Origin: Bacteroidota bacterium
GTDB lineage: Bacteria > Bacteroidota > Bacteroidia > Chitinophagales > Saprospiraceae
Direction: 5' to 3'
Assembly: GCA_018222965.1 (NCBI GenBank)
Contig: JAAEZH010000013.1
Location: 1 to 64,000 of the forward strand
Length of the DNA stretch: 64,000 nucleotides
Made by a program: the position numbers and the translations under genes. The notes under the pieces are model-generated. The model worked only from the letters and a program-made list of their open reading frames with translations, was not told the DNA's origin and did no database searches. Positions 1-64,000 of this stretch are shown piece by piece; position 1 is the first letter of the stretch; each line of letters starts with the position of its first letter.

Positions 1-128
1 ATCAAGAAAATGAAAAATTTGGGTTCCGGCAAATCTTTAGTCCGACTCAGCTGTTGTATTCCTTGTTTAATGGTTTGGAAACCGGTTCCGAACCATTTTG
101 TTTTATAGGTATAATCATTGCGCACCCT

Positions 129-1721
129 ATGCAAATACACAAACGCCCTTTTACAGCTATTCCGCAGCTGTCAGACAGAGATGTTGCTTACCAGACAGGT
201 GAACCCGCCTTACGTCCATTTTATGAATACGAGGTAAATCTAAAAGCATTCGCGAAAGCGATTGAAGACCGAAAACACAAATCCGTTAATCGGAAGGTGT
301 TGCATGGAGTGTTGGAAGACCAATACAAGGCCTTTGAGGTGCCGGAATCGGTTCAGCGTAATATTGACCTGCTAAAAGAAGAAAATACCTTTACCGTCGT
401 CACGGCACACCAACCCAGCCTGTTTACCGGTCCGCTGTATTTTATCTATAAAATTGCTTCCGTACTCAATCTGTGTAAGACTTTATCTGACACATATCCC
501 GATAACAATTTCGTGCCCGTATTCATCATCGGCGGGGAAGATCACGACTTTGAAGAGATCAACCACACCAATCTTTTTGGAAATAATCTACTTTGGGAGA
601 ATGCGGAGAAAGGGTCGGTCGGTCGCATGAAAACAGCCTCCATGACCGCTGTTTTAGAGCAGCTCTATGAAATCCTGGGAGACTCGCCCAAGGCAAAGGA
701 AGTCAAAGAAATGGTGGAAAACTCTTTTAAGAAGTTTGACACTTATGGCAAAGCCACGGCTGCCTTTACTATGGAACTTATGGGACGATTTGGGCTGGTC
801 GTGATCAATATGGACGATGCCGCCCTTAAGAGTACCTTTAAGCCTGTCATCCGTAAAGAGATATTCGAAAACACCTCCAAGCCCCTGGTGGATGCCACCA
901 AAGAATCTTTGGAAAAAGCCGGCTTCTCCGGACAGGCACATGCCCGGGAAATCAACTTCTTCTATCTCGGAGACCAAATGCGGAATCGGATTGTTGAGGA
1001 AGGCGGTAAATACCACATCCACGATACAGACATTAGCTTTAGCCGCGAAGAACTCGAAGCAGAAATCGAGAATCACCCCGAACGATTTAGCCCGAATGTC
1101 ATTATGCGTCCGCTGTATCAGGAAAGCATCCTGCCCAATTTGGCTTATGTAGGCGGTGGCGGTGAATTGGCTTACTGGTTGGAACGCAAAAGCCAGTTTG
1201 CCGAATTTGATGTATTCTTCCCCATGCTGATTCGCAGAAACTCCGTATTGTGGGTCGATAAGACCAATGCGAAAAAGATGGACTCCCTGGGCATGGACCT
1301 GGATGCCCTTTTTGCAGACACTGAAGCTTACATCAAAACATACGTAAAAGAGCATGCCGACGAGCCACTAAACATCAGGGAGGAGAAAAACCAATTGGTG
1401 AAAGTATTCGATCAGATCACCGAAAAAGCGGGAGCCATTGACCAAACCCTGACGGGAGCTGTTCAGGCCGAGAAAGCACGTCAGCTCAAATCCTTAGATA
1501 ACCTGGAGCAACGCATACTTCGTGCCGAGAAGCAAAAGCACGAATCGGCAATCAAGCAGATTCGCAATGTATACGATAAGTTATTCCCCGGAAGGGGCCT
1601 GCAGGAAAGACACGACAACATCCTGAACCTTTACTTACGCAAAGGACCGGAAGTCATTGACTATCTGGTAGAAAACCTGGACCCGCTGGATAAAAATTTC
1701 CTGATCGTAATGGATCAATAA
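129..1721 (+). CDS. bshC: Bacillithiol synthase BshC (cysteine-adding enzyme)
   Basis: Last enzyme of bacillithiol synthesis in the cytoplasm: it joins cysteine to glucosaminyl-malate to form the low-molecular-weight thiol used in place of glutathione. The 530-residue protein has the family's N-terminal nucleotidyltransferase-like core, with [11 protein letters not shown] near residue 91 and [12 protein letters not shown] near 135, then a charged helical, probably coiled-coil, C-terminal part from about residue 440. The reading frame is open from position 54, but the first 25 residues look like leader sequence, while MQIHKRPF begins like family members; start placed at 129. The last 7 bp overlap the end of convergent accD. 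The bshA and bshB genes are not in the window. Family assignment is firm; start is moderately sure. Confidence 0.93.
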
Positions 1722-2557
1722 CCAAACAAATGGATCATATCGGCGATGCGGTCGCGCAATTCTGAGCGGTCTACAATGAAATCCAGAAAGCCGTGCTCTA
1801 AGAGGAATTCAGAAGTCTGAAAACCTTCAGGCAGGTCTTTTTTGATGGTTTCTTTGATTACCCGCGGACCGGCAAAGCCAATAAGTGCTTTGGGTTCTGC
1901 AAAGTTGATATCCCCCAGCATGGCAAATGATGCGGTTACACCACCGGTTGTCGGATCAGTCAGAAAAGAAAAGTAAGGAATTCCGGCCTTAGCCAGGCGC
2001 GTGAGTTTGGCCGAAGTTTTAGCCATCTGCATCAGCGAGAAAGCAGATTCCATCATGCGCGCACCTCCGGATTTGGAGATCACCATCAGCGGAATCTTAT
2101 GCTCCAGCGAATAATCTATGGCATTGCCGATCTTCTCTCCCACTACCGAGCCCATCGAACCACCAATGAAGCTAAAGTCCATAGCGGCAATAACCAATGC
2201 CCTTTTTTTCACCTTACCAACTGCTACCGTGATTGCATCAGTCAGATCCGTCTTTTTACGGGCTGATTTTAGCCGTTCTGTATAGGGCTTGAGATCTGTA
2301 AATTCGAGGAAGTCGACAGAATACAAGTCTTCAAACAACTCATTATACTTACCGTCGAAAATGATATCGAAATAATCGTGTGAACCGATGCGTACGTGGT
2401 AGTCGCACTTCGGGCACTTGAAGAAATTCTCTTTGAGTTCTTTGACAGTACTTGTTTCAGAACAGGATTTACACTTGTACCAGAGCCCGTCAGGTGCTTC
2501 TTTTTTGTACTTAGTCGCTGTCTGAATACCGTCTTTAAGTCGCTTAAACCATCCCAT
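1715..2557 (-). CDS. accD: Acetyl-CoA carboxylase carboxyltransferase subunit beta
   Basis: Zinc-containing beta subunit of the carboxyltransferase that moves the carboxyl group from biotin to acetyl-CoA, giving malonyl-CoA for fatty acid synthesis. The 280-residue length is normal. The four zinc cysteines are C29, C32, C48 and C51 (YKCKSC...FKCPKC), followed by the crotonase-like fold with SGGARMMES and [16 protein letters not shown]. The accA partner is not nearby. A promoter-like TAATTTTG box lies about 60 bp upstream on the same strand. The 3' end overlaps convergent bshC by 7 bp, so the two genes share no terminator space. Confidence 0.96.
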
Positions 2558-2618
2558 ATTGAAGCTTTTCAGTACCGAAGATTGGAAAATTGTTTAGTAA
2601 TTTCCTTTTCAGCAAGTG

Positions 2619-2626
2619 CAAAATTA
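2619..2626 (-). promoter_or_regulatory. Bacteroidota-type -7 box upstream of accD
   Basis: On the minus strand this reads TAATTTTG, a match to TAnnTTTG, about 60 bp before the accD start. I see no clear -33 TTTG. Confidence 0.45.
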
Positions 2627-2727
2627 GGAATTATTGTGAAACCTGACTAATCGTTCAACGGGTGAATTGATTTGAGGTTTGACAGCCGCAATGATAGGAA
2701 GAATTCTCAGGAATGCGTTTAGAATGC

Positions 2728-3276
2728 TCAGGGTTTAATCACAGAATCTCGCAAAATGTTGATCTTTCCTTCATCACCAAAGACTTCACGCGACTTTTTA
2801 TTGTAAGCCAGGGCCGCTTCTTCCGGGGTGGAAAACATGCCCAAATGCATGGCTTTGCCATTGATGGAAATAACAGCCCGATAACGATTATTCTCTTTAT
2901 ACACACCGGTATACCCCACTTTACTGCTCGTTTTGCGCTTTCGACTGGCAACCGATCGGGATCGGAAAGTGAGGTTTTCTAACCTGCAATCGAGTTTATT
3001 TCCATTCAGTGCCCCCACCAGTTTTCGGGTTGATGATTTCTGATCCTTGAGGTAGCGTTCAGCAATGATCTTATGGAGATAAAAGGTTTCCGTGGTAAAA
3101 CCGCCATCGGCCTTTTTCCAGGTCTTCTGAAATACCGCACAACCGGAAGAGTGCTTTCGCAAATTATCCAGCAGGCCAACTTTTGCATAGTACGGATCTG
3201 TAGACAACCATTCAAAAACACGATCGTCTAATAAAACATGATCATCTGCATTTTTCAATTTTACCTTGTAGAGCAC
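2728..3276 (-). CDS. AP2-domain DNA-binding protein with degenerate HNH domain
   Basis: The 182-residue protein has two parts. Residues about 60-105 look like an HNH homing endonuclease core (YLHKIIAERYL, then NGNKLDCRLENL), but the usual paired histidines before NGNKLD are replaced by glycine and alanine (G88, A89), so nuclease activity is doubtful. Residues 120-172 form an AP2/integrase-type DNA-binding domain (GYTGVYKENNRYRAVISING, LGMFSTPEEAALAYN). HNH-AP2 proteins are usually mobile endonucleases; here the active site looks lost, so a retained DNA-binding role is inferred. The start is GTG at 3276; no better ATG lies nearby. It stands alone between accD and ribD. Confidence 0.75.
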   Translation of the reverse strand: MLYKVKLKNADDHVLLDDRVFEWLSTDPYYAKVGLLDNLRKHSSGCAVFQKTWKKADGGFTTETFYLHKIIAERYLKDQKSSTRKLVGALNGNKLDCRLENLTFRSRSVASRKRKTSSKVGYTGVYKENNRYRAVISINGKAMHLGMFSTPEEAALAYNKKSREVFGDEGKINILRDSVIKP

Positions 3277-3356
3277 AGTCGTTGATTTTACTTAGTTGAG
3301 ACAGACGCAAAGTCCTCCCTCTTGTTTTTATATGCCATCCATAAATAGCTTTAAAA

Positions 3357-3378
3357 ACTCTATGTTGGTCCATAGAGT
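3357..3378. other. Intergenic hairpin, 8-bp stem
   Basis: ACTCTATG and CATAGAGT form a perfect 8-bp stem with a 6-base loop. No T-tract follows on either strand, so it is not a standard terminator. It lies between the divergent AP2 gene and ribD. Confidence 0.4.
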
Positions 3379-3446
3379 ATGAGGGGTTCCCAATTTAATG
3401 AATTTCATCCTCAAAAATCGGTTCTAAGCCCTTTGATAATTCGGTA

Positions 3447-3479
3447 ATTTGACGAAACGTCAGAAATAATTTGTCAAAT
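3447..3479. promoter_or_regulatory. Nested dyad symmetry upstream of ribD
   Basis: ATTTGAC (3447-3453) and GTCAAAT (3473-3479) are inverted repeats enclosing the start of a second dyad, TGACGAAACGTCA (3450-3462). This could be a two-part operator for the divergent genes or an RNA hairpin. No FMN-riboswitch consensus was recognised. The rest of 3277-3584 holds the hairpin at 3357 and a palindromic repeat copy at 3533. Confidence 0.35.
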
Positions 3480-3532
3480 ACTTACAAGTGTGCATTTTGT
3501 TTGTTAAATCCGTCCTCTTTTTTTCTTTTCGC

Positions 3533-3545
3533 GGCTTTCGCCGAA
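3533..3545 (-). repeat. Dispersed palindromic repeat, exact copy upstream of ribD
   Basis: GGCTTTCGCCGAA, the reverse complement of the 13-base motif TTCGGCGAAAGCC that recurs through the window. This copy is intergenic. Confidence 0.7.
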
Positions 3546-3572
3546 TGTTTTTCCTGCTCTGGTTTGGTATTT

Positions 3573-3580
3573 TATCTTTG
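3573..3580 (+). promoter_or_regulatory. -7 box of ribD with almost no leader
   Basis: TATCTTTG fits TAnnTTTG but ends only 4 bases before the ribD ATG. If used, the transcript would begin at or beside the start codon and be leaderless. Confidence 0.4.
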
Positions 3581-3584
3581 TTGC

Positions 3585-4628
3585 ATGAGTCCGGAAATAT
3601 ACATGAAAAGATGCTTTGACCTGGCCAGATTCGGAGCAAAAAACACCCAGCCCAACCCTATGGTCGGCGCTGTACTTGTTTATGAGGATCGAATAATTGG
3701 AGAGGGTTTTCATCCGGCAGCAGGGCAATCTCATGCAGAAGTAGTTGCTGTCGGCTCTGTAGTTGATAAAGACAAGGATTTAATTTCAAAATCTACACTC
3801 TACGTTTCCCTGGAGCCTTGCTGTTTTCATGGAAGAACGCCTGCATGCACAAATCTTATCCTGGAAAACAAGATCCCAAGAGTGGTCATATCCTGCCTTG
3901 ATCTTAGTCCGGAGGTAGCGGGGAAAGGGGTGAAAATCCTTCGAGATAAAGGCGTGGAGGTCCTTACCGGTGTTTTAGAAGAAGAAGGAAAAAACCTGGC
4001 TCGAATCCGCAATACCTTCGCTTCCCGAAAAAAGCCCTATACCATTATTAAGTATGCCCGGTCAGCCGATGGGTTTATGGGAGTACCCGGCAAACAATTT
4101 TGGCTGACCGACGGACTATCAAAAAGACTGGTGCATAAGTGGCGAACAGAGAGTTCTGCCATCCTGGTAGGCAGCAATACGGTTTTGATAGACGATCCGG
4201 CGCTCACAAGCAGATTGCATCCGGGACCAAATCCAGTACGGATATTGTTGGATCGCCGGGGTCGCATACAGTATCCTCAAAAAAAGATCTTTGATAGTTT
4301 GGCTCCAACCTGGGTTGTCACCTCGCGGCCGGATGCCTTTATGAAGGTCAAAACAGACCGGATCATCGACATCAATAATAGAGAGGAACAACTCTGGCAA
4401 TTGCTTTTTGAAGCCATGTATGAAGTCGGACTAAGCAGTTTACTCATTGAAGGCGGCGGTCTGGTATTAAAAGATGCCATTGAAAAGAACATCTGGGATG
4501 AAGCCAGAATATTTACTGCTCCGATTCTGCTGAAAAATGGTTTGCCGAGCCCGCAACTCCACCATGCCAAAGCCATTTTTACCGATCAAATTCTTAAAGA
4601 TCAACTCCAAATCTTTTACAACTCCTAA
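3585..4628 (+). CDS. ribD: Bifunctional riboflavin biosynthesis deaminase/reductase
   Basis: Carries out two steps of riboflavin synthesis: deamination of the diaminopyrimidine made from GTP, then NADPH-dependent reduction of its ribose. The 347-residue protein has an N-terminal zinc cytidine-deaminase-like domain (HAE at residues 50-52, PCCFHGRTPAC supplying C79 and C88) and a C-terminal DHFR-like reductase from about residue 145 (LTDG, VGSNTVLIDDP, IEGGG). The frame is open from 3471, but MSPEIYMKRC is the family-like start and an ATG is present at 3585. No other rib gene is adjacent. Confidence 0.95.
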   Translation: MSPEIYMKRCFDLARFGAKNTQPNPMVGAVLVYEDRIIGEGFHPAAGQSHAEVVAVGSVVDKDKDLISKSTLYVSLEPCCFHGRTPACTNLILENKIPRVVISCLDLSPEVAGKGVKILRDKGVEVLTGVLEEEGKNLARIRNTFASRKKPYTIIKYARSADGFMGVPGKQFWLTDGLSKRLVHKWRTESSAILVGSNTVLIDDPALTSRLHPGPNPVRILLDRRGRIQYPQKKIFDSLAPTWVVTSRPDAFMKVKTDRIIDINNREEQLWQLLFEAMYEVGLSSLLIEGGGLVLKDAIEKNIWDEARIFTAPILLKNGLPSPQLHHAKAIFTDQILKDQLQIFYNS

Positions 4629-4700
4629 GAGCTCGTTAAACTTTGTTTAAAATACCCCCCTAAAGTGATATTAGAAGGGGGCTATTTGTTCTCTACTTGT

Positions 4701-4708
4701 TACATTTG
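4701..4708 (+). promoter_or_regulatory. -7 box upstream of the thioredoxin-like gene
   Basis: TACATTTG matches TAnnTTTG exactly; transcription would begin near 4715, leaving a leader of about 20 bases that contains AGAGGA before the ATG at 4734. Confidence 0.5.
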
Positions 4709-4733
4709 CTTAATCCCACTCAAAAGAGGAAGT

Positions 4734-5309
4734 ATGTCTACAAAATTGATCACATTGTGTTTCGGTTTATTGACCTTCACTACCCTGTCGTTCACACCGC
4801 CGGTGGATACAGCCAGGATAGAGGCAGATCAGGATTATAGTGGCCTGGAAGGTAAGATCCAATGGATGAGTTGGGAAGAGGCTGTTGCAGCATCCAACGA
4901 AAATCCCAAAAAAGTCATTGTTGATATTTATACCGACTGGTGCGGCTGGTGTAAACGCATGGACACCAATACTTTCCAGCAGGAGAAAATTGCCAATTAT
5001 ATAAATGAAAACTACTACGCGGTAAAATTTGATGCGGAGCAAAAAGAAGACATTGAGTTTAATGGCAAAAAGTACAGCTTTGTAAACAACAACCGCCGTG
5101 GTTACCACGAATTAGCTGCCGAACTCACCAAAGGCCGTCTGGGCTACCCTACCACTGTTTTTCTCGATGAAGAGTTGAGTGTTATCCAATCGATCGCCGG
5201 CTATAAATCTCCGGAAGAGTTTGAGATCATTATCACCTATTTTGCGGGCAATTTTCATAAGAAGATGCCCTGGGATAAGTATAGGGAAAGCTATAATAAA
5301 GGGGGTTGA
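4734..5309 (+). CDS. Secreted thioredoxin-fold protein (CGWC)
   Basis: 191-residue thioredoxin-like protein with a hydrophobic signal sequence (residues 1-20) and the redox pair C70-G-W-C73 in YTDWCGWCKRMDTNTF, followed by a thioredoxin core with LGYPTTVFLDE carrying the cis-proline. It most resembles small DUF255/thioredoxin_7 proteins of Bacteroidota that act in the periplasm on disulfides; substrate unknown. ATG 4734 is chosen over the upstream in-frame start at 4665 because AGAGGA lies 4-5 bases before it, a TACATTTG box lies upstream, and the signal peptide starts there. The stop codon falls in a GTTGAG-rich direct repeat. Confidence 0.85.
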   Translation: MSTKLITLCFGLLTFTTLSFTPPVDTARIEADQDYSGLEGKIQWMSWEEAVAASNENPKKVIVDIYTDWCGWCKRMDTNTFQQEKIANYINENYYAVKFDAEQKEDIEFNGKKYSFVNNNRRGYHELAAELTKGRLGYPTTVFLDEELSVIQSIAGYKSPEEFEIIITYFAGNFHKKMPWDKYRESYNKGG

Positions 5310-5360
5310 GTTTGGTTGAGTCGTCTCGCTTTGCTCGACGGTGGGTTGAGTTTGGTTGAG
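5303..5360 (+). repeat. 40-bp-period direct repeat (GGGTTGAGTTTGGTTGAG)
   Basis: The same 18 bases occur at 5303-5320 and 5343-5360, separated by a small hairpin-forming segment (CGTC...GACG). The first copy contains the stop codon of the thioredoxin-like gene. A 12-base inverted copy (CCAAACTCAACC) lies at 5437-5448. Confidence 0.65.
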
Positions 5361-5455
5361 CCGCTTCCTTAAAGTCAGCGGAAATTCAACATTTTATTCC
5401 TGAAATATAATAGGTAAAAGGGGTGAATGGACTCCCCCAAACTCAACCACAGAGA

Positions 5456-7000
5456 TTACCGCTTCACGCCAAGTACTCCCAACAAGCCTCTCGTCAATTC
5501 TCTGGCAATCGTTCTTCCAATCTGTCTTTTTGTGGTGGTATCCAGGATCTGATCGAAAGTAGATTTTTTGCGGCGCCCCCTTGTTTTGCGGCTGCTTTTT
5601 TTGCTTCGGGCAGACTCGCGCTCCCGACGCATTTCATCTTCTCTGGCCTGATCCATTTTATCGGTGAGGATCTCATAGGCACTTTCCCGATCCATTTCTT
5701 TGTTGTAAAAGTCGATCAACTCTGAGCGGCTCAGAATCTCTTTGATCTCTGCAGCTGTAAGGACATCCATCCGGGATTCCGGAGCACGTAGCATGGTATG
5801 GACCAGAGGCGTTGGAATACCCTTTTCATTCAGGGCAGTAACCATGGCCTCCCCAATTCCCAATTCGGTCAGGAGCGTTGACACCTCGTAATAATCTGTA
5901 AGCGGGTAATTTTCAGCAGCCAATTTGATCGCTCGGCGGTCTTTCGCCGTAAAGGCACGCAAAGCGTGTTGTACTTTTAATCCTAACTGCCCCAGCACAT
6001 CATCGGGGATATCGGTCGGATTTTGGGTTACAAAAAAGATTCCGACACCTTTAGAGCGAATTAGCTTAACGATCGTCTCAATTTGATCCAGCAGAGCACG
6101 AGAAGCTTCTTCAAAAACCAGATGTGCCTCATCGATGAAAATGGCCAGCTTTGGTTTTTCCATATCCCCTACTTCCTCAAACTGGTGATAAATCTCAGCC
6201 AGTATTTGCAGCATGAAGGTGGAAAAAAGTTTCGGACGATCCTGAATGTCCGTCAGACGAATAATAGAAACAATTCCCTTTCCTTCGGAGTCGGTGGCAC
6301 AAAGATCATCAACAACAAACGATCGTTCTCCAAAAAAACGATCCCCGTCCTGCTGTTCTATTTCCACAATACGGCGCATGATGGCTCCCACGGAGGCAGA
6401 AGAAATTCGGCCGTACTCTGCTTCGATGGAATCTTTACCATCCGTTGATAAATACTGCAGGACTTTTCGAAAGTCTTTCAAATCCAATAGAGGAAGATCG
6501 TGATCGTCACAGTATTTAAAGATTACCGACACAATACTGGATTGTGTTTCATTCAGGCCCAGAATTTTAGAGAAAAGTACCGGACCAAATTCGGAAACTG
6601 TGGCTCGCAGGCGGGCACCAGGTTCGTCGGAGAGACTTAAAAATTCAACCGGACTTCCGCTTGCGCGAAATTCCAATCCGATCTTTTCGTGGCGCTCATC
6701 GATTTTGGGATGGCCAGCACTTGGAACAGCGATGCCACTTAAGTCTCCTTTTACATCCATCAACAAAGAAGGAACTCCCTGCCGGGAAAGTTGTTCGGCA
6801 ATGATCTGCAAGGTTTTGGTTTTACCCGAGCCCGTTGCTCCGGCAATCAAACCATGCCGATTGAGGGTTTTCATGGGAATCTTTACATGCAGGCCTGGAA
6901 TGCAGGATTTGTCCAGCATAGCTCCACCCAATGTGAGGGCCGGGCCCTTAAACGTGTATCCTTCCTCAATCGATTTGGTAAAAGTCTCTTTCTTTGCCAT
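5456..7000 (-). CDS. HerA-like ATPase, DUF853 family
   Basis: 514-residue P-loop ATPase of the HerA/FtsK superfamily, DUF853 (YjgR-like) branch. Walker A is GATGSGKT (54-61), Walker B LAIFIDEAHLVFEEA (near 287-300), with later conserved VTQNPTDIPDDVLGQLG. The C-terminal end (about 450-495) is rich in arginine, lysine and serine and may bind nucleic acid. The cellular role of this branch is poorly known; DNA translocation is inferred from the fold. It is the second gene of an operon, three bases after the stop of the nuclease gene. Confidence 0.9.
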   Translation of the reverse strand: MAKKETFTKSIEEGYTFKGPALTLGGAMLDKSCIPGLHVKIPMKTLNRHGLIAGATGSGKTKTLQIIAEQLSRQGVPSLLMDVKGDLSGIAVPSAGHPKIDERHEKIGLEFRASGSPVEFLSLSDEPGARLRATVSEFGPVLFSKILGLNETQSSIVSVIFKYCDDHDLPLLDLKDFRKVLQYLSTDGKDSIEAEYGRISSASVGAIMRRIVEIEQQDGDRFFGERSFVVDDLCATDSEGKGIVSIIRLTDIQDRPKLFSTFMLQILAEIYHQFEEVGDMEKPKLAIFIDEAHLVFEEASRALLDQIETIVKLIRSKGVGIFFVTQNPTDIPDDVLGQLGLKVQHALRAFTAKDRRAIKLAAENYPLTDYYEVSTLLTELGIGEAMVTALNEKGIPTPLVHTMLRAPESRMDVLTAAEIKEILSRSELIDFYNKEMDRESAYEILTDKMDQAREDEMRRERESARSKKSSRKTRGRRKKSTFDQILDTTTKRQIGRTIARELTRGLLGVLGVKR

Positions 7001-7003
7001 GAA

Positions 7004-7915
7004 TTATTGATTATTCCATTTCTCCACCCTTAGGCGAAACTTCTTGTCACTGGTTTTCCAAAGATCCGGGTCGTAGCTTCCTTCCAGTTGTGCTTCAAGA
7101 TCTGCATCGAGAAAGCCATCATAAAAATTCAATCCCGTAATATTTTCCAAGCTGTCTATTGACAACATATAATCCTGCAAAGGACGATCACTCTCCTCAT
7201 TGGGCATCAAAAAAGCGATCCCCTTCAACTCTGGTTCATCAACGTCCAATAGTACCTTAAAATAAGCGGTTGGAACGGCTACATTGTTTCTCCCTATCCA
7301 CTTTTCCGGCGCTTCAGTCAGCACCGGGCCTGTAACCACATAAAGCCGTTTAAAATACTTGGCCCAGCCCCTTGTTAGCTCTTCCAATTCCCGCCAGATA
7401 CCGCCGTTAAAGGTATGTACCTGTGGTGAAATATTACTCATAAAAAATGTCTCTGACATAGCTTCTGTTTTGAAGGCCATATCAGCAGCAGGTACTAAAT
7501 GCCCCCGATCATATCCGGATCCTCTGAAGTCATCGTCATTTGCCGATCTTGTATTTACCGCGGGATCGGGGCGAAAATCATTGGTGCGCTTTACATAGGG
7601 CATCTTTAATCTTTCGCGTTCGAGCGGGTAAGCTACCCATTCAGCCTGCTCATGCTGCTCTGAGTAACTTAAGGAATAAAACTGATGATGGATAATACTG
7701 CCCGATCCTCCGGAAGGCAGGTAAAATCGTTCTTCCGGGGGTTGGACATTTACTTCTGCCGGTTGAAACAGCATGCTAAACCAGCCGTCGCCTCCTACCC
7801 GCTTCAATAATCCAACCAACAGGACGCAAAGGATCACAACCGTCATGCCCATCCGGATCGGATTGCCCGACCGGCCCCTTTTCCCTTTATTATGATTGGT
7901 TCGGAATTTTGCCAT
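7004..7915 (-). CDS. Membrane-anchored DNA/RNA non-specific endonuclease
   Basis: 303-residue NucA/NucB-type beta-beta-alpha-metal nuclease. A basic cytoplasmic tail (1-22) precedes one membrane segment (about 23-38), so the catalytic part should face the periplasm. The active-site motif DRGHLVPAADM gives catalytic H139, and NISPQVHTFNGGIWRELE near 160 supplies the metal-binding Asn. It probably degrades DNA and RNA without sequence preference. It is followed after 3 bp by the HerA-like ATPase and has its own promoter box a few bases before the ATG. Confidence 0.88.
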   Translation of the reverse strand: MAKFRTNHNKGKRGRSGNPIRMGMTVVILCVLLVGLLKRVGGDGWFSMLFQPAEVNVQPPEERFYLPSGGSGSIIHHQFYSLSYSEQHEQAEWVAYPLERERLKMPYVKRTNDFRPDPAVNTRSANDDDFRGSGYDRGHLVPAADMAFKTEAMSETFFMSNISPQVHTFNGGIWRELEELTRGWAKYFKRLYVVTGPVLTEAPEKWIGRNNVAVPTAYFKVLLDVDEPELKGIAFLMPNEESDRPLQDYMLSIDSLENITGLNFYDGFLDADLEAQLEGSYDPDLWKTSDKKFRLRVEKWNNQ

Positions 7916-7926
7916 AAGTATGGCGC

Positions 7927-7934
7927 CAAATTTA
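7927..7934 (-). promoter_or_regulatory. -7 box of the nuclease/ATPase operon
   Basis: Reads TAAATTTG on the minus strand, 11 bases before the ATG at 7915; the predicted leader is only about 5 bases. Confidence 0.5.
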
Positions 7935-8034
7935 GGAAATTCTGCTTGAAATCATGTTATACCGCTGTAACCTGCTTCACAAGCCATCAATCTCGGTACG
8001 GGCTGTGTCAGACTTATAAGCCTCCCTCTTTTCT

Positions 8035-8051
8035 GCCTTTCGGCGAAAGCC
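8035..8051 (+). repeat. Dispersed palindromic repeat, full-length copy upstream of coaE
   Basis: GCCTTTCGGCGAAAGCC, the longest form of the dispersed motif (identical 17-mer at 59287-59303). Its TTTCG is 20 bases upstream of TAACTTAC (8063-8070), a weak -7 box. Confidence 0.75.
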
Positions 8052-8097
8052 TGAAAATTATATAACTTACCCTTCAACTTCTCAAACAAACGTTTGT

Positions 8098-8691
8098 ATG
8101 CGAATAGGATTAACCGGAGGCATAGGAAGTGGGAAAACCACCGTAGCCCGCATTTTTAGCATGTATGGAATACCTGTCTATTATGCAGATGATCGAGCCA
8201 AAGGGCTCATGAACGAGGATCCCGTTTTGCGCAAAAAAATAAGAACTCTCCTGGGACCGGAAGCCTACGGCAATGAAGGAAAGCTGGACCGTCAATACGT
8301 TGCAAGCCAGGTATTCGCCGACAAGGCAAAACTCCAGAAACTGGAATCATTTGTCCACCCGGCCGTATTTGAGGATTCTATTCGTTGGCATGAAGCGCAG
8401 AAAAGCCCCTATACTATCAAGGAAGCGGCTTTGTTGTATGAGTCCAACAGTTACAAAGACCTGGATAAGATCATTGTGGTTGAAGCCCCTGATGCATTGC
8501 GGATAAAACGGGTTATGGAACGGGATGAAACCACAGAAGAAGCTGTCAGGCAGCGGATGGCCAACCAATTGCCCCAGTCTGAAAAAATTGAACGGGCAGA
8601 TTTTGTCATTCACAATAATGGTAAGCAATTGCTGATTCCTCAAATTCAGGAAATCCACCAGCAAATCCTTAAACTATCAAAGTCAACCTAA
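8098..8691 (+). CDS. coaE: Dephospho-CoA kinase
   Basis: Final step of coenzyme A synthesis: ATP-dependent phosphorylation of the 3'-hydroxyl of dephospho-CoA. The 197-residue length is typical. The P-loop is GGIGSGKTT at residues 7-15; YYADDRAKGLM and the lid region RVMERDETTEEAVRQRMANQ are family-like. The start at 8098 begins directly with MRIGLTGGIGSGKT. It is followed after 3 bases by a LOG-family gene, so the two are probably cotranscribed. No Shine-Dalgarno sequence is visible. Confidence 0.95.
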   Translation: MRIGLTGGIGSGKTTVARIFSMYGIPVYYADDRAKGLMNEDPVLRKKIRTLLGPEAYGNEGKLDRQYVASQVFADKAKLQKLESFVHPAVFEDSIRWHEAQKSPYTIKEAALLYESNSYKDLDKIIVVEAPDALRIKRVMERDETTEEAVRQRMANQLPQSEKIERADFVIHNNGKQLLIPQIQEIHQQILKLSKST

Positions 8692-8694
8692 ATT

Positions 8695-9846
8695 ATGACG
8701 CCTCATAAATTTTCTGCCATACCGGCCACTGACCGGGAAGTGCGTATTGACAATGAAGCGGCCTTGCGGCAAATGTTACAAAACAAAAAGAAACTGGAGT
8801 CTTGCGTCATCATTGATCTGGACTTTCACAATATCCGGCTGGATTGGGCAAATATTCCGGTGAATAATTGTGCCTTTCTCGGATGTGATCTGGGATTGGA
8901 AGATGAATACATTTTACGGGAAAAAGGCGCATTCATTTACAGTCCGCCGGAGTCGCTGCCTTATACCCCTTATCGCTCTTCGCTGTATACCTGGAGAGAA
9001 TTAATGGAAGGCTTTTCTTTTGAAAAAGACGAAAGTACCGACTACCAGATTTATACCCACTTTTCGGATACTAAATTTCGTCCGCCTATCCATGAAGCTT
9101 TGTGCCAACGCATCCACGATCACTCTATTGATGATGCCCTGCGCTATTTGCTGGATTTCGACAAAGACGGAATGACCAACCGGCCCTGCGTGGGTTTCAT
9201 GGGGGGCCATGGCACGCTTCGAACAGATCCCTGGTACATCAAAACGGTTCACACGGCAAAGCTACTTACTGAAGCCGGCTATTTTGTGGTAACCGGCGGT
9301 GGTCCGGGCATTATGGAGGCAGCTAATCTCGGAGCTTATCTGGCCGGGCGAAAAGAAAGTGATCTGGAACTGGCTCTTGAGTTATTGGGTAAAGCGCCTG
9401 ATTACCGCCAAAAAGGATACCACTTGCAGGCTTACGAATTGCTGGATCGCCTCCCCGGCGGAGCGGAAAGTCTGGCTATTCCAACCTGGTTTTACGGGCA
9501 TGAACCCAGTAATTTATTTGCCAGTCATATTGCAAAATACTTTTCCAACAGCATCCGGGAAGATACATTGTTGGCAGTTTGTTTGTACGGCATTGTATTT
9601 GCACCGGGCAGTGCGGGTACCACCCAGGAGATCTTTCAGGATGCGACACAGAATCATTACGGTACGATGAACTATTACAGTCCGATGGTTTTTCTGGGCA
9701 AACAACGCTACGAGTTGGACACGCTCATTTTTCCGCTCCTCAGACAGTTATCCAGAGGCAAAGCTTATCACGACATGCTGCACATAACAGATGCTCCCGA
9801 GGAGGTTGTAAAATTCCTGCAGGAGCATCCGCCGATGGCAGTGTGA
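8695..9846 (+). CDS. LOG-family nucleotide-processing protein with N-terminal extension
   Basis: 383-residue protein whose second half has the Rossmann-like LOG (lysine decarboxylase-like) fold: GFMGGHGT near 163, GGGPGIMEAANLGAY near 201 and PGSAGTTQEIFQDA near 304, the variant of the PGGxGTxxE phosphoribohydrolase motif. LOG enzymes remove ribose 5-phosphate from nucleoside monophosphates. The first 150 residues are unlike small LOG proteins and are unassigned; the overall length is closer to the large PpnN-type nucleosidases, which also carry extra domains. It is coupled to coaE by a 3-base gap. Confidence 0.82.
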   Translation: MTPHKFSAIPATDREVRIDNEAALRQMLQNKKKLESCVIIDLDFHNIRLDWANIPVNNCAFLGCDLGLEDEYILREKGAFIYSPPESLPYTPYRSSLYTWRELMEGFSFEKDESTDYQIYTHFSDTKFRPPIHEALCQRIHDHSIDDALRYLLDFDKDGMTNRPCVGFMGGHGTLRTDPWYIKTVHTAKLLTEAGYFVVTGGGPGIMEAANLGAYLAGRKESDLELALELLGKAPDYRQKGYHLQAYELLDRLPGGAESLAIPTWFYGHEPSNLFASHIAKYFSNSIREDTLLAVCLYGIVFAPGSAGTTQEIFQDATQNHYGTMNYYSPMVFLGKQRYELDTLIFPLLRQLSRGKAYHDMLHITDAPEEVVKFLQEHPPMAV

Positions 9847-9905
9847 GTTGGTGTTTGAGGGTGCGTGTGTGTTTGAACCGTGGTCCTTTGATTTATCCTC
9901 AAAAA

Positions 9906-10796
9906 TCAGCAGCAACCGGAATCCGGGGAACAACAATTTTCTTCTTTTTGAAGATCCGCCAATTTTAATTTTGGTTTGGAAACATCCACTCCCGGCTTTT
10001 CAGCGAAAACGGTAATGCTAAAGATCCCTGTATTCTTTTTGTTGAAGGCTTCGACTTCCGTCGGAGAGAGGTATTTACTCAGGATATCATCGGGAATGCT
10101 AATGGGTTTTTCCTTTTGTAGGAGAATGTTTTGAAATCCGGCATCCTTTATTTGCTTCAGATAGTCTTCTTTTTGAATGGCCCCTGCTACACAGCCGGCA
10201 TACATTTCGGCATCTTCACGCAAGGCTTCCGGAAGGTCCCCCACCAGAACTATATCAGAGATACTAAAGTGTCCGCCTGGCTTTAAGACCCGGAAAATTT
10301 CTGCAATTACCTTCGGTTTATTTGGAACCAGGTTGAGGACGCAATTGCTAACGATTACATCTGCTACATTATCATTAACCGGCATATCATCGATGTCGCC
10401 TTCACGGAATTCGACATTGTTGTATCCCAGCTTTTCAGCATTTGCACGCGCTTTTTGAATCATGGCCGGGGTAAAATCTATGCCTATTACCTTTCCTTCG
10501 ACACCTGTTTCATGACGGGCCACAAAACAATCGTTTCCGGCTCCCGAACCCAGGTCGATGACCGTGTCCCCTTTTTGGATTTTGGCGAATTGGGTAGGCA
10601 ATCCGCAGCCCAGGCCAAGATCTGCTTCCTCGGCGTATCCTGCAGTGCCGGTATAATCATCCATCATGATGTTGTATACCTTATTGGAGGGTGTGGTAGC
10701 TCCACAGCAGGAAGCTGCATTTTCCACTTTCCCCTGCTCCGCAATTTGGGCATATTTTTCCCGTACTACCTGTTTTAATTCCTGTTCCTTTTTCAT
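9906..10796 (-). CDS. arsM: Arsenite S-adenosylmethionine methyltransferase
   Basis: 296-residue class I methyltransferase that methylates trivalent arsenic in the cytoplasm. SAM-binding motif I is VIDLGSGAGNDCFVA, then VIGIDFTPAMI and EIFRVLKPGGHFSISDIV. Cysteines expected for arsenic binding are present: CC in the N-terminal part (AASCCGATT), a conserved SNCVLNL, AGCVAGA, and a C-terminal tail with two CC pairs. No arsR or arsC is adjacent. A TATTTTTG box lies about 90 bp upstream. The C-terminal extension with CC pairs is often seen in ArsM. Confidence 0.9.
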   Translation of the reverse strand: MKKEQELKQVVREKYAQIAEQGKVENAASCCGATTPSNKVYNIMMDDYTGTAGYAEEADLGLGCGLPTQFAKIQKGDTVIDLGSGAGNDCFVARHETGVEGKVIGIDFTPAMIQKARANAEKLGYNNVEFREGDIDDMPVNDNVADVIVSNCVLNLVPNKPKVIAEIFRVLKPGGHFSISDIVLVGDLPEALREDAEMYAGCVAGAIQKEDYLKQIKDAGFQNILLQKEKPISIPDDILSKYLSPTEVEAFNKKNTGIFSITVFAEKPGVDVSKPKLKLADLQKEENCCSPDSGCC

Positions 10797-10885
10797 ACTA
10801 TTGGCTGTTTCAGCTAATCAAAATATACTATAATAATAACAACAACTCAATCCAAACCAGAGTTGAAGCAAGCTTCGACGAAAGT

Positions 10886-10893
10886 CAAAAATA
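10886..10893 (-). promoter_or_regulatory. -7 box upstream of arsM
   Basis: TATTTTTG on the minus strand, about 90 bp before the arsM start, inside a G/T-rich (minus strand) low-complexity stretch at 10892-10927. Confidence 0.4.
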
Positions 10894-10927
10894 AACCAAC
10901 AAACCGACCAACCAGCAAACCACCCAA

Positions 10928-11647
10928 CTAACTATTATACACCACCGGCATTTGCCCTTTCCATTTTGCCCATAACTGCTTATCATTGATTAGAGAAGCC
11001 ATGAAATGAGCTACATTTATTCGGCTGGTTTTCCCGGCATTGAAAATGGCGCTGCGGATTGGAGAGGCGTGGGTCTTATAGGTTGAAACTTCTTCTTCTA
11101 TTGTAAGGGTGTCGGGTCGCACTACAGCCCATTCAATATAGGAATTAGTTTGTCCGACATGCACCCGCAAATAATCGGCAGCTTGTTCGTTGTCTGCATG
11201 AGGAGGGACCGTAAGTCGAATTAGTCCAACTACCATTTTTTGAGCGAAAGAAATGGGTTCTGAAATATCCCGATTGCTGTTTCCGACAGTGTTCATGAGG
11301 ACAAATTTTACTTTTTGATCCGGCTTGTTTGCTTCCACGGCTTTGCAAATTTTTTGGACGGCATCTCTAACCAGTTTTCGTGGTTCTCCAAATATTCCTT
11401 TTATTGTCGGGTTGTGGCCCAGACAGGAAGCTACCGCCTGGCAATCGGCCGTAATTTTCTGCATTTCTGTCTGATTAATTTCCAGAATACTGGCCTGGAT
11501 GATGGTGAGGTTGGAATTGGTTTTCCAGGAATCCGGTAATTTTTCAGGGGATCGTACGATTATCTTTACCTGATGGTCTAGAGTTAATAGTTGATTTACC
11601 AGTTTACTACCAGTAGCCCCTGAGGCTCCTGCTACTAAAATTGTCAT
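10928..11647 (-). CDS. NAD(P)H-binding atypical short-chain dehydrogenase
   Basis: 239-residue Rossmann protein of the NmrA/NAD(P)H-binding SDR type. The dinucleotide motif is GASGATGSKL at residues 7-16, followed by VKIIVRSPEKLP and a central ASCLGHNPT segment. The classical YxxxK pair is not clear, as usual for atypical SDRs that bind cofactor or act as redox sensors. Substrate unknown. It lies 131 bp upstream of arsM on the same strand but arsM has its own promoter box, so cotranscription is uncertain. Confidence 0.8.
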   Translation of the reverse strand: MTILVAGASGATGSKLVNQLLTLDHQVKIIVRSPEKLPDSWKTNSNLTIIQASILEINQTEMQKITADCQAVASCLGHNPTIKGIFGEPRKLVRDAVQKICKAVEANKPDQKVKFVLMNTVGNSNRDISEPISFAQKMVVGLIRLTVPPHADNEQAADYLRVHVGQTNSYIEWAVVRPDTLTIEEEVSTYKTHASPIRSAIFNAGKTSRINVAHFMASLINDKQLWAKWKGQMPVVYNS

Positions 11648-11780
11648 ATTCGATTATTGAGGCTACTATCAAAATAATATCCCTGACAAAGTAGGGGAGA
11701 AACGGGCAAGCACCGACTTAAATAGATAAACAGGTATCAGGTGAAGACAAAGTGATCTTTAGAAAGGGGGTGCCAGAAAG

Positions 11781-12020
11781 TCATTCACTTTCCGGTAAGG
11801 CTTCAAACTCCCTTTTTTTGCTATCCATCCATTTTTGCATAGCTGCGGGATCTTTCATTAAAGCTTGCATTTCATGCATGGCATCCAAATGGGCTTTATC
11901 CCCTTTCTGGAACATCCTCATAGCGTGCTGCTTGCTCAATTCAGCCATTTCTTCAAATGTATTTGAATGAAATTCTTGATCACAAGCGCCTCCCAATTGT
12001 TTGCAGGTCATTGTTTTCAT
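11781..12020 (-). CDS. Small DUF1059-like protein
   Basis: 79-residue soluble protein starting MKTMTCKQLGGACDQEF, which matches the start of DUF1059 proteins (two conserved cysteines C6 and C13, then NTFEEMAELSKQH). The second half is charged and helical (MHEMQALMKDPAAMQKWMDSKK). Function of the family is unknown; the two cysteines could bind metal or be redox active. It stands alone, 133 bp upstream of the NAD(P)H-binding gene. Confidence 0.8.
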   Translation of the reverse strand: MKTMTCKQLGGACDQEFHSNTFEEMAELSKQHAMRMFQKGDKAHLDAMHEMQALMKDPAAMQKWMDSKKREFEALPESE

Positions 12021-12187
12021 AATTGAGTAGAAATGATTTTAAGGTGATTGACAAATAATTCTTATAGCCGGTAAGCACTTACACAGCTTTCCCGATATCT
12101 TATTAGATAATTAGAACACTTACAGCAAAGCCTAGACGGGTATGAAGCTTCTAGCCTTGAATTATATGTAAACTACAGAAAACCAGT

Positions 12188-12219
12188 GATTTTATAAAAT
12201 CCGATTCTTCATGAGAATC
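12188..12219. promoter_or_regulatory. Two adjacent palindromes in the 12021-12325 gap
   Basis: GATTTTATAAAATC (12188-12201) is a perfect 14-bp palindrome, and one base later GATTCTTCATGAGAATC (12203-12219) forms a 6-bp stem with a 5-base loop. The gap lies between the end of the formyltransferase gene and the start of the DUF1059 gene. They may be operator half-sites or a weak transcription end; nothing else is recognisable in this gap. Confidence 0.35.
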
Positions 12220-12325
12220 AGCGTTGGGCGGGTTATTAGGACTAAATCCTGCAAACTAACTTACAGGGCCAACTTCCAACTCAGCCAAAGCCTCCGGTAG
12301 CAGCGTGAAACCAGGAACTCAAATT

Positions 12326-13120
12326 TCAGGATTCAACTAACTGCTTTAATTTAGCCTCGGCAATTTCATATAATTTGGGATGAAGGATAAAGTATTGTCG
12401 CTTATTGCTCTTAGGTTGGGGTTGTCGCTCTACCTTACCATTTAGATAATCGGAAACCACACGCACCATTTCAGTAACCATTACAGGTTCAAAACCACTT
12501 CGAAGACTGCGGATGGAATCTGGTTGCTTTGGGACAACTTTAACCTTCCGAAGGATATCCCCCGTGTCAATACCTGTGTCCATAAAATGCAGGGTAATAC
12601 CCAGTTGATCCGGTTCATCTTCCAGAAGACACCATTCCGGCAAATCCATTCCTTTATATTTAGGAAGAATGCCAAGGTGACAATTAATAATACCATCTCC
12701 AGCCCTGTCCAAAATGTTTTTACGGATGATGCCGCCGCCTGTGAATATCACCAACTTTTCATCGTATTGGTTCAGTGCTTTTTCTATGGATTTATCATTT
12801 AAGTTTCGGCAACGCAGGATCTTGGTTCCCTGTTTTTGAAACTGAGTAATATTCGTGATAGACAAATTATTATCTCGCCGGAAGGAGACAATAGAATCAG
12901 CCTTATCTGTATAGGCCTTTTCCCGCAACACAAGTTTATTCCAAATTTTCCTTAGTAATCGCTTTCCATCTCGTGCAAACTCATTTTTAAAACGTTGAAG
13001 GGTAAACTTCCGAACCACAATCAATTCGATGTGGTAACCTTTCCTGAGCAACAATTCGCAAACCGTATTGGTATATAAACTATAGGGATTGGGGCAAAAA
13101 ACGATCAGTTTTTTATCCAT
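12326..13120 (-). CDS. Formyltransferase-like enzyme
   Basis: 264-residue protein with the formyltransferase catalytic triad: N146 and H148 in INCHLGILPKYKG and D185 in MDTGIDTGDIL. Enzymes of this fold move a formyl group from 10-formyltetrahydrofolate to an amino group. A true fmt gene is present at 61466, so this copy is not needed for initiator tRNA. It lacks an obvious C-terminal tRNA-binding domain, and resembles sugar-amine formyltransferases used in surface polysaccharides (inference). Third gene of an overlapping cluster; it overlaps the preceding gene by 8 bp. Confidence 0.8.
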   Translation of the reverse strand: MDKKLIVFCPNPYSLYTNTVCELLLRKGYHIELIVVRKFTLQRFKNEFARDGKRLLRKIWNKLVLREKAYTDKADSIVSFRRDNNLSITNITQFQKQGTKILRCRNLNDKSIEKALNQYDEKLVIFTGGGIIRKNILDRAGDGIINCHLGILPKYKGMDLPEWCLLEDEPDQLGITLHFMDTGIDTGDILRKVKVVPKQPDSIRSLRSGFEPVMVTEMVRVVSDYLNGKVERQPQPKSNKRQYFILHPKLYEIAEAKLKQLVES

Positions 13121-13652
13121 GAGTCAACTCATTTAATATTGCTTCAATCTGCTTTTCTTTGATTTCGCGCAACAAGTAAATGTCTTTGGGTGATTTATTG
13201 GCGGGTGCTGCCCATTTCAAATCTGCAACTTTAAGTGCCGTATTAAAATAGAGCAGGTCGCCTGTATGCAGGTAAATCTCTACAAAAAGAGCCAAAAGCT
13301 GATTGAACAAAATCACTCGAACTGCGACTGGTCTGCCATAAGATCTTTCTTTCGTTTTTAAGTTGGCATAGTTAATCTCGATGTATCGAAGGAGTTTAAT
13401 TTGCCAGTTTCGGAAACGCTCATTTAGTTCATTTTGATGAACCATTAGTCGCAACTTTATTAGATCTTCAGCTTGGGTGTTTTTGAACTTTGGATAGTCC
13501 TTCAAAGCCAAATCGAATGGCTCCACAGCGGTATCCGGAACATCGTCAAGGTACTTAGTATTGAGCAAGGGAAACTGTTTGGATCTTCGGAGGTAGTCCA
13601 GTTTATTCGAATCAATCGGAAAACTTATTGGGCGTTTCATGGGAGACAACAT
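13113..13652 (-). CDS. Unknown 179-residue protein of the formyltransferase cluster
   Basis: I do not recognise this protein. It is soluble, mixed charged, predicted mainly helical in the second half (LRYIEINYANLKTKERSYG, LLALFVEIYLHTGDLLYFN), with no signal peptide, membrane segment or cysteine cluster. It overlaps the upstream gene by 16 bp and the downstream formyltransferase by 8 bp, so translation is probably coupled and the three products likely act together. A second in-frame ATG at 13640 is possible. Confidence 0.75.
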   Translation of the reverse strand: MLSPMKRPISFPIDSNKLDYLRRSKQFPLLNTKYLDDVPDTAVEPFDLALKDYPKFKNTQAEDLIKLRLMVHQNELNERFRNWQIKLLRYIEINYANLKTKERSYGRPVAVRVILFNQLLALFVEIYLHTGDLLYFNTALKVADLKWAAPANKSPKDIYLLREIKEKQIEAILNELTHG

Positions 13653-14659
13653 TCAATTGATTTTCCATCGAAGCCTTTTATAGCTTCGAAAAACATATAA
13701 AAGGAATTCCCGGATTGCCGGCCATCTGCAAATCCAATCACTCCAAACTTGAAATACCGTTTAGGAAAACCATCGTGATTGAATGTTGCAAGGGTCTTCC
13801 ATTCTTTTAGGTCTTCTGAATAATACAGATGTACTTTATTATCTAAAACACCAGCACCGATTTCTTGTGCGGTAGCTGCCAGATAGCCTTTGTCCGACAA
13901 CTCTTTTATGTACCAAACCGGTCCCATGAGTTTTTGTCTTACATCAATTTTTTCGGTAGCCCGATCAAGCACTATATGATATGATGTTTCCAACTGACTG
14001 TCCATCAGCCAGTGAACCTCCTTTTCCGTGAAGATCAAATTGCAGGTTCGATACTTTTGCTGTCCGTCTCCAATCTTATGGACCTTTTTAAAGTCTTTAT
14101 CAGCAACAAGCAGGCAGTTTTCTCCTTCAAAATCGCCGGTACACACCCATATTTTGTCGGTGTAGTGGTCGTAATAACATCCATGAACATGCTTGATGCT
14201 GCCCGGGGCAAAGGTGTATATCTCCTCCCAGGAAGTTCCTCCGTCCTTGCTACAATAAACAGGCACTGCATTCCGGTTTCCATTGTTTCCGTATTCGCCA
14301 AAGTAGATGTAACCTTCAGGGGTGGAATTAATAGATTGATGCAATACGTTGCGGCAATTACGCAGTGCCAGGGTTTGGGTCAATTGTTTCTCCGCTGTAT
14401 TGTAAAGATAGACTTTTCCCTGCCGGATAATGATGAGATTACCTTCGTGCAAAAATACATTGCATTTATCCAGGCGCAAGGCTCTTCGACTCAGTCGGAA
14501 CCAGCCAAACAAGCGTTTCAGCAAACTATTTTCCGGCAATTGAACTTTTATTTCCTCGTTCCCGAATCTATAATATACGGTTCTGTATTTAGATGAAATC
14601 ATCGTTTCACCCTCGGCAAAGTGAATGATTTCTTTGTTCAGCTTACGCAGAATTTTCAT
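13637..14659 (-). CDS. Asp-box (sialidase-like) propeller protein
   Basis: 340-residue protein without signal peptide. Residues 137-144 (SKDGGTSW) are an Asp-box, the calcium-free beta-hairpin motif repeated in sialidase and related propellers; other repeats are degenerate (YYSEDLKEWKTL near 285 is a second likely blade). Catalytic residues of sialidases are not evident, so a binding or glycan-handling role is inferred. First gene of the overlapping three-gene cluster that ends with a formyltransferase. Confidence 0.72.
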   Translation of the reverse strand: MKILRKLNKEIIHFAEGETMISSKYRTVYYRFGNEEIKVQLPENSLLKRLFGWFRLSRRALRLDKCNVFLHEGNLIIIRQGKVYLYNTAEKQLTQTLALRNCRNVLHQSINSTPEGYIYFGEYGNNGNRNAVPVYCSKDGGTSWEEIYTFAPGSIKHVHGCYYDHYTDKIWVCTGDFEGENCLLVADKDFKKVHKIGDGQQKYRTCNLIFTEKEVHWLMDSQLETSYHIVLDRATEKIDVRQKLMGPVWYIKELSDKGYLAATAQEIGAGVLDNKVHLYYSEDLKEWKTLATFNHDGFPKRYFKFGVIGFADGRQSGNSFYMFFEAIKGFDGKSIECCLP

Positions 14660-14868
14660 AGGAGGTAGAAGTTACAAGCCCTGGTGGAGAATGGCAATCT
14701 CATATGTCCCCAATATACTACAATACGCATAATCTGTTATTGTCAATCCATCAGGGGGCATCTACCAAGGCTTTATGCCATTGGCTATATGGAAAAGATG
14801 CAGGTTCAAATAATTCATTCAGTTTTGATTTATTACCTAAAGTCAATGCCTGCTTTTATCCATAGTAA

Positions 14869-14876
14869 TACCTTTG
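14869..14876 (+). promoter_or_regulatory. -7 box of the serine hydrolase gene
   Basis: TACCTTTG, exact TAnnTTTG, 16 bases before the ATG at 14892. It overlaps an in-frame TTG at 14874, which argues against that codon as the start. Confidence 0.5.
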
Positions 14877-14891
14877 GACAAAAGAAAAAAA

Positions 14892-15920
14892 ATGCATTTT
14901 AAGAAAAGCACCATTCAATTTGTCCTCCTCAAAGTCGGAATAATTGTCCCGTTGTTCCTCCTGTCTGCTTGTTCACTGGTGATTTTTCCGGTCCCTGATT
15001 CTGTTGATGTAGAGGTAGAAAATGCGATTAACCGGGGATTTGACGGCATTATCGTTTACGTTGATCAACCGGAAAATGAACGTCTTTTTGCGGCGGGTTA
15101 TGCAAACAGAGAAAACCAAATTCCTGCCGACCCTCACCGCTTATTTAAGATTGCAAGCATCAGTAAGTTATATATAGCTGCTGCTTGCGCGAAGTTGGTC
15201 CATGTAAATGTCCTATCCCTTGATAAAACCCTGGGGGAGTATCTTCCCGATCTGGTTAACAGGATTGAAAATGCGGATGAGATTACCCTAAGAATGATGT
15301 TGCAACATCGCAGCGGGATACCAAACTTCACAGACGATCCGGACTACCCCTGGGACAATCCGTTTAAAGACAATCGACAAACACTTGAACTGGTATTGGA
15401 TGAGCCTGCTGATTTCGCTCCGGATAAAAAATACAAATACTCGAATACCAATTACCTGTTGATTGGGGAGATTCTGGATAATGTTTTAGGATATAGCCAT
15501 CATGACTATATCAAAAGTGAGATATTAAATCCACTGGGACTAAACAACACCTACAGTTTACTGAGCGAAGTAGATTTAGACAGTGTCATGAGTGGTTACT
15601 ATGCCGGTTACGAATATGATATCAAGGAAAATGACTTTGTGCAGCCCGGAGGATCTATGGTTGCCACAGCGGAGGATGTTGGCAAGTTTCTGAGAGCATT
15701 GATCGACGGCTCATTATTTACTGAAGATGAGCAAAGCATTTATTCCTCTATTTACGAATACGAGCATACAGGCTTACTACCTGGTTATCAAAGCATGGTT
15801 CGTTACCATGAAGACATAGATGCGGTTGTTGTTCAGTTTACAAACACCAGCGGCGGCAATTTCTGGAATAAATCGGAAAACGTTTACAATAGGATCATCA
15901 AGATTTTGGGGCGGGAGTAA
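14892..15920 (+). CDS. Serine hydrolase lipoprotein, beta-lactamase/PBP class C fold
   Basis: 342-residue lipoprotein: signal peptide ending in LLSAC with lipidation at C27. The class C penicillin-binding fold shows S89-I-S-K92 (SxxK nucleophile and base), YSNTN (YxN) near 187, and EHTGLLPGY near 300 in the place of the third (KTG/HxG) motif. Such proteins are D-alanyl-D-aminopeptidases, esterases or peptidases rather than resistance enzymes. Start at 14892 is chosen because a promoter box overlaps the upstream TTG. It is divergent from the Asp-box gene and convergent with the giant T9SS gene. Confidence 0.87.
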   Translation: MHFKKSTIQFVLLKVGIIVPLFLLSACSLVIFPVPDSVDVEVENAINRGFDGIIVYVDQPENERLFAAGYANRENQIPADPHRLFKIASISKLYIAAACAKLVHVNVLSLDKTLGEYLPDLVNRIENADEITLRMMLQHRSGIPNFTDDPDYPWDNPFKDNRQTLELVLDEPADFAPDKKYKYSNTNYLLIGEILDNVLGYSHHDYIKSEILNPLGLNNTYSLLSEVDLDSVMSGYYAGYEYDIKENDFVQPGGSMVATAEDVGKFLRALIDGSLFTEDEQSIYSSIYEYEHTGLLPGYQSMVRYHEDIDAVVVQFTNTSGGNFWNKSENVYNRIIKILGRE

Positions 15921-15948
15921 TTGAATTACTGGATTAGGTAAACCAAAA

Positions 15949-15980
15949 GGAGCGGAACCAACTCCCGTTGATCCCGCTCC
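15949..15980. terminator. Hairpin between convergent genes
   Basis: GGAGCGG (15949-15955) pairs with CCGCTCC (15974-15980), with an inner CAAC/GTTG stem. A short T-tract follows only on the minus strand. It lies between the ends of the serine hydrolase gene and the T9SS gene and may serve both. Confidence 0.5.
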
Positions 15981-16000
15981 TCTCCTATTCTACTATTAAA

Positions 16001-19000
16001 TTAGTGCTTAATAAAACGCTTGGTAGTTGCCAATCCGTCCGAAATGAAACGGATGAAATACATACCTGTAGGATATGTGGAAATATCCAGGGTGATCTGT
16101 TCAACTCCGGGATCGGCTACGTAAAGTACCTCCCCTTTCGCAGAAAAGATCATGATCTCATCGTAGTGGTTATTTGCCATTTCAATATTTATCTCCTCCC
16201 GGGCCGGATTTGGATAAATATGGATGTTCTCGCTGGTGGATTCTGCGAAAGTGCGCATCATGGCTGCATTGCCTTCTTCGACTTCTTTCGAAGACGGAGG
16301 TGCTACAATGGATACATTGTCTCCACTAATAATTACCTGATCAAATGCGATCTTGTCATTATTGGCATTTCCATTACAACGAACCCGGATGCGGTTGTTT
16401 GTTGTAAAATTGGAAGTACCAGCGGTCAGGGTAATCAGTGGTGGTGAAAAGAATCCATTGGTGATAAAATCAACACCACTAACATAATTGCCGATTACCT
16501 GATAGTTTGATCCATCGAAAAGTTCCACGAAAAAGTCCTCTCCCGGCTCCATGCTGCGGGTGAAAACATGCAGTTCTACCGTCACTTCATTATTAGCGCT
16601 CAGGTCGAGTGTTGGCGACTCAGAATAAGAGGTGTTAGATCCGTCGCGGAGCATAACACAACCCACTCCTTCATAAGCCGCATTATTGGATTGAATCCAT
16701 TTACAGTCATTACCGCCATCAATCCAGCCTTCCAGGCCGGTTTCAAAGTAATAGGCCGCAATAATGCCCGGACTGCCCCCTCCTCCGGTGGTAGTAGCTG
16801 TAGCTGTATTGCTTAAACCAGAATTATTTCCAGCTGCATCAAAGGCACGCACATTGAAGTCATAGGTCGTATTCGGCGAAAGCCCGGAAACCGTTGCACT
16901 GGTTAAAGGAGTCGTTCCAATACTACTTCCATCCTGGAATATTTCATAACCGGTAACCCCTACATTATCGGAAGATGGATTCCAGTTGAGATCGATGCTT
17001 GTGTCCGTTTCGTTTGAAGCTACCAAATTTGTTGGCGTACTTGGTGCCTGTGTATCCGGGGCACTTGTTGTTGTACCATTTTCAATATTACTTAAGCCGG
17101 AGAAATTGCCGGCTGCATCGTATGCCTGCACCTGAAAAGCATAAGTGGTATTCGGCGAAAGCCCGGTGGCTGTAAAAGCGTTGGTCGGAGAGTTGCCCAC
17201 GCTAATACCGTCCTGTAAGATAATATAACCCGTCACCCCAACATTGTCGGTAGATGGATTCCAGTCAAGATCAATGGTGGTGGTGGTCTCATTAGAGGCC
17301 ACCAGGTTGGCAGGCGTGCTTGGAGGTTGGGTATCTCCTCCTGCGTTCAGGATAATGGTATAATCTTCTACCTCACCATAGCTGAATACTTCACAGGAAG
17401 AAGGAATGCCATTGTATTTCATCGAAACACGCATCCGCGTAGATGTCAAAGAAGTTCCTGTGGGAACGGTGAATGAACCACTGTTTGGTGAGTTGGTATT
17501 AGCCGCCTGCGACCAGACGAGTTCTCCGGCATCGGTAAAATCTGCATCGTTGTTGTAATCAATCCAGACTGCATAACCTTCCGCATAGACGGGGCCAGGC
17601 CATACAGCCGTTACAGTAATCGTATAATTCTGCCCCTCATTCAAAGTGGTCGAAATATTCGTGAAATCAGAGTAATTCTGGCCGCCGGAGGTGTTGTCAA
17701 TGGTATTCAACTGCACCCGACCAATGTATTCCTCGCTGGAGTTGTTACTGTTTGAGGAACAATAACTGGCAGCCAAAGTAGTGAAGCTGGTGGTAGCATT
17801 TCCGGAAATATTGCCGGCTGCATCCTGCGCATTAACAGCTGCGGTATAGGTCGTAGAGGGAGATAATCCGCTAACATTAAATGTTGGAGAGCCGGATGTA
17901 CCAACCTGATTGCCATCAATGAAGATATTGTATTGTGCGACACCCACATTATCGGTAGAAGCATTCCAATTGAGCGTAGCTCCTACATCTGTAATGCCAC
18001 TGGCAACGAGATTGGTAGGATCTGTCGGAGCCTGAGTATCTGGCGGACCGGCAACAATGTCAAATACGCCTACAACGCCCTTTCGGCCGCTGTTCATGTA
18101 TTCGTTTATAAACCAGAAGGAAGTTCCGTTACTCGGATCCACATCGATCTTGCTGTAATCGCCATATCGGAAACCAGAGAAGTTTTGGTTGCCATTGGCG
18201 ATGAGGTTTTCGGCAACAGTCATGACACCAAGCGGGTCACTGGCCAGTCGCCCGGTATAGTACGAACTTACCCGAACCGTTGAAGGCGTAGACGGGCCTG
18301 ACATAGAAGAATAGCCCATACCAATATTACCGTTTGCATCCATTGCCAGACTGGCGTGCCAGGCATGTCGACCATCCGGAGCGGTATAAGTTCCTTCCTG
18401 GTATAGCGACCAGGGTTGGTTATCTCCATTCTGTCGAAACTCAAACCAGCGCACACCGGCCAATTCTCCACTGCCTGCATCCGTATCAACAACAAAGTTG
18501 AAAACCGCTGAGTTGTGGGTCGGAAACTTCCGGAACTGAGCCTGGTTCATGATCGTTGCCTGCAAAGCATCAATGGATGATCCTCCATTGGGTTGAGCCA
18601 GGTTGGAGAAACTACCATTATCAAATACACCAATAAATGGCGTTGTCGCAATTTGGGAAGCTGTAGACACCGTAGAACTCCCTGGAGAATTCCAGTCTAC
18701 ATCAATGGTCCAAAGCTTTACGTGATCGAAAGCGACACCGCCCCATGCATCGTCTTGCATGTATACGACAGTAGCTCCGCCTGCAGCAGGCAGGTTGCTG
18801 TCTGTTACATTCAGCACCTGCGGACTGTAAAAGCCCGAAGTAGCGATACCCGGAAGATTGAATCCAAGGATCTGTGCATTTGGATCGCCAACCAACATGG
18901 CATCTCGTTCCAGCGCCCATACCTTATTGGAGCCGGACGTATTATCGGTCATGTAATAACCATCGCTCCAAACAGATAATTTCTGATAATCATTAATTTG

Positions 19001-19603
19001 GGAAATGGTATACACATACCAACCGGCAGTAAGCGGGTTTGGTCCGTCTGAAACGGCGATTTGTGCTCCGGCCCCCAGAAAACTAAGTACCCACCTGTTT
19101 GCGGCATTATCGTAAGAAGCAGTCAGGTCACAACAACCACCGGATGGAAAAATAGCCGGATTGGGCGATGTTTGTCCCTGCAACTGGTTACCTGCTTTGT
19201 CATAAATAGTGAAGCCTGTATTAAAGACAACCATCACGTGATTGGGCCCTACAGCCAGGGAGGGGTCAGTAGGTTGAGAACCTGAGGAATAAGCATCAAA
19301 CACCAGAGATGGCGGCGGCATGGTTCTGCTTTGGGCCTTTTTGTGTTTGTTGACTACAAAATAATCATCTTCGGTTTGCGGGTCTTTGCCCGGCACGATA
19401 AGAGATTCGTATTCTAAGGAGCGTTTGTCTTTGGCTTCCTTTTTTGAATCATCTGAAGGAATCATATCTTCCGGTCGGTCGACCATAGGAGAAACATATT
19501 CAACGGAAGATACAGTGCCTTGATAAATTGGACTTTCCTGAGCGTTTACTGCGCCCCCTGTGAAGCAAAAAAGGAGGAGCAGCAGGACCTGAATGGTTTT
19601 CAT
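16001..19603 (-). CDS. T9SS-exported multidomain protein (propeller, 3 FnIII, GEVED, sorting domain)
   Basis: 1200-residue secreted protein. Signal peptide 1-21; a large N-terminal region (about 50-510) resembling propeller-type surface proteins (PSLAVGPNHVMVVFN, GMGYSSMSGPSTP); fibronectin III repeat at about 519-605; a GEVED domain at 612-750 (AVWIDYNNDADFTDAGELVW, ending GEVEDYTIIL); two nearly identical FnIII repeats at about 755-845 and 848-934; a jelly-roll-like region (about 945-1090); and a type A C-terminal sorting domain from 1125 (IYPNPAREE, ending in basic KRFIKH). It is exported through the type IX system and attached to or released from the surface; ligand unknown. The ATG at 19603 is preferred to an in-frame TTG 9 bases upstream. 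Confidence 0.92.
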   Translation of the reverse strand: MKTIQVLLLLLFCFTGGAVNAQESPIYQGTVSSVEYVSPMVDRPEDMIPSDDSKKEAKDKRSLEYESLIVPGKDPQTEDDYFVVNKHKKAQSRTMPPPSLVFDAYSSGSQPTDPSLAVGPNHVMVVFNTGFTIYDKAGNQLQGQTSPNPAIFPSGGCCDLTASYDNAANRWVLSFLGAGAQIAVSDGPNPLTAGWYVYTISQINDYQKLSVWSDGYYMTDNTSGSNKVWALERDAMLVGDPNAQILGFNLPGIATSGFYSPQVLNVTDSNLPAAGGATVVYMQDDAWGGVAFDHVKLWTIDVDWNSPGSSTVSTASQIATTPFIGVFDNGSFSNLAQPNGGSSIDALQATIMNQAQFRKFPTHNSAVFNFVVDTDAGSGELAGVRWFEFRQNGDNQPWSLYQEGTYTAPDGRHAWHASLAMDANGNIGMGYSSMSGPSTPSTVRVSSYYTGRLASDPLGVMTVAENLIANGNQNFSGFRYGDYSKIDVDPSNGTSFWFINEYMNSGRKGVVGVFDIVAGPPDTQAPTDPTNLVASGITDVGATLNWNASTDNVGVAQYNIFIDGNQVGTSGSPTFNVSGLSPSTTYTAAVNAQDAAGNISGNATTSFTTLAASYCSSNSNNSSEEYIGRVQLNTIDNTSGGQNYSDFTNISTTLNEGQNYTITVTAVWPGPVYAEGYAVWIDYNNDADFTDAGELVWSQAANTNSPNSGSFTVPTGTSLTSTRMRVSMKYNGIPSSCEVFSYGEVEDYTIILNAGGDTQPPSTPANLVASNETTTTIDLDWNPSTDNVGVTGYIILQDGISVGNSPTNAFTATGLSPNTTYAFQVQAYDAAGNFSGLSNIENGTTTSAPDTQAPSTPTNLVASNETDTSIDLNWNPSSDNVGVTGYEIFQDGSSIGTTPLTSATVSGLSPNTTYDFNVRAFDAAGNNSGLSNTATATTTGGGGSPGIIAAYYFETGLEGWIDGGNDCKWIQSNNAAYEGVGCVMLRDGSNTSYSESPTLDLSANNEVTVELHVFTRSMEPGEDFFVELFDGSNYQVIGNYVSGVDFITNGFFSPPLITLTAGTSNFTTNNRIRVRCNGNANNDKIAFDQVIISGDNVSIVAPPSSKEVEEGNAAMMRTFAESTSENIHIYPNPAREEINIEMANNHYDEIMIFSAKGEVLYVADPGVEQITLDISTYPTGMYFIRFISDGLATTKRFIKH
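16793..17336 (-). repeat. Tandem fibronectin III coding repeats
   Basis: Two consecutive units of about 275 bp (roughly 17070-17336 and 16793-17061) are very similar in DNA and protein. Both contain the dispersed 13-mer TTCGGCGAAAGCC (17151-17163 and 16872-16884), here coding for GLSPNT. They probably arose by recent duplication. Confidence 0.65.
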
Positions 19604-19984
19604 AAATCTCAATTATGTGGTTATGCATATGAACGGTCAGGCGAAGTTTATTCGCCTACATATATTCCAATACAAATGGATACAACAGAGAACCCGATAA
19701 GGGGGAAGAAAGGTGTTAGGCCGGTTCTATGTTCTTAGACAGTATGTACGCATCACACCTGGCCATCTATCACGAAAGGTCCTGGTAAATTGATTTTGGA
19801 CGCTTATCGGGCACGTACAAGTTCTGTATTCCCCTCAAATATATTCAAATTCAAAGGAATTTAGAGGGTTTGGCCCTTGTAATTAGGGTTTTTTGCCTTG
19901 CGGCGAATGGATAGTAAGTATAGTTAAACTAATTGCCATTTCCAACTAAATGAAGAAATTGCACCTATTGGAATTTCATTTATA
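19604..19984. other. 381-bp gap with leader hairpin and repeat copy
   Basis: Contains AGGCGAA/TTCGCCT, a perfect 7-bp hairpin at 19639-19657 that would lie in the 5' leader of the T9SS gene, and a palindromic-repeat variant at 19895-19909. I see no gene and no clear TAnnTTTG box in the expected place. Confidence 0.5.
19895..19909 (+). repeat. Dispersed palindromic repeat, variant copy
   Basis: GCCTTGCGGCGAATG; the same 15 bases recur exactly at 24091-24105. Intergenic. Confidence 0.6.
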
Positions 19985-20806
19985 CTACCCCAAACCAACA
20001 TCCAAAGACATCATTATTATAAATCCGCCGATGAATCCAAGAGTAGCGATATCCGTATTGTTTTCGAGTTGTGTTTCGGGAACGACCTCTTCGATCACAA
20101 CAAATATCATAGCACCCGCAGCGAAAGCCAATGCATAAGGCAAAACCGGGGTAAAAAAACTGACGGCAATTGCTCCTGCTACTGCAGCAATAGGTTCTAC
20201 AATAGCGGATAACTGTCCATACCAGAAACTCTTAAACTTGCTTATACCCTGCCTGCGTAATGGCATAGAAACCGCTAATCCTTCCGGGAAGTTCTGAATG
20301 CCGATTCCCAATGCCAGGGTTACTGCCCCGGTAATCGTTGCTTCCGGCATACCAGCAGCAACGCCTCCGAATAATACGCCTACTGCTAATCCTTCCGGTA
20401 TATTGTGCAGCGTTATGGCCAATACCAATAAAGTCGTTTTGTGCCAGGGCGACTTCAGTCCTTCTTTCTCACTTTCTTTAAAGTTTATGTGTAGATGAGG
20501 TAGTACTTTGTCCAATGAGAAAATAAATAATGCCCCTAAAGCAAAACCACTTGCTGCCGGAATTACCCGAACAAAACCATCGCCTGCACTCATTTCAATA
20601 GCCGGAGCCAATAAGCTCCAAAAACTAGCAGCAACCATTACCCCTCCGGTGAAGCCAAGCATACAATCCAGCAGCGTACGATTCATCCCTCTGAATAAAA
20701 AGACCAAAGAAGCTCCCGCCGCGGTAATCAGCCAGGTGAATATAGAGGCATAGAAAGCCGCCAATACCGGATCAATGTTTTTAAGGTAGTTGATAATGGT
20801 TTCCAA
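19985..20806 (-). CDS. ZIP-family divalent metal transporter
   Basis: 273-residue inner-membrane protein with about 8 membrane segments. The metal-binding signatures of the ZIP family are visible: HNIPEGLAVGVLFGG in segment 4 and GIGIQNFPEGLAV in segment 5. It imports zinc or another divalent metal. The cytoplasmic loop is short and histidine-poor (HLHINFKESEKEG), close to GufA/ZupT-type proteins. The start is TTG at 20806 with AAGGG just before it; no ATG occurs before residue 41. It follows the TraB/GumN gene after 27 bp, likely in one operon. Confidence 0.9.
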   Translation of the reverse strand: METIINYLKNIDPVLAAFYASIFTWLITAAGASLVFLFRGMNRTLLDCMLGFTGGVMVAASFWSLLAPAIEMSAGDGFVRVIPAASGFALGALFIFSLDKVLPHLHINFKESEKEGLKSPWHKTTLLVLAITLHNIPEGLAVGVLFGGVAAGMPEATITGAVTLALGIGIQNFPEGLAVSMPLRRQGISKFKSFWYGQLSAIVEPIAAVAGAIAVSFFTPVLPYALAFAAGAMIFVVIEEVVPETQLENNTDIATLGFIGGFIIMMSLDVGLG

Positions 20807-20833
20807 ACCCTTACAATTTTATGGCAATTGGTT

Positions 20834-21724
20834 TTATTTAACCGGAACAGAAGTTATCGTATATCCCAGATTGTGTAATTGACTTATTAATCCACATTCA
20901 AACATCAAATGACTTAGCCCGACAACAACAAAACAGTTTTGGGTTTTTAAATACGCTTGTAAATCGATCATCCATTTATCATTTCTATTTAGGAGGACCA
21001 ATGCGTTTTGACAAGGATGATTAAATTCGAAATTATAGTCCATATTTCTATACCACTCGATTTCCCAACATAATTCACGGGACTCTGATTTAATCCTGGC
21101 AATCATTCCGGAAAGTCTTCTTTTATGCACCTTTCGAGGCATACCTGCTACATCACCGTTTATCAACCTCAGCTGTTCTTCTGTGGTTTCAAGTCCGACT
21201 ACGGCTATATTATTTTCCCGGGCTTTTGATGCGATGTAATCATCAAGTGAGAAGTAATTCGCTGTAGTTTCTTTTCCTACACAAACTTCTTCCTTATACC
21301 ACCTGCCTAAAAAAGCAAACAACTCCGCCGGCGTCATTTTATCAAAATCCAAATCACTGGTAGAAAATAAATCAAGTACAAACTGATGGTCCTCTTTGTC
21401 CAGAAACTTTTTCCACTTGGTCTCAACAGATCGCTTATTAATGATATCAACCGCTAAATGCCCGGGAATATTCAAGTTCTCCTTTATGAGTAAATCCGAT
21501 GCCAATAAAGCACCTTCTGCTTGCTTCAAAGAATCAAAAAAGGGTTTTCCAAGCGCATGGTGAGTTCCAAATAAATAAGACACATACTGGAAATCAGGAT
21601 GTGTTACCTTATACAAAACAGTATTTGTCTCCAGGGTATCCAGTTGGGCTGATTCCTTTGAGGCAGCTGTATTAACAAAGGAAATAATTGTCAAAAAGGC
21701 CAGTATGAATTTTTCCATTTTCAT
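20834..21724 (-). CDS. TraB/GumN family protein
   Basis: 296-residue protein with an N-terminal signal sequence (to about residue 22) and the family opening LYKVTHPDFQYVSYLFGTHHALG, containing the GTxH motif, plus a later FVVVGLSHLMFECGL near the C-terminus. TraB/GumN proteins are thought to be related to Tiki-type metalloproteases; the GTHH and GLSHL histidines would fit metal ligands. Role unknown; periplasmic or surface location inferred. The ATG directly follows a TAA that ends a fossil of a hexosaminidase C-terminus. Confidence 0.85.
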   Translation of the reverse strand: MKMEKFILAFLTIISFVNTAASKESAQLDTLETNTVLYKVTHPDFQYVSYLFGTHHALGKPFFDSLKQAEGALLASDLLIKENLNIPGHLAVDIINKRSVETKWKKFLDKEDHQFVLDLFSTSDLDFDKMTPAELFAFLGRWYKEEVCVGKETTANYFSLDDYIASKARENNIAVVGLETTEEQLRLINGDVAGMPRKVHKRRLSGMIARIKSESRELCWEIEWYRNMDYNFEFNHPCQNALVLLNRNDKWMIDLQAYLKTQNCFVVVGLSHLMFECGLISQLHNLGYTITSVPVK

Positions 21725-21725
21725 T

Positions 21726-21767
21726 TAATGTTCCTCAAATATATGCGTCGCATAATTCAATCCAAGC
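21726..21767 (-). pseudogene. Fossil of a hexosaminidase C-terminus
   Basis: Read on the minus strand this codes LGLNYATHIFEEH and a TAA stop. The intact hexosaminidase upstream ends LGLNYATHGLGE. The DNA at 21744-21767 matches 22371-22394 at 22 of 24 positions. It looks like the tail of a second copy or of the original end of the gene. Confidence 0.6.
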
Positions 21768-21794
21768 ATAGGTACTACTACTTAAATGTCCCAA

Positions 21795-22337
21795 TCAATC
21801 TTTTAATTTCCAAATTAGACATCCGGTGATTATTGCGTATTTAAGATAGTCGAACATAGCGCTTACGGTTTCCAATGGCAAATGCTCCGTTCTTTGATTA
21901 TTATACGATTCCAATTTATCCAGATATTCTTCCTGGAATGTAAACAACTCCCTAAAAAATAAAACATATACAAATTGTAGAATCTGGACCAGGAAAAACA
22001 GCACTATCAGTATACCCAAAACCCTTCTTGCCTTTTTTCCGGATAGCTTTAGTTTTTTCATCCTCCATGCAAAAATCCACGCGATCACCAATACAAGAAA
22101 AGTATTAAGGATTTCAATTACCCAAAACGAAGTCTCATAATCCACATTACCCGAAATCTGATAATCCCTGACTATAAAATCTACTAAATACAAGAAGCCA
22201 GAGCTGATCAAGTAAAAAAACACCCCAATTGACATCAACTGACCGGTACTTGCTTTTGCCCTTATCTCGACTTCCTGATTATCTAATATGTCTTCCATCA
22301 AAATTGATTTTTTTGGCCCCACTCCTCGTTCCTCCAT
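21795..22337 (-). CDS. Unknown 4-TM membrane protein
   Basis: 180-residue integral membrane protein with about four hydrophobic segments (near residues 32-52, 67-90, 100-125 and 160-175) and a charged cytoplasmic stretch MKKLKLSGKKARR. No family recognised. Start could also be the ATG at 22298 (MEDILDNQ). It sits between the hexosaminidase gene (17 bp away) and the TraB/GumN gene, and the segment carrying it is bounded by the two similar hexosaminidase-end sequences, so it may have been inserted there. Confidence 0.7.
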   Translation of the reverse strand: MEERGVGPKKSILMEDILDNQEVEIRAKASTGQLMSIGVFFYLISSGFLYLVDFIVRDYQISGNVDYETSFWVIEILNTFLVLVIAWIFAWRMKKLKLSGKKARRVLGILIVLFFLVQILQFVYVLFFRELFTFQEEYLDKLESYNNQRTEHLPLETVSAMFDYLKYAIITGCLIWKLKD

Positions 22338-22354
22338 GCTCTATACTCTCTAAC

Positions 22355-24034
22355 CTACTCCCCCAATCCATGCGTTGCATAATTTAATCCAAGCTGATCA
22401 TAGTGCCTTCTAAAAGCATTCAACCTTGTCTGAAAGTCATCCCAGTCTCTGCGGCTGTCTGCCGACCACAATACTTCCGAGAGCGCTGTCATCCTTGGAA
22501 GGAGCATATATTCGGCGTAAGCCTCAGAATCAATATATTCAGTCCACAAATTAGCCTGTCCGCCAAGGATAAAAGCATGCTTGTCCTTTTCCAATGCTGC
22601 CGGCGTAGGATTAAAATGATATACTTTCTCCAGGGGCAAAAAACCACCGATAGCAAGGGGCTCATTTTCTTTATCCTCCGATTGGTAATGATCAAAATAA
22701 CAATGGGAATTTGGAGCCATTATGACGGTGTGGCTTTGTTCTGCAGCTGCAATTCCGCCCTTGTTTCCACGCCAGGACATGACCGTAGCATTCGGCGCAA
22801 GCCCGCCTTCCAGTATTTCGTCCCAGCCGATAATTTGCCGCCCTTTGCTGTTGACAAATTTTTCAATTCGATTGATAAAATAGCTTTGCAGCTGATGTTC
22901 ATCCTCCAATTCCATATCCTCTTTGCGCTGCTGACAATGCGGACATCTTTTCCAGTTTGCTTTGGGACATTCATCCCCGCCAATATGGATGTAAGTAGAA
23001 GGAAATAATTCCATAACTTCCTCCAGGACATTTTCCAAAAAGGTGAAAGTCTCTTCTTTTCCCGCACAATACACATCGTCGAATACCCCCCAGGACTCCT
23101 GTACAATTTTTGGCTGTCCGCTGGCTTGTGCTTTGCGGGATGCGTCAGACATCATATCATTCGGCACGATGCTGGGTTCTTCCGGAAAACAACTTAAAAA
23201 GGGATAGGCTGCAATTGCGGCACTGCTGTGGCCTGGCATTTCGATTTCGGGAATAACCGTGATGTGCTTTTTTGCAGCATAGGCCACGACCTCCTTCACT
23301 TCCTCCCGGGTATAAAATCCGCCGTATCTTTTATTGTCATTTCCGGTACCTGGATAATGGCCTTCGATCGTTCCGTTGCGCCAGGCTCCAACACTGGTTA
23401 ATTCGGGGTATTTTTTGATTTCAATCCGCCAAGCCTGATCTTCGGTCAGGTGCCAATGAAAGGTATTCATTTTGTGCATGGCCAGCAGATCGATATAGCG
23501 TTTGATAAAATCGACCGGAAAGAAATGACGACATACATCCAGGTGCATTCCGCGATAGCCGTATTTTGGGGAATCTTCAATTTGCACCGCAGGGATACTG
23601 ACAAATTTTCCCGGCTCCTCCCCTGTTTCTAATAATTGGCGCAAGCTTTGTATCCCGTAAAATATGCCTTTCGGCGAATGGGCTTTTATTTTGATTTTAT
23701 CATAACTGACTGATAAAACATATCCTTCTTCAGAAACAATGGTCGAATCAATGAGTAGCTGAATATTGCCCTTGCCACCTGCTTGAAAGTTGATGTTTTG
23801 ACCACTTATCCCACTAAGAATATCCCCCAGGTAAGTCCCTTCAGATTCCAGTGCTTCATCACCAATAACCTGAGTCTTTTCATTGACGATGAACCGACCG
23901 TTTAATTGCTGCAGGGCAGTAACCTGAGGTATGATTTGGTAGTCCGCTTCAGCATTTTGATAATGTTTGTACTCATTGGTACAGGAAAGAGTGGAGAGTA
24001 GAAAAATCAGACAAAGCAGGAGGTATTTAGGCAT
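22355..24034 (-). CDS. Family 20 beta-N-acetylhexosaminidase lipoprotein
   Basis: 559-residue exported enzyme that removes terminal N-acetylglucosamine or N-acetylgalactosamine, for instance from chitin or glycoprotein fragments. Lipobox LLSTLSC (C18). An N-terminal GH20b domain (about 35-150) precedes the TIM-barrel with YRGMHLDVCRHFFP, WHLTEDQAWRIEI and the catalytic Asp-Glu pair in IGGDECPK (about 350). Retaining mechanism via substrate-assisted catalysis is known for the family. First gene of a likely operon with a membrane protein, TraB/GumN and ZIP genes. A copy of the palindromic motif lies in frame (23666-23683, coding HSPKG). Confidence 0.94.
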   Translation of the reverse strand: MPKYLLLCLIFLLSTLSCTNEYKHYQNAEADYQIIPQVTALQQLNGRFIVNEKTQVIGDEALESEGTYLGDILSGISGQNINFQAGGKGNIQLLIDSTIVSEEGYVLSVSYDKIKIKAHSPKGIFYGIQSLRQLLETGEEPGKFVSIPAVQIEDSPKYGYRGMHLDVCRHFFPVDFIKRYIDLLAMHKMNTFHWHLTEDQAWRIEIKKYPELTSVGAWRNGTIEGHYPGTGNDNKRYGGFYTREEVKEVVAYAAKKHITVIPEIEMPGHSSAAIAAYPFLSCFPEEPSIVPNDMMSDASRKAQASGQPKIVQESWGVFDDVYCAGKEETFTFLENVLEEVMELFPSTYIHIGGDECPKANWKRCPHCQQRKEDMELEDEHQLQSYFINRIEKFVNSKGRQIIGWDEILEGGLAPNATVMSWRGNKGGIAAAEQSHTVIMAPNSHCYFDHYQSEDKENEPLAIGGFLPLEKVYHFNPTPAALEKDKHAFILGGQANLWTEYIDSEAYAEYMLLPRMTALSEVLWSADSRRDWDDFQTRLNAFRRHYDQLGLNYATHGLGE

Positions 24035-24058
24035 CTTGTGCGTTGGTTTAGTCCAAGC

Positions 24059-24066
24059 CGAATATA
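24059..24066 (-). promoter_or_regulatory. Variant -7 box (TAnnTTCG) of hexosaminidase
   Basis: TATATTCG on the minus strand, about 25 bases before the ATG. One of several TAnnTTCG variants in this window. Confidence 0.35.
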
Positions 24067-24090
24067 TGCAATTCTTTTTTTCGAAAAATT

Positions 24091-24105
24091 GCCTTGCGGC
24101 GAATG
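24091..24105 (+). repeat. Dispersed palindromic repeat, variant copy
   Basis: GCCTTGCGGCGAATG, identical to 19895-19909; intergenic, upstream of the hexosaminidase gene. Confidence 0.6.
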
Positions 24106-24161
24106 ACTAAATTGGCAGGCCCGGACTCTAGTTGGTTGAAACATGCAGGTCGATTGAATAA

Positions 24162-24533
24162 TTAAACTTTTTCGAACGCTGCATAATACAAGCTAAGCAG
24201 GGCAAACACAAAAAAGGGGATCAGGAAAATAAAATTCAGGAGTCCCAGATCAAAGTAATTAGACATAAAACCAAACAAAGCGCCAAAAACGACTAATCCT
24301 GCCAACCATATAACCTGGATCTTTATAAAATCACACTTGATCAAGGTACTACAGCTCTGACAATGCCATTCAGATAAGCCGTAGGACATCACATACCGCC
24401 GCACAAATTTCCCAAATGGAAATCGAAATCCGCATACCGGACAGGTTCGTGGTCCTGTGGATTTTTCTGTATGGTCAAGTATGTCGTTATTCCTCATCGA
24501 TAAGTGGATTGGCCGGGAAGCATCAGCAGCCAT
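24162..24533 (-). CDS. Small zinc-ribbon membrane protein
   Basis: 123 residues. A zinc ribbon is formed by CPVCGFRFPFG (near 34) and WHCQSCSTLIKCDF (near 58), followed by two membrane segments (about 74-92 and 98-118). No named family. The start overlaps the stop of the upstream SPFH gene (TAATG), so translation is coupled and the two products probably work together. Confidence 0.75.
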   Translation of the reverse strand: MAADASRPIHLSMRNNDILDHTEKSTGPRTCPVCGFRFPFGKFVRRYVMSYGLSEWHCQSCSTLIKCDFIKIQVIWLAGLVVFGALFGFMSNYFDLGLLNFIFLIPFFVFALLSLYYAAFEKV

Positions 24534-25045
24534 TACTGTTTGGCTAATTGCTCTATTTCTACAGAGAGTAACTCCACATAATTTTCCCTTATTGGTTTTG
24601 AAGCATTCACAAAAATAAAAGATTCCAATTCCTCAAAATTATCAAAAGAAATAATGTCAGCTTCGTATTTATTGAAAAAATCAGAAAGCGCATCTTTGAC
24701 TTCGGGCAACACAACAATTTGATAATAGTCTCTGCCAATCTGCTGCTCCAAATATCCAATTCTATCCGGTACAACCTGAAATGAAATAGTTATATCAACT
24801 CTATAAGCAATTCCATCGATTGTATTAATGTACAGGCTTTCCTTCTTCTTCATTTCTGAAACCCGGTATATCATCATGTGATCCCATACTCCAACCAGGT
24901 GAGGCCCCGGACCGTAAATTATATCCGGATTGATCCCATTATTATATCTTTCGAACTTCACACCTCTTTCCTCTTCTTCAATTTGAACGAAAAGACAGGA
25001 GCTTGTGAGCAGGAGTAATAGTGGCAGTAAAATTAGTTTTTGCAT
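24533..25045 (-). CDS. SPFH/prohibitin-like lipoprotein
   Basis: 170-residue protein with lipobox LLTSSC (C17) and an SPFH/band-7 core: EEEERGVKFERYNNGINPDI, then YGPGPHLVGVWDHMMIYRV and ITISFQVVPDRI. Usual SPFH proteins scaffold membrane assemblies through a long C-terminal coiled coil; here the protein ends soon after the core. Lipidation would put the domain in the periplasm, unlike most bacterial SPFH proteins. Start overlaps nothing upstream; downstream it is coupled (TAATG) to the zinc-ribbon gene. Region is visibly AT-rich. Confidence 0.75.
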   Translation of the reverse strand: MQKLILLPLLLLLTSSCLFVQIEEEERGVKFERYNNGINPDIIYGPGPHLVGVWDHMMIYRVSEMKKKESLYINTIDGIAYRVDITISFQVVPDRIGYLEQQIGRDYYQIVVLPEVKDALSDFFNKYEADIISFDNFEELESFIFVNASKPIRENYVELLSVEIEQLAKQ

Positions 25046-25111
25046 GTTATTGTGGTTCTCAGGATTCTGAAATCTTAGCTGAAATGAAGCTAAGTATTGA
25101 ATTAAGTATAC

Positions 25112-26290
25112 TCACCCAATGTCTTTGACAAGCATTTTGACAAGGGTTATACTCGTACCCAATGCCATACATAATGTTCCAAGCTTAGCTATTAATTTAT
25201 CTTCTTTTTCAATCATTGCCTGTAGAAAAAAATTCAGACCTTTTAGAAATACTCTTGAGAATGACAGAATAATAAAAATGCCCATATAAATTGAAACCGG
25301 GGCAAATGATGTAAAGACTATCGGAACCAAATGAATATCAACCCCATGAGCTTGCTCCGGATTTGTCCAAAAAAAGGATTCCATGAAATTTATGAAGGAT
25401 TCAAAATGGATATTTAAATGCTCAAAGTTCCCGTCAGTTATTACCATTAAAAGCAAGTACTGTGCGATTGCCAGCCCAAAGGACAATAAAATGTCTGCCA
25501 GCGCAATGGGAAAGAAAAACTTGCGCTTTTTAATTACAAAGTTCATCAGGTAAAGCGAAAAGAGTATCGTGAAAAAATCAAAAATAAAATTCACGATACT
25601 TAATACCATGGATTTTTCAGGAAGAGCTTTTCCCTGTTGTAATTCAAACCAGTAGGAGTTTAACTGATCAACAGGAATCCAATAAATGCTAATCAAAAAG
25701 GCTAATAATGTCACATAGCTACTGAATGCACTAAAATAATAGTATTGAACTGTGTTCTCTTTTATTCGACTGTAAGATATATCACTATTTAGGGTAAAGT
25801 ATGCTTTCAAAGGACGAATCAATGTAATTATGACAGCAGGGATAGATAAAACCCCAAATACCCACTTCCCGGTAACGAAGAATAAAATCAAGCAAACTAA
25901 AGGAATGTTAATAAATAGTATCGAAACCAGGAGCTTATTGAAAAAAGCTTTCCTTGCCGCCTTGTCTCCTCTTGCAACTCTTGTCCTAAAATTTTTGGTT
26001 TTTTTATTCCATTTCTTTCTATCTGTCCAATATTCGCTATCTGTCATAAACGCCATTGAACTTGAAGTCGATTCACTCGACTTGTAAAAGAAGGAGTGCC
26101 ACCAAAAAGCTACCTTAATTTTCCATTCCTTTATCGGTGTATCTCTAAGTCTTCTGGATACAGATTCTAAAGTTGAAATTAAAGATCCAAGAATATGTCG
26201 CTTTTTTGCCGGTAATAAAAAGTCAAAAAGAATAAAAACAACCCCGACAGACCAAAAAACAACCTGAATTAATGTTAGAAATTCCTCCAT
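25112..26290 (-). CDS. Unknown polytopic membrane protein
   Basis: 392 residues with about seven or eight hydrophobic segments and a basic cytoplasmic stretch (DRKKWNKKTKNFRTRVARGDKAARK, residues about 87-112). No family recognised. It lies 66 bp upstream of the SPFH lipoprotein gene on the same strand and shares its AT-rich composition, so a three-gene unit is likely. No signal sequence beyond the first membrane segment. Confidence 0.72.
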   Translation of the reverse strand: MEEFLTLIQVVFWSVGVVFILFDFLLPAKKRHILGSLISTLESVSRRLRDTPIKEWKIKVAFWWHSFFYKSSESTSSSMAFMTDSEYWTDRKKWNKKTKNFRTRVARGDKAARKAFFNKLLVSILFINIPLVCLILFFVTGKWVFGVLSIPAVIITLIRPLKAYFTLNSDISYSRIKENTVQYYYFSAFSSYVTLLAFLISIYWIPVDQLNSYWFELQQGKALPEKSMVLSIVNFIFDFFTILFSLYLMNFVIKKRKFFFPIALADILLSFGLAIAQYLLLMVITDGNFEHLNIHFESFINFMESFFWTNPEQAHGVDIHLVPIVFTSFAPVSIYMGIFIILSFSRVFLKGLNFFLQAMIEKEDKLIAKLGTLCMALGTSITLVKMLVKDIG

Positions 26291-26422
26291 ATTCGGATTG
26301 GTTAAAGCAGGTGCATACTTTCCACCTCACCTTCCAATCCACATCCCTGCCAGTTTCAGTACAATTTAAGACAATAACGAATCACCAAATACAGAAACAA
26401 GATATACAAAAGACACAATAAT

Positions 26423-26716
26423 TTAAGATTTATCAAACTTGCCCGTCTTATCCTCAAACACCACGTCTTTCCCTTTCTTTAGATGGATCTGCATATTTAA
26501 GATCAGTTCCTCTCCTCCCGCTTCCAAGGCTGCTTCCTTCACATCCTGAATCAATTGCAACAATTCGGGAAAGGTGCCTTCCACCACGGTGGAAAATGGT
26601 TGCACCTCGTAGCGCAATCCGGATTTCTGAATGACTCTTATGGCCTCATCTATGACGGGATAGGCTTCCGTGGTATTGACAGGAATTAATTGAAGAGAAA
26701 GATTTGCTTTGGACAT
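26423..26716 (-). CDS. Thiamine-binding protein, MTH1187/YkoF-like
   Basis: 97-residue ferredoxin-like-fold protein of the MTH1187 (DUF77) family: SLQLIPVNTTEAYPVIDEAI, then YEVQPFSTVVEGTFPELLQLIQD. Members bind thiamine or related pyrimidines in the cytoplasm. Single gene with a TAAATTCG box (26733-26740) directly upstream on the minus strand and a very short leader. Confidence 0.88.
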   Translation of the reverse strand: MSKANLSLQLIPVNTTEAYPVIDEAIRVIQKSGLRYEVQPFSTVVEGTFPELLQLIQDVKEAALEAGGEELILNMQIHLKKGKDVVFEDKTGKFDKS

Positions 26717-26732
26717 GTAAATGCGTTTAATG

Positions 26733-26740
26733 CGAATTTA
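26733..26740 (-). promoter_or_regulatory. Variant -7 box upstream of the thiamine-binding protein gene
   Basis: TAAATTCG on the minus strand, 17 bases before the ATG. Confidence 0.35.
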
Positions 26741-26822
26741 CAGGAATGTGGATAATTAAAAATTAACACCTAAAAATTCTACTTTACCCACACCCATATT
26801 CTGCCTGAGAATCCAGTAAGGC

Positions 26823-27722
26823 CTACCTGAGTCCGGTCAATGCTTCGGATACTGTCCATAGTCTTTTTGCGGCTTCTTCATCCTTCGCCTGTGGATAGAT
26901 AGTTGCAAGTCCTGGTTTGCCGGTTCGCTCGCCGGACCCCTGCGGACCGAAATAGCTTCCGCCATCTACCTCAGGTTTTAAAGCAGCCATCACCGTTGGC
27001 AAAGCTCCCTTTTTGGGTGCATGGGTCATGAAAATAAAAAGTGGGTAAAGCAGATAATACAGAATTCTGGGGATGTACTTACCAAGCTCTGTGTTAGAAA
27101 TTCCCGGATGGGCTGCGAGCGATAAGGTATCCTGATTATCCGCATCAAGTCGACGCTGAAGTTCGAGGGCAAACATTAGGCAGGCGAGTTTACTTTGTCC
27201 GTAGGCTTCTGTGCGAGAATAGTTTTCTTCCCAATGCAAATCATCAAAATGAATTTTGCCATTTCTGTGCGCATTGGAACTTAGGGTAACAACACGAGCA
27301 CCAGCCGTTTTATTTAGGAGGGGGAGCAATAGATTAGTCAGCAAAAAATGCCCAAAGTAATTAGCCCCCATTTGAGACTCAAAGCCATCCTCCGTTTTGG
27401 AGTAAGGCGGAATCATAATTCCTGCATTATTAATGAGCAAGTCTAGTTTATCGTACTCAGCCAAAAAACTTTCGGCGAAAGCCCGGACAGAATCCAAACT
27501 GCTTAAATCAATCAGTCTTATTTCTAATTTAGCTTCGGGAAACTCCTCGAGGATTTTATTTCGCGCATTTTCGGCTCTGTCCATGCTTCTACAGGCCATG
27601 ATGACCTTAATGTCCTTTTGCACAAACCATTTAACGGTTTCGAATCCGAGGCCGGCATTGGCTCCGGTGACAATGGCAATTTTTCCGGAGAGGGAAGGAA
27701 GTTGTTCAAAATTGAAGGTCAT
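26823..27722 (-). CDS. Short-chain dehydrogenase/reductase
   Basis: 299-residue classical SDR, close in form to retinol-dehydrogenase/light-dependent protochlorophyllide reductase-like members (inference). NAD(P) motif TGANAGLGFETVKWF, with ACRSMDRAENAR suggesting NADP preference; NNAGIMIPP; catalytic Tyr and Lys in AYGQSKLA. Substrate unknown. It is 81 bp downstream of the photolyase gene on the same strand. An exact copy of the palindromic repeat is in frame (27469-27483, coding AFAES). Confidence 0.9.
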   Translation of the reverse strand: MTFNFEQLPSLSGKIAIVTGANAGLGFETVKWFVQKDIKVIMACRSMDRAENARNKILEEFPEAKLEIRLIDLSSLDSVRAFAESFLAEYDKLDLLINNAGIMIPPYSKTEDGFESQMGANYFGHFLLTNLLLPLLNKTAGARVVTLSSNAHRNGKIHFDDLHWEENYSRTEAYGQSKLACLMFALELQRRLDADNQDTLSLAAHPGISNTELGKYIPRILYYLLYPLFIFMTHAPKKGALPTVMAALKPEVDGGSYFGPQGSGERTGKPGLATIYPQAKDEEAAKRLWTVSEALTGLR

Positions 27723-27803
27723 ATTGAAATTAATCTGTGAGTAATGTCTTCATAACAAGGTATTCCCTTAAAAGATCACCACAAACCAAAAACGCTCCTT
27801 AAA

Positions 27804-29135
27804 TCAAACACTACCATATGCTTCTAAACATCGTTCCCGGGCCATTTTGTGCTCAACCATGGGTTCCGGGTAGTCCTCTGTGCCAAATTCGGGCACCCAT
27901 TCTTTGATATACTTCTTATCCTTATCGAATTTTTGCTGCTGGGAAGCAGGATTGAAAATCCGGAAATAAGGAGCGGCATCCGTACCGGTACCCGCTGCCC
28001 ATTGCCAGCCTCCATTATTGCTCGCCAGATCGAAATCGAGCAATTTTCGGGCGAAGTATTTCTCGCCCCATTGCCAGTTGATCAGCAGGTGTTTTGTAAG
28101 AAAACTGGCCACCACCATACGGACTCGATTATGCATGTAACCCGTTTGATTTAACTGCCGCATTCCGGCGTCAACGATCGGGTATCCCGTTTTTCCCTGG
28201 CACCATTTTTCAAATTCATCTTCCCTGTTTCTCCAGGGAATTTTTTCATATTTCTCCCGAAACGGACCATCTACGACCTTCGGAAAATGATCGAGGATCA
28301 TGCTGTAAAAATCCCGCCAGATGAGCTCGTTTAGAAATGTTTCGCTTAGGTCTTGTGCGCTGCGTGCTTTCTCCCGAATACTGATTGTTCCAAAACGAAA
28401 ATGGATACCCAACCGGGAGGTACCGTCCACCGCCGGGAAGTTTCGGTTCTCTTTATAGTTTTTTACCAGCTTTCGCTGAATGCTTTTGTCCGGAATTTCG
28501 ATAGAACTTCGGGTGAATCCCATTTCAGAAAGTTGCGGGATTTCTGCGGTACGTTCCTTCGCTAAATTTTTGAGATACTTTTTGCTTGGATAGGATTGAA
28601 AGTAGTACGATACCGGTGTTTCTTCTCCGGCTACATCCACCATTCTCGTAGAGAGCTTCTTTTTCCAGAGTCTGGAATAAGGCGTAAATACCACATAGGG
28701 ATCGCCGTCTGATTTTAATACCTCTCCCCCGTCAAAAATCACCTGATCCTTAAAGTGGAAGAACTCAACATCCTGTTTGTTGCACATCAATCGAATCTTC
28801 GCATCCCGTTCTTTCGCATAGGGCTCATAATCCCGGTTGGTATATACGGCATCTACTTCATACTCTTGCAGAAGGGTTTCCCAAACATTCTCAGGCTTCC
28901 CATAGCGTACGATCAGATCTCCTCCCGCCTCCTGCAGTTCCTTTTTCAGTCGGGAGATCTCATCGTAAATAAAGGTCACGCGGGCATCGTCCCGATCTTC
29001 CAGTTCACTAAGTATATTCCAATCAAAAATAAAGAGAGGTAAGACCGGATTGGGTCCCTTAAGTGCTCTGTACAGGCCTGCATTATCTTCCAGCCTCAGG
29101 TCCCGACGGAACCAGAATATGCTGATTTTTGACAT
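27804..29135 (-). CDS. phrB: Deoxyribodipyrimidine photolyase (cryptochrome/photolyase family)
   Basis: 443-residue blue-light flavoenzyme that splits UV-induced pyrimidine dimers. N-terminal antenna-binding Rossmann domain begins ISIFWFRRDLRLEDNAGL; the C-terminal FAD domain has TSRLGIHFRFGTISIR, NELIWRDFYSMI, GYPIVDAGMRQL, HNRVRMVVASFLTKHLLINW and DLASNNGGWQWAAGTGTDA. The asparagine and tryptophan residues of CPD class I photolyases are present; cryptochrome or 6-4 activity cannot be excluded by eye. Length is slightly below E. coli PhrB (472). Confidence 0.92.
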   Translation of the reverse strand: MSKISIFWFRRDLRLEDNAGLYRALKGPNPVLPLFIFDWNILSELEDRDDARVTFIYDEISRLKKELQEAGGDLIVRYGKPENVWETLLQEYEVDAVYTNRDYEPYAKERDAKIRLMCNKQDVEFFHFKDQVIFDGGEVLKSDGDPYVVFTPYSRLWKKKLSTRMVDVAGEETPVSYYFQSYPSKKYLKNLAKERTAEIPQLSEMGFTRSSIEIPDKSIQRKLVKNYKENRNFPAVDGTSRLGIHFRFGTISIREKARSAQDLSETFLNELIWRDFYSMILDHFPKVVDGPFREKYEKIPWRNREDEFEKWCQGKTGYPIVDAGMRQLNQTGYMHNRVRMVVASFLTKHLLINWQWGEKYFARKLLDFDLASNNGGWQWAAGTGTDAAPYFRIFNPASQQQKFDKDKKYIKEWVPEFGTEDYPEPMVEHKMARERCLEAYGSV

Positions 29136-29222
29136 AATGGAAAATGATTTTAATTAGATAACAGGACGAGTGGTTTTAGGTTTTGATTTTTAGGGATAGA
29201 TTTTAGTTCTGAATCCCGTCTA

Positions 29223-29927
29223 CTAAATTTCTATCGTCTTATCATCCAGTACCCGACCATCCTGACACCGGATAATCCGTGCCGGGAAATTTTGCAGAAT
29301 GCGGTAATCATGGGTAGCCAGTACCACCGCCGTATTGTGTTGCTGAGACAATTGGCGAAGGCGCAACAGGATATCATCGGACGTTTCCGGATCGAGGTTT
29401 CCGGTGGGCTCATCAGCAATGATCAGACGGGGCTCGTTGAGGAGGGCACGAGCAATTACTACCCGTTGTTGTTCTCCTCCGGAAAGCAGGTGCGGGCGCT
29501 TTTCTGCTTCCTTCTCCAGATCAACCTGTTCCAGCACTTCACGGATGCGTTGGTCCATTTTCGACTTGTCTTTCCATCCAGTTGCCTCCAGCGCAAACTT
29601 TAGGTTGTTGTAAACTGTTCTGTCATCCAGGAGATTAAAGTCCTGAAAAACAATACCCAGTTGTCTGCGAAGCAACGGAATGGTTTTGCGGTCGAGTTTT
29701 GTAAGGTCAAAACCGGCTACCTGTCCTTTCCCGACCCGGAGGGGCAAAGCTGCGTAAAGAGTTTTTAGCAAACTGCTCTTTCCACTGCCTGTTTTGCCGA
29801 TTAGATAGACAAATTCACCATGGCTTAGGCTGAGGTTGATATTCTCCAAAACAGCCCGACCATCCTGGTAAACACCAGCATCTTCGAGGCGAACGATGGT
29901 ATGCGACGACTTTTCTCCCTGCTTCAT
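29223..29927 (-). CDS. ftsE: Cell division ATP-binding protein FtsE
   Basis: 234-residue ABC ATPase with Walker [14 protein letters not shown]-loop VFQDFNLL, signature [10 protein letters not shown], Walker [13 protein letters not shown] and H-loop ATHDY. The sequence pattern ([25 protein letters not shown]) is that of FtsE, which with FtsX governs peptidoglycan hydrolases at the septum. FtsX is not adjacent, as is common in Bacteroidota. The ATG at 29927 is used; the frame extends 9 bases further to a TTG. Divergent from ccmE. Confidence 0.9.
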
Positions 29928-29992
29928 GGACAGCAAAATAAAAAATGATGGTAATTTTACCCTTACTTAGTTAAATAAGTTCGATTAAAACA

Positions 29993-30000
29993 TAGTTTTG
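29993..30000 (+). promoter_or_regulatory. -7 box of the ccmE operon
   Basis: TAGTTTTG matches TAnnTTTG; predicted leader about 45 bases to the ccmE ATG. Confidence 0.5.
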
Positions 30001-30052
30001 CTGTTGAAACAGACAATTTGAATCGCGCGAAGCCGAAATAAATAATAAATAG

Positions 30053-30466
30053 ATGAAACCTACCTTCATAGCTGCCTTAGTCTTGATTGCCGGTGCCATC
30101 GGTCTCTTCATTTGGAGCGGACAGGATATGGATACCTATTCCAACTTCTCGCAAGCCACGGATAAAATGGGTGAAACCGTTAAAGTAGTGGGCCAACTTG
30201 CCAAAGATAAGGAGATGCACTACGATCCGCATCAAGATCCAAACTACTTTACTTTTTACGTAAATGACCAGTCTGGCGAGCAACGCAAAGTAATCTACTA
30301 TGCTGCCAAGCCACAGGATTTTGAATTATCGGAAGGGATCGTGATGACAGGCAAAATGAAAGGCGATGAATTTGTCGCTACCGACCTACTCATGAAATGT
30401 CCTTCCAAGTATAAGGACGAAGAAATTTTCGTTCGCGACGAACAGAAAGAAACGACAACAGGTTAA
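30053..30466 (+). CDS. ccmE: Cytochrome c maturation protein CcmE, CxxxY type
   Basis: 137-residue haem chaperone of cytochrome c maturation system I: one N-terminal membrane anchor (about 5-22) and a periplasmic OB-fold (VKVVGQLAKDKEM, FTFYVNDQSG, GIVMTGKMKGDEF). Normal CcmE binds haem covalently through a histidine in HxxxY; here the motif is C116-P-S-K-Y120, the CxxxY variant known from some sulfate reducers and archaea. It donates haem to the CcmF encoded next; their codons overlap (TAATG). Symbol rests on fold, context and motif. Confidence 0.88.
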   Translation: MKPTFIAALVLIAGAIGLFIWSGQDMDTYSNFSQATDKMGETVKVVGQLAKDKEMHYDPHQDPNYFTFYVNDQSGEQRKVIYYAAKPQDFELSEGIVMTGKMKGDEFVATDLLMKCPSKYKDEEIFVRDEQKETTTG

Positions 30467-33291
30467 TGGATTCTATTCAGTATATAGGCGAACACCTGCT
30501 TCCAGGCAAGTTGGGGCATTTCGCCATCATTCTGGGCTTTGTCTCAGCGCTCTTTGCCGCATTTTCCTATTTCCAGGCAAACCGGAAAGAAGAAGTTAAT
30601 AACTCCTGGCGCACCTTTGGTCGCATTGGTTTTCTAGTGCATGGACTGGCGGTATTTACCGTAATCAGTACCATTTTTTATGTAATGGTACAGCATTATT
30701 ACGAGTATCATTATGTCTGGTCTCACGTCAATGAAGAGCTTCCGTTTCAATTTATATTCTCCGCTTTCTGGGAAGGTCAGGAAGGGAGTTTTCTTTTGTG
30801 GATGTTCTGGCATGTAGTTCTTGGATTCATCCTCATGTTTACGGCTAAGAAATGGGAGTCTCCGGTGTTGGGTACGCTGGCATTGGTGGAGGCCTTTTTG
30901 GGGGCTATGATACTGGGTGTTTACATTGGCTTCGGCGATGACCCTTTCCGACTGGGCAGTAATCCCCTGCTCTTGCTTCGGGATGTAATGGATGCGCCGA
31001 TCTTTAACAATGCGGATTACCTTTCGCTGATTGAAGGAAACGGACTGAATCCCCTGCTACAGAATTATTGGATGACCATTCACCCGCCTACCCTCTTTCT
31101 TGGTTTTGCTTCAACCGTAGTGCCCTTTTGCTATGCAGTAGCAGGATTGCTCAAAAAAGATCCAACGGGATGGTTGAAACCCGTTTTCCCATGGGCCTTG
31201 TTTAGTGCGGCTGTTTTGGGAACGGGAATCCTCATGGGAGGTGCCTGGGCTTATGAGGCACTGAGCTTTGGAGGTTATTGGGCCTGGGACCCCGTAGAAA
31301 ACATGTCACTGGTTCCCTGGTTGGTATTGGTTGCCGGATTGCATACCAACCTCATTGCCAAATCAACCGGGCATTCGGTGAAAGCCACCTACCTCTTTTA
31401 CGCATTGAGTTTCATCCTGATTCTATACTCTACGTTCATGACACGGTCCGGAGTGCTGGGAGACACCTCTGTACATGCCTTTACGGAAATGGGACTTGAA
31501 TCGCAACTGATCCTGTTTGTGCTGTTTTTCACGCTATTTGCAGCGGTTCCTTTTATTCGGAATTTCAAATCCATTCCAGGCCCTAAAGAAGAAGAAAAAG
31601 TAAGCTCGAAAGAGTTTTGGATGTTTCTCGGTTCTCTCATTTTATTTTTCTCAGCCATTATGATCACCGCTTCCACTTCCCTGCCGGTATGGAACAAGAT
31701 CATGACCTATTTTGATCCGCTTTTTGAAGGCAGAACCATTAAGGATCCGGTGGCACATTACAATAAGTATCAACTTTGGATTGGTGTATTTATCGGTTTG
31801 ATGTCCGGTTTTGCTCAATACCTACGATGGAAAGAAATGAACTGGCAAAAACGAGCAGGCAGGATAATGATCCGAATAGGTATTGCAGCTGCGGTTACCA
31901 TGGTCATCTGCTATCTCATCAGCCTGTGGATAGAATTGTACTCCTGGCAGTATGTAGTATTGCTGTTTGCCGGTGTATTTACTGTCGTTTGCAACCTCGA
32001 TTACCTCATATCTTTTGCAAAGGCTAATTTAAAAACCGCTGCATCTGTTATCAGCCATGTAGGCTTTGGGGTTATGATTGTAGGCATATTAGCCAGCGGA
32101 CTCAATCAATACCATATTTCTTCCAATCCTTTTGCGCAGCAGGGACTCATTGATCCGGATCGTCTCGATAAAAATATTATGCTATTCAAGGGACTGCCCA
32201 TGTTTATGAGTGGTTATAAGGTCACCTATCTGGATGATCACTTTGAAGGAAATAATCGAATCTACGATATCCGCTTTGAAGAATTGAATGAAGATGGATT
32301 AGTCATTGATAGTTTCAGTGTCCATCCAACTGCTTTGTACGACAATAAGGTTACTAAGGTAGCTGCTTATAACCCGGATACCCGGCACCGTTTACACAAA
32401 GACATTTTCACCCACATTGCTTCAATTCCTTTGCGGGAGGCAGATGCTGAAGCAGCAAGAGCGGAAGAAGACAGCCTAAAGTTTAAATCGTATCCACTTC
32501 TCCCCGAGCAGGGACAAATTGTGGTTGATACGTTTTTTGGCGGGGATTCCTCCATTGTTAGGGAGTACAATTTCCGTTTCGTAAAATGGAACTTCGAACC
32601 TACTTCTGAGGATTACAAGGCCGAACCAGGAGACATCACCCTGGGTGCCACCATTGAGATTGATAATCCCCGCAAGGATACAACTTACACGGTTGAGCCC
32701 ATGCTTCTGTTACGCGGAAGTCTCTTATATACTTTCCCGATTCAGGTGCAACCCATTGCCATGAAAGTGCGTCTTGGCGAAGAGGCGATGAACCGACTGG
32801 TCCCGGATGAAGAAAGCCTGGATTATACGGAGTTAAAACTCAAACAAGGAGACTCGGCCCCGCTTTCCGGCTACGATCTGGAATTTGTTCGCTTTAACAC
32901 GGAACCAAATCACCCTGAGTATAAATCTAAAGAAGGCGATATTGCGGTTGGCGCAACCTTCCTGGTAAAAGAGGAAGGCACCGTGGTCGACACCCTTGAG
33001 CCTATGTATCTCATCCGCGAAAACAGACCATACAATCTAAAGGATCAGTCCGGATCAACAGGCATTCATTTGCGATTCACAGCCCTTGATCCGGGAACGG
33101 AAACGATTGAGATTTATGCCGCAAAAGCGGAAATTGACGAGACAATCCCACTGGAGATTGCCAAGTCTCCACGGACCGACTTCCTCATACTTGAATCCAT
33201 TGTATTCCCCGGAATCAATCTGGTTTGGGCAGGATCAATAGCCATGTTGTTCGGTCTCCTGTTGGCCAGTTACAATCGCTTCCGTGGATGA
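30466..33291 (+). CDS. ccmF: Cytochrome c haem lyase subunit CcmF, extended form
   Basis: 941-residue haem-handling membrane protein. The tryptophan-rich WWD motif is GGYWAWDPVENMSLVPW (about 269-285), with flanking histidines in PPTLFLGF and AGLHTN regions. About 14 membrane segments in the first 545 residues, then an unusually long periplasmic region (about 550-910) and a last membrane helix. Within that region a unit of about 55 residues is repeated (703-757 and 806-858: FVxxNxEP...YKxxxGDIxxGAT...EPMxLxR). It ligates haem to CxxCH proteins together with CcmE. Operon with ccmE and a DUF2520 gene; the start overlaps the ccmE stop. Confidence 0.9.
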   Translation: MDSIQYIGEHLLPGKLGHFAIILGFVSALFAAFSYFQANRKEEVNNSWRTFGRIGFLVHGLAVFTVISTIFYVMVQHYYEYHYVWSHVNEELPFQFIFSAFWEGQEGSFLLWMFWHVVLGFILMFTAKKWESPVLGTLALVEAFLGAMILGVYIGFGDDPFRLGSNPLLLLRDVMDAPIFNNADYLSLIEGNGLNPLLQNYWMTIHPPTLFLGFASTVVPFCYAVAGLLKKDPTGWLKPVFPWALFSAAVLGTGILMGGAWAYEALSFGGYWAWDPVENMSLVPWLVLVAGLHTNLIAKSTGHSVKATYLFYALSFILILYSTFMTRSGVLGDTSVHAFTEMGLESQLILFVLFFTLFAAVPFIRNFKSIPGPKEEEKVSSKEFWMFLGSLILFFSAIMITASTSLPVWNKIMTYFDPLFEGRTIKDPVAHYNKYQLWIGVFIGLMSGFAQYLRWKEMNWQKRAGRIMIRIGIAAAVTMVICYLISLWIELYSWQYVVLLFAGVFTVVCNLDYLISFAKANLKTAASVISHVGFGVMIVGILASGLNQYHISSNPFAQQGLIDPDRLDKNIMLFKGLPMFMSGYKVTYLDDHFEGNNRIYDIRFEELNEDGLVIDSFSVHPTALYDNKVTKVAAYNPDTRHRLHKDIFTHIASIPLREADAEAARAEEDSLKFKSYPLLPEQGQIVVDTFFGGDSSIVREYNFRFVKWNFEPTSEDYKAEPGDITLGATIEIDNPRKDTTYTVEPMLLLRGSLLYTFPIQVQPIAMKVRLGEEAMNRLVPDEESLDYTELKLKQGDSAPLSGYDLEFVRFNTEPNHPEYKSKEGDIAVGATFLVKEEGTVVDTLEPMYLIRENRPYNLKDQSGSTGIHLRFTALDPGTETIEIYAAKAEIDETIPLEIAKSPRTDFLILESIVFPGINLVWAGSIAMLFGLLLASYNRFRG

Positions 33292-34079
33292 AGAAAATCG
33301 TCCTGATCGGTGCCGGGAAACTGGCCAGTCAGTTGGCTCCGGCCCTATCGGTAGCTCCGGATGTAAAATTGCTTCAGGTATACAATCGCAACCACCAGAA
33401 GGCCAAGGATTTGGCACTTAGTGCATCCTGCGATTATGCTGAAAATATCCGGGATATCAGTTCTCAGGCAGATCTGTATATAATTGCCGTAAGCGACCGG
33501 GCGATTGGGCAGGTGGCTACCGAATTAAAAACGGTGATTCCTGCAGACTCCCTGGTAGTACATACTTCAGGTGCTACACCCTCTACCGTATTGGGAAAAT
33601 CATTTTCCCGTTTCGGCGTATTTTACCCATTACAAACCTTCTCGCTTTCGCGGAAAGCCAATTTTGAAGAGATTCCTATGTTGCTGGATGCCGCCCGGGA
33701 AACAGACCTGATTTTCCTGGAGGAATTGGCAAACAGTATTTCCCCAAAAGTATATCGCATAACGGATGAGGAAAGAGCCCAGCTGCATGTAGCGGCAGTC
33801 TTTGCCTGCAATTTCAGCAATCACAATTATGTCATTGCTCAGGAAATTCTTGGCCAAAAAGGGCTTTCGCTGGATTTATTGCGGCCATTAATTCTCGAAA
33901 CCGCGCGCATGGTTCAGGAGAACTCCCCGGAGAATGTGCAGACCGGCCCGGCAATAAGAGGCGATCAACCTACTCTCGACAGACACCTGGAGCAACTGGC
34001 AGACAGGCCGGACCTGCAGCATATCTATAAACTCCTGAGTAAGCACATCCAGGATGCCGGTTCTAATCGGTCTTCATAA
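33288..34079 (+). CDS. Rossmann-like DUF2520 protein
   Basis: 263-residue NADP-oxidoreductase-like protein: N-terminal Rossmann domain (KKIVLIGAGKLASQLA, residues 2-17), AVSDRAIG and VVHTSGATPSTVLG, then a C-terminal helical DUF2520 domain (FGVFYPLQTFS, HVAAVFACNFSNHNY, TGPAIRGD). The layout is like ketopantoate or pyrroline-5-carboxylate reductases; substrate unknown. ATG 33288 overlaps the ccmF stop (ATGA), so it is the third gene of that operon. Its 3' end overlaps the convergent alpha-amylase gene by 17 bp. Confidence 0.9.
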   Translation: MKKIVLIGAGKLASQLAPALSVAPDVKLLQVYNRNHQKAKDLALSASCDYAENIRDISSQADLYIIAVSDRAIGQVATELKTVIPADSLVVHTSGATPSTVLGKSFSRFGVFYPLQTFSLSRKANFEEIPMLLDAARETDLIFLEELANSISPKVYRITDEERAQLHVAAVFACNFSNHNYVIAQEILGQKGLSLDLLRPLILETARMVQENSPENVQTGPAIRGDQPTLDRHLEQLADRPDLQHIYKLLSKHIQDAGSNRSS

Positions 34080-36606
34080 ACCGGAAAATCTCGGGATTTC
34101 CTCTTTGGGATTGTAATCTAAGGTAATAAACGCCGGAAGCAACACCATTGACGGGCACCTTAAATGCATTTATACCTGCATTTACCTCAGTTTCTCCGGA
34201 TTGAATCAATCTTCCATTGATATCCAAAACTTCCCAGATTATGCTATTCGTTTTATTTGTTTCAAACTGAACAAATAGTTCTTCCTTTGCCGGATTTGGA
34301 TAGACTTTTACCTCAAATATTTCCTGCCCGAATTGCAGGGATTCCATTTCTGAGAAGTTGACGCTGCCATCCGTGTCAACCATTTTCAGCCGGTAGTACC
34401 ACAGCCCGGCTCCGGGCGATGCGTCGGTATAAGCATACACACTATTGGAGCCTTCAGCAGTAAGCTTTGCAATGTCTGTAAATTGCCGGCCGTCGCGAGA
34501 TCGCTGGACCACATACTTATCCAGTTGGATTTCAGTAGCCGACTTCCAGGAAAGTAAGACATCCTTTTTTTGGGCTTTCGCCGAAAAGGCTAATAGTTCT
34601 GCAGGTAATATCAATTCTCCCTGTACAAATACAGCATAGGATCTAGCCGGGATTTCCAAATGCAGTTCCTGATTCGCGTTTACGGTAATTAACGGATTCG
34701 TAGCGTTTCCTGTGAGATCAGAGAAATATTCGCCGGAAGGCACATTAGTCATATCAATCTTTTGATATACGTCCAAGTCTTCCCCGGCAAAGTTGATCAC
34801 CACAACCACTTCTTTCCCGGCAATACCTCCGGTAAGCTGATAAGACAATGTAGTATTCGGATACCCCCCCACATAGAATGCACTGTAAGGACTGCCAAAA
34901 TCACTGAGGGGAATATCCGCTATCGACTGATAAATATAGTCCTGATGGATGCTCATAAGTTGATCAATCTCGTCTTTCAGGTTCACCAGGGGATAATCCG
35001 GAGTCAGATCTACCCCATAATAATCGGGATAGAATACACAGGGTAAGCCCACCTGGTTATTGGTCAGGATATAAGCATACGCAAGCATGGGGTCGTTGGC
35101 AACCGATTCCGAAGCAGTGCGGTAATCGTGGTTATTTACAAAGGTCACCACGTTAAAAGGATCCGACCCGGCAGATTTAACCATACCAGCGTGAAAGACA
35201 TTGCGCACATCATAGCCAAAAGCATCACAGGCATCTTTTAAGGCATGGCGCAATCCAAAATCAAAGGCCCGAATGTCAATGGCTGATTTGGTGTCGTTGT
35301 CCATACTGCCCTCCACATTGTTAATCCAGTTTTGGAGCACCCCCGGATTGGTATCAAAAAACTCTCCGACTACCATCCCCGGGTCCTTGCCCGAATCATG
35401 CATCTGATCCAACAAATCGCCCACAAAAGAATAATCAAAATGTTTAACGGCGTCCATCCGGAAACCTCGAATGCCGACATCGTCCCACAACCATTCTGAC
35501 CATTCATACAGTGTATCTCGAAGATCCTGCTGTGACTGATCGTAATCGTAGAAGAAATACATGGTGTTCCATTCTCCGGCAAGTGTTTCCCCATAGGCGG
35601 CACCCGAGCTGGAAGGCCTAAACTCGCTGTAATTCATACCTCCTCTCCCACTGGGCAAACTGCTGAAGTCGGTATAAGTTTGATACTCCAACTGCCCGGC
35701 AACATCCAGGCCTGCAGAAGCATTCCAGATGCTAAAAGGACGGTGATCGGAATAGTCACCTGTATTGTTGATGTAGATGTATAAATAATCCCCAGCCGCA
35801 TTAAAATCGCTCCCTGAAAGGTTGATGTGAAACTCATCTACCGTACATCCAGCTGCATCTACCTGCGCGTTGACATTTCGACCCAGCGTTACGCTATTGT
35901 TTGCTTCCCCGCAATTTCCACCTCCATTGGGTTCTACTTCCATGGTGTCTGCCAATCCCTGCCAGCCGACTACGTCTGTTTCCAGGTATAGTCTGTAGGC
36001 AAAATTGTGAAAGCGGGAGGCACCTGTTTTCGAACTGATCTTGATGTAATAATCGCCGGCTCCATTGCCAGAGCTTCCTCCCAAAGGAAGTACGCAACGA
36101 AAGCGATCAGAAGGAAACGGGTTTTCGGAATTGGGATCACCATAGGCATCGGTTACATAGGACTGTACCGCCGGGTTGTGTTCGGGGGATCCACCATCTC
36201 TATGATTGTAAACGACATCTGCAATACCTTCCATTCCCGCAGCTCCAAGGGCTATAACCAGATTATCAACATCCTGCCGGAAACCGAAGCCGGTAGCTCC
36301 CTGTCCGAATTCTCCAAGGTCATAGAGATCTTTGGGATCATAACCATTGCTGAACGATCCAAAGCTTGCCCGGGAAGCCGGAGGTATCCACAAATAAGTA
36401 AATCCGGCAGAACCCAGTGCCGGCACCTGGTTTATTAAAGTTTTTGCCCAGGTTGATTCCATATTGGGGTCACCCATTGGATTGACCGGTTTGGGGTAAT
36501 CCCAAAACCAGGCTTGCATCATGAAATCCTGAGCAGGAAGTTGTTGTAGGTTTGTTGAAAATAGACACAGGACGATAGCCGTCCGGAGTAACATTCCAGA
36601 GCGCAT
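34063..36606 (-). CDS. T9SS-exported alpha-amylase (GH13)
   Basis: 847-residue secreted enzyme that cleaves alpha-1,4-glucans such as starch. Signal peptide to about residue 26; GH13 barrel with GIADVVYNH, nucleophile Asp in GFRMDAVKH (about 384), acid-base Glu in VVGEFFDT (about 415) and third Asp in FVNNHDYRT (about 492). A region inserted at about 160-320 interrupts the barrel. After a short linker that contains a palindromic-repeat copy (34573-34585), a FnIII-like module (about 675-765) leads to a type A T9SS sorting domain (VYPNPAKEE). 83 bp downstream of the amidohydrolase gene. Confidence 0.92.
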   Translation of the reverse strand: MRSGMLLRTAIVLCLFSTNLQQLPAQDFMMQAWFWDYPKPVNPMGDPNMESTWAKTLINQVPALGSAGFTYLWIPPASRASFGSFSNGYDPKDLYDLGEFGQGATGFGFRQDVDNLVIALGAAGMEGIADVVYNHRDGGSPEHNPAVQSYVTDAYGDPNSENPFPSDRFRCVLPLGGSSGNGAGDYYIKISSKTGASRFHNFAYRLYLETDVVGWQGLADTMEVEPNGGGNCGEANNSVTLGRNVNAQVDAAGCTVDEFHINLSGSDFNAAGDYLYIYINNTGDYSDHRPFSIWNASAGLDVAGQLEYQTYTDFSSLPSGRGGMNYSEFRPSSSGAAYGETLAGEWNTMYFFYDYDQSQQDLRDTLYEWSEWLWDDVGIRGFRMDAVKHFDYSFVGDLLDQMHDSGKDPGMVVGEFFDTNPGVLQNWINNVEGSMDNDTKSAIDIRAFDFGLRHALKDACDAFGYDVRNVFHAGMVKSAGSDPFNVVTFVNNHDYRTASESVANDPMLAYAYILTNNQVGLPCVFYPDYYGVDLTPDYPLVNLKDEIDQLMSIHQDYIYQSIADIPLSDFGSPYSAFYVGGYPNTTLSYQLTGGIAGKEVVVVINFAGEDLDVYQKIDMTNVPSGEYFSDLTGNATNPLITVNANQELHLEIPARSYAVFVQGELILPAELLAFSAKAQKKDVLLSWKSATEIQLDKYVVQRSRDGRQFTDIAKLTAEGSNSVYAYTDASPGAGLWYYRLKMVDTDGSVNFSEMESLQFGQEIFEVKVYPNPAKEELFVQFETNKTNSIIWEVLDINGRLIQSGETEVNAGINAFKVPVNGVASGVYYLRLQSQRGNPEIFRFMKTD

Positions 36607-36645
36607 ATTTAGTAAGGTTTGGCAGTCCTATTTGGCGGGCAATGG

Positions 36646-36675
36646 ACCGGGAAAAGCTGATAGGCTTCTCCCGGT
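36646..36675. other. Strong hairpin between amidohydrolase and amylase genes
   Basis: ACCGGGA (36646-36652) and AAGC (36654-36657) pair with GCTT (36664-36667) and TCCCGGT (36669-36675), 11 pairs around one A/C mismatch. In the minus-strand direction of both genes no T-tract follows; on the plus strand a T-rich stretch does (36676-36691). It could be an mRNA-processing or stability element. Confidence 0.5.
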
Positions 36676-36689
36676 TATCATTTACTTTT

Positions 36690-39600
36690 TTATTGCTGGC
36701 AACTACAGCTTGGTGCCATATGGCTCCCTGTCTGCAGATAGTAAGGGTATGCATTTCCACTTCCCTCTTTTTGGAAGAAGAAAGGCAGGCATTCCTTATC
36801 GTAATTGCCAATTTCATGCATCGTTTCGCTTTCGTAAAGGCGGCCGTTGATCATGGTGTATTCGACCTTCTTGGAGTCTTTAATCTCCTCCAGCGGATTT
36901 CCATTTATCACAATAAGATCAGCCAGTTTACCTTCCTTCAAAGAACCAATTTCCTGATCCATGCCGAGGTACTCCGCTCCATTAATGGTTGCAGCTTTTA
37001 AAGCCTGGTGATTATCCATGCCTCCCTGTACAAACATCCACATTTCCCAGTGTGCCCCCAGTCCCTGTAATTGACCATGAGCCCCCAGGTTGATGTTTAC
37101 ACCTGCTTCCTGCAGCTTGTTGCAGGACTCAGAAACCAGGATGTGTCCATTTTCATATTCTTCCATCGGAATCATTGTGCGATGGCGTGATCGGGAATCG
37201 ACAACAGCTCTCGGCGTGAAGTTTAACAAACGATCTTCCTCCCAAACATTGGTTGTCTGATAGAAGTAGTATTCGCCATTCACTCCGCCGTAGTTTACAA
37301 TCAGAGTCGGTGTATTATGTGTCTCTGTGGCTGACCAGAATTGTATTACATCGTCGAATAAAGGCGCCACAGGAATGTTGTGCTCAACACCGGTATGTCC
37401 GTCAGAAATCATACTCATGTTGTGCAGAAAATGGGAGCCGCCTTCGGGTACAACCAGGATTCCCAGTTCCTTGGCAGCCTGAATCACCTGTTGTCTTTGA
37501 TCGCGCCGAGGCTGGTTGTAAGACTTCACGGAGAAAGCTCCGTAAGCCTTGGTACGGCGAATAGCCGAACGAGCATCATCCAGATTATTGATCACTGCTT
37601 TAAAGTCGCCATCAGCGCCGTAAAGGATAGTCCCGGTAGAGTACAATCTTGGACCGACCATATTGCCGGCACGGATCATTTCCGACTGACTAAAGATCAT
37701 CTCTGAATTAGAGCTTGGATCGTGAGCGGTAGTTACGCCGTACGCCAAATTCGCATGGTATTCCCATTGTTGCTGCGGACTGATTCCATAGCGGAAATTC
37801 CCCAGGTGGCCATGCACATCTATGAGACCCGGCATAATGGTTTTGCCGGTGCAATCGTACTTTTTAGCATTGTCAGGTATCCGGAAGCTGCCTCTCTTTC
37901 CGATTTTCTTGATCTTATTGTCTTCTACCAAAATATCTCCACCTTCGATAACCTCATTGCCATCCATGGTAATGATGCGGGCATTGGTAAAAGCTACCAG
38001 TCCTTCCGGCTTATCCGTTTCCAGTTGCAATCCGATTTTTATTCCGCTTGTATCCATTGGAGGGAGAGAATCCAGCGATCCTTCCAGGAAGCTAAAACGA
38101 TCGGTTAGCTCTTCGGTGAAATATTCATCCCCCAGCGTCCAATGCAGTTTCTTGCTATCGTTTGACCAGTGGATGCTAATTCCGGCATCCCGAGCTACCT
38201 GAGCAACCGGTACTGCTTTGGTACTTGCCGTAATTCCAACCGGCTTACCCGTCATGGGCATTGGAGCCATATACACTTTGTACAATTCCGACCAGGCAAT
38301 CCATTTGCCATCCGGGCTTGGTACGAAGCGCTGTGCATATTTGCCGTCGAAGTGTTTTTTATCATCCGAGCCATCCGGTTTCACGCTGTGATAGCTTTTC
38401 GTGAGGCTTCCAAAAAGATAGCCGCCTGTTTGATAGAAAACACGGCTGCCATCAGCATTGTATACCGGATATTCTCCTCGAGGTTTCACCAGGCTGGCTT
38501 CTCCGCCAGAAACGGAAATGGTATAAATTCCAGGCTCCTGGCAATTTGTATAGCCCTGGTGATTATTGCCCCCTTCTTTATGGTAAACGATGGATTTCCC
38601 ATCCGGACTAAAGGAAGGAGTTCGGAATATTCCTTTTTCTGAGGTAATCTTTTTTGTCGTTCCTGTTCCCCAATCCATCACATGAATGGCACCCATGCTT
38701 TCATCGGTCCAGCTTACATAAGCCAGCTTTTTGCCGTCTCTGCTAAAGGCTGGTTCGAATGTGAGGGCTTCTCCTTTAGTGAGTCGTTCGGGTTTTCCGT
38801 TTGGCAATTGCTTTTTCCACAAATGACCGGCAGCATTAAAGACCAACCATTTCTCGTCGGGTGAAGTAACCGTATGCCGAATGGCTTTTACCGTAAAGCC
38901 ATCTTCGTGCACCGGGTTCTCAAAATGTACCAACTCGTTGAAATAATGGGTGGCATTCACCTCAAAAGGAATCTCGGAATGACTACCGTCTTCCATATTG
39001 ACTTTCCAAATCTTTCCGCCTCCCCAAATTACCACATGCTTATCGTCGGGCATCCAGTCAAAACCGGTATAGGCACCAAACAAGGCCCAGGCTTCCTGCT
39101 GGTCTTTACTCAACTTGTTGAATATCGGAAATTGCTCTCCGGTCTCCACATTGTATTTAAACAGCACGGATTCATCCCGTACCCGGCGCACAAAGGCAAT
39201 CCATTTGCCATCGTGCGACATTTGCGGACGAATAGCGCCACCGGGACCTGTTATGAGGTTCTGGATGTCTCCCTCCTCCATGTCATATCTGCGAATGACA
39301 TATATCTGGCTGTTTGGATCCTTGTTGTATTGAAAGTAACCTCCGGGGTACATATCCTCGCTGAAATACAGGTATTTCCCATCCGGTGAAAAGCAAGGCT
39401 CATTTACGTCCTGCTGATCGTTTTTTCGCTCGGTCAATTGGATCCCGCTGCCTCCTGAGATGTGGTACATCCACATTTCACCGGCTCCCGCAGAGCGCTG
39501 GGATGTGAAGTGTTTACGAGCAACGAAGTACTGGCCGTCGGGATGCCAGGTTGCGTTGTTCAGCAAACGGAAACTCTCTTCCGTAATTTGCCGGGCATTT

Positions 39601-39959
39601 TCGCCATTGGCATCCATGATCCAGATATTATCTCCGCCACCTGCATCGCTGGTGAAAAGGATCTTACTGCCATCCGGAGAGAATCGGGGCTGAACTTCAA
39701 AGGCCAATCCCTGGCGCAAAACCTGAGCTTTGCCACCATTGATGGACATGCTGTAAATATCGCCCAGCATATCGAAAACAACCGTTTGACCATCCGGGCT
39801 CACATCGAGGTTCATCCAGGTGCCTTCGGTGGTATTAATGGATACCTCTCGCAGGTCACCGGGCGGGTTGTTTACCTCCCATTTGTCTTCTTCCTGCGCC
39901 TGTAGAGCTACAGAGAATGACAGCATAATGCCAAATAAAACTATCTTACGAATATTCAT
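36690..39959 (-). CDS. Secreted amidohydrolase fused to TolB/WD40-like propeller
   Basis: 1089-residue exported protein: signal peptide (1-21, ending LQAQ), then two thirds built from TolB/PD40-type beta-propeller repeats (SPDGxxxxF/Y motifs near 54, 91, 133, 190 and later), then a metal-dependent amidohydrolase (about 665-1065) with metal-binding H-G-H in PGLIDVHGHLG, GVTTAHDPSS, VPEGGSHFLHN, VNINLGAHGQ and GSLKEGKLADLIVINGNPLE. Such fusions occur in Bacteroidota and are often called prolidase or imidazolonepropionase-like; substrate unknown. It ends in a cysteine-containing tail (SCSCQQ). Divergent from the DinB gene. Confidence 0.9.
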   Translation of the reverse strand: MNIRKIVLFGIMLSFSVALQAQEEDKWEVNNPPGDLREVSINTTEGTWMNLDVSPDGQTVVFDMLGDIYSMSINGGKAQVLRQGLAFEVQPRFSPDGSKILFTSDAGGGDNIWIMDANGENARQITEESFRLLNNATWHPDGQYFVARKHFTSQRSAGAGEMWMYHISGGSGIQLTERKNDQQDVNEPCFSPDGKYLYFSEDMYPGGYFQYNKDPNSQIYVIRRYDMEEGDIQNLITGPGGAIRPQMSHDGKWIAFVRRVRDESVLFKYNVETGEQFPIFNKLSKDQQEAWALFGAYTGFDWMPDDKHVVIWGGGKIWKVNMEDGSHSEIPFEVNATHYFNELVHFENPVHEDGFTVKAIRHTVTSPDEKWLVFNAAGHLWKKQLPNGKPERLTKGEALTFEPAFSRDGKKLAYVSWTDESMGAIHVMDWGTGTTKKITSEKGIFRTPSFSPDGKSIVYHKEGGNNHQGYTNCQEPGIYTISVSGGEASLVKPRGEYPVYNADGSRVFYQTGGYLFGSLTKSYHSVKPDGSDDKKHFDGKYAQRFVPSPDGKWIAWSELYKVYMAPMPMTGKPVGITASTKAVPVAQVARDAGISIHWSNDSKKLHWTLGDEYFTEELTDRFSFLEGSLDSLPPMDTSGIKIGLQLETDKPEGLVAFTNARIITMDGNEVIEGGDILVEDNKIKKIGKRGSFRIPDNAKKYDCTGKTIMPGLIDVHGHLGNFRYGISPQQQWEYHANLAYGVTTAHDPSSNSEMIFSQSEMIRAGNMVGPRLYSTGTILYGADGDFKAVINNLDDARSAIRRTKAYGAFSVKSYNQPRRDQRQQVIQAAKELGILVVPEGGSHFLHNMSMISDGHTGVEHNIPVAPLFDDVIQFWSATETHNTPTLIVNYGGVNGEYYFYQTTNVWEEDRLLNFTPRAVVDSRSRHRTMIPMEEYENGHILVSESCNKLQEAGVNINLGAHGQLQGLGAHWEMWMFVQGGMDNHQALKAATINGAEYLGMDQEIGSLKEGKLADLIVINGNPLEEIKDSKKVEYTMINGRLYESETMHEIGNYDKECLPFFFQKEGSGNAYPYYLQTGSHMAPSCSCQQ

Positions 39960-40013
39960 CTAATCGATTTTATGTCGCTAAGGTTTATCAGGCTTAAACA
40001 TCCTGACCGGGAG

Positions 40014-40021
40014 CGAAAATA
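40014..40021 (-). promoter_or_regulatory. Variant -7 box upstream of the amidohydrolase
   Basis: TATTTTCG (TAnnTTCG) on the minus strand, about 55 bases before the ATG. Confidence 0.35.
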
Positions 40022-40051
40022 ATAAAAAACCACGCCGTAAGAAGGCTAATA

Positions 40052-40582
40052 ATGGAACGTAAAGAACGCTTTGATGCTCTGGATGAAAATCTTGAATCGC
40101 TTTTCAGCGAATTGGGAGCATTCGACGAAAGTCGGCTCAACAAAAAACCGGGACCGGAAAAATGGTCTGCTTTGCAAACACTGGAACACATCCTCCTTGC
40201 GGAAGTCCTGACACTCAATTATCTGAAGAAAAAACTGAGTTACAATCCGACTTTAAAGCCTGCCAATTTTTTGACTGCCTTACGGCGAATGCTATTGAAG
40301 GTTTATTTGCGCTCCCCTTTGCCGTTTCCGGCTCCCAAACCGGTTTCTACAGAAAACCTTCCTGACCAAAGTGATTTTGAAGATTTAAAAACCCGGTTCC
40401 GGGCTCACCGAAAGGATTTTCGGGAGTTTGTGATCAGTATCCCTCAGGAAACCTACAATAAGCTGTTGTACAAGCACCTGGTCGTAGGACGTCTGGATGG
40501 AAAAGGGCTACTGGTATTTGTGGAGGAGCATTTTCGGAGGCATCGGAAGCAGGCGTTGAGAGCTGCTGGAGTTGAGAGTTGA
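40052..40582 (+). CDS. DinB/YfiT-like putative metal-dependent protein
   Basis: 176-residue four-helix-bundle protein of the DinB superfamily. The three expected metal-binding histidines appear to be H46 (LEHILLAE), H160 and H164 (EEHFRRHRKQ). Members include thiol-dependent transferases such as bacillithiol transferase BstA; the presence of bshC makes a bacillithiol link possible but unproven. The last codons and the stop lie inside the left inverted repeat of the following cassette, which may have replaced the original end. A palindromic-repeat variant is in frame (40277-40291). Confidence 0.78.
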   Translation: MERKERFDALDENLESLFSELGAFDESRLNKKPGPEKWSALQTLEHILLAEVLTLNYLKKKLSYNPTLKPANFLTALRRMLLKVYLRSPLPFPAPKPVSTENLPDQSDFEDLKTRFRAHRKDFREFVISIPQETYNKLLYKHLVVGRLDGKGLLVFVEEHFRRHRKQALRAAGVES

Positions 40583-40599
40583 GAGGATAGAGTTGAGAG
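40569..40599 (+). repeat. Left inverted repeat of the four-helix-bundle cassette
   Basis: GAGAGGATAGAGTTGAGAG (40581-40599) matches the reverse complement of 41121-41139 at 18 of 19 positions; GAGTTGAGAGTTGAG (40569-40583) is an exact 15-base inverted match to 41116-41130. GTTGAGAG occurs four times between 40555 and 40599. Confidence 0.75.
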
Positions 40600-40659
40600 A
40601 TTATTTGTTTAATATTCTTTAGATGCGAGTTTGGTGATGTAGTATTGGCCTAAAAAGCT

Positions 40660-41025
40660 GTGAAAACTGAATTTCCCTTTATGAAACTGAGGGTCTGGGA
40701 TAAGGCCAGAAATCTTAACAAAGAAATATATCTGTTAACCAATAATTTTCCAAAGTCAGAGTTGTTTGGCCTTACTAACCAAATGAGGAGATCTTGTGCA
40801 TCTATTGGTTACAATATTGCAGAAGGCTCAGGAAGAAACAGCTCAAAAGAAAAAGCAAGATTTACAGAAATTGCATATGGCAGTTTAATGGAGTTGGTAT
40901 CTCAATTAATCTATTCAAAAGACTTAGGGTTTCTAAGTGAAGAAAAATTAGAATACCATTTGGATAAATGCAAAGACATAGCCAAAATGTTAAGTGGTTT
41001 AAGAAATTCTCAACTTCGAACTTAG
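40660..41025 (+). CDS. Four-helix-bundle protein (S23/TIGR02436 family)
   Basis: 121-residue protein with the pattern of the family first found in intervening sequences of 23S rRNA genes: FPFMKLRVWDKARNLNKEIY, FPKSELFGLTNQMRRS, then IGYNIAEGSGR. Related small bundles (Avd) assist reverse transcriptases of diversity-generating elements, but no reverse transcriptase is near. GTG at 40660 is chosen because relatives keep FPF before the KLxVW motif; ATG 40681 is the alternative. The gene is visibly AT-richer than its neighbours and is enclosed by 19-bp inverted repeats, suggesting a mobile cassette. Confidence 0.85.
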   Translation: MKTEFPFMKLRVWDKARNLNKEIYLLTNNFPKSELFGLTNQMRRSCASIGYNIAEGSGRNSSKEKARFTEIAYGSLMELVSQLIYSKDLGFLSEEKLEYHLDKCKDIAKMLSGLRNSQLRT

Positions 41026-41115
41026 GTAATACCGCTCAACGCTCCCCGATAAACGATACACAATTGGAATTTAAAAAAGATTGTTTCGCAAACTGAGGGT
41101 TTCTCCTTAATTGCA

Positions 41116-41139
41116 CTCAACTCTCAACTCTAACCTCTC
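41116..41139 (-). repeat. Right inverted repeat of the four-helix-bundle cassette
   Basis: CTCTCAACTCTAACCTCTC (41121-41139), inverted partner of 40581-40599, ending 6 bp from the stop codon of the convergent nucleoside transporter gene. Inside it, AAACTGAGGGT (41090-41100) is a direct repeat of 40684-40694. Confidence 0.75.
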
Positions 41140-41145
41140 CCCTAA

Positions 41146-42474
41146 TCAAGCCAACACCCCTGCAATCGCTGCCGTTAAAAAACAAGCAACCGTGCCTCCG
41201 ATCAGTGCTTTAATACCAAATTCAGTGAGCGTTTTTCGTTGTCCGGGTGCGAGGGCACCGATACCACCAATTTGAATTCCGATCGAGGCGAAATTTGCAA
41301 ACCCACATAAGGCATAAGTGGCAATCAAAAGGGACTTCGGCGTAAGCCCTTCTTTTACCTGTTCCAATTCCGCGTAAGCGAAAAACTCGTTGAGGGTTGT
41401 TTTTAGCCCGAGCAGTTGACCAACCATGAGCGCATCCTGTGACGGCGTGCCGAGCAGCCAGGCAATGGGCTGAAAAAGTAAGCCCAGGATGTACTGCATA
41501 TTGAAACCGGTAAAGCGGCCGTCGGTATTTTCAGATACCATAGCATTTAAGCCTGTCCAGCTACCCACTCCAAACTCGAGAATGTAATTGAGCATTTCTA
41601 TGAAAGCGGTAAAAACGAGCAACATGGCTCCTACATTAACAGCCAGTCTGATTCCGTCTGATGTACCCCGGGAGATCGCATCCAGGACATTTGAACCAAT
41701 ATCCTGCTTAGGAATATCGAGCGTTTGATTTTCCATATCCACTTCCTCTGTTTCGGGATACAACATCTTGGCTGCAACAATAGCTGCCGGAGCGGAGATG
41801 ATAGAGGCGGTAAGGAGATGCGTCGCAAATTGTTGCTTCAGCACCGGATCGGTTCCCCCCAGAAAACCAACATAAGCGGCAAATACGCCTCCGGCAATGG
41901 TTGCCATGCCTCCGACCATCAGGCACAGTATTTCCGACTTGGACATTTTTTCCAAATAGGGCTTAACGACCAGCGGAGCTTCCGTTTGACCAATAAAGAC
42001 ATTCGCGGCAGCGGCCAGACTTTCCGCCCCAGTCAGACGCATCGTGCGTGTCATAACCCAGGCAAAACCTTTGATAATCAACTGCAAAATGCCCAGATAG
42101 TATAGAACGGCCGATAAAGCGGAGAAGAAGATAATGGTAGGCAACACCTTGAAGGCAAAGATGTAACCAACCGTAAACATCTCACCCGTTATGCCATCCT
42201 GGATGGCAGCAACTTCGGGCCATTGTCCTAATACGAAATTGGCTCCTGCTTCAGAAAAGTCAAGCACCACCACAAAGAAACTGGCGATGAAATCGAAAAT
42301 ATTTCGAATGAAGTCTACCTGCAGGATAGCCACAGCCAATACGATCTGCATCAGCAAGCCACTAATAACAAGCTTCCAATCGATCAGTTTTCGGTTGGAA
42401 GACAGTATGTAACAAATAAGAAGTAGTACCAGGACGCCCAGAGCGCCTCTGCTTAGGTCGATCAAAAATGACAT
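41146..42474 (-). CDS. Concentrative nucleoside transporter (NupC/CNT family)
   Basis: 442-residue inner-membrane symporter that imports nucleosides with protons or sodium. Family features: FVLGQ early, GQTEAPLVVKPYL, MVGGMATIAGGVFAAYVGFLGG, FNMQYILGLLFQPIAWLLG, LKTTLNEFFAYAEL and CGFANFASIGIQIGG. About ten membrane segments. The start is set at ATG 42474, not the in-frame TTG at 42498, because that TTG is part of an exact promoter box (TACATTTG) and would leave no leader. The 3' end abuts the inverted-repeat cassette. Confidence 0.92.
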   Translation of the reverse strand: MSFLIDLSRGALGVLVLLLICYILSSNRKLIDWKLVISGLLMQIVLAVAILQVDFIRNIFDFIASFFVVVLDFSEAGANFVLGQWPEVAAIQDGITGEMFTVGYIFAFKVLPTIIFFSALSAVLYYLGILQLIIKGFAWVMTRTMRLTGAESLAAAANVFIGQTEAPLVVKPYLEKMSKSEILCLMVGGMATIAGGVFAAYVGFLGGTDPVLKQQFATHLLTASIISAPAAIVAAKMLYPETEEVDMENQTLDIPKQDIGSNVLDAISRGTSDGIRLAVNVGAMLLVFTAFIEMLNYILEFGVGSWTGLNAMVSENTDGRFTGFNMQYILGLLFQPIAWLLGTPSQDALMVGQLLGLKTTLNEFFAYAELEQVKEGLTPKSLLIATYALCGFANFASIGIQIGGIGALAPGQRKTLTEFGIKALIGGTVACFLTAAIAGVLA

Positions 42475-42495
42475 GGATAAGGTATTGTCGTCGAC

Positions 42496-42503
42496 CAAAT
42501 GTA
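42496..42503 (-). promoter_or_regulatory. -7 box of the nucleoside transporter gene
   Basis: TACATTTG on the minus strand, 22 bases before the ATG at 42474; it begins 7 bases after the pdhB terminator stem. Confidence 0.55.
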
Positions 42504-42537
42504 AATAAAAAAGGGATGAAGCTATGCAACATCCCTT
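42504..42537 (-). terminator. Intrinsic terminator of pdhB
   Basis: On the minus strand AAGGGATG (42537-42530) pairs with CATCCCTT (42518-42511), 8 bp, loop 11, followed by a T-rich run. It lies 24 bp after the pdhB stop. Confidence 0.75.
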
Positions 42538-42561
42538 TAGAGTTTTTTATCTGTGTGCCAA

Positions 42562-43548
42562 TTAGGCTTCCATGTACATCACTTCTTTCACTGCTTTGAT
42601 GATCTTAGTTGGGTTTGGCATGTACGCATCCACCAGTGTTGGCGCATAAGCCATGGACACATCCGGCGCGTTTACCCGGGTCACAGGCGCATCCAGGTAA
42701 TCAAAAGCATGCTTCTGAACGATATAAGTCACCTCTGCAGAAACACCGGCAAATGGCCAGGACTCATCCACAACAACAATTCGGTTGGTTTTCTTAACCG
42801 AGTCAATGATCGCTTTGTGATCCATTGGTCGAATAGTACGTAAGTCGATCACCTCTGCTGAGATGCCTTCCTTTTCCAACTCTTCAGCTGCAGACAGGCA
42901 TTCCAACACCATTTTATTGAAAGATACCAGGGTGACATCTGTACCCTCACGGCGCACAGCTGCTTTACCAATCTCGATAATGTATTCCTCTTCTGGTACC
43001 AGGCCTTTGTGGCCGTACAGAATCTCTGATTCCATCACACATACCGGATCATCGTCCCGGATCGCAGATTTCATCAAACCTTTGGCATCTTTTGGATCGA
43101 TGCAGGAAATCACCTTTAAGCCAGGCGTGTTGGCCATCCAGCTCTCGAAAGTCTGTGAGTGTTGCTGGGCCAGCTGACCGGCAGCACCGGAAGGACCTCG
43201 AAAAACAATAGGACATTTGTACTGTCCGGCAGATTGAGCCAGTGTTTTAGCAGCATTATTAACAATCTGGTCGAATGCCAAAACGGCAAAGTTCCAGGTC
43301 ATAAATTCAACGATTGGACGAAGCCCGTTCATAGCAGCACCAACACCGATTCCGGCAAAGCCGAGTTCAGCGATGGGTGTATCAATAACTCGTTTGGCTC
43401 CGAATTCCTCCAACATGCCCTTACTCACTTTATAGGCACCGTTGTACTCGGCAACCTCCTCTCCCATCAAAAATACGCTCTCATCCCGGCGCATTTCCTC
43501 AGACATCGCTTCCCGAAGGGCATCACGCAAAGTTAATTCTCTATCCAT
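42562..43548 (-). CDS. pdhB: Pyruvate dehydrogenase E1 component subunit beta
   Basis: 328-residue thiamine-diphosphate enzyme subunit. With the alpha subunit it decarboxylates pyruvate and passes the acetyl group to lipoylated E2. Motifs: ALREAMSEEMRRD at the start, VFLMGEEVAEYNGAYKVSKG, DTPIAELGFAGIGVGAA, EFMTWNFAVLAFDQI, and the C-terminal transketolase domain with VIDLRTIRPMD and VVVDESWPFAG. The E3 gene lpdA is 3.3 kb away on the other strand; E1 alpha and E2 are not in the window. Has its own promoter box and terminator. Confidence 0.95.
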   Translation of the reverse strand: MDRELTLRDALREAMSEEMRRDESVFLMGEEVAEYNGAYKVSKGMLEEFGAKRVIDTPIAELGFAGIGVGAAMNGLRPIVEFMTWNFAVLAFDQIVNNAAKTLAQSAGQYKCPIVFRGPSGAAGQLAQQHSQTFESWMANTPGLKVISCIDPKDAKGLMKSAIRDDDPVCVMESEILYGHKGLVPEEEYIIEIGKAAVRREGTDVTLVSFNKMVLECLSAAEELEKEGISAEVIDLRTIRPMDHKAIIDSVKKTNRIVVVDESWPFAGVSAEVTYIVQKHAFDYLDAPVTRVNAPDVSMAYAPTLVDAYMPNPTKIIKAVKEVMYMEA

Positions 43549-43584
43549 TGGATGTATTTATTTCATATTTTATACACAGGGCCA

Positions 43585-43592
43585 CAAATTTA
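43585..43592 (-). promoter_or_regulatory. -7 box of pdhB
   Basis: TAAATTTG on the minus strand, exact TAnnTTTG, about 37 bases before the ATG. Confidence 0.5.
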
Positions 43593-43616
43593 GAAAATTT
43601 CCGGGAAGGAAAGTGT

Positions 43617-44981
43617 CTAAACCACACCTTGTGCGATCATAGCATCTGCTACACGAACAAAACCGGCTATATTGGCCCCTTTTACATAGTCGACATAATT
43701 ATCGTCCACACGGCCATATTCTACACACTGCTCATGGATGTTATCCATAATTTCATTCAGGCGGGCATCAACTTCCTTGCGACTCCAGGAAATCCGCAGG
43801 CTGTTTTGGCTCATTTCTAAACCTGAAGTTCCAACACCACCTGCATTGGAAGCTTTTCCGGGAGAGAAAAGGATACGAGCATCCTGAAAAATGCGGATTC
43901 CTTCTGCATCAGTTGGCATATTTGCGCCTTCGCCCACTCCCATCACCCCATTGTCAACCAGGGCCTGGGCTTCTTTAGCTGTAATTTCATTTTGTGTGGC
44001 GCTGGGGAAAGCCAAATCACACGGAATAGACCATGGTTCGCCTTTTTCTACATACTCCACACCAAATTCTTCAGCATATTCCCGGATACGGCCACGGCGC
44101 TTATTTTTCAGGTCCATGATCCAATCCAACTTGTTCCGGTCGATCTCATCTCTGTCGATAATCATTCCGGAGGAATCAGACATGGTAATTACTTTGGCAC
44201 CCAATTCGATCAGTTTTTCGGCGGTGAACTGAGCTACATTCCCGGAACCGGAAATGACACAGGTTTTTCCTTCAATCGAATCCCCTCGGGTTTCCAGCAT
44301 GTTTTTCATAAAATATACATTCCCATATCCGGTAGCTTCCGGGCGAAGGCGGCTTCCGCCGTATGGAAATCCTTTTCCGGTAAATACACCGGTGTGGTCA
44401 TTCTTCAGCTTTTTATACATGCCGTACATAAAACCTACCTCGCGCCCTCCGACTCCGATATCACCTGCGGGCACATCGGTGTCCGGGCCAATATGGCGGT
44501 ATAATTCTGTCATAAAAGACTGGCAAAAAGCCATTACTTCTCTGTCTGATTTTCCTTTGGGGTCAAAATCAGATCCGCCCTTACCGCCGCCCATGGGCAA
44601 TGTGGTCAGGCTGTTTTTAAAGATCTGCTCAAAGCCCAGAAATTTAAGGATACTGATATTCACGGAAGGGTGAAAACGCAGCCCTCCTTTGTAAGGACCA
44701 ATGGCATTGTTAAACTGTACACGATACCCGCGATTCACTTGAATTTTTCCCTTATCATCAACCCAGGAAACCCGAAAACTCACCGCCCGGTCCGGTTCGG
44801 TTAGTCTTTCCATTAGTTTGTATCCCTGGTATTTTTTATTGTCCCGGATAAAAGGAATGACGATTTCCGCAAATTCGCGGACTGCCTGGTGAAACTCCGG
44901 TTGGTTTGGGTTTTTTTGCTCGATCTCAGACATGAAGTGTTCTACGAGTTCGTGCGAAGTGGTCGTTGGGTTTGTAGTCAT
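43617..44981 (-). CDS. gdhA: NADP-specific glutamate dehydrogenase
   Basis: 454-residue enzyme that makes glutamate from 2-oxoglutarate and ammonia in the cytoplasm. The hexameric bacterial type is shown by length and by NAIGPYKGGLRFHPSVN, catalytic-lysine region LPMGGGKGGSDFDPKGKSD, GDIGVGGREVGFMYG and the nucleotide motif SGSGNVAQFTAEKL. Catalytic Asp lies in PAGDIGVG. Alone in its transcription unit; the promoter box at 45062 is preceded at 20 bases by a palindromic-repeat copy. Confidence 0.96.
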   Translation of the reverse strand: MTTNPTTTSHELVEHFMSEIEQKNPNQPEFHQAVREFAEIVIPFIRDNKKYQGYKLMERLTEPDRAVSFRVSWVDDKGKIQVNRGYRVQFNNAIGPYKGGLRFHPSVNISILKFLGFEQIFKNSLTTLPMGGGKGGSDFDPKGKSDREVMAFCQSFMTELYRHIGPDTDVPAGDIGVGGREVGFMYGMYKKLKNDHTGVFTGKGFPYGGSRLRPEATGYGNVYFMKNMLETRGDSIEGKTCVISGSGNVAQFTAEKLIELGAKVITMSDSSGMIIDRDEIDRNKLDWIMDLKNKRRGRIREYAEEFGVEYVEKGEPWSIPCDLAFPSATQNEITAKEAQALVDNGVMGVGEGANMPTDAEGIRIFQDARILFSPGKASNAGGVGTSGLEMSQNSLRISWSRKEVDARLNEIMDNIHEQCVEYGRVDDNYVDYVKGANIAGFVRVADAMIAQGVV

Positions 44982-45061
44982 ACTTAGGTTTTATCTGACC
45001 GCTTGAGGTACGGTTGGTATTTGGTTAAGGATGAAAGTAGTTAGTCTTTCATAAAGCTTTA

Positions 45062-45069
45062 CAAAACTA
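45062..45069 (-). promoter_or_regulatory. -7 box of gdhA
   Basis: TAGTTTTG on the minus strand. A TTTCG inside the palindromic repeat (45090-45094) is 20 bases upstream, about where a -33 element would be. Confidence 0.5.
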
Positions 45070-45084
45070 GGAGAAATATTCTGA

Positions 45085-45097
45085 TTCGGCGAAAGCC
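45085..45097 (+). repeat. Dispersed palindromic repeat, exact copy upstream of gdhA
   Basis: TTCGGCGAAAGCC, between gdhA and folE. Exact copies inside genes are at 16872, 17151, 27471, 34573 and 59291; variants inside genes at 23666, 40277 and 50555. Confidence 0.7.
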
Positions 45098-45131
45098 AAC
45101 AATCATAAGTTGTTGAGAAAGGGAAATCCCC

Positions 45132-45836
45132 CTAAAAGCGCTGGCTGGAGATGGCCTGCAGGAACTCGCTTTTTACATTCTCGTTTAGGAATCGTCCGCT
45201 GTATTCAGCGGTTATGGTTGAACATCCGGAATGCTCTACCCCTCTTGCTTCCACACAAAGATGTTTGGCATCGATGTATACAGCGACATCTTCAGTTTGC
45301 AGTACCTTTTTAAGCTCCTGGGCAATTTGAACGGTAAGGCGTTCCTGCAATTGTGGTCTCCGGGAATAGTATTCTACGATCCGATTAATTTTTGAAAGGC
45401 CTATTACCTGTCCGGAAGAAAAATACGCGACATGAGCTACCCCCTGAATTGGCAGAAAATGATGTTCGCAAGTCGATTGCACCTTAACATTGCGCTCAAT
45501 CAGCATATTACGATACTGATACTTGTTTTCGAAAGAGGTAATCGCCGGCTTATTGGCGGGATTTAAACCGGAAAAGATCTCTTTGACATACATTTTTGCT
45601 ACCCGTCGCGGTGTTCCCTCCAGACTATCATCGCTAAGGTCCAGTCCCATGATTTCCATGATCTCCCGGAAGTGCTCCTCAATAAGTTCCATCTTCTTAT
45701 CATCAGATCGATCGAAGGCATCTTTGCGCAAGGGCGACCCGAAATCAGGTTCGGCATCGGTAGTCTTTGATCCGTTTAAGGTCTTTGGGCTTAGGCCGAT
45801 TGCCGGCATGCCGTTAATTCCATCCTCCATGTTCAT
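45132..45836 (-). CDS. folE: GTP cyclohydrolase I
   Basis: 234-residue zinc enzyme that opens GTP to dihydroneopterin triphosphate, the first step of folate and pterin synthesis. Core motifs: EGTPRRVAKMY, zinc and catalytic residues in STCEHHFLPIQGVAHVAY, GLSKINRIVEYYSRRPQLQERL and DAKHLCVEARGVEHSGCSTIT. The first 45 residues are a low-conservation extension (MNMEDGINGMPAIG...), so an internal start is possible, though the next good methionine is only residue 3. Divergent from a small lipoprotein gene. Confidence 0.95.
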   Translation of the reverse strand: MNMEDGINGMPAIGLSPKTLNGSKTTDAEPDFGSPLRKDAFDRSDDKKMELIEEHFREIMEIMGLDLSDDSLEGTPRRVAKMYVKEIFSGLNPANKPAITSFENKYQYRNMLIERNVKVQSTCEHHFLPIQGVAHVAYFSSGQVIGLSKINRIVEYYSRRPQLQERLTVQIAQELKKVLQTEDVAVYIDAKHLCVEARGVEHSGCSTITAEYSGRFLNENVKSEFLQAISSQRF

Positions 45837-45847
45837 TTTAATTGCTT

Positions 45848-45855
45848 TAACTTTG
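45848..45855 (+). promoter_or_regulatory. -7 box upstream of the small lipoprotein gene
   Basis: TAACTTTG, exact TAnnTTTG; leader about 65 bases to the ATG at 45927. Confidence 0.4.
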
Positions 45856-45926
45856 TCATTTTGCAGGATATCGTTTTCTGCGAACGGAATGGAAACAACA
45901 GTATTTCGCCATTGTTTAAGATAACT

Positions 45927-46433
45927 ATGATAATGTACAGACTTTTAGCACTGTCTCTATTGGCATTGAGCAGCTTTCAATGCGGCAATGCAGGAGGCAA
46001 TGATTGCACCTATGGGGAGCCCCTGGCCATCTTTGGTCCGGAGATGCAGGGTGTTGTGGAGCATCAATTTCAGGCAGAAGGCCAGGATGGTCTGGAAACG
46101 GTAAAACTCAATACCGGACTGGACCTGGAGCTTTATCAAAGCGGCTGTGATGCCATTACGCAGGAATTTCGCTTCAACCTCAAGGATATACCTGATTCTC
46201 CGCCGGAACCATTTTGGGTCTCTTTGGCTGTTTCCTATTTCATTCAATTGTCTAATTTGGAAGCCGATCCGATAACCTTTGGTCAATATGCGCAGGTTAT
46301 TCAGGAAGTTGGCGGTCAGGTTGTTTTAGGCCAGCAGCTGGAAGTAGGTACAGGTTTTTACATGACCATTGACGGTATAGAGACTAACGGAGACGGCGTG
46401 CTTCGGGTTATTTTCAATTCCAGTGCCGAGTAA
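45927..46433 (+). CDS. Hypothetical lipoprotein
   Basis: 168-residue secreted protein with lipobox LSSFQC (C19) followed by GNAGGNDC. Three further cysteine-containing or aromatic stretches (DCTYGEP, YQSGCDAITQ) suggest one disulfide. No family recognised; the remainder is predicted mostly beta. Start at 45927 or at the next ATG two codons later; the open frame before it is not signal-like. It is alone and is followed by a candidate RNA gene. Confidence 0.72.
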   Translation: MIMYRLLALSLLALSSFQCGNAGGNDCTYGEPLAIFGPEMQGVVEHQFQAEGQDGLETVKLNTGLDLELYQSGCDAITQEFRFNLKDIPDSPPEPFWVSLAVSYFIQLSNLEADPITFGQYAQVIQEVGGQVVLGQQLEVGTGFYMTIDGIETNGDGVLRVIFNSSAE

Positions 46434-46527
46434 AGACGGAAAAAAGCGAAAGGAAATTTGGAAGAAACGGATTAAACAAGAAAAATGAAGGGGTTAATGA
46501 TTTTTTTAAGTAAAGCCCTTGAAATTC

Positions 46528-46559
46528 TTTTGCCGTCCGGTCTTCTTTTTTTACCTTCG
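46528..46559 (+). promoter_or_regulatory. Promoter of candidate RNA gene
   Basis: TTTTG (46528-46532), spacer of 19 bases, TACCTTCG (46552-46559). It is the best-spaced -33/-7 pair I found in the window, with the TTCG form of the -7 box. Confidence 0.5.
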
Positions 46560-46565
46560 ATGAAG

Positions 46566-46747
46566 ACACGGAAGTAAGGTTTACGGCGATAAAACCCTTG
46601 TCCTCATATTTCTTCCACTTTCTATTTACTATTGGCAATTTATCAATTGATTACTGTTCTGCGAGAATAGTAGTTCGTTGTGTATATAAAGATTTATTGA
46701 GTATCAGTAAGTTAGCTAGTCCCTGCCCTTCGGGTGCAGGGACTTTT
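46566..46747 (+). ncRNA. Candidate non-coding RNA, about 180 nt
   Basis: The 447-bp gap before lpdA has a promoter at 46528-46559 and an intrinsic terminator at 46719-46747 but no convincing reading frame. Possible hairpins: AAGGTTT with AAAACCCTT (near 46576-46600, one bulge); an ACTATT/AATAGT stem enclosing CAATT/AATTG (near 46630-46680). I cannot match it to a known RNA family; a closing stem between the two ends, as in 6S RNA, is not seen. A separate promoter for lpdA follows it. Confidence 0.35.
46719..46747 (+). terminator. Intrinsic terminator with UUCG loop
   Basis: GTCCCTGC (46719-46726) pairs with GCAGGGAC (46736-46743); CC-TTCG-GG forms a stable tetraloop tip with one bulged T; then TTTT. 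Confidence 0.75.
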
Positions 46748-46812
46748 GCTTTATATGGACAATTGCTTCCTATATATGGCTGAATGCTTAGGAGGTTCTG
46801 CCCACAACTTTT

Positions 46813-46820
46813 TATATTTG
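46813..46820 (+). promoter_or_regulatory. -7 box of lpdA
   Basis: TATATTTG, exact TAnnTTTG, about 60 bases before the lpdA ATG. Confidence 0.5.
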
Positions 46821-46880
46821 CGGCGGTTTTCATTGACGAAGGCAATGGCTTTCGAATTACAGATAACGTAAACACACTTT

Positions 46881-48278
46881 ATGAATTTTGATATCATCGT
46901 AATTGGTAGTGGCCCCGGTGGCTATGTTGCTGCGATCCGAGCTGCTCAGCTTGGGAAAAAAGTAGCGGTTGTCGAACGGGAATCTCTGGGAGGCATTTGT
47001 CTCAACTGGGGTTGTATTCCAACCAAAGCATTGCTCAAAAGTGCACAGGTATTTGAATATTTCAACCACGCTGAAGATTATGGCATCACTGCTGAAAAAG
47101 TAAACGCTGATTTTGATAAAATGATCAGCCGCAGTCGTGGTGTAGCCGACGGCATGAGCAAAGGGATTAACTTTCTCATGCGTAAGAATAAGATTACGGT
47201 GATCAATGGTACCGGCAAACTGGTACGTGGTAAGAAGGTGGAGGTTACAGATGCGGACGGCAAGAAAACGGAATACAGTGCAGAGCAGATTATCCTGGCT
47301 ACGGGAGGTCGCGCAAAAGAGCTGCCTAATCTTCCTATTGACGGGAAAAAAATCATTGAGTACCGCAAAGCTATGAGCCTGGAAAAACAACCCAAGCGCA
47401 TGGTTGTGGTTGGTGCCGGTGCCATTGGTGTAGAGTTTGCATACTTCTACCACTCTATCGGTACAGAAGTTACCATTGTTGAATTTATGGAGCAGGGACT
47501 CGTTCCACGCGAGGATGCTGATGTTTCTAAAGAACTTGGAAAAGTTTACAAAAAGAAAGGCATCAAGGTACTTGGTAATACGTCTGTAGAGACAGTCAAA
47601 ACATCTGGACGCGGCTGCACCGTTACCGTTAAGAATCGCAAAACCGGAAAAGAAGAAGAGATCAAATGCGATGTAGTGCTTTCAGCTGCCGGTGTAACTC
47701 CAAATACGGAAAACATCGGATTGGAAGAACTCGGAGTGAAAACCGACCGCGGCATGGTTCTGGTAGATGATTTCTATCAAACCAATGTACCAGGGATATA
47801 CGCCATTGGGGATATTGTTCCCGGTCCGGCGCTCGCCCACGTTGCCAGTGCAGAAGGAATTATTTGTGTAGAAAAAATAGCCGGACTAAATCCGGAACCA
47901 ATTGATTACGGCAACATTCCATCCTGTACTTACTGTGCGCCGGAAGTTGCTTCTGTCGGACATACAGAGCAGGCTGCGCGCGATGCTGGTTATGATATTA
48001 AGGTGGGTAAATTCCCATTCTCTGCATCTGGTAAAGCCAAGGCAGCCGGGGCCCCTGAAGGATTTGTGAAGGTGGTGTTCGATGCTAAATACGGCGAACT
48101 TCTGGGAGCGCATATGATTGGTTACAATGTTACAGAATTGATCGCAGAGATCGTAGTAGCTCGAAAACTTGAGACTACAGGACATGAGATCATCAAGGCG
48201 ATTCACCCACACCCAACCATGAGTGAAGCCGTTATGGAGGCCACAGCCGCCGCATACGACGAAGTAATTCACTTATAA
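46881..48278 (+). CDS. lpdA: Dihydrolipoyl dehydrogenase
   Basis: 465-residue FAD enzyme (E3) that reoxidises lipoyl groups of the pyruvate and 2-oxoglutarate dehydrogenase complexes with NAD. FAD motif IVIGSGPGGYVAAIRAAQ at the N-terminus, redox disulfide GGICLNWGCIPTKALL (cysteines about 41 and 46), NAD motif VVGAGAIGVEFAYFY, YAIGDIVPGPALAH, and the C-terminal catalytic HPHPTMSEA. Start fits the family. Same metabolic module as pdhB on the opposite strand. Confidence 0.96.
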   Translation: MNFDIIVIGSGPGGYVAAIRAAQLGKKVAVVERESLGGICLNWGCIPTKALLKSAQVFEYFNHAEDYGITAEKVNADFDKMISRSRGVADGMSKGINFLMRKNKITVINGTGKLVRGKKVEVTDADGKKTEYSAEQIILATGGRAKELPNLPIDGKKIIEYRKAMSLEKQPKRMVVVGAGAIGVEFAYFYHSIGTEVTIVEFMEQGLVPREDADVSKELGKVYKKKGIKVLGNTSVETVKTSGRGCTVTVKNRKTGKEEEIKCDVVLSAAGVTPNTENIGLEELGVKTDRGMVLVDDFYQTNVPGIYAIGDIVPGPALAHVASAEGIICVEKIAGLNPEPIDYGNIPSCTYCAPEVASVGHTEQAARDAGYDIKVGKFPFSASGKAKAAGAPEGFVKVVFDAKYGELLGAHMIGYNVTELIAEIVVARKLETTGHEIIKAIHPHPTMSEAVMEATAAAYDEVIHL

Positions 48279-48314
48279 TAAAGGCATTCCCCGAAAGGGG
48301 CAAAAAACGGCTAT

Positions 48315-48352
48315 ATCCCGAATTTTGGAGCAATCCGAGATTCGGGATTTTT
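48315..48352 (+). terminator. Terminator after lpdA
   Basis: ATCCCGAAT (48315-48323) and ATTCGGGAT (48340-48348) form a 9-bp stem followed by TTTTT, which runs into the stop codon of the convergent HlyD gene. A smaller CCCC-GAAA-GGGG hairpin lies at 48289-48300. Confidence 0.65.
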
Positions 48353-49625
48353 ACAGGCCGGAGAACCATTGCAGCGCCCGCTCGATAAAGCGCTTATCGG
48401 CCGTAATGATTTCGGCTTTCCCCATCATCTGCTGGCGGAAAGTAAGATCTTCTCCATAGCTGGTCTTCAAACCATTGGGCAAACTTACTTTTACAAAATA
48501 GGTATTGTTTTGCGGCAGCAGGGCTTTGCTTTCCACCTCTCCCTCTACAAATCCAAATTCCTGAAAAGGATAACTATCGAATTTAATGATTACCCGTTGT
48601 CCGGATTCCACCTTACCTGAACCAGCAACCGGCAACATAACTTCTCCCAGAAACTGATTGCCCTCCTGGAATGGCACTACCGCCATTACCTCATCGCCTC
48701 TTCGCACATATTGTTGCTCTGTTCGGAAATTGTAAAAAGAAACAACCCCTTCTACGGGGGCATACAAAACGTATTTCTGTTTCCAGCTTTGAATTCTGCT
48801 GGCAAGGGTGTTCAGGCTTGTCTGAAACTGACGGAATTTATTCAGGGTTCCGGATTTTGATCCCTGTTGGATTGCCAGTACCTCCATATTTAGATTGGCT
48901 ATCTCCTGCTTCTTTCCGTTGATATCACGTTGGATATCTGAGATTTCCTGTTCACGATCAATCAGATCTTCCCGGCTTTCCTGCAACTTCTGGAGGGTTT
49001 CATAATTTCCATCATAGAGATTTTGGTTGACTCCGTATTGTTGTTCGGCGACAGCCCTGGCTTCTTTAGCTCTTTCCAATTGACGATTCAGGATATTTAT
49101 TTCGGTTTGAATAGTCCCAATTTGCAGATTTAACCGACGGGTACTTTCCTCATCGTAATCATCTGATTTGTCGAAGGAAAAATCCTGAAATAGCTGAATA
49201 AAGGCTGCGTAATCAGCATGAAGATCCCCCAGGCGCAAGGTCTTGTCGGGAATGTATTCCAATAGTGCTTCCTGGTCAAAGCCCTGTAAGCGACGAATGT
49301 CTTCCTCCAATTCCAGAATGTCATCGTAACGAGCCGTATTCGAAATAACGGCAAGTACATCTTCTCTTTTTACCGTATCTCCATCTTCCACCATGATTTG
49401 AGCGATATACCCATCCGCTTGTGCGATAAGGGATACAGGAGGACGCAAAGTGGTAAGTGTAATATCGGAAACCACTTTCTCCGGATATTTGAATACCCAA
49501 CTCAAAGTTGCCAACACCACTACGCTGATCAGTGCGACGGTAGTTCCCCATCGAACAATCCAGGATGGCGGTGTGCCCAGGATCTCCTGTACTTCCTCAC
49601 TTCTTATCTGATACTTCTCTGCCAT
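48351..49625 (-). CDS. HlyD-family periplasmic adaptor of a type I secretion system
   Basis: 424-residue membrane-fusion protein: cytoplasmic N-terminus, one membrane segment (about 26-46), lipoyl-like half (LIAQADGYIAQIMVEDGDTVKREDVLAVI), a long coiled coil (about 105-285, LNLQIGTIQTEINILNRQLE and onward), second lipoyl half (YAPVEGVVSFYNF) and beta-barrel. It links the inner-membrane ABC exporter encoded one base upstream to an outer-membrane channel, which is not in the window. Confidence 0.9.
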   Translation of the reverse strand: MAEKYQIRSEEVQEILGTPPSWIVRWGTTVALISVVVLATLSWVFKYPEKVVSDITLTTLRPPVSLIAQADGYIAQIMVEDGDTVKREDVLAVISNTARYDDILELEEDIRRLQGFDQEALLEYIPDKTLRLGDLHADYAAFIQLFQDFSFDKSDDYDEESTRRLNLQIGTIQTEINILNRQLERAKEARAVAEQQYGVNQNLYDGNYETLQKLQESREDLIDREQEISDIQRDINGKKQEIANLNMEVLAIQQGSKSGTLNKFRQFQTSLNTLASRIQSWKQKYVLYAPVEGVVSFYNFRTEQQYVRRGDEVMAVVPFQEGNQFLGEVMLPVAGSGKVESGQRVIIKFDSYPFQEFGFVEGEVESKALLPQNNTYFVKVSLPNGLKTSYGEDLTFRQQMMGKAEIITADKRFIERALQWFSGL

Positions 49626-49626
49626 C

Positions 49627-51804
49627 TTACAATTGATTCTGAAGTAAGTGGAAATAAGTTCCCCTGCGCAAGTTGAGTTGCTGGTGATTGCCCTGCTCTA
49701 CCACCGCCCCGTTTTCCAATACAATAATGTGGTCTGCATCTTTAACGGTACTTAGACGGTGGGCAACCATCACGACGGTTCTCCCTTTAAAGAATTCTCG
49801 AATGTTTTGAATGATAATGGATTCATTTCTTGAATCCAATGCATTAGTAGCTTCGTCAAAGAAAAGGTAGTCGGGATTTTTGTACACAGCCCGGGCAATC
49901 AGGATGCGTTGTTTTTGTCCCTGACTCAAGCCAACTCCTTCAGCTCCAATTTTAGTATGATAGCCAAGAGGCAAGCCTTCGATAAACGTTTGGATGTGTG
50001 CCACTTTTGCAGCTAATACCATCCGGTGGTCATCGATGATCTCATCGCCCAGGGCAATATTCCTGGCGATAGAATCGGAGAAAATATATCCATCCTGAAG
50101 CACGGCTCCGCATTTTTCCCGCCACAAACGGCTGTGGAAATTGGAGATATTAATGTCTCCCAATTTTACCGTACCCTTTGTAGGGGGTAAAATGTTGAGG
50201 AGGATTTTAAGCAGTGTTGTTTTCCCGCTACCACTCGAACCGACAATGGCCGTTGTCTTCCCTCGGGGAATTTCCAGGTTCAACCCTTCCAGAACCGGTG
50301 GGGTTCCTTCTCCTCCGTATTTGTAGGTGAGATTATCTATTCTGATGTTACTATTTTCGGGCAGGATGCTGACAGCCCGCTCCGGATTTTCTTCGTTCTC
50401 CCGTAAATGCACCTCATTCATTCGCTCCAGGCTGATCTTTGCATCCTGTGTAGCTCTGAAGAATTCTACCAGTTGGTTAACCGGTGGATTAAGCTGGCCA
50501 ATGATATATTGGACGGCCAGGAGTGATCCGAGCGTCATTTGCCCATTGATAACCGCCCTTGCGGCGAATATGGTTATCAGGATGTTTTTTAGTTCTGTAA
50601 TGATTTGAGCCCCCAGGCGCTGCCGTTGATTAACCGCGAGGTAATTCATTCCGACTCGAAACAACTTTGCTTCCGTGCGTTCCCATTCCCAACGTTTTTG
50701 CGTCTCGGCATTATGCAGTTTGATCTCCTGCATGCCATTGATCATCTCTACCAGTTTAACCTGATTTTCTGCTGCCTGGTCAAAACGTTTATAGTCCAGT
50801 TCTTTCCGGGCTTTCATGAACCGGAGAACCCAGGCGAGATAAATGCCGGTACCAATAATGAATATGAGAAAGATGGTCAGATCAAAGTACAAGAGGAGGC
50901 CACCCAGCAAAACAATGCTGATGGCAGAAAATGCGGTAAACAAGGTATTTGTGGTAAGCAGTCTTTCGACGCGCTCATTGTCATATATTCTGTTGAGCAG
51001 ATCTGATGTCATCCGCTGATCAAAAAAGCGGATGGGCAGTTTTAGCACCTTAATCAGGAAATCGGAGATCAGATTAATATTTACCCGAACCCCCAGATGC
51101 AACAGAATCCATCCACGTATATGTTCTATCAACATCTGGCTGCCAAATAACATGACCCAGGCCAGCAATATGAGTAAGACGAAGTTGAAGTCCTGGCTGC
51201 TCACTCCTTCATCTACCAAAGCCTGAATCAGGAAAGGAAATATGACCAAAAGGATAGCAGATAAGGCTACTCCGAGCAAAAGTTGCAGGATCAGGCCCGT
51301 ATAATTGCTGAGGTACTGATAGATGTACCCAAAGCCGCCTTTATTGGTCTTCTCCCCTTCTTTCTGGTAAAAGTCAGGTGTGGGCTCCAACATCAGGACA
51401 ACCCCAACGGATTCTCCTTCTTCCATGGTGCTTATCCAGCCATCCAGGAATTCTTCCTTGCTTAGCCGCAACAAACCGATGGATGGATCGGCGATGGCTA
51501 CATATTTATCGGTGATATCGTAAATCACCACATAGTGATTCTGTCGCCAGTGAACAATAGAAGGTAAAGGAACTACTTTGCGAAGCCGGTCAAAACTCAC
51601 CTTGGCTGCCAGGGTATGCAATCCGATATGATCAGCAGCATCGCTGATTTCGAGGAGACTTACCCCCTCTTTGCGTTGATGTGTTAATTGCCTTAGATAT
51701 TCCAGGGAATAGAAACGCCCATAATGCCGCGCTACCATTCTCAGGCAGGTAGCCCCGCAATCCATTGCGTCGTGCTGCTTATAAAATGGGAACGTCTTGG
51801 GCAT
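49627..51804 (-). CDS. Peptidase-containing ABC exporter (C39 domain)
   Basis: 725-residue exporter that cuts off a double-glycine leader and pumps the peptide out. C39 peptidase domain with complete catalytic set: C16 (DAMDCGATC), H90 (RQNHYVV) and D106 (IADPSIG). Six-helix membrane domain (about 165-455), then ABC ATPase with GSSGSGKTTLLK (about 520), signature LSQGQKQR, Walker B YLFFDEATNALD and H-loop VAHRLS. The HlyD partner follows after one base. No small gene with a GG leader was found beside it. A repeat variant (50555-50569) is in frame. Confidence 0.93.
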   Translation of the reverse strand: MPKTFPFYKQHDAMDCGATCLRMVARHYGRFYSLEYLRQLTHQRKEGVSLLEISDAADHIGLHTLAAKVSFDRLRKVVPLPSIVHWRQNHYVVIYDITDKYVAIADPSIGLLRLSKEEFLDGWISTMEEGESVGVVLMLEPTPDFYQKEGEKTNKGGFGYIYQYLSNYTGLILQLLLGVALSAILLVIFPFLIQALVDEGVSSQDFNFVLLILLAWVMLFGSQMLIEHIRGWILLHLGVRVNINLISDFLIKVLKLPIRFFDQRMTSDLLNRIYDNERVERLLTTNTLFTAFSAISIVLLGGLLLYFDLTIFLIFIIGTGIYLAWVLRFMKARKELDYKRFDQAAENQVKLVEMINGMQEIKLHNAETQKRWEWERTEAKLFRVGMNYLAVNQRQRLGAQIITELKNILITIFAARAVINGQMTLGSLLAVQYIIGQLNPPVNQLVEFFRATQDAKISLERMNEVHLRENEENPERAVSILPENSNIRIDNLTYKYGGEGTPPVLEGLNLEIPRGKTTAIVGSSGSGKTTLLKILLNILPPTKGTVKLGDINISNFHSRLWREKCGAVLQDGYIFSDSIARNIALGDEIIDDHRMVLAAKVAHIQTFIEGLPLGYHTKIGAEGVGLSQGQKQRILIARAVYKNPDYLFFDEATNALDSRNESIIIQNIREFFKGRTVVMVAHRLSTVKDADHIIVLENGAVVEQGNHQQLNLRRGTYFHLLQNQL

Positions 51805-51938
51805 AGATCAGTACGGATAGCCGGCAGCTACAAGTGTTGTCTTTGTGTAGTTCTGGAAACAGATGTTTATATAATATTGTGAATCAACCAATTAATTGAC
51901 CAATTCTCAGCTCCGAATATATTAATTTTCCTTCTTGA

Positions 51939-51946
51939 CAAAGGTA
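51939..51946 (-). promoter_or_regulatory. -7 box upstream of the ABC exporter
   Basis: TACCTTTG on the minus strand, about 135 bases before the ATG; other weaker boxes occur in this AT-rich gap (51805-52083). Confidence 0.35.
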
Positions 51947-52083
51947 TAATCAATAAAATTACAAAATTATAAGGTCCTGAAATATATGTTTTTTCTAATT
52001 ATGAGCTATAATTCCCGGCAGAAAAGGCAAAAATACACTTACAAAGCGGTCATAGCCGAACGAATTGTTTAATTTTCGCCCCG

Positions 52084-53037
52084 ATGAATAAAAGCTTTTT
52101 ATCCGTAATCCTCGTTCTAAACAAACCCGCAGATGCCAGGGAATTGCCTGCTACTTTGGAGGCTATTCACAAGCAATTAGAAAAGTCTTTTAGTGATTTT
52201 GAGTATTTGTTGATCAACAATACCCACAGAAGAGACTTTCACGGATTGGAGGATAGCCTTCCGGATTCTATCAGAAAGCATGTATTTCTGTTAAATCTCT
52301 CCTCACCGGTAAATCCAAATCACGCCATACTCGCCGGATTAGACAGAGCTAATGGTGATTATACCGTGATCTTTGAAATTGACTTTGCTGATCAGCCTGA
52401 AATCATTGAAAAGTTATACGAGAAAACACAGGAAGGATTTGACATCGTTTATCTTCGGGCGAGCAAGCGCAGGAGTCAGTTTTTGCTTAGAATCTTCTAT
52501 TCCCTCTTTTACTGGATCCTACGTAGATACAGTTCTCTGAAATTTGATGACCGGGCACACGATACGCGAATAATTTCCCGCAGGGCCCTCAACTCACTAC
52601 TCAGGCTCCGGGAAAACCTGCGGTATATGAAAGCTATTTATTCCATTGTGGGTTTCCCTACAGCCAGCCTGGATGTCGACAAACCGCTGGATCGAAGACT
52701 CAACCAGTCTTTTGGCGAACAATTTCGCACCTCCCTCCTGGCCATAAGTTCTTATACGACCTTTCTTCGCTCCTTGCTTTTATGGATATTCCTGATGTCC
52801 TTTGGGTTTCTAATTCTGGTAGTCGGCAATGCCGTCAAGGTAAGATTCACCCAGATAGACCTATTAGGGAAATATCATGAGACTGTTTCGGGTTGGACAT
52901 TTCTTGTTGTTCTGATATCGATCTTCTTTGCTATTACATGCCTCAACCTGTATATCATGTCCATATACCTCTCTAATATTTATCAGGAAATAAAACAAAG
53001 ACCGCTTTACATCATAGAATCTGTAAAGCGGCTTTAA
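52084..53037 (+). CDS. Family 2 glycosyltransferase with two C-terminal membrane helices
   Basis: 317-residue GT-A fold protein like dolichyl-phosphate mannosyltransferase/GtrB types: LSVILVLNKPADA, HAILAGLDRANGDYTVIFEID, then two C-terminal membrane helices (about 228-250 and 275-298). The metal-binding aspartate motif, normally D-A-D-L-Q-D, reads E-I-D-F-A-D here, so one acidic residue is conservative-substituted. It likely transfers a sugar to a polyprenyl phosphate on the cytoplasmic face (inference). The ATG follows TTAATTTTCG by 7 bases, so the leader may be very short. Confidence 0.82.
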   Translation: MNKSFLSVILVLNKPADARELPATLEAIHKQLEKSFSDFEYLLINNTHRRDFHGLEDSLPDSIRKHVFLLNLSSPVNPNHAILAGLDRANGDYTVIFEIDFADQPEIIEKLYEKTQEGFDIVYLRASKRRSQFLLRIFYSLFYWILRRYSSLKFDDRAHDTRIISRRALNSLLRLRENLRYMKAIYSIVGFPTASLDVDKPLDRRLNQSFGEQFRTSLLAISSYTTFLRSLLLWIFLMSFGFLILVVGNAVKVRFTQIDLLGKYHETVSGWTFLVVLISIFFAITCLNLYIMSIYLSNIYQEIKQRPLYIIESVKRL

Positions 53038-53041
53038 GGGT

Positions 53042-53359
53042 TTACATCAAACCAAAAACCTTGGCATATTTCATCATAGCTCCGGGATTACTGATTTTGA
53101 CTTTACCCGTCATAACGGCCATCATGGGATTCAAATCCCCCTTTAACAGTTTTCCAAGATTTTCATCGGAAGTTCTTACGGTACATTCAGGATCTCCCTC
53201 GAGACCATCTTGTACTTCTACCTTTCCGTCTTTCAAATCTACGGTAAACTTCCCCCCGGTATCACCGGAAATATCAAAGTGGAATTTTGTCTCCATACCT
53301 TCTACAACGGCAGGATTAACCTTTTCCGGGAGGCCTTTAATAAATTTAGCTGCGTCCAT
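53042..53359 (-). CDS. SCP2 sterol-carrier-like protein
   Basis: 105-residue soluble protein of the SCP2 fold: KFHFDISGDTGGKFTVDLKDG, then CTVRTSDENLGKLLKGDLNPMMAVMTGKVKISNPGAMMKYAKVFG, which is the family's lipid-pocket C-terminal pattern. It binds lipids or acyl chains; partner unknown. The ATG at 53359 (MDAAKFIKG) is preferred to an upstream frame start at 53419, because a promoter-like TAGCTTCG box at 53383-53390 lies between them. Convergent with the glycosyltransferase, 4 bp apart. Confidence 0.88.
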   Translation of the reverse strand: MDAAKFIKGLPEKVNPAVVEGMETKFHFDISGDTGGKFTVDLKDGKVEVQDGLEGDPECTVRTSDENLGKLLKGDLNPMMAVMTGKVKISNPGAMMKYAKVFGLM

Positions 53360-53382
53360 ATTCGAATTTGTTGAATTTAATG

Positions 53383-53390
53383 CGAAGCTA
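53383..53390 (-). promoter_or_regulatory. Variant -7 box of the SCP2 gene
   Basis: TAGCTTCG (TAnnTTCG) on the minus strand, 24 bases before the ATG at 53359. Confidence 0.35.
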
Positions 53391-53424
53391 AAAGAATGTG
53401 TACATTTGAGGGTAACCAAAGCAC

Positions 53425-53458
53425 AAAAAAATAGGCGGTAAGATTTCTCTTACCGCCT
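53425..53458 (-). terminator. Strong intrinsic terminator, minus strand, with no coding gene before it
   Basis: AGGCGGTAAGA and TCTTACCGCCT (53433-53443 and 53448-53458) form a perfect 11-bp stem with a 4-base loop. On the minus strand an A and then seven T follow. No minus-strand protein gene lies upstream for several kilobases, so it probably ends the candidate RNA at 53459-53557. Confidence 0.75.
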
Positions 53459-53557
53459 GATACCAGCTAACTTATCTTAATTCTTTGCCATTTGGAAGGA
53501 TTGGAAGTGGAATACAGAAGACTGGCAATAATATCTCTGGATTGTTAGCTGGAATCG
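53425..53557 (-). ncRNA. Candidate structured small RNA, about 130 nt
   Basis: On the minus strand: promoter box TACCTTTG, then within about 8 bases GATTCCAGCTAAC, which pairs with GTTAGCTGGTATC about 70 bases on (12 of 13 pairs). Nested inside are TTGCCA and TGGCAA, enclosing a pyrimidine-rich loop with repeated TTCC. The outer stem is followed at once by the terminator hairpin and T-tract. No reading frame of note. The architecture suits a regulatory small RNA; no family could be assigned. Confidence 0.5.
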
Positions 53558-53564
53558 TACAATT

Positions 53565-53572
53565 CAAAGGTA
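53565..53572 (-). promoter_or_regulatory. -7 box of the candidate small RNA
   Basis: TACCTTTG on the minus strand, exact TAnnTTTG, placing the start near 53556-53558. A TTG lies 22 bases upstream. Confidence 0.5.
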
Positions 53573-53625
53573 AGTAGTTCGTATTCTCCCTACCCAATGA
53601 TTCTCCGAAATGCCGGATATTACAT

Positions 53626-56586
53626 ATGAAAGGCACCTCTTACTTTTTAAAGCGTGATTTTTTGGCACTGAAAATGCATTCATCCAAGCCTGTAATTAGA
53701 GGGTTTTTTCTGGTTTTATTTTTGATTATCTCTTTTCAGAGTGTAGGCCAGGATTTTTTCTTTCGGCAGTACACCATTGAAGATGGCCTGCCTACTTCCA
53801 ATGTATACGACATAGGTCAGGATAAAAGAGGCTTATTGTGGTTTGGAACAGAACTGGGCTTAACTTCTTTTGATGGCCAGACCTTTCGTAATTACACCAT
53901 GGAAGATGGTCTTCCCAACAACACAGTTGCTGAAATCAGTATCGACTACCGAGACCGAATCTGGTTGTATACCTTCTCTGATAAAATTTCTTACCTGGAA
54001 AACGGAAAAGGAAAAATCATTGAAGATGAAATTCTTGCCAATTTTAGGTCATCCTATATTCAAAATTCAGCCGATAGTTCCATTTGGATATTTAGGGTAA
54101 ACAACCTGGATAAAGGTAGCGGAAGGCCCTCCCTTCGAATTGATCAGAAGGGAAATATGCGCTTAATGCCCGATTACCGGGCTACTAATATGAGTCGCCT
54201 GTTTGATCTTACTGACAGCGTGCAGTTGCTGGCCAACTTGCACAATTTCATCTACTACAAAGATTTACATGCAACAGACTCTATTGATGCAGGTCCCGGC
54301 ATCAGTAATCGGTATTGTGTAGAATTTCAAAATGCCTTGATATGCCCCTCCTATAATTATCTGGATTCCCGATACTTTATTTACAAATTCAATCCCCACA
54401 GCCGGAAGAAATCCACGCTTCTTTCAGGATACGAATCAATGTTTCAGGACAATCTCCTCCAGCAGGTGTTTGTAGATAAAAATGAAAACCTGTGGTTATT
54501 ACTTGCCGACAAACTATTGTACTTTATAATGGAGGGCGAGGAAGTTGTTGAAGTAAACGAATTGCTTAACAACAAAAAGCCCTCCAGCATTTTTGAGGAC
54601 GATGAAGGGAGTATTTGGGTTTCTACGGAGGGGGACGGGGTGTTTCAAATAGTGTCCCCCGAAATTGGTTTTTTAGATGTCAATGAAACCCTTTCCGGAC
54701 CACTTATTCGATCCATGTGTACCGATAGTACTGGCAACATATACTTGGGATACACCAATGGCAAAATCGATGTCCTCTCCCCTGATCTTAAACTGCAGAA
54801 AACATATTCTGTTGGTTCTGCACGTGTAGTAGATATTTACCTGAGCCGGGATAAGATATACGTCCTTACCGACAATACCTTTATCAGGCTATACAAAGAT
54901 GGCAATTACAAAGTACTCAGTCGATTTACCCAGCCTCTTAAACACCTCAATATTAAGGATGATGACATCTACCTTTTTTCATACAACATTTTGAAACAAC
55001 AAAGTAAGGACCAGGATTTTATAGAGTTGGATTACCCTTTAAACTATCGAATATATACTTCCCATTTTATTAATGATTCTACCCTTTGGTTGGGTACCAC
55101 TACAGGTCTGTATGTCTATGACCTCATCAATGAATCTTACATTGGTTTATTACACCCTGAAATTGCTGCCGATGTGCGATCCATCGTAGTCCAAAATGAT
55201 TCAACATACTGGATAAGTACTATGGGCCATGGAATATTTCAATACAATATATCCAGTCAAAAATTGAGATCCATTTCAAGAGAAGACGGATTGCCCGGAA
55301 ATCTGTGTCAGGATATGATCTATCAGGATGGCTATTTGTGGGTTGGGACTTCCAAAGGCTTATGCCGAATAAACCTTCGAACCAACCAGTTTGACTCGTT
55401 TAACTCTTTTCACGGATTGTCTTCCGATCAACTAATGTATCTGGGGATCAGCGGAAATAGACTGCTCGCTGCAAACGAACATGGCATAAATTCAATTCCT
55501 CTGGAAATTCGGGAACAATATGATCCTCCAAAATTCTTTATTGAATCTGTTCGGGTAAATAGCCAGCGAAAAGAAATTGATGATCTCCGGGAATTACACC
55601 ATAAACAGCAAAATATCTCCATAGACTTAAAAGGCATTTCGCTAAAAAGCAACGGAAACATTCAGTATGCATACCAGCTTATGGGCTATGACCGTAGCTG
55701 GGTTTACTCAAAATCCGGACAGGTTAACTACTCTGGTTTACCCCCTGGTAAATACACTTTTACGGCAAGGGCTAAAGGCGAAAGCACCTATTGGAGCAGA
55801 CCGGTTAGTTTTTCCTTCGTCATTGCTACGCCCTGGTGGAAAAAAGGCTGGTTCTGGATACTCCTTGGGTTAGCTTTGGTAAGCATTATCGGCTTGATTG
55901 TGCTGGGTATCTACCGCGGCATAAAAAGATCAATCCAAATTCGGAAAAAGCTGGTTGAATCCCAGCTTACAGCACTACGTGCTCAAATGAATCCGCATTT
56001 CATGTTCAATGCATTAAGTTCGATTCAGGAATTTATCAATCTCAACAATCCGCGCAAAGCAAATGACTATTTGGCACACTTTGCTTCCCTTATTCGAAAA
56101 ATTCTCGAGAATTCAGGGAAAGAGTTTATCCCCTTTCCAGAAGAATTGGAAATGCTTAATCTTTATCTAAAGCTCGAAAAAATGCGCCTCTATGGCGAAT
56201 TGGATTATGACATTGAAGTAGCCCCCAAAATACGCCCTGAAAACCTCCGGATTCCCTCCATGGTAATCCAACCTTATGTGGAAAATGCAGTCAAACATGG
56301 TCTATTCCATAAAAAGGGACCAAAAAAACTTCAGGTGCAATTTGAAATACTCGACGAAGATCACTTGCTTTGTACAGTAATAGATAATGGAATAGGAAGA
56401 AGCAGATCCGGTGAAATCCAGGCAAATGCTCAAAAACGCAGGAAAAGTTACGGAACCCGCGTTACACAGCAGCGTCTGGCTCTGCTAAATCGCTATGGAG
56501 CAGCCCCCCTCTCTGTAGAGTTCGAAGATTTGGAATCTCCCAGTGGAACGATTGTAAGACTTATAATCCCGGTTAAACATTCTTAG
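53626..56586 (+). CDS. LytS-type sensor histidine kinase with propeller sensor
   Basis: 986-residue sensor. Signal/membrane segment near 20-40; periplasmic two-component-regulator propeller with repeats such as YTIEDGLPTSNVYDIGQDKRGLLWFGT; a Y_Y_Y domain (about 640-735); a membrane helix (about 740-765); then the His_kinase/LytS core with phospho-acceptor H791 (QMNPHFMFNALSSIQEF) and ATPase N-box IQPYVENAVKHGL (about 885). It probably senses an extracellular ligand and phosphorylates the LytTR regulator encoded 32 bp downstream. The start could also be ATG 53674 (MHSSKPVIRG), which places the signal segment nearer the N-terminus. Confidence 0.92.
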   Translation: MKGTSYFLKRDFLALKMHSSKPVIRGFFLVLFLIISFQSVGQDFFFRQYTIEDGLPTSNVYDIGQDKRGLLWFGTELGLTSFDGQTFRNYTMEDGLPNNTVAEISIDYRDRIWLYTFSDKISYLENGKGKIIEDEILANFRSSYIQNSADSSIWIFRVNNLDKGSGRPSLRIDQKGNMRLMPDYRATNMSRLFDLTDSVQLLANLHNFIYYKDLHATDSIDAGPGISNRYCVEFQNALICPSYNYLDSRYFIYKFNPHSRKKSTLLSGYESMFQDNLLQQVFVDKNENLWLLLADKLLYFIMEGEEVVEVNELLNNKKPSSIFEDDEGSIWVSTEGDGVFQIVSPEIGFLDVNETLSGPLIRSMCTDSTGNIYLGYTNGKIDVLSPDLKLQKTYSVGSARVVDIYLSRDKIYVLTDNTFIRLYKDGNYKVLSRFTQPLKHLNIKDDDIYLFSYNILKQQSKDQDFIELDYPLNYRIYTSHFINDSTLWLGTTTGLYVYDLINESYIGLLHPEIAADVRSIVVQNDSTYWISTMGHGIFQYNISSQKLRSISREDGLPGNLCQDMIYQDGYLWVGTSKGLCRINLRTNQFDSFNSFHGLSSDQLMYLGISGNRLLAANEHGINSIPLEIREQYDPPKFFIESVRVNSQRKEIDDLRELHHKQQNISIDLKGISLKSNGNIQYAYQLMGYDRSWVYSKSGQVNYSGLPPGKYTFTARAKGESTYWSRPVSFSFVIATPWWKKGWFWILLGLALVSIIGLIVLGIYRGIKRSIQIRKKLVESQLTALRAQMNPHFMFNALSSIQEFINLNNPRKANDYLAHFASLIRKILENSGKEFIPFPEELEMLNLYLKLEKMRLYGELDYDIEVAPKIRPENLRIPSMVIQPYVENAVKHGLFHKKGPKKLQVQFEILDEDHLLCTVIDNGIGRSRSGEIQANAQKRRKSYGTRVTQQRLALLNRYGAAPLSVEFEDLESPSGTIVRLIIPVKHS

Positions 56587-56618
56587 CCCGGAGATAATAG
56601 TCTGTTTTTAATAGAAGT

Positions 56619-57341
56619 ATGGACCCTCTCAAAGCTGTTATCATTGATGACGAGCCCGGGAGCCGAAATAATTTGCGATTGTTATTGCAAAGCTACTGTC
56701 CCGATGTCAAAGTCCTTGGGATGGGAGAAGATGTTATTTCCGGCCTTAAGGCGATACAGGATCATCAACCCAATCTCATTTTTCTGGATATTGAAATGCC
56801 GGAAAATGATGGATTCAAACTGGTCGAATTACTGGGCGACCAACAGGATACCTATGTGATTTTTACAACGGCTTATGCCAAGTATGCCATACAGGCCATT
56901 CGCGTAGCAGCAGTGGATTACCTCCTAAAACCCATTTCAATTTCCGAATTGGAAAAAGCCGTTCAAAGAGTAAAAGATTTAAGATGTGGGAAAAAGGACC
57001 AATCAGCTCCACCCTCTGGCAGAATCGCCATTTCCCATCAGGATGGATATAGCTTTGTAGAACCAAATAAGATTATCCTGTTGCAGGCAGACCGCAGTTA
57101 CACAATTATCTACCTGGAGGATAAAAAGAAACTCATTGTAGCACGCTCATTGAGCGATTTTGAAGAAATTCTAAAGAAAAATCGATTCTTCCGTAGCCAC
57201 AGATCGTATTTGATCAATCTGGAACAGGTTCGGGAGTATGTGCGCAAAGATGGAGGATACCTGGTCATGAGTAATGGAGAAAAAGTGGTGCTTTCCCGAA
57301 AGAAGAAAGAAGAGTTTTTACAACTGTATAATATGCTTTAA
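56619..57341 (+). CDS. LytTR-family response regulator
   Basis: 240-residue regulator. Receiver domain with acidic pair D10/D11 and phosphoryl acceptor D57 (LIFLDIEMPENDG), conserved T and K in FTTAYAKYAIQAIRVAAVDYLLKPIS; C-terminal LytTR DNA-binding domain (about 140-238; FFRSHRSYLINLEQVREYVRKDG). Works with the adjacent histidine kinase. Target promoters unknown. Confidence 0.95.
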   Translation: MDPLKAVIIDDEPGSRNNLRLLLQSYCPDVKVLGMGEDVISGLKAIQDHQPNLIFLDIEMPENDGFKLVELLGDQQDTYVIFTTAYAKYAIQAIRVAAVDYLLKPISISELEKAVQRVKDLRCGKKDQSAPPSGRIAISHQDGYSFVEPNKIILLQADRSYTIIYLEDKKKLIVARSLSDFEEILKKNRFFRSHRSYLINLEQVREYVRKDGGYLVMSNGEKVVLSRKKKEEFLQLYNML

Positions 57342-57345
57342 TACA

Positions 57346-57834
57346 TTACCTCCTAACCCGCCTTAAATTGGAAATGCCAGCCAAAAAGGAAGCTGTTAGT
57401 GCCACCCAATAAGCGGGTTGCCACTCAAAACTTACCAGTTTTAAATCCTCTTCATCCAGATCTTTTCCGAGGTCAAACTGTAATAAAACCAGGCATGCTG
57501 CCGCACCCAGACCGGCTACAAGACCAATGGGGCTGTAAATATTTCGGCCGAGAATAAAGAATAAAACAAGGCCTGCAATACTCGCAAAAAAAGCAATCGA
57601 AGCATAGATGTTTCGATCCCCCGATGTTTCCCCGTCTATCATCTCCTCCGCATCATCCAGACTTAAGTCTTCATCAGCCAAAAGCCCTTTAAATTCAGGA
57701 TCTGTTCCCAGGGCCATATTTACCCCGCTAATAGCCACCACCGATTTGTTTCCGCATTTAATCTCACAAAATGTGAGTAGAAAACAAATCAAGGTGATGC
57801 CAAAACCTACGGGGGAAAGAAAACGATCTAGCAT
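57346..57834 (-). CDS. Unknown membrane protein
   Basis: 162 residues with four hydrophobic segments (about 8-24, 75-95, 100-118 and 138-155) and an acidic loop (LADEDLSLDDAEEMIDGETSG, roughly 50-70). No family recognised. Last gene of the minus-strand operon that begins with the OmpA protein; 9 bp after the esterase-like gene. Its end is 4 bp from convergent LytTR. Confidence 0.75.
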   Translation of the reverse strand: MLDRFLSPVGFGITLICFLLTFCEIKCGNKSVVAISGVNMALGTDPEFKGLLADEDLSLDDAEEMIDGETSGDRNIYASIAFFASIAGLVLFFILGRNIYSPIGLVAGLGAAACLVLLQFDLGKDLDEEDLKLVSFEWQPAYWVALTASFLAGISNLRRVRR

Positions 57835-57843
57835 GGATTTGGA

Positions 57844-59163
57844 TTAAAGTGATTGAGAGGCTTCTGTTTGATCAATGTAGACCATCACATCAAACCACTG
57901 CCCGAGATTTACCGGATTGTAGTAGTTCGATGCATTCCCGTTAAAGGTAGATCCAAACTGCATGAACATCGGATTTTCAAACATCCAGTTTATCCAACTC
58001 GATTCTCCCGGGAAATCATCAAAACGAAAATAAAAGTCTGAATATTTCGCATGGTGGAAAACCTCATTATAAGATCCTGCGATTGGTTCTGAATCGATTT
58101 TTTGCAATTTCACGCTTGCCCCGGGAAAATAGGCTCTAAACCATCCTTGTGAAAACCCAAACCCGACAGCCTGATAATCCGCCCCCAATGCATCTCGCAA
58201 AACAGAACCAAATGCTTCCCAGGCTTCCGTTTTATGAACATGCAAATTGTGCGCCCAGGCAGCCATCTTTATATCCTGTCCCAAATACTCGAGTATCCAA
58301 AGTGCATTCTCGGCCATGTACGGATCCCTCGGATTGTCGGAGCCATTGTATTGATACGCATATTGCACATCCATACATTGCTCAACAACGCGCAGTATCC
58401 GATTGATCAGGTCCATTTCCTTTTCTGAAATCACCTGCAAAAAAGCAGGCGTTCTGGATTCAATTTCATCTTTTACCCATTGGAAGTTTCCATATTCATC
58501 TGCCCAATCATCCTCATCCAACGGATCTATCTCTGTCAGCCTTCGGATGTTGTACATGCGGTAAGCAACCGAATCTGCAAAGCTTGCGTCAAGTGGTTCC
58601 AATCGATCAACCAAAGCATCCACATTGAGGCGAGGCGTCTGACAGTCAAAGCCAAAATAATGGATCTGCTCGGCAGGAGCTTTGCCATCATTATAGGCCC
58701 GCATCCATTCAAATACGGCTTTTACTTCCTCGGTCTGCCAGGTCCAGAAGATCATTTTATCTTCCATCAGAGCATCCAAATCGTGGTCTGTTCCGGTGAT
58801 ATATTCTTCAAAAAACAAAGCCTCAGAAAAGTCAGCTTCAAATCCAAAAACATTAAAATCATGTTCCTCTACCAAATACCTGAACAGGCGATCTTTAAAT
58901 TGGAAAAACTCCCGCGTACCATGGGTCGCCTCGCCCAAACCAACAATTCGAGCCTCGCCCAGACCAGCCAACCCTTCCAATTCGGCAAAAGGAGAATCCG
59001 GATCTGTTTCATTGAGCTCGTGAATAATATCATTTAACTCATCAACGCGCAGCTGTTGCGCATCGCTTAGCACAACAGGTCCCGGATCTACTATATCATC
59101 TGTTGAACAGGCACCTACAAAAAGGAAGGTTATAAACAGGGCGTACAGTCGGTAATTTTTCAT
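57844..59163 (-). CDS. Erythromycin esterase-like lipoprotein
   Basis: 439-residue exported protein with lipobox VGAC (C19) and the erythromycin-esterase/succinoglycan-biosynthesis (EreA-like) fold: GLGEATHGTREFF with E78 and H81, VFGFEADFSEALFFEEYI, and WAHNLHVHKTEA near 320. Most chromosomal homologues are not resistance enzymes, and lipidated forms act outside the cell on unknown esters. Four bases after the alpha/beta hydrolase gene, so the two hydrolases are cotranscribed. Confidence 0.87.
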   Translation of the reverse strand: MKNYRLYALFITFLFVGACSTDDIVDPGPVVLSDAQQLRVDELNDIIHELNETDPDSPFAELEGLAGLGEARIVGLGEATHGTREFFQFKDRLFRYLVEEHDFNVFGFEADFSEALFFEEYITGTDHDLDALMEDKMIFWTWQTEEVKAVFEWMRAYNDGKAPAEQIHYFGFDCQTPRLNVDALVDRLEPLDASFADSVAYRMYNIRRLTEIDPLDEDDWADEYGNFQWVKDEIESRTPAFLQVISEKEMDLINRILRVVEQCMDVQYAYQYNGSDNPRDPYMAENALWILEYLGQDIKMAAWAHNLHVHKTEAWEAFGSVLRDALGADYQAVGFGFSQGWFRAYFPGASVKLQKIDSEPIAGSYNEVFHHAKYSDFYFRFDDFPGESSWINWMFENPMFMQFGSTFNGNASNYYNPVNLGQWFDVMVYIDQTEASQSL

Positions 59164-59167
59164 CTCC

Positions 59168-59995
59168 TTAGCTTATTTTTGATTCGATCCACTGATGCAC
59201 AAAGTCCAACACCTCCCCTTTTTCAGGTTCGTTATGAATCTCGTGATACAATCCATCCCAGGCCTTGTAACTTACATCACCTTTTTGCCTTTCGGCGAAA
59301 GCCTGTGTGGCCGGCGCTGATGTAATCTGGTCTGCTGTCCCGTGCATCAACAACAAGGACAACGAAATTTGATCTTCGTATGCATCCAGCCAGTCAGAAC
59401 TTTTCAGCAGACTTAATCCCAAACCAGCCGTTATCTTAGAGTGGACCAGCGGGTCGGCTTCATAGGCGTCCACCACCGCCTGATCCCGGGACAAGTGCTC
59501 GGTTTTCAAACCGTTTCCCTGTGTAAATTTTGGAAAATACTTACCCACTACTTTTGCCGCTGCCACCATCATGGCATTTGGTTTGAATGCCAATTGAATC
59601 CAGGGGTCTGTAATGATTCCTCCCCGCGCATCATGAGTACGGCGCAACAAATAATTGAGCGCCAGATTTCCTCCCATACTATGCCCATATACAAACCAGG
59701 GGGTATCGGGGTATTTGACCTTTACCTGATCAATAAATGCCTGAGCAGTGTCCAGCAAGTGATCCAAATTTTCTGCATGTCCTCGATGCCCACTGGTTTT
59801 CCCATGCCCCAACCAGTCAAACCCGGCAAAGGCAATGTGTTTTTCATTAAAAAACCGGGCAACATGATCGTAGCGGGCAATATGTTCGCCCAATCCGTGA
59901 AACATGATCAAAACAGCCTTTGGCGCTGCCGTATCCCAGTATTGATAATAGACAGTATCTCCTTTTGGCGCTGTAAATGTTCCACTGTTTTCCAT
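59168..59995 (-). CDS. Alpha/beta hydrolase, monoacylglycerol lipase-like
   Basis: 275-residue serine hydrolase with oxyanion FHGLGEH (32-38), GFDWLGHGKTSG, nucleophile S106 in GHSMGG, Asp in LMHGTADQIT and His in GLYHEIHNE. This set matches the monoglyceride lipase/lysophospholipase group (Hydrolase_4). No signal peptide, so cytoplasmic. ATG 59995 (MENSGTF) starts one base after the OmpA stop; the frame extends upstream into the OmpA gene and is ignored. An exact palindromic-repeat copy (59287-59303) codes AFAER. Confidence 0.9.
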   Translation of the reverse strand: MENSGTFTAPKGDTVYYQYWDTAAPKAVLIMFHGLGEHIARYDHVARFFNEKHIAFAGFDWLGHGKTSGHRGHAENLDHLLDTAQAFIDQVKVKYPDTPWFVYGHSMGGNLALNYLLRRTHDARGGIITDPWIQLAFKPNAMMVAAAKVVGKYFPKFTQGNGLKTEHLSRDQAVVDAYEADPLVHSKITAGLGLSLLKSSDWLDAYEDQISLSLLLMHGTADQITSAPATQAFAERQKGDVSYKAWDGLYHEIHNEPEKGEVLDFVHQWIESKIS

Positions 59996-59996
59996 C

Positions 59997-61223
59997 TTAT
60001 TGATCGTTTTCTTTTTTCTCAAGATCTTTGCGAATTTCTTCAGGCAACTCCTCTCCCTCCCGGATCTGAATGACTTCCTGATTCTGGATTTCCTCCAGTA
60101 ATTTGTCAAATTTTTCCTGCCGAATAATCTCTGATAAAGGAATTACATCTCCGGCATTGTAATCGGAAAAACCAATGATCTTCAATTCAGTCCGCCTGTT
60201 TTCCTGATGTTCATCCTCGCTGCATTTCACCCCATTGGTGCAATCATTTACAAGCTGAGATTCTCCATATCCCCTGGCACTGATCCGCCCGGCTCCAATC
60301 TCACTGGATGAAAGGATATAATTCACAGCAGACTCGGCTCGTTTTTGCGACAAATCGAGATTGTATTTATCCTTTCCCCGGGAATCGGTGTGTGAACCAA
60401 GTTCTATGATAAGATTGGGGTTTTCCTTGAGCAGGGTGCTCACCTTATCCAACTCATAAGCCGCATCCGGACGAATATCCCACTTGTCGTAATCGTAATA
60501 AATATTTTGGATCACCAGGGTTTTATCCAGAGAGGCACTTGTCATTTCAATATTCGCCAACAGGGTTCCCAACTCATTGCCGGCAGTCAGGTTATCGGAG
60601 ACACCAGGCGCAAGATCACTGATCCCGTCGATACACAAAATACATCCATCTACATTAACGTAGGCCTCAATCCGCCTGGTAAAATACCCCTCCTTACGGA
60701 TCATAATCGTGTATTGCTTGCCTTGCTCCAGCGTATGACTGAAAGTCGGGTACGGATGTTTTTCCAACACAAGTTCTTCCTTGTCATCCGTGAGATTATA
60801 CACCTCGATCCGGGCATCGGTAATAGATTCTGCAGTTCCATCCTCCTGATATTCTTCGGCGAGAGTTACTTCCAGCCAATAGCCGGGTTCCCGTTCCATC
60901 CGAAGTTCCAGAAAAACTTTCCGTTTCCCCTCAGGCAAATTAGTGGTAAAAACCGTCGAAAAGTTCTGAAAAACCCGCTTGAATGCCTGTAATTCAAAGG
61001 ATTGATTCGCCGGAAGGCTTAAAGCAAAATGACCATCAGATGCTGTATAATCCTGAAATACCGTATCCAGTGAATACTTTTCTATAATAACCACATAAAC
61101 TTCATTCAGATACCCACGGTTATCTTCTTCAAAAGCGTAGCCTTCGACCTCAACCTCCTGGGCAAAAAGTGCCGGGAAGACTGCCAAAAACAGCAGGGCA
61201 AAAAGCCCGATTCGTTTTCTCAT
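59997..61223 (-). CDS. OmpA-family outer-membrane protein
   Basis: 408-residue envelope protein: signal peptide to about residue 21 (ending LFAQ), a CarboxypepD-regulatory/Ig-like region (about 25-200) and a C-terminal OmpA domain (about 235-350) that binds peptidoglycan (IIELGSHTDSRGKDKYNLDLSQKRAESAVNYI, ENRRTELKI). The ATG at 61223 has AGGAG five bases before it, so it is preferred to the in-frame ATG at 61235. First gene of an operon with the two hydrolases and a membrane protein. Confidence 0.92.
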   Translation of the reverse strand: MRKRIGLFALLFLAVFPALFAQEVEVEGYAFEEDNRGYLNEVYVVIIEKYSLDTVFQDYTASDGHFALSLPANQSFELQAFKRVFQNFSTVFTTNLPEGKRKVFLELRMEREPGYWLEVTLAEEYQEDGTAESITDARIEVYNLTDDKEELVLEKHPYPTFSHTLEQGKQYTIMIRKEGYFTRRIEAYVNVDGCILCIDGISDLAPGVSDNLTAGNELGTLLANIEMTSASLDKTLVIQNIYYDYDKWDIRPDAAYELDKVSTLLKENPNLIIELGSHTDSRGKDKYNLDLSQKRAESAVNYILSSSEIGAGRISARGYGESQLVNDCTNGVKCSEDEHQENRRTELKIIGFSDYNAGDVIPLSEIIRQEKFDKLLEEIQNQEVIQIREGEELPEEIRKDLEKKENDQ

Positions 61224-61278
61224 TTCTCCTTTCATTTTTTATTAGCCTCTGTCTGGAAGGTCGGTAGTTTTATGGTGT

Positions 61279-61286
61279 CGAAAATA
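61279..61286 (-). promoter_or_regulatory. Variant -7 box of the OmpA operon
   Basis: TATTTTCG on the minus strand, about 55 bases before the ATG at 61223. Confidence 0.35.
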
Positions 61287-61465
61287 GGAAATAATATTGG
61301 CAGGCGGCTTTCATGGGAGATCCCTTTTGGTCTTCTGTCAATGAAAGATTGGTAAAAACCAGCTCCGGGCCCAAAAAATTGGCAGGTCTATAAAAGGTTC
61401 ACTATCTTGACCGATCCACTATCAGCCCGGGCTTACCACAGCTCGGATAAAACACGAGAGCTTAC

Positions 61466-62389
61466 ATGCGAATAGTCTTTATGGGAACGCCCGATTTTGC
61501 TGTTCCGTCCCTTGCCACCCTTGTAGAAAATGGATTTGAAGTTGTTGGCGTCATTACGGCAACCGACAAAATGGGGGGAAGAGGCAAGAAAGTCCTGATC
61601 GAATCGGCCGTCAAAAAATATGCCCGCTCCAAAGGTTTACCCATCCTCCAGCCCCCTAACCTGAAGGATCCGACTTTCGTCGAAAATCTTCGCGCCCTGC
61701 AGGCAGATTTACAGGTTGTGGTCGCATTCCGCATGTTGCCGGAAGTTGTTTGGGATATGCCCGCTATTGGCACCATTAACCTGCACGCCTCTCTGCTGCC
61801 AAAATATCGAGGGGCAGCTCCGATTAACTGGGCAATCATTCATGGGGAAACGGAAACGGGTGTTACCACATTTTTCCTGAAACACGAAATTGATACCGGC
61901 GATTTGTTGCTTCAAAGACGCATGGCCATTAATGAGGATGACACGGCAGGCGACTTACACGACCGACTCATGGATCTGGGGTCTGAAGTCGTTTTGGAGA
62001 GCGTAAAAATGATAGAATCCGGGGATTATGAGTTGCAACCGCAGGACAATAGTCAGGTAAGTAAAGCTCCAAAAATATTCCAGGAAACCTGTGAAATCAA
62101 CTTTGACCAGACAACCAAAAAGGTTTATGATTTTATACGGGGAATGAGCCCCTATCCTACCGCCTGGACCACACTCGACGAAAAGAAGCTAAAAATTCTC
62201 AAAGCTTGTCCGGTTTATGAAGAACCGGGAAAATCGCCCGGGAAAATCACAACCGATAATAAAGATTATCTTCGATTTGCCACCGTTGATGGTCAAATTG
62301 ATGTATTAGAATTACAGCTTGCCGGCCGCAAGCGAATGAATGTCAAAGACTTTCTAAACGGCTACACTATCAAAAACCCGGAACAATGA
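61466..62389 (+). CDS. fmt: Methionyl-tRNA formyltransferase
   Basis: 307-residue enzyme that formylates initiator methionyl-tRNA. MRIVFMGTPDFAVPSL at the start, catalytic N, H and D in INLHASLLPKYRGAAPINWA and HEIDTGDLLL, and a C-terminal tRNA-binding domain (about 205-300, RGMSPYPTAWTTL). Normal length. The stop overlaps the start of the symporter gene by 4 bp (ATGA). Confidence 0.96.
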   Translation: MRIVFMGTPDFAVPSLATLVENGFEVVGVITATDKMGGRGKKVLIESAVKKYARSKGLPILQPPNLKDPTFVENLRALQADLQVVVAFRMLPEVVWDMPAIGTINLHASLLPKYRGAAPINWAIIHGETETGVTTFFLKHEIDTGDLLLQRRMAINEDDTAGDLHDRLMDLGSEVVLESVKMIESGDYELQPQDNSQVSKAPKIFQETCEINFDQTTKKVYDFIRGMSPYPTAWTTLDEKKLKILKACPVYEEPGKSPGKITTDNKDYLRFATVDGQIDVLELQLAGRKRMNVKDFLNGYTIKNPEQ

Positions 62390-63699
62390 AAAAACTTGCA
62401 TTACACTGGCAAATATTGATCGGTATGGTTGGCGGTGCCATTTTTGGCCTCATTGCCGCCCAGTTTAATATGAATCAGTTGGTCATCGACTGGATCGCCC
62501 CATTCGGAACGATCTTCGTCAACCTCTTAAAACTGATTGCCGTTCCTCTTATCATTGCCTCTTTGATCAAGGGCGTTTCCGATCTGGAAGACATCTCCAA
62601 GTTGTCTCAGATGGGTGGAAAAACAATCCTTTTTTACCTGATCACAACCGTCGTAGCTGTTACGCTCGGACTCTTGTTGGTAAACATCATTCAACCGGGT
62701 AAACTCATAGAAGAAGATACCCGCATCGAACTGGTTGAAGCCTACGGAGGGGATGCGGAAGCCAAAATTCTGGATGCCGGTAAAAAGAAAGACCAGGGGC
62801 CACTCCAGGCATTGGAAGATCTGGTACCCTCCAATATTTTTGCGGCTGCTTCCGATAACGGCAATATGCTCCAGGTCATTTTCTTTGTCATATTTTTTGG
62901 CATAGGTATCATTCTTATCCCGGATAAAAAGCGAAGACCCGTCAAGGAGTTTTTTGATAGTTTGAATGAGGTCATATTAAAGTTGATTGACCTGATAATG
63001 CTCTTTGCGCCTTATGGTGTTTTTGCTCTGTTGGCAAAGCTGATTGTTGAATCTCCCAGCGGAGACATTTTCATCGCCCTGCTTGGATATGGCGCAACGG
63101 TAATTGCTGGTTTGGCACTGATGGTATTCGGCTTTTATCCCCTGATCGTCAAACTTTTTACCGGAAAAAGTTACAGCTTCTTCTTTAAAGGTATTGCCCC
63201 GGCCCAACTTCTGGCTTTTTCAACGAGTTCCAGTGCTGCGACACTCCCGGTAACCATGGAGCGGGTGGAGGAACACCTGGGCGTGGATGAAGAAGTAGCC
63301 AGCTTTGTACTCCCCATCGGAGCTACCATAAATATGGATGGAACCAGTTTGTACCAGGCCGTAGCTGCTGTATTCATTGCACAGGCTTTCAATATTGACT
63401 TGTCTATTGGGGCACAACTGGGCATTATTTTAACAGCCACTTTAGCTTCTATCGGTTCGGCAGCTGTACCAAGTGCAGGTATCGTTATGTTAGTGATCGT
63501 GCTTGCACAGGCCGGAATTCCGGAGGCAGGAATTGCTTTAATCTTTGCTGTAGACCGTCCACTGGATATGTGTCGAACTGTCGTAAATGTAACCGGGGAT
63601 GCAACAGTCGCCATGTCCGTGGCAAAAAGTGAAAACAAATTGGGCGATCCACATGTAAAAGATTGGGACGATCATTATCAGAAAGAAGAAAATAGCTAA
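62386..63699 (+). CDS. Dicarboxylate/amino acid:cation symporter
   Basis: 437-residue DAACS transporter of glutamate, aspartate or C4-dicarboxylates with sodium or protons. Serine-rich hairpin 1 is AFSTSSSAATLPVTM, followed by FVLPIGATINMDGTSLYQAVAAVFIAQ, hairpin 2 IGSAAVPSAGIVML and the substrate-binding DRPLDMCRTVVNVTGD. An insertion rich in charge (EDTRIELVEAYGGDAEAKILDAG, about 108-145) follows the third helix. Start overlaps the fmt stop. Confidence 0.93.
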   Translation: MKKLALHWQILIGMVGGAIFGLIAAQFNMNQLVIDWIAPFGTIFVNLLKLIAVPLIIASLIKGVSDLEDISKLSQMGGKTILFYLITTVVAVTLGLLLVNIIQPGKLIEEDTRIELVEAYGGDAEAKILDAGKKKDQGPLQALEDLVPSNIFAAASDNGNMLQVIFFVIFFGIGIILIPDKKRRPVKEFFDSLNEVILKLIDLIMLFAPYGVFALLAKLIVESPSGDIFIALLGYGATVIAGLALMVFGFYPLIVKLFTGKSYSFFFKGIAPAQLLAFSTSSSAATLPVTMERVEEHLGVDEEVASFVLPIGATINMDGTSLYQAVAAVFIAQAFNIDLSIGAQLGIILTATLASIGSAAVPSAGIVMLVIVLAQAGIPEAGIALIFAVDRPLDMCRTVVNVTGDATVAMSVAKSENKLGDPHVKDWDDHYQKEENS

Positions 63700-63700
63700 T

Positions 63701-64000
63701 ATGCGAAAGCAACCCATCTTATTCTTTTGTCTGGGCATTCTGCTCACTTTTGGAAGTTGTATAGTGGCCGAAAATGAATACGCCGCTCTTCCTCCCGGTA
63801 AATGGCGGGGAGTATTGCAATTGGACCCTACCGCTTTTGTGCCCCCTGAGGAGAAAGGAGAATCTATTATTTCACAGGAGGATTACACCAAAGACCTGTT
63901 GGAAGGTTCTCTCCCCTTTCAATTTGAAGTTATTTATGAAAACGAAGAGGACTTCTATATTGAATTCATCAACGGGGACGAGCGGATCAAGGTAACAGAT
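63701..64000 (+). CDS. Lipoprotein N-terminus, possibly of a TlpA-like thioredoxin (cut by window end)
   Basis: Open for 100 codons to the window end. Signal peptide with lipobox LTFGSC (C20), then PGKWRGVLQLDP and PFQFEVIYENEEDFYIEFINGDERIKV. The GKWRGxLxLD and FINGxERI patterns are those of the N-terminal domain of Bacteroidota redoxin lipoproteins, but no CxxC is within the window, so the call is tentative. It begins one base after the symporter stop, probably the third gene of the fmt operon. Confidence 0.7.
   Translation, partial: MRKQPILFFCLGILLTFGSCIVAENEYAALPPGKWRGVLQLDPTAFVPPEEKGESIISQEDYTKDLLEGSLPFQFEVIYENEEDFYIEFINGDERIKVTD

What the first reader, a model, noticed from the sequence alone, without database searches (positions are those of the whole stretch)
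40555..41139. Inverted-repeat cassette carrying a four-helix-bundle (S23/Avd-like) gene
19-bp inverted repeats (one mismatch) plus an exact 15-base inverted match lie at 40569-40599 and 41116-41139. Between them is a single AT-rich gene of the TIGR02436 family and an 11-base direct repeat (40684, 41090). The left repeat supplies the last codons and stop of the DinB gene; the right repeat ends 6 bp before the end of the convergent transporter gene. This looks like a small non-autonomous mobile unit that inserts at gene ends. The family is known inside 23S rRNA intervening sequences and as an accessory to reverse transcriptases, but neither is here.
Basis: partly seen in the sequence, partly recalled or inferred. 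Interest (0 to 1): 0.72.

Follow-up and report, generated by a model that had tools for sequence, protein, structure and literature searches.

The report
Hairpin-flanked S23 gene cassettes, transposase-free
A small gene of the kind known from "intervening sequences" in ribosomal RNA sits here between two inverted arms of short tandem repeats; the same design recurs in many bacteria, between protein genes and between tRNA genes, and offers a lead on where a poorly understood class of bacterial 7-letter repeats comes from.

Summary
The inverted repeats, the S23/IVP gene (TIGR02436, PF05635) and the gene-end position are real. The insertion is absent in all 4 other genomes found with dinB beside nupC; in the congener the two genes overlap. 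The repeats do not look like classical transposon ends: they are short (mostly 7-9 nt) tandem repeats whose unit differs between copies, yet left and right arms match each other inverted. In 99 of 154 S23 loci the own pair beats at least 95% of 60 mismatched pairs, whatever the neighbours' orientation. In five loci S23 fills the gap between two tRNA genes. This is the plan of rRNA intervening sequences, outside rRNA. Some cassettes disperse with their arms; 18 of 29 arrays without S23 best match S23 arms of their own genome. S23 is mostly under purifying selection. In two genomes of this genus 11 of 15 S23 copies share a promoter box with recQ, radC and other DNA-processing genes, and with a GxxExxY gene that also has inverted arms. 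Cautions: genome-wide array load tracks GxxExxY and Y1 transposase counts equally well, and folds of the tRNA spacers pair their ends no more than composition alone gives. Most likely an IVS-like, transposase-free cassette; how it moves is unknown.

The parts
40052..40582 (+). dinB-like gene (DinB_2); its last codons and stop are supplied by the left arm
   Evidence: ortholog in the congener ends at the empty site
40567..40599 (+). left arm: imperfect tandem array of a ~7-nt unit (AGTTGAG), G-rich on the sense strand; left edge of the insertion about 40567
   Evidence: empty-site alignment
40622..40645 (+). promoter-like box GATGCGAGTTTG-N6-TAGTAT (2 mismatches to AATGCGAGTTTG-N6-TANNTT), shared with other S23 copies and DNA-processing genes
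40660..41025 (+). S23/IVP four-helix-bundle family gene, 121 aa, GTG start
   Evidence: PF05635 130 bits, TIGR02436 123.5 bits; PDB relative 2gsc by sequence
40684..40694 (+). 11-nt direct repeat, copy 1 (probably chance)
41090..41100 (+). 11-nt direct repeat, copy 2 (probably chance)
41116..41139 (-). right arm, inverse of the left arm unit
41146..42498 (-). convergent nucleoside transporter gene (nupC-like); insertion ends just outside its stop

Best explanation
The window carries one copy (about 580 bp, roughly 40567-41145) of an intervening-sequence-like cassette without a transposase: one S23/IVP gene between two inverted arms of short tandem repeats. It entered the junction of dinB and nupC in this lineage. 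Proposed working: a transcript through the cassette pairs its G-rich 5' arm with its C-rich 3' arm, leaving the S23 frame in the loop, as in 23S rRNA intervening sequences, where RNase III cuts the stem; so the insertion is tolerated in operons, at gene ends and between tRNAs. Complementarity matters, not a fixed sequence, so units can turn over while arms stay matched. The S23 protein is made and selected for; in this genus it has a promoter shared with DNA-processing genes, which fits a role when DNA is repaired or exchanged. Shown: anatomy, insertion, dispersal of some copies, arm matching, selection, shared promoter box. Inferred: that the RNA pairing occurs and is cut, and any action of S23 on arms or on cassette movement.
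For: Empty site in the congener, where dinB and nupC overlap, and no S23 in 3 further dinB-nupC pairs. Own left/right arms match inverted above mismatched pairs, which carry the same strand bias: median 23 vs 12; 99 of 154 beat at least 95% of 60 partners, 69 beat all 60. Similar in all four neighbour-orientation classes, 146 loci, and in cyanobacterial plasmids, 7 of 13 over the control 99th percentile. Strand polarity: near-upstream GC skew positive in 58 of 73, near-downstream in 20 of 76, far flanks even, 36 of 68 and 36 of 72. Five S23 loci fill the gap between two tRNA genes. Some dispersed copies carry their arms. dN/dS 0.02-0.16 in 9 of 10 pairs. The Coxiella rRNA intervening sequence has an S23 frame, a 28-bp terminal stem, heptamer repeats and RNase III excision (PMC4990558, passages).
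Against: No transcript or cleavage data. In the five tRNA-tRNA spacers 15-33 of the first 60 bases pair with the 3' end, but shuffling both ends gives as many (means 23-29 of 30 shuffles each), so pairing there follows from complementary composition alone. 55 of 154 loci do not beat 95% of mismatched partners. 29 of 154 loci exceed the control 99th percentile for direct matches, against 51 for inverted. In the window the neighbours are convergent, and solo arrays of the same unit can follow stop codons, so two independent 3'-end arrays could mimic the pair. No target duplication and no mobility enzyme was identified. The Coxiella authors think S23 is probably not expressed there.
Confidence: 0.45

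Rival explanations
1. A conventional non-autonomous transposon (MITE-like): the repeats are terminal inverted repeats cut by a transposase in trans.
For: Inverted ends, an empty site, and three dispersed copies in one genome (G019) with 85-96% identity that ends at the arms.
Against: The own-genome S23 loci printed differ in arm sequence, save the tandem pair L006/L007. At the orthologous cysD-cysN site units differ between genera (AGGTATC in L055, GTTTAA-type in L048 and L207). No target duplication noticed by eye at the window or in the dispersed copies.
Confidence: 0.1
2. The two arms are unrelated to S23: arrays of the genome's common heptamer sit at 3' ends of genes, and the convergent pair dinB/nupC each has one; the S23 gene arrived separately.
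For: The window's unit occurs at 7 other places in this genome; 4 of these follow a gene end in sense orientation, three within 4 nt and one at 57 nt. Of 29 sampled solo arrays 27 are intergenic and 16 lie within 40 nt of a gene 3' end, 14 of them G-rich on the gene's sense strand (counted).
Against: Inverted arms are as strong when neighbours are divergent or both antisense. Between tRNAs the arms start within a few bases of the tRNA ends. Neither repeat is seen at the empty site in the congener.
Confidence: 0.18
3. S23 is a domesticated host protein of a DNA-processing regulon; the arms are only insulating terminators that stop read-through on both sides.
For: Promoter box shared with recQ, radC, an exonuclease, DUF2851 and others in two species. 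Purifying selection. Slightly more stop codons reading inward than in shuffles, 876 vs mean 824, SD 18.5, but within the shuffle range (maximum 883 of 300).
Against: Most S23 lie between co-directional neighbours (+S+ 95 and -S- 22 of 146), including cysD-cysN and the nrd and cmr genes, where termination should be harmful. Over 38 genomes of other genera the box is at control level (143 vs 151 hits at <=2 mismatches). Copy number differs widely between genomes.
Confidence: 0.14
4. REPIN/RAYT-like system: S23 acts in trans to create or maintain the short tandem arrays, which disperse as its non-coding dependants.
For: Solo-array units match S23 arms of the same genome best (rank <=0.1 for 18 of 29, mean rank 0.19). 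2 arrays in 760 kb of 8 genomes with at most one S23 against 28 in 894 kb of 6 genomes with 4 or more. Over 149 genomes, 0.04 array hits per Mb without S23 vs 4.38 with (arms of S23 itself included).
Against: GxxExxY (rho 0.61) and Y1 transposase (rho 0.54) counts track the arrays as well as S23 does (0.60); each keeps only a partial effect (t 2.5-2.8). Five genomes with one S23 have more than 10 hits. A 50-kb stretch of a Nostoc plasmid that carries S23 elsewhere had no 7-nt array. Genomes are related, so these tests are not independent.
Confidence: 0.2

Closest known systems
23S rRNA intervening sequence (IVS) elements encoding S23/IVP, e.g. Coxiella burnetii (PMC4990558, passages)
   Same: S23 frame between terminal inverted repeats; short tandem heptamers next to the frame; about 430-580 bp; insertion inside a transcript
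   Different: Not in rRNA; up to many copies per genome, between operon genes, between tRNAs and at gene ends; own promoter-like box here; S23 mostly under purifying selection, whereas the Coxiella frame is described as decaying; RNase III cutting untested here
Heptanucleotide tandem repeats (STRR of cyanobacteria, recalled; TAACTGA repeats, PMC4679880, passages)
   Same: Intergenic arrays of 7-nt units, in Cyanobacteria and Bacteroidota
   Different: The TAACTGA paper has no mention of S23, 'four helix' or 'intervening' in its main text; here arrays are paired in inverse orientation around S23
REPIN-RAYT systems (PMC8049555, start of abstract in a search listing; otherwise recalled)
   Same: A gene bracketed by repeats, with dispersed copies of the same repeats elsewhere in the genome
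   Different: No transposase gene between the arms; arms are tandem arrays with a unit that differs per locus, not one conserved palindrome
Avd, accessory protein of diversity-generating retroelements
   Same: Related four-helix-bundle family; weak profile matches (PF22296 29.2 bits, NF033474 31.1 bits)
   Different: Both matches are below the curated cut-offs (40 and 80)

Membership tests
TIGR02436 / PF05635 (S23, IVP) | profile score above curated cut-off | tested here: met
   123.5 vs 24 bits; 130 vs 33.8 bits
rRNA IVS element | S23 frame between terminal inverted repeats | tested here: met
rRNA IVS element | lies inside an rRNA gene | tested here: not met
   no rRNA match in 40000-42000
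rRNA IVS element | excised by RNase III | not testable with these tools
   needs RNA
MITE / insertion sequence | terminal repeats shared between copies of the family | tested here: not met
   own-genome loci printed differ in arms save the tandem pair; however, G019 copies and Nostocales copies do share arms among themselves
MITE / insertion sequence | target site duplication | tested here: inconclusive
   none noticed against the congener's empty site, but dinB and nupC there are only about 63-65% identical in protein
REPIN/RAYT | Y1 (HUH) transposase gene within the repeats | tested here: not met
   the only ORF of 60 aa or more listed between the arms is S23
REPIN/RAYT | dispersed non-coding repeats of the same unit in the genome | tested here: met
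   7 further places
DGR Avd | profile score above cut-off | tested here: not met
DGR Avd | reverse transcriptase and variable repeat nearby | not tested
   direct neighbours are dinB and nupC; no scan for reverse transcriptases was made

The most novel reading that the evidence does not exclude
There is a general class of bacterial selfish cassettes defined by structure instead of by a transposase: a small gene between inverted arms of short tandem repeats, placed in operons, tRNA spacers and gene ends. It has at least two unrelated cargo families, S23 (mostly 7-8-nt units) and GxxExxY PD-(D/E)XK nucleases (CACAGAG-type units). rRNA intervening sequences are the one case described so far, and the cassettes are a source of the heptanucleotide repeats of Bacteroidota and Cyanobacteria.
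Probability: 0.25. Interest if true: 0.9.

Novelty: new variant of a known kind. Interest (0 to 1): 0.73.

Why it matters
S23/IVP genes are widespread in Bacteroidia (122 of 149 genomes sampled), and their function is unknown; the Coxiella paper calls the role and origin of rRNA intervening sequences unclear (passages). Placing the genes in inverted-arm cassettes inside operons and tRNA spacers gives a testable function for the arms (RNA pairing), a mobile-element frame for rRNA intervening sequences, and a gene candidate, with caveats, for the origin of heptanucleotide tandem repeats, for which the 2015 Beggiatoaceae paper saw no evident mechanism of transfer (PMC4679880, passages).

Tried and rejected
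Conserved AATGCGAGTTTGG motif as an element end: rejected. It lies upstream of recQ, radC and others with a fixed spacing to a -7-like TANNTT, so it is a promoter box. The same box in other genera: 143 hits vs 151 of the reversed pattern over 38 genomes at <=2 mismatches; G016 (10 vs 2), G011 (7 vs 2) and G031 (9 vs 4) are slightly above control and were not followed. I saw no similar box before DUF2851 in the other relatives printed (by eye). Array-supplied stop codons as the purpose of a 7-nt period: excess within the shuffle range. Stronger-than-composition folding of the tRNA spacers: not supported (run while checking this report; it lowered the best explanation from 0.5 to 0.45 and I raised two rivals slightly). 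A simple S23-causes-arrays claim: weakened by the GxxExxY and Y1_Tnp controls. The tool's reversed-pattern control is not a control, because the reversed unit is the same heptamer; the reversed pattern is likewise another heptamer class and was counted as such. Direct repeat AAACTGAGGGT: not pursued. Rfam: one hit far below its gathering score. Phage records: no S23 at E <= 1e-5; three IMG/VR contigs carry one with inverted matches of 36, 35 and 25, the first two near-identical in the part shown, without a control. GxxExxY in viral contigs: none by a close-relatives search.

Rows dropped before counts; seven entries (both tandem L006 copies, both L035 copies, L028, L017, L022) and loci with flanks under 250 nt, leaving 64 of 77; loci with flanks under 150 nt, leaving 72 of 77; 91 of 93; eight named entries (L006_871, both L035, L232 = L040, L017, L022, L028, L282) and short flanks, leaving 154. 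In one search, 3 arrays within 1 kb of S23 were excluded; and 88 locus L338 was skipped. Relatives' S23 loci used: 77 cassettes including the own genome's, not every match, whose list was itself cut. One search kept the best 80 of 535. Cyanobacterial plasmids: 13 regions fetched of 28 records. GxxExxY: one search scored 8 loci; a ninth with both flanks, L378, scored 10 and was left out; 6 of 8 plasmid records were fetched. The six tRNA-adjacent loci were picked by eye from the printout.

Full report
OBSERVATION. The reported features are present. The 19-nt inverted pair is the only one of its quality within 620 bp in the 64-kb window, and its local score exceeds all 8,870 windows of the same geometry. 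The left arm is an imperfect tandem array of a ~7-nt unit. The gene is a strong S23/IVP member with one solved relative, 2gsc, matched by sequence.

INSERTION. NupC homologs were found in 21 of 24 genomes searched at E <= 1e-60, own included. In the fetched loci, four of the other 20 have a dinB homolog beside nupC, and none of the four has S23 there. In the congener G001 the order amidohydrolase-dinB-nupC-dehydrogenase is kept, and the dinB and nupC ends overlap. The insertion lies at about 40567-41145. The congener is distant (nupC about 63-66% identical), so no precise target duplication can be claimed. G001 locus L040 is 100% identical over two aligned stretches to named locus L232, a Saprospiraceae MAG, so the window is from a relative of it.

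ARMS ARE A PROPERTY OF S23 LOCI. The own genome has nine family members; in the eight loci printed, arms differ in sequence save in the tandem pair, with visible left-right agreement in several. In own genome and relatives, inverted matching of own flanks was above mismatched flanks (64 loci, median 24 vs 13, 25 over the control 99th percentile). Named loci from Bacteroidota and other phyla plus 13 cyanobacterial plasmids repeat this (91 loci, 31 over the control 99th percentile). Pooled: 99 of 154 own pairs beat at least 95% of 60 mismatched partners, 69 beat all; 51 exceed the control 99th percentile; direct matches exceed theirs in 29. Tandem arrays above the background 99th percentile occur in a near flank of 33 of 72 loci but in 2 of 140 far flanks; periods 7 and 8 and their doubles 14 and 16 are common, 9 and 15 also occur. 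The G-rich strand points inward from both sides. Neighbour orientation matters little: co-directional 95, both antisense 22, convergent 15, divergent 14 of 146, median inverted score 22-25 in each class (neighbours are long ORFs, not annotated genes).

CONTEXTS. Annotated insertions lie between genes for two ribonucleotide reductase subunits, antisense, between Cmr2 and a Cmr3-family gene, between cas6 and cas4, and near a VirB10-like gene. In Saprospiraceae loci L048, L055, L200, L202 and L207 S23 sits between cysD- and cysN-like genes (my reading of the sequences; L019 shares the cysD side only), and units differ, AGGTATC in L055 against GTTTAA-type in L048 and L207. Six loci that looked tRNA-adjacent were tested: in 5 the S23 gene lies in the gap between two tRNA genes (Ser/Pro; Val/Pro in three genomes including this one and its congener; Ile/Ala), and in one it lies next to a single tRNA (tRNAs confirmed by Rfam for three loci). 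The arms start within a few bases of the tRNAs. In the minimum-energy folds 15-33 of the first 60 bases pair with the 3' end, but with both ends shuffled the means are 23-29, so base composition alone explains this pairing.

LINK TO rRNA INTERVENING SEQUENCES. In the Coxiella paper (passages seen) the intervening sequence has an S23 frame, a 28-bp terminal stem, tandem heptamers upstream of the frame with variable copy number, and RNase III excision; earlier suggestions of a mobile origin are cited there. The cassette here matches this plan except for its place; cutting is untested.

MOVEMENT. In G019 three copies at unrelated sites share 85-96% identity that ends with the TTAATGG arrays, and in Nostocales plasmids copies share 78-82% identity ending at the arms. 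S23 is mostly under purifying selection: dN/dS 0.02-0.16 in 9 of 10 pairs, several with dS above 1; the tenth (0.84) has dS 0.015.

SOLO ARRAYS. Array units away from S23 match S23 arms of the same genome: rank <= 0.1 for 18 of 29, mean rank 0.19; those of G013 and G003 do not. The window's unit occurs at 7 other places in its genome. Sampled stretches: 2 arrays in 760 kb (8 genomes with at most one S23) against 28 in 894 kb (6 genomes with four or more); Spearman 0.81 over 14 related genomes. Over 149 Bacteroidia genomes a GTTNANN-type array pattern (both readings) hits 2 of 27 genomes without S23 and 82 of 122 with it; within families 82 pairs are concordant, 27 discordant, 21 tied. These counts include arms of S23 itself. 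Control: GxxExxY and Y1_Tnp counts correlate as well (0.61, 0.54 vs 0.60), and in a rank regression S23, GxxExxY and Y1_Tnp each keep t of 2.5-2.8. The association is real but not specific.

PROMOTER BOX. AATGCGAGTTTG-N6-TANNTT occurs 11 times exactly and 15 times with at most one mismatch in the own genome; I estimate far below one exact hit by chance. At two mismatches or fewer there are 24 hits against 3 of the reversed pattern. It precedes 7 of 9 S23 copies (one of the other two is cut by a contig end; the window copy has two mismatches) and genes for RecQ, a tyrosine recombinase, a PolB-type exonuclease, UPF0102/YraN, RadC, DUF2851 and a GxxExxY-type PDDEXK_3 protein, plus a small protein with no Pfam match and one with a sub-threshold PDDEXK match. 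In G001 (14 hits vs 4) it precedes orthologs of six of these (exonuclease, the small zinc-ribbon-like protein, DUF2851, RecQ, the PDDEXK-like protein, RadC; by sequence reading, some with two mismatches), one secreted-looking protein gene, and 4 of 6 S23 genes (S23 boxes). TANNTTTG as the Bacteroidota -7 element is recalled. Over 38 other genomes the box is at control level, 143 vs 151.

GxxExxY. The boxed GxxExxY gene has 31-nt inverted arms. Of 8 GxxExxY loci, 5 score above the 99th percentile (17.8) of 56 mismatched pairs, whose maximum is 20; 4 exceed that maximum; a ninth locus scored 10. Three (L112, L430, L431) have CACAGAG-type repeats. Some lie between operon-like genes such as fabD-fabG. 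This is a small sample.

LITERATURE. Ten searches were made; in their listings I found no paper linking S23/four-helix-bundle genes outside rRNA with flanking heptamer arms. The library lacks most subscription journals, and listings were capped. Papers seen only by found passages: PMC4990558, PMC4679880, PMC5524665 (gmk-four helix bundle-nadD arrangement), PMC5041132, PMC8700078, PMC8934634, PMC4853749.

VERDICT. A real insertion and a real class. Most likely it is an intervening-sequence-like inverted-arm cassette outside rRNA; RNA pairing and the movement mechanism remain to be tested.

Noticed in passing
L079, L080, L100-L112 (own genome C16, C37, C39, C42, C52, C54, C87, C95, C105): A candidate regulon: one box before recQ, radC, an exonuclease, YraN, a tyrosine recombinase, DUF2851, GxxExxY and S23 genes; six of the non-S23 members are shared by the two genomes of the genus.
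   Followed up: partly
L112:1577-2055; L430, L431, L435: GxxExxY nuclease-family genes can also sit between inverted short-repeat arms: a possible second cargo for the same architecture.
   Followed up: partly
L036, L039, L045, L073, L076: S23 genes lie in the spacer between two tRNA genes, with arms starting a few bases from the tRNA ends.
   Followed up: partly
L006/L007 (own genome C90:53018-53943): A 614-bp unit holding an S23 gene is tandemly duplicated (98-100% identical).
   Followed up: no
L283, L287, L290: S23 genes lie inside CRISPR-Cas gene clusters of cyanobacterial plasmids (cas6-cas4, Cmr2-Cmr3).
   Followed up: no
L194:10544, 13350, 19003: 61-nt elements of period 16 (CAACCTGTCAGGTCGG...) repeated three times within 9 kb; a related 16-nt repeat precedes the boxed small gene in L101.
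   Followed up: no
L423, L425, L419, L420: Solo arrays of the window's heptamer follow gene ends, in three cases directly after the stop codon and in L423 after a terminator-like hairpin and T run.
   Followed up: partly
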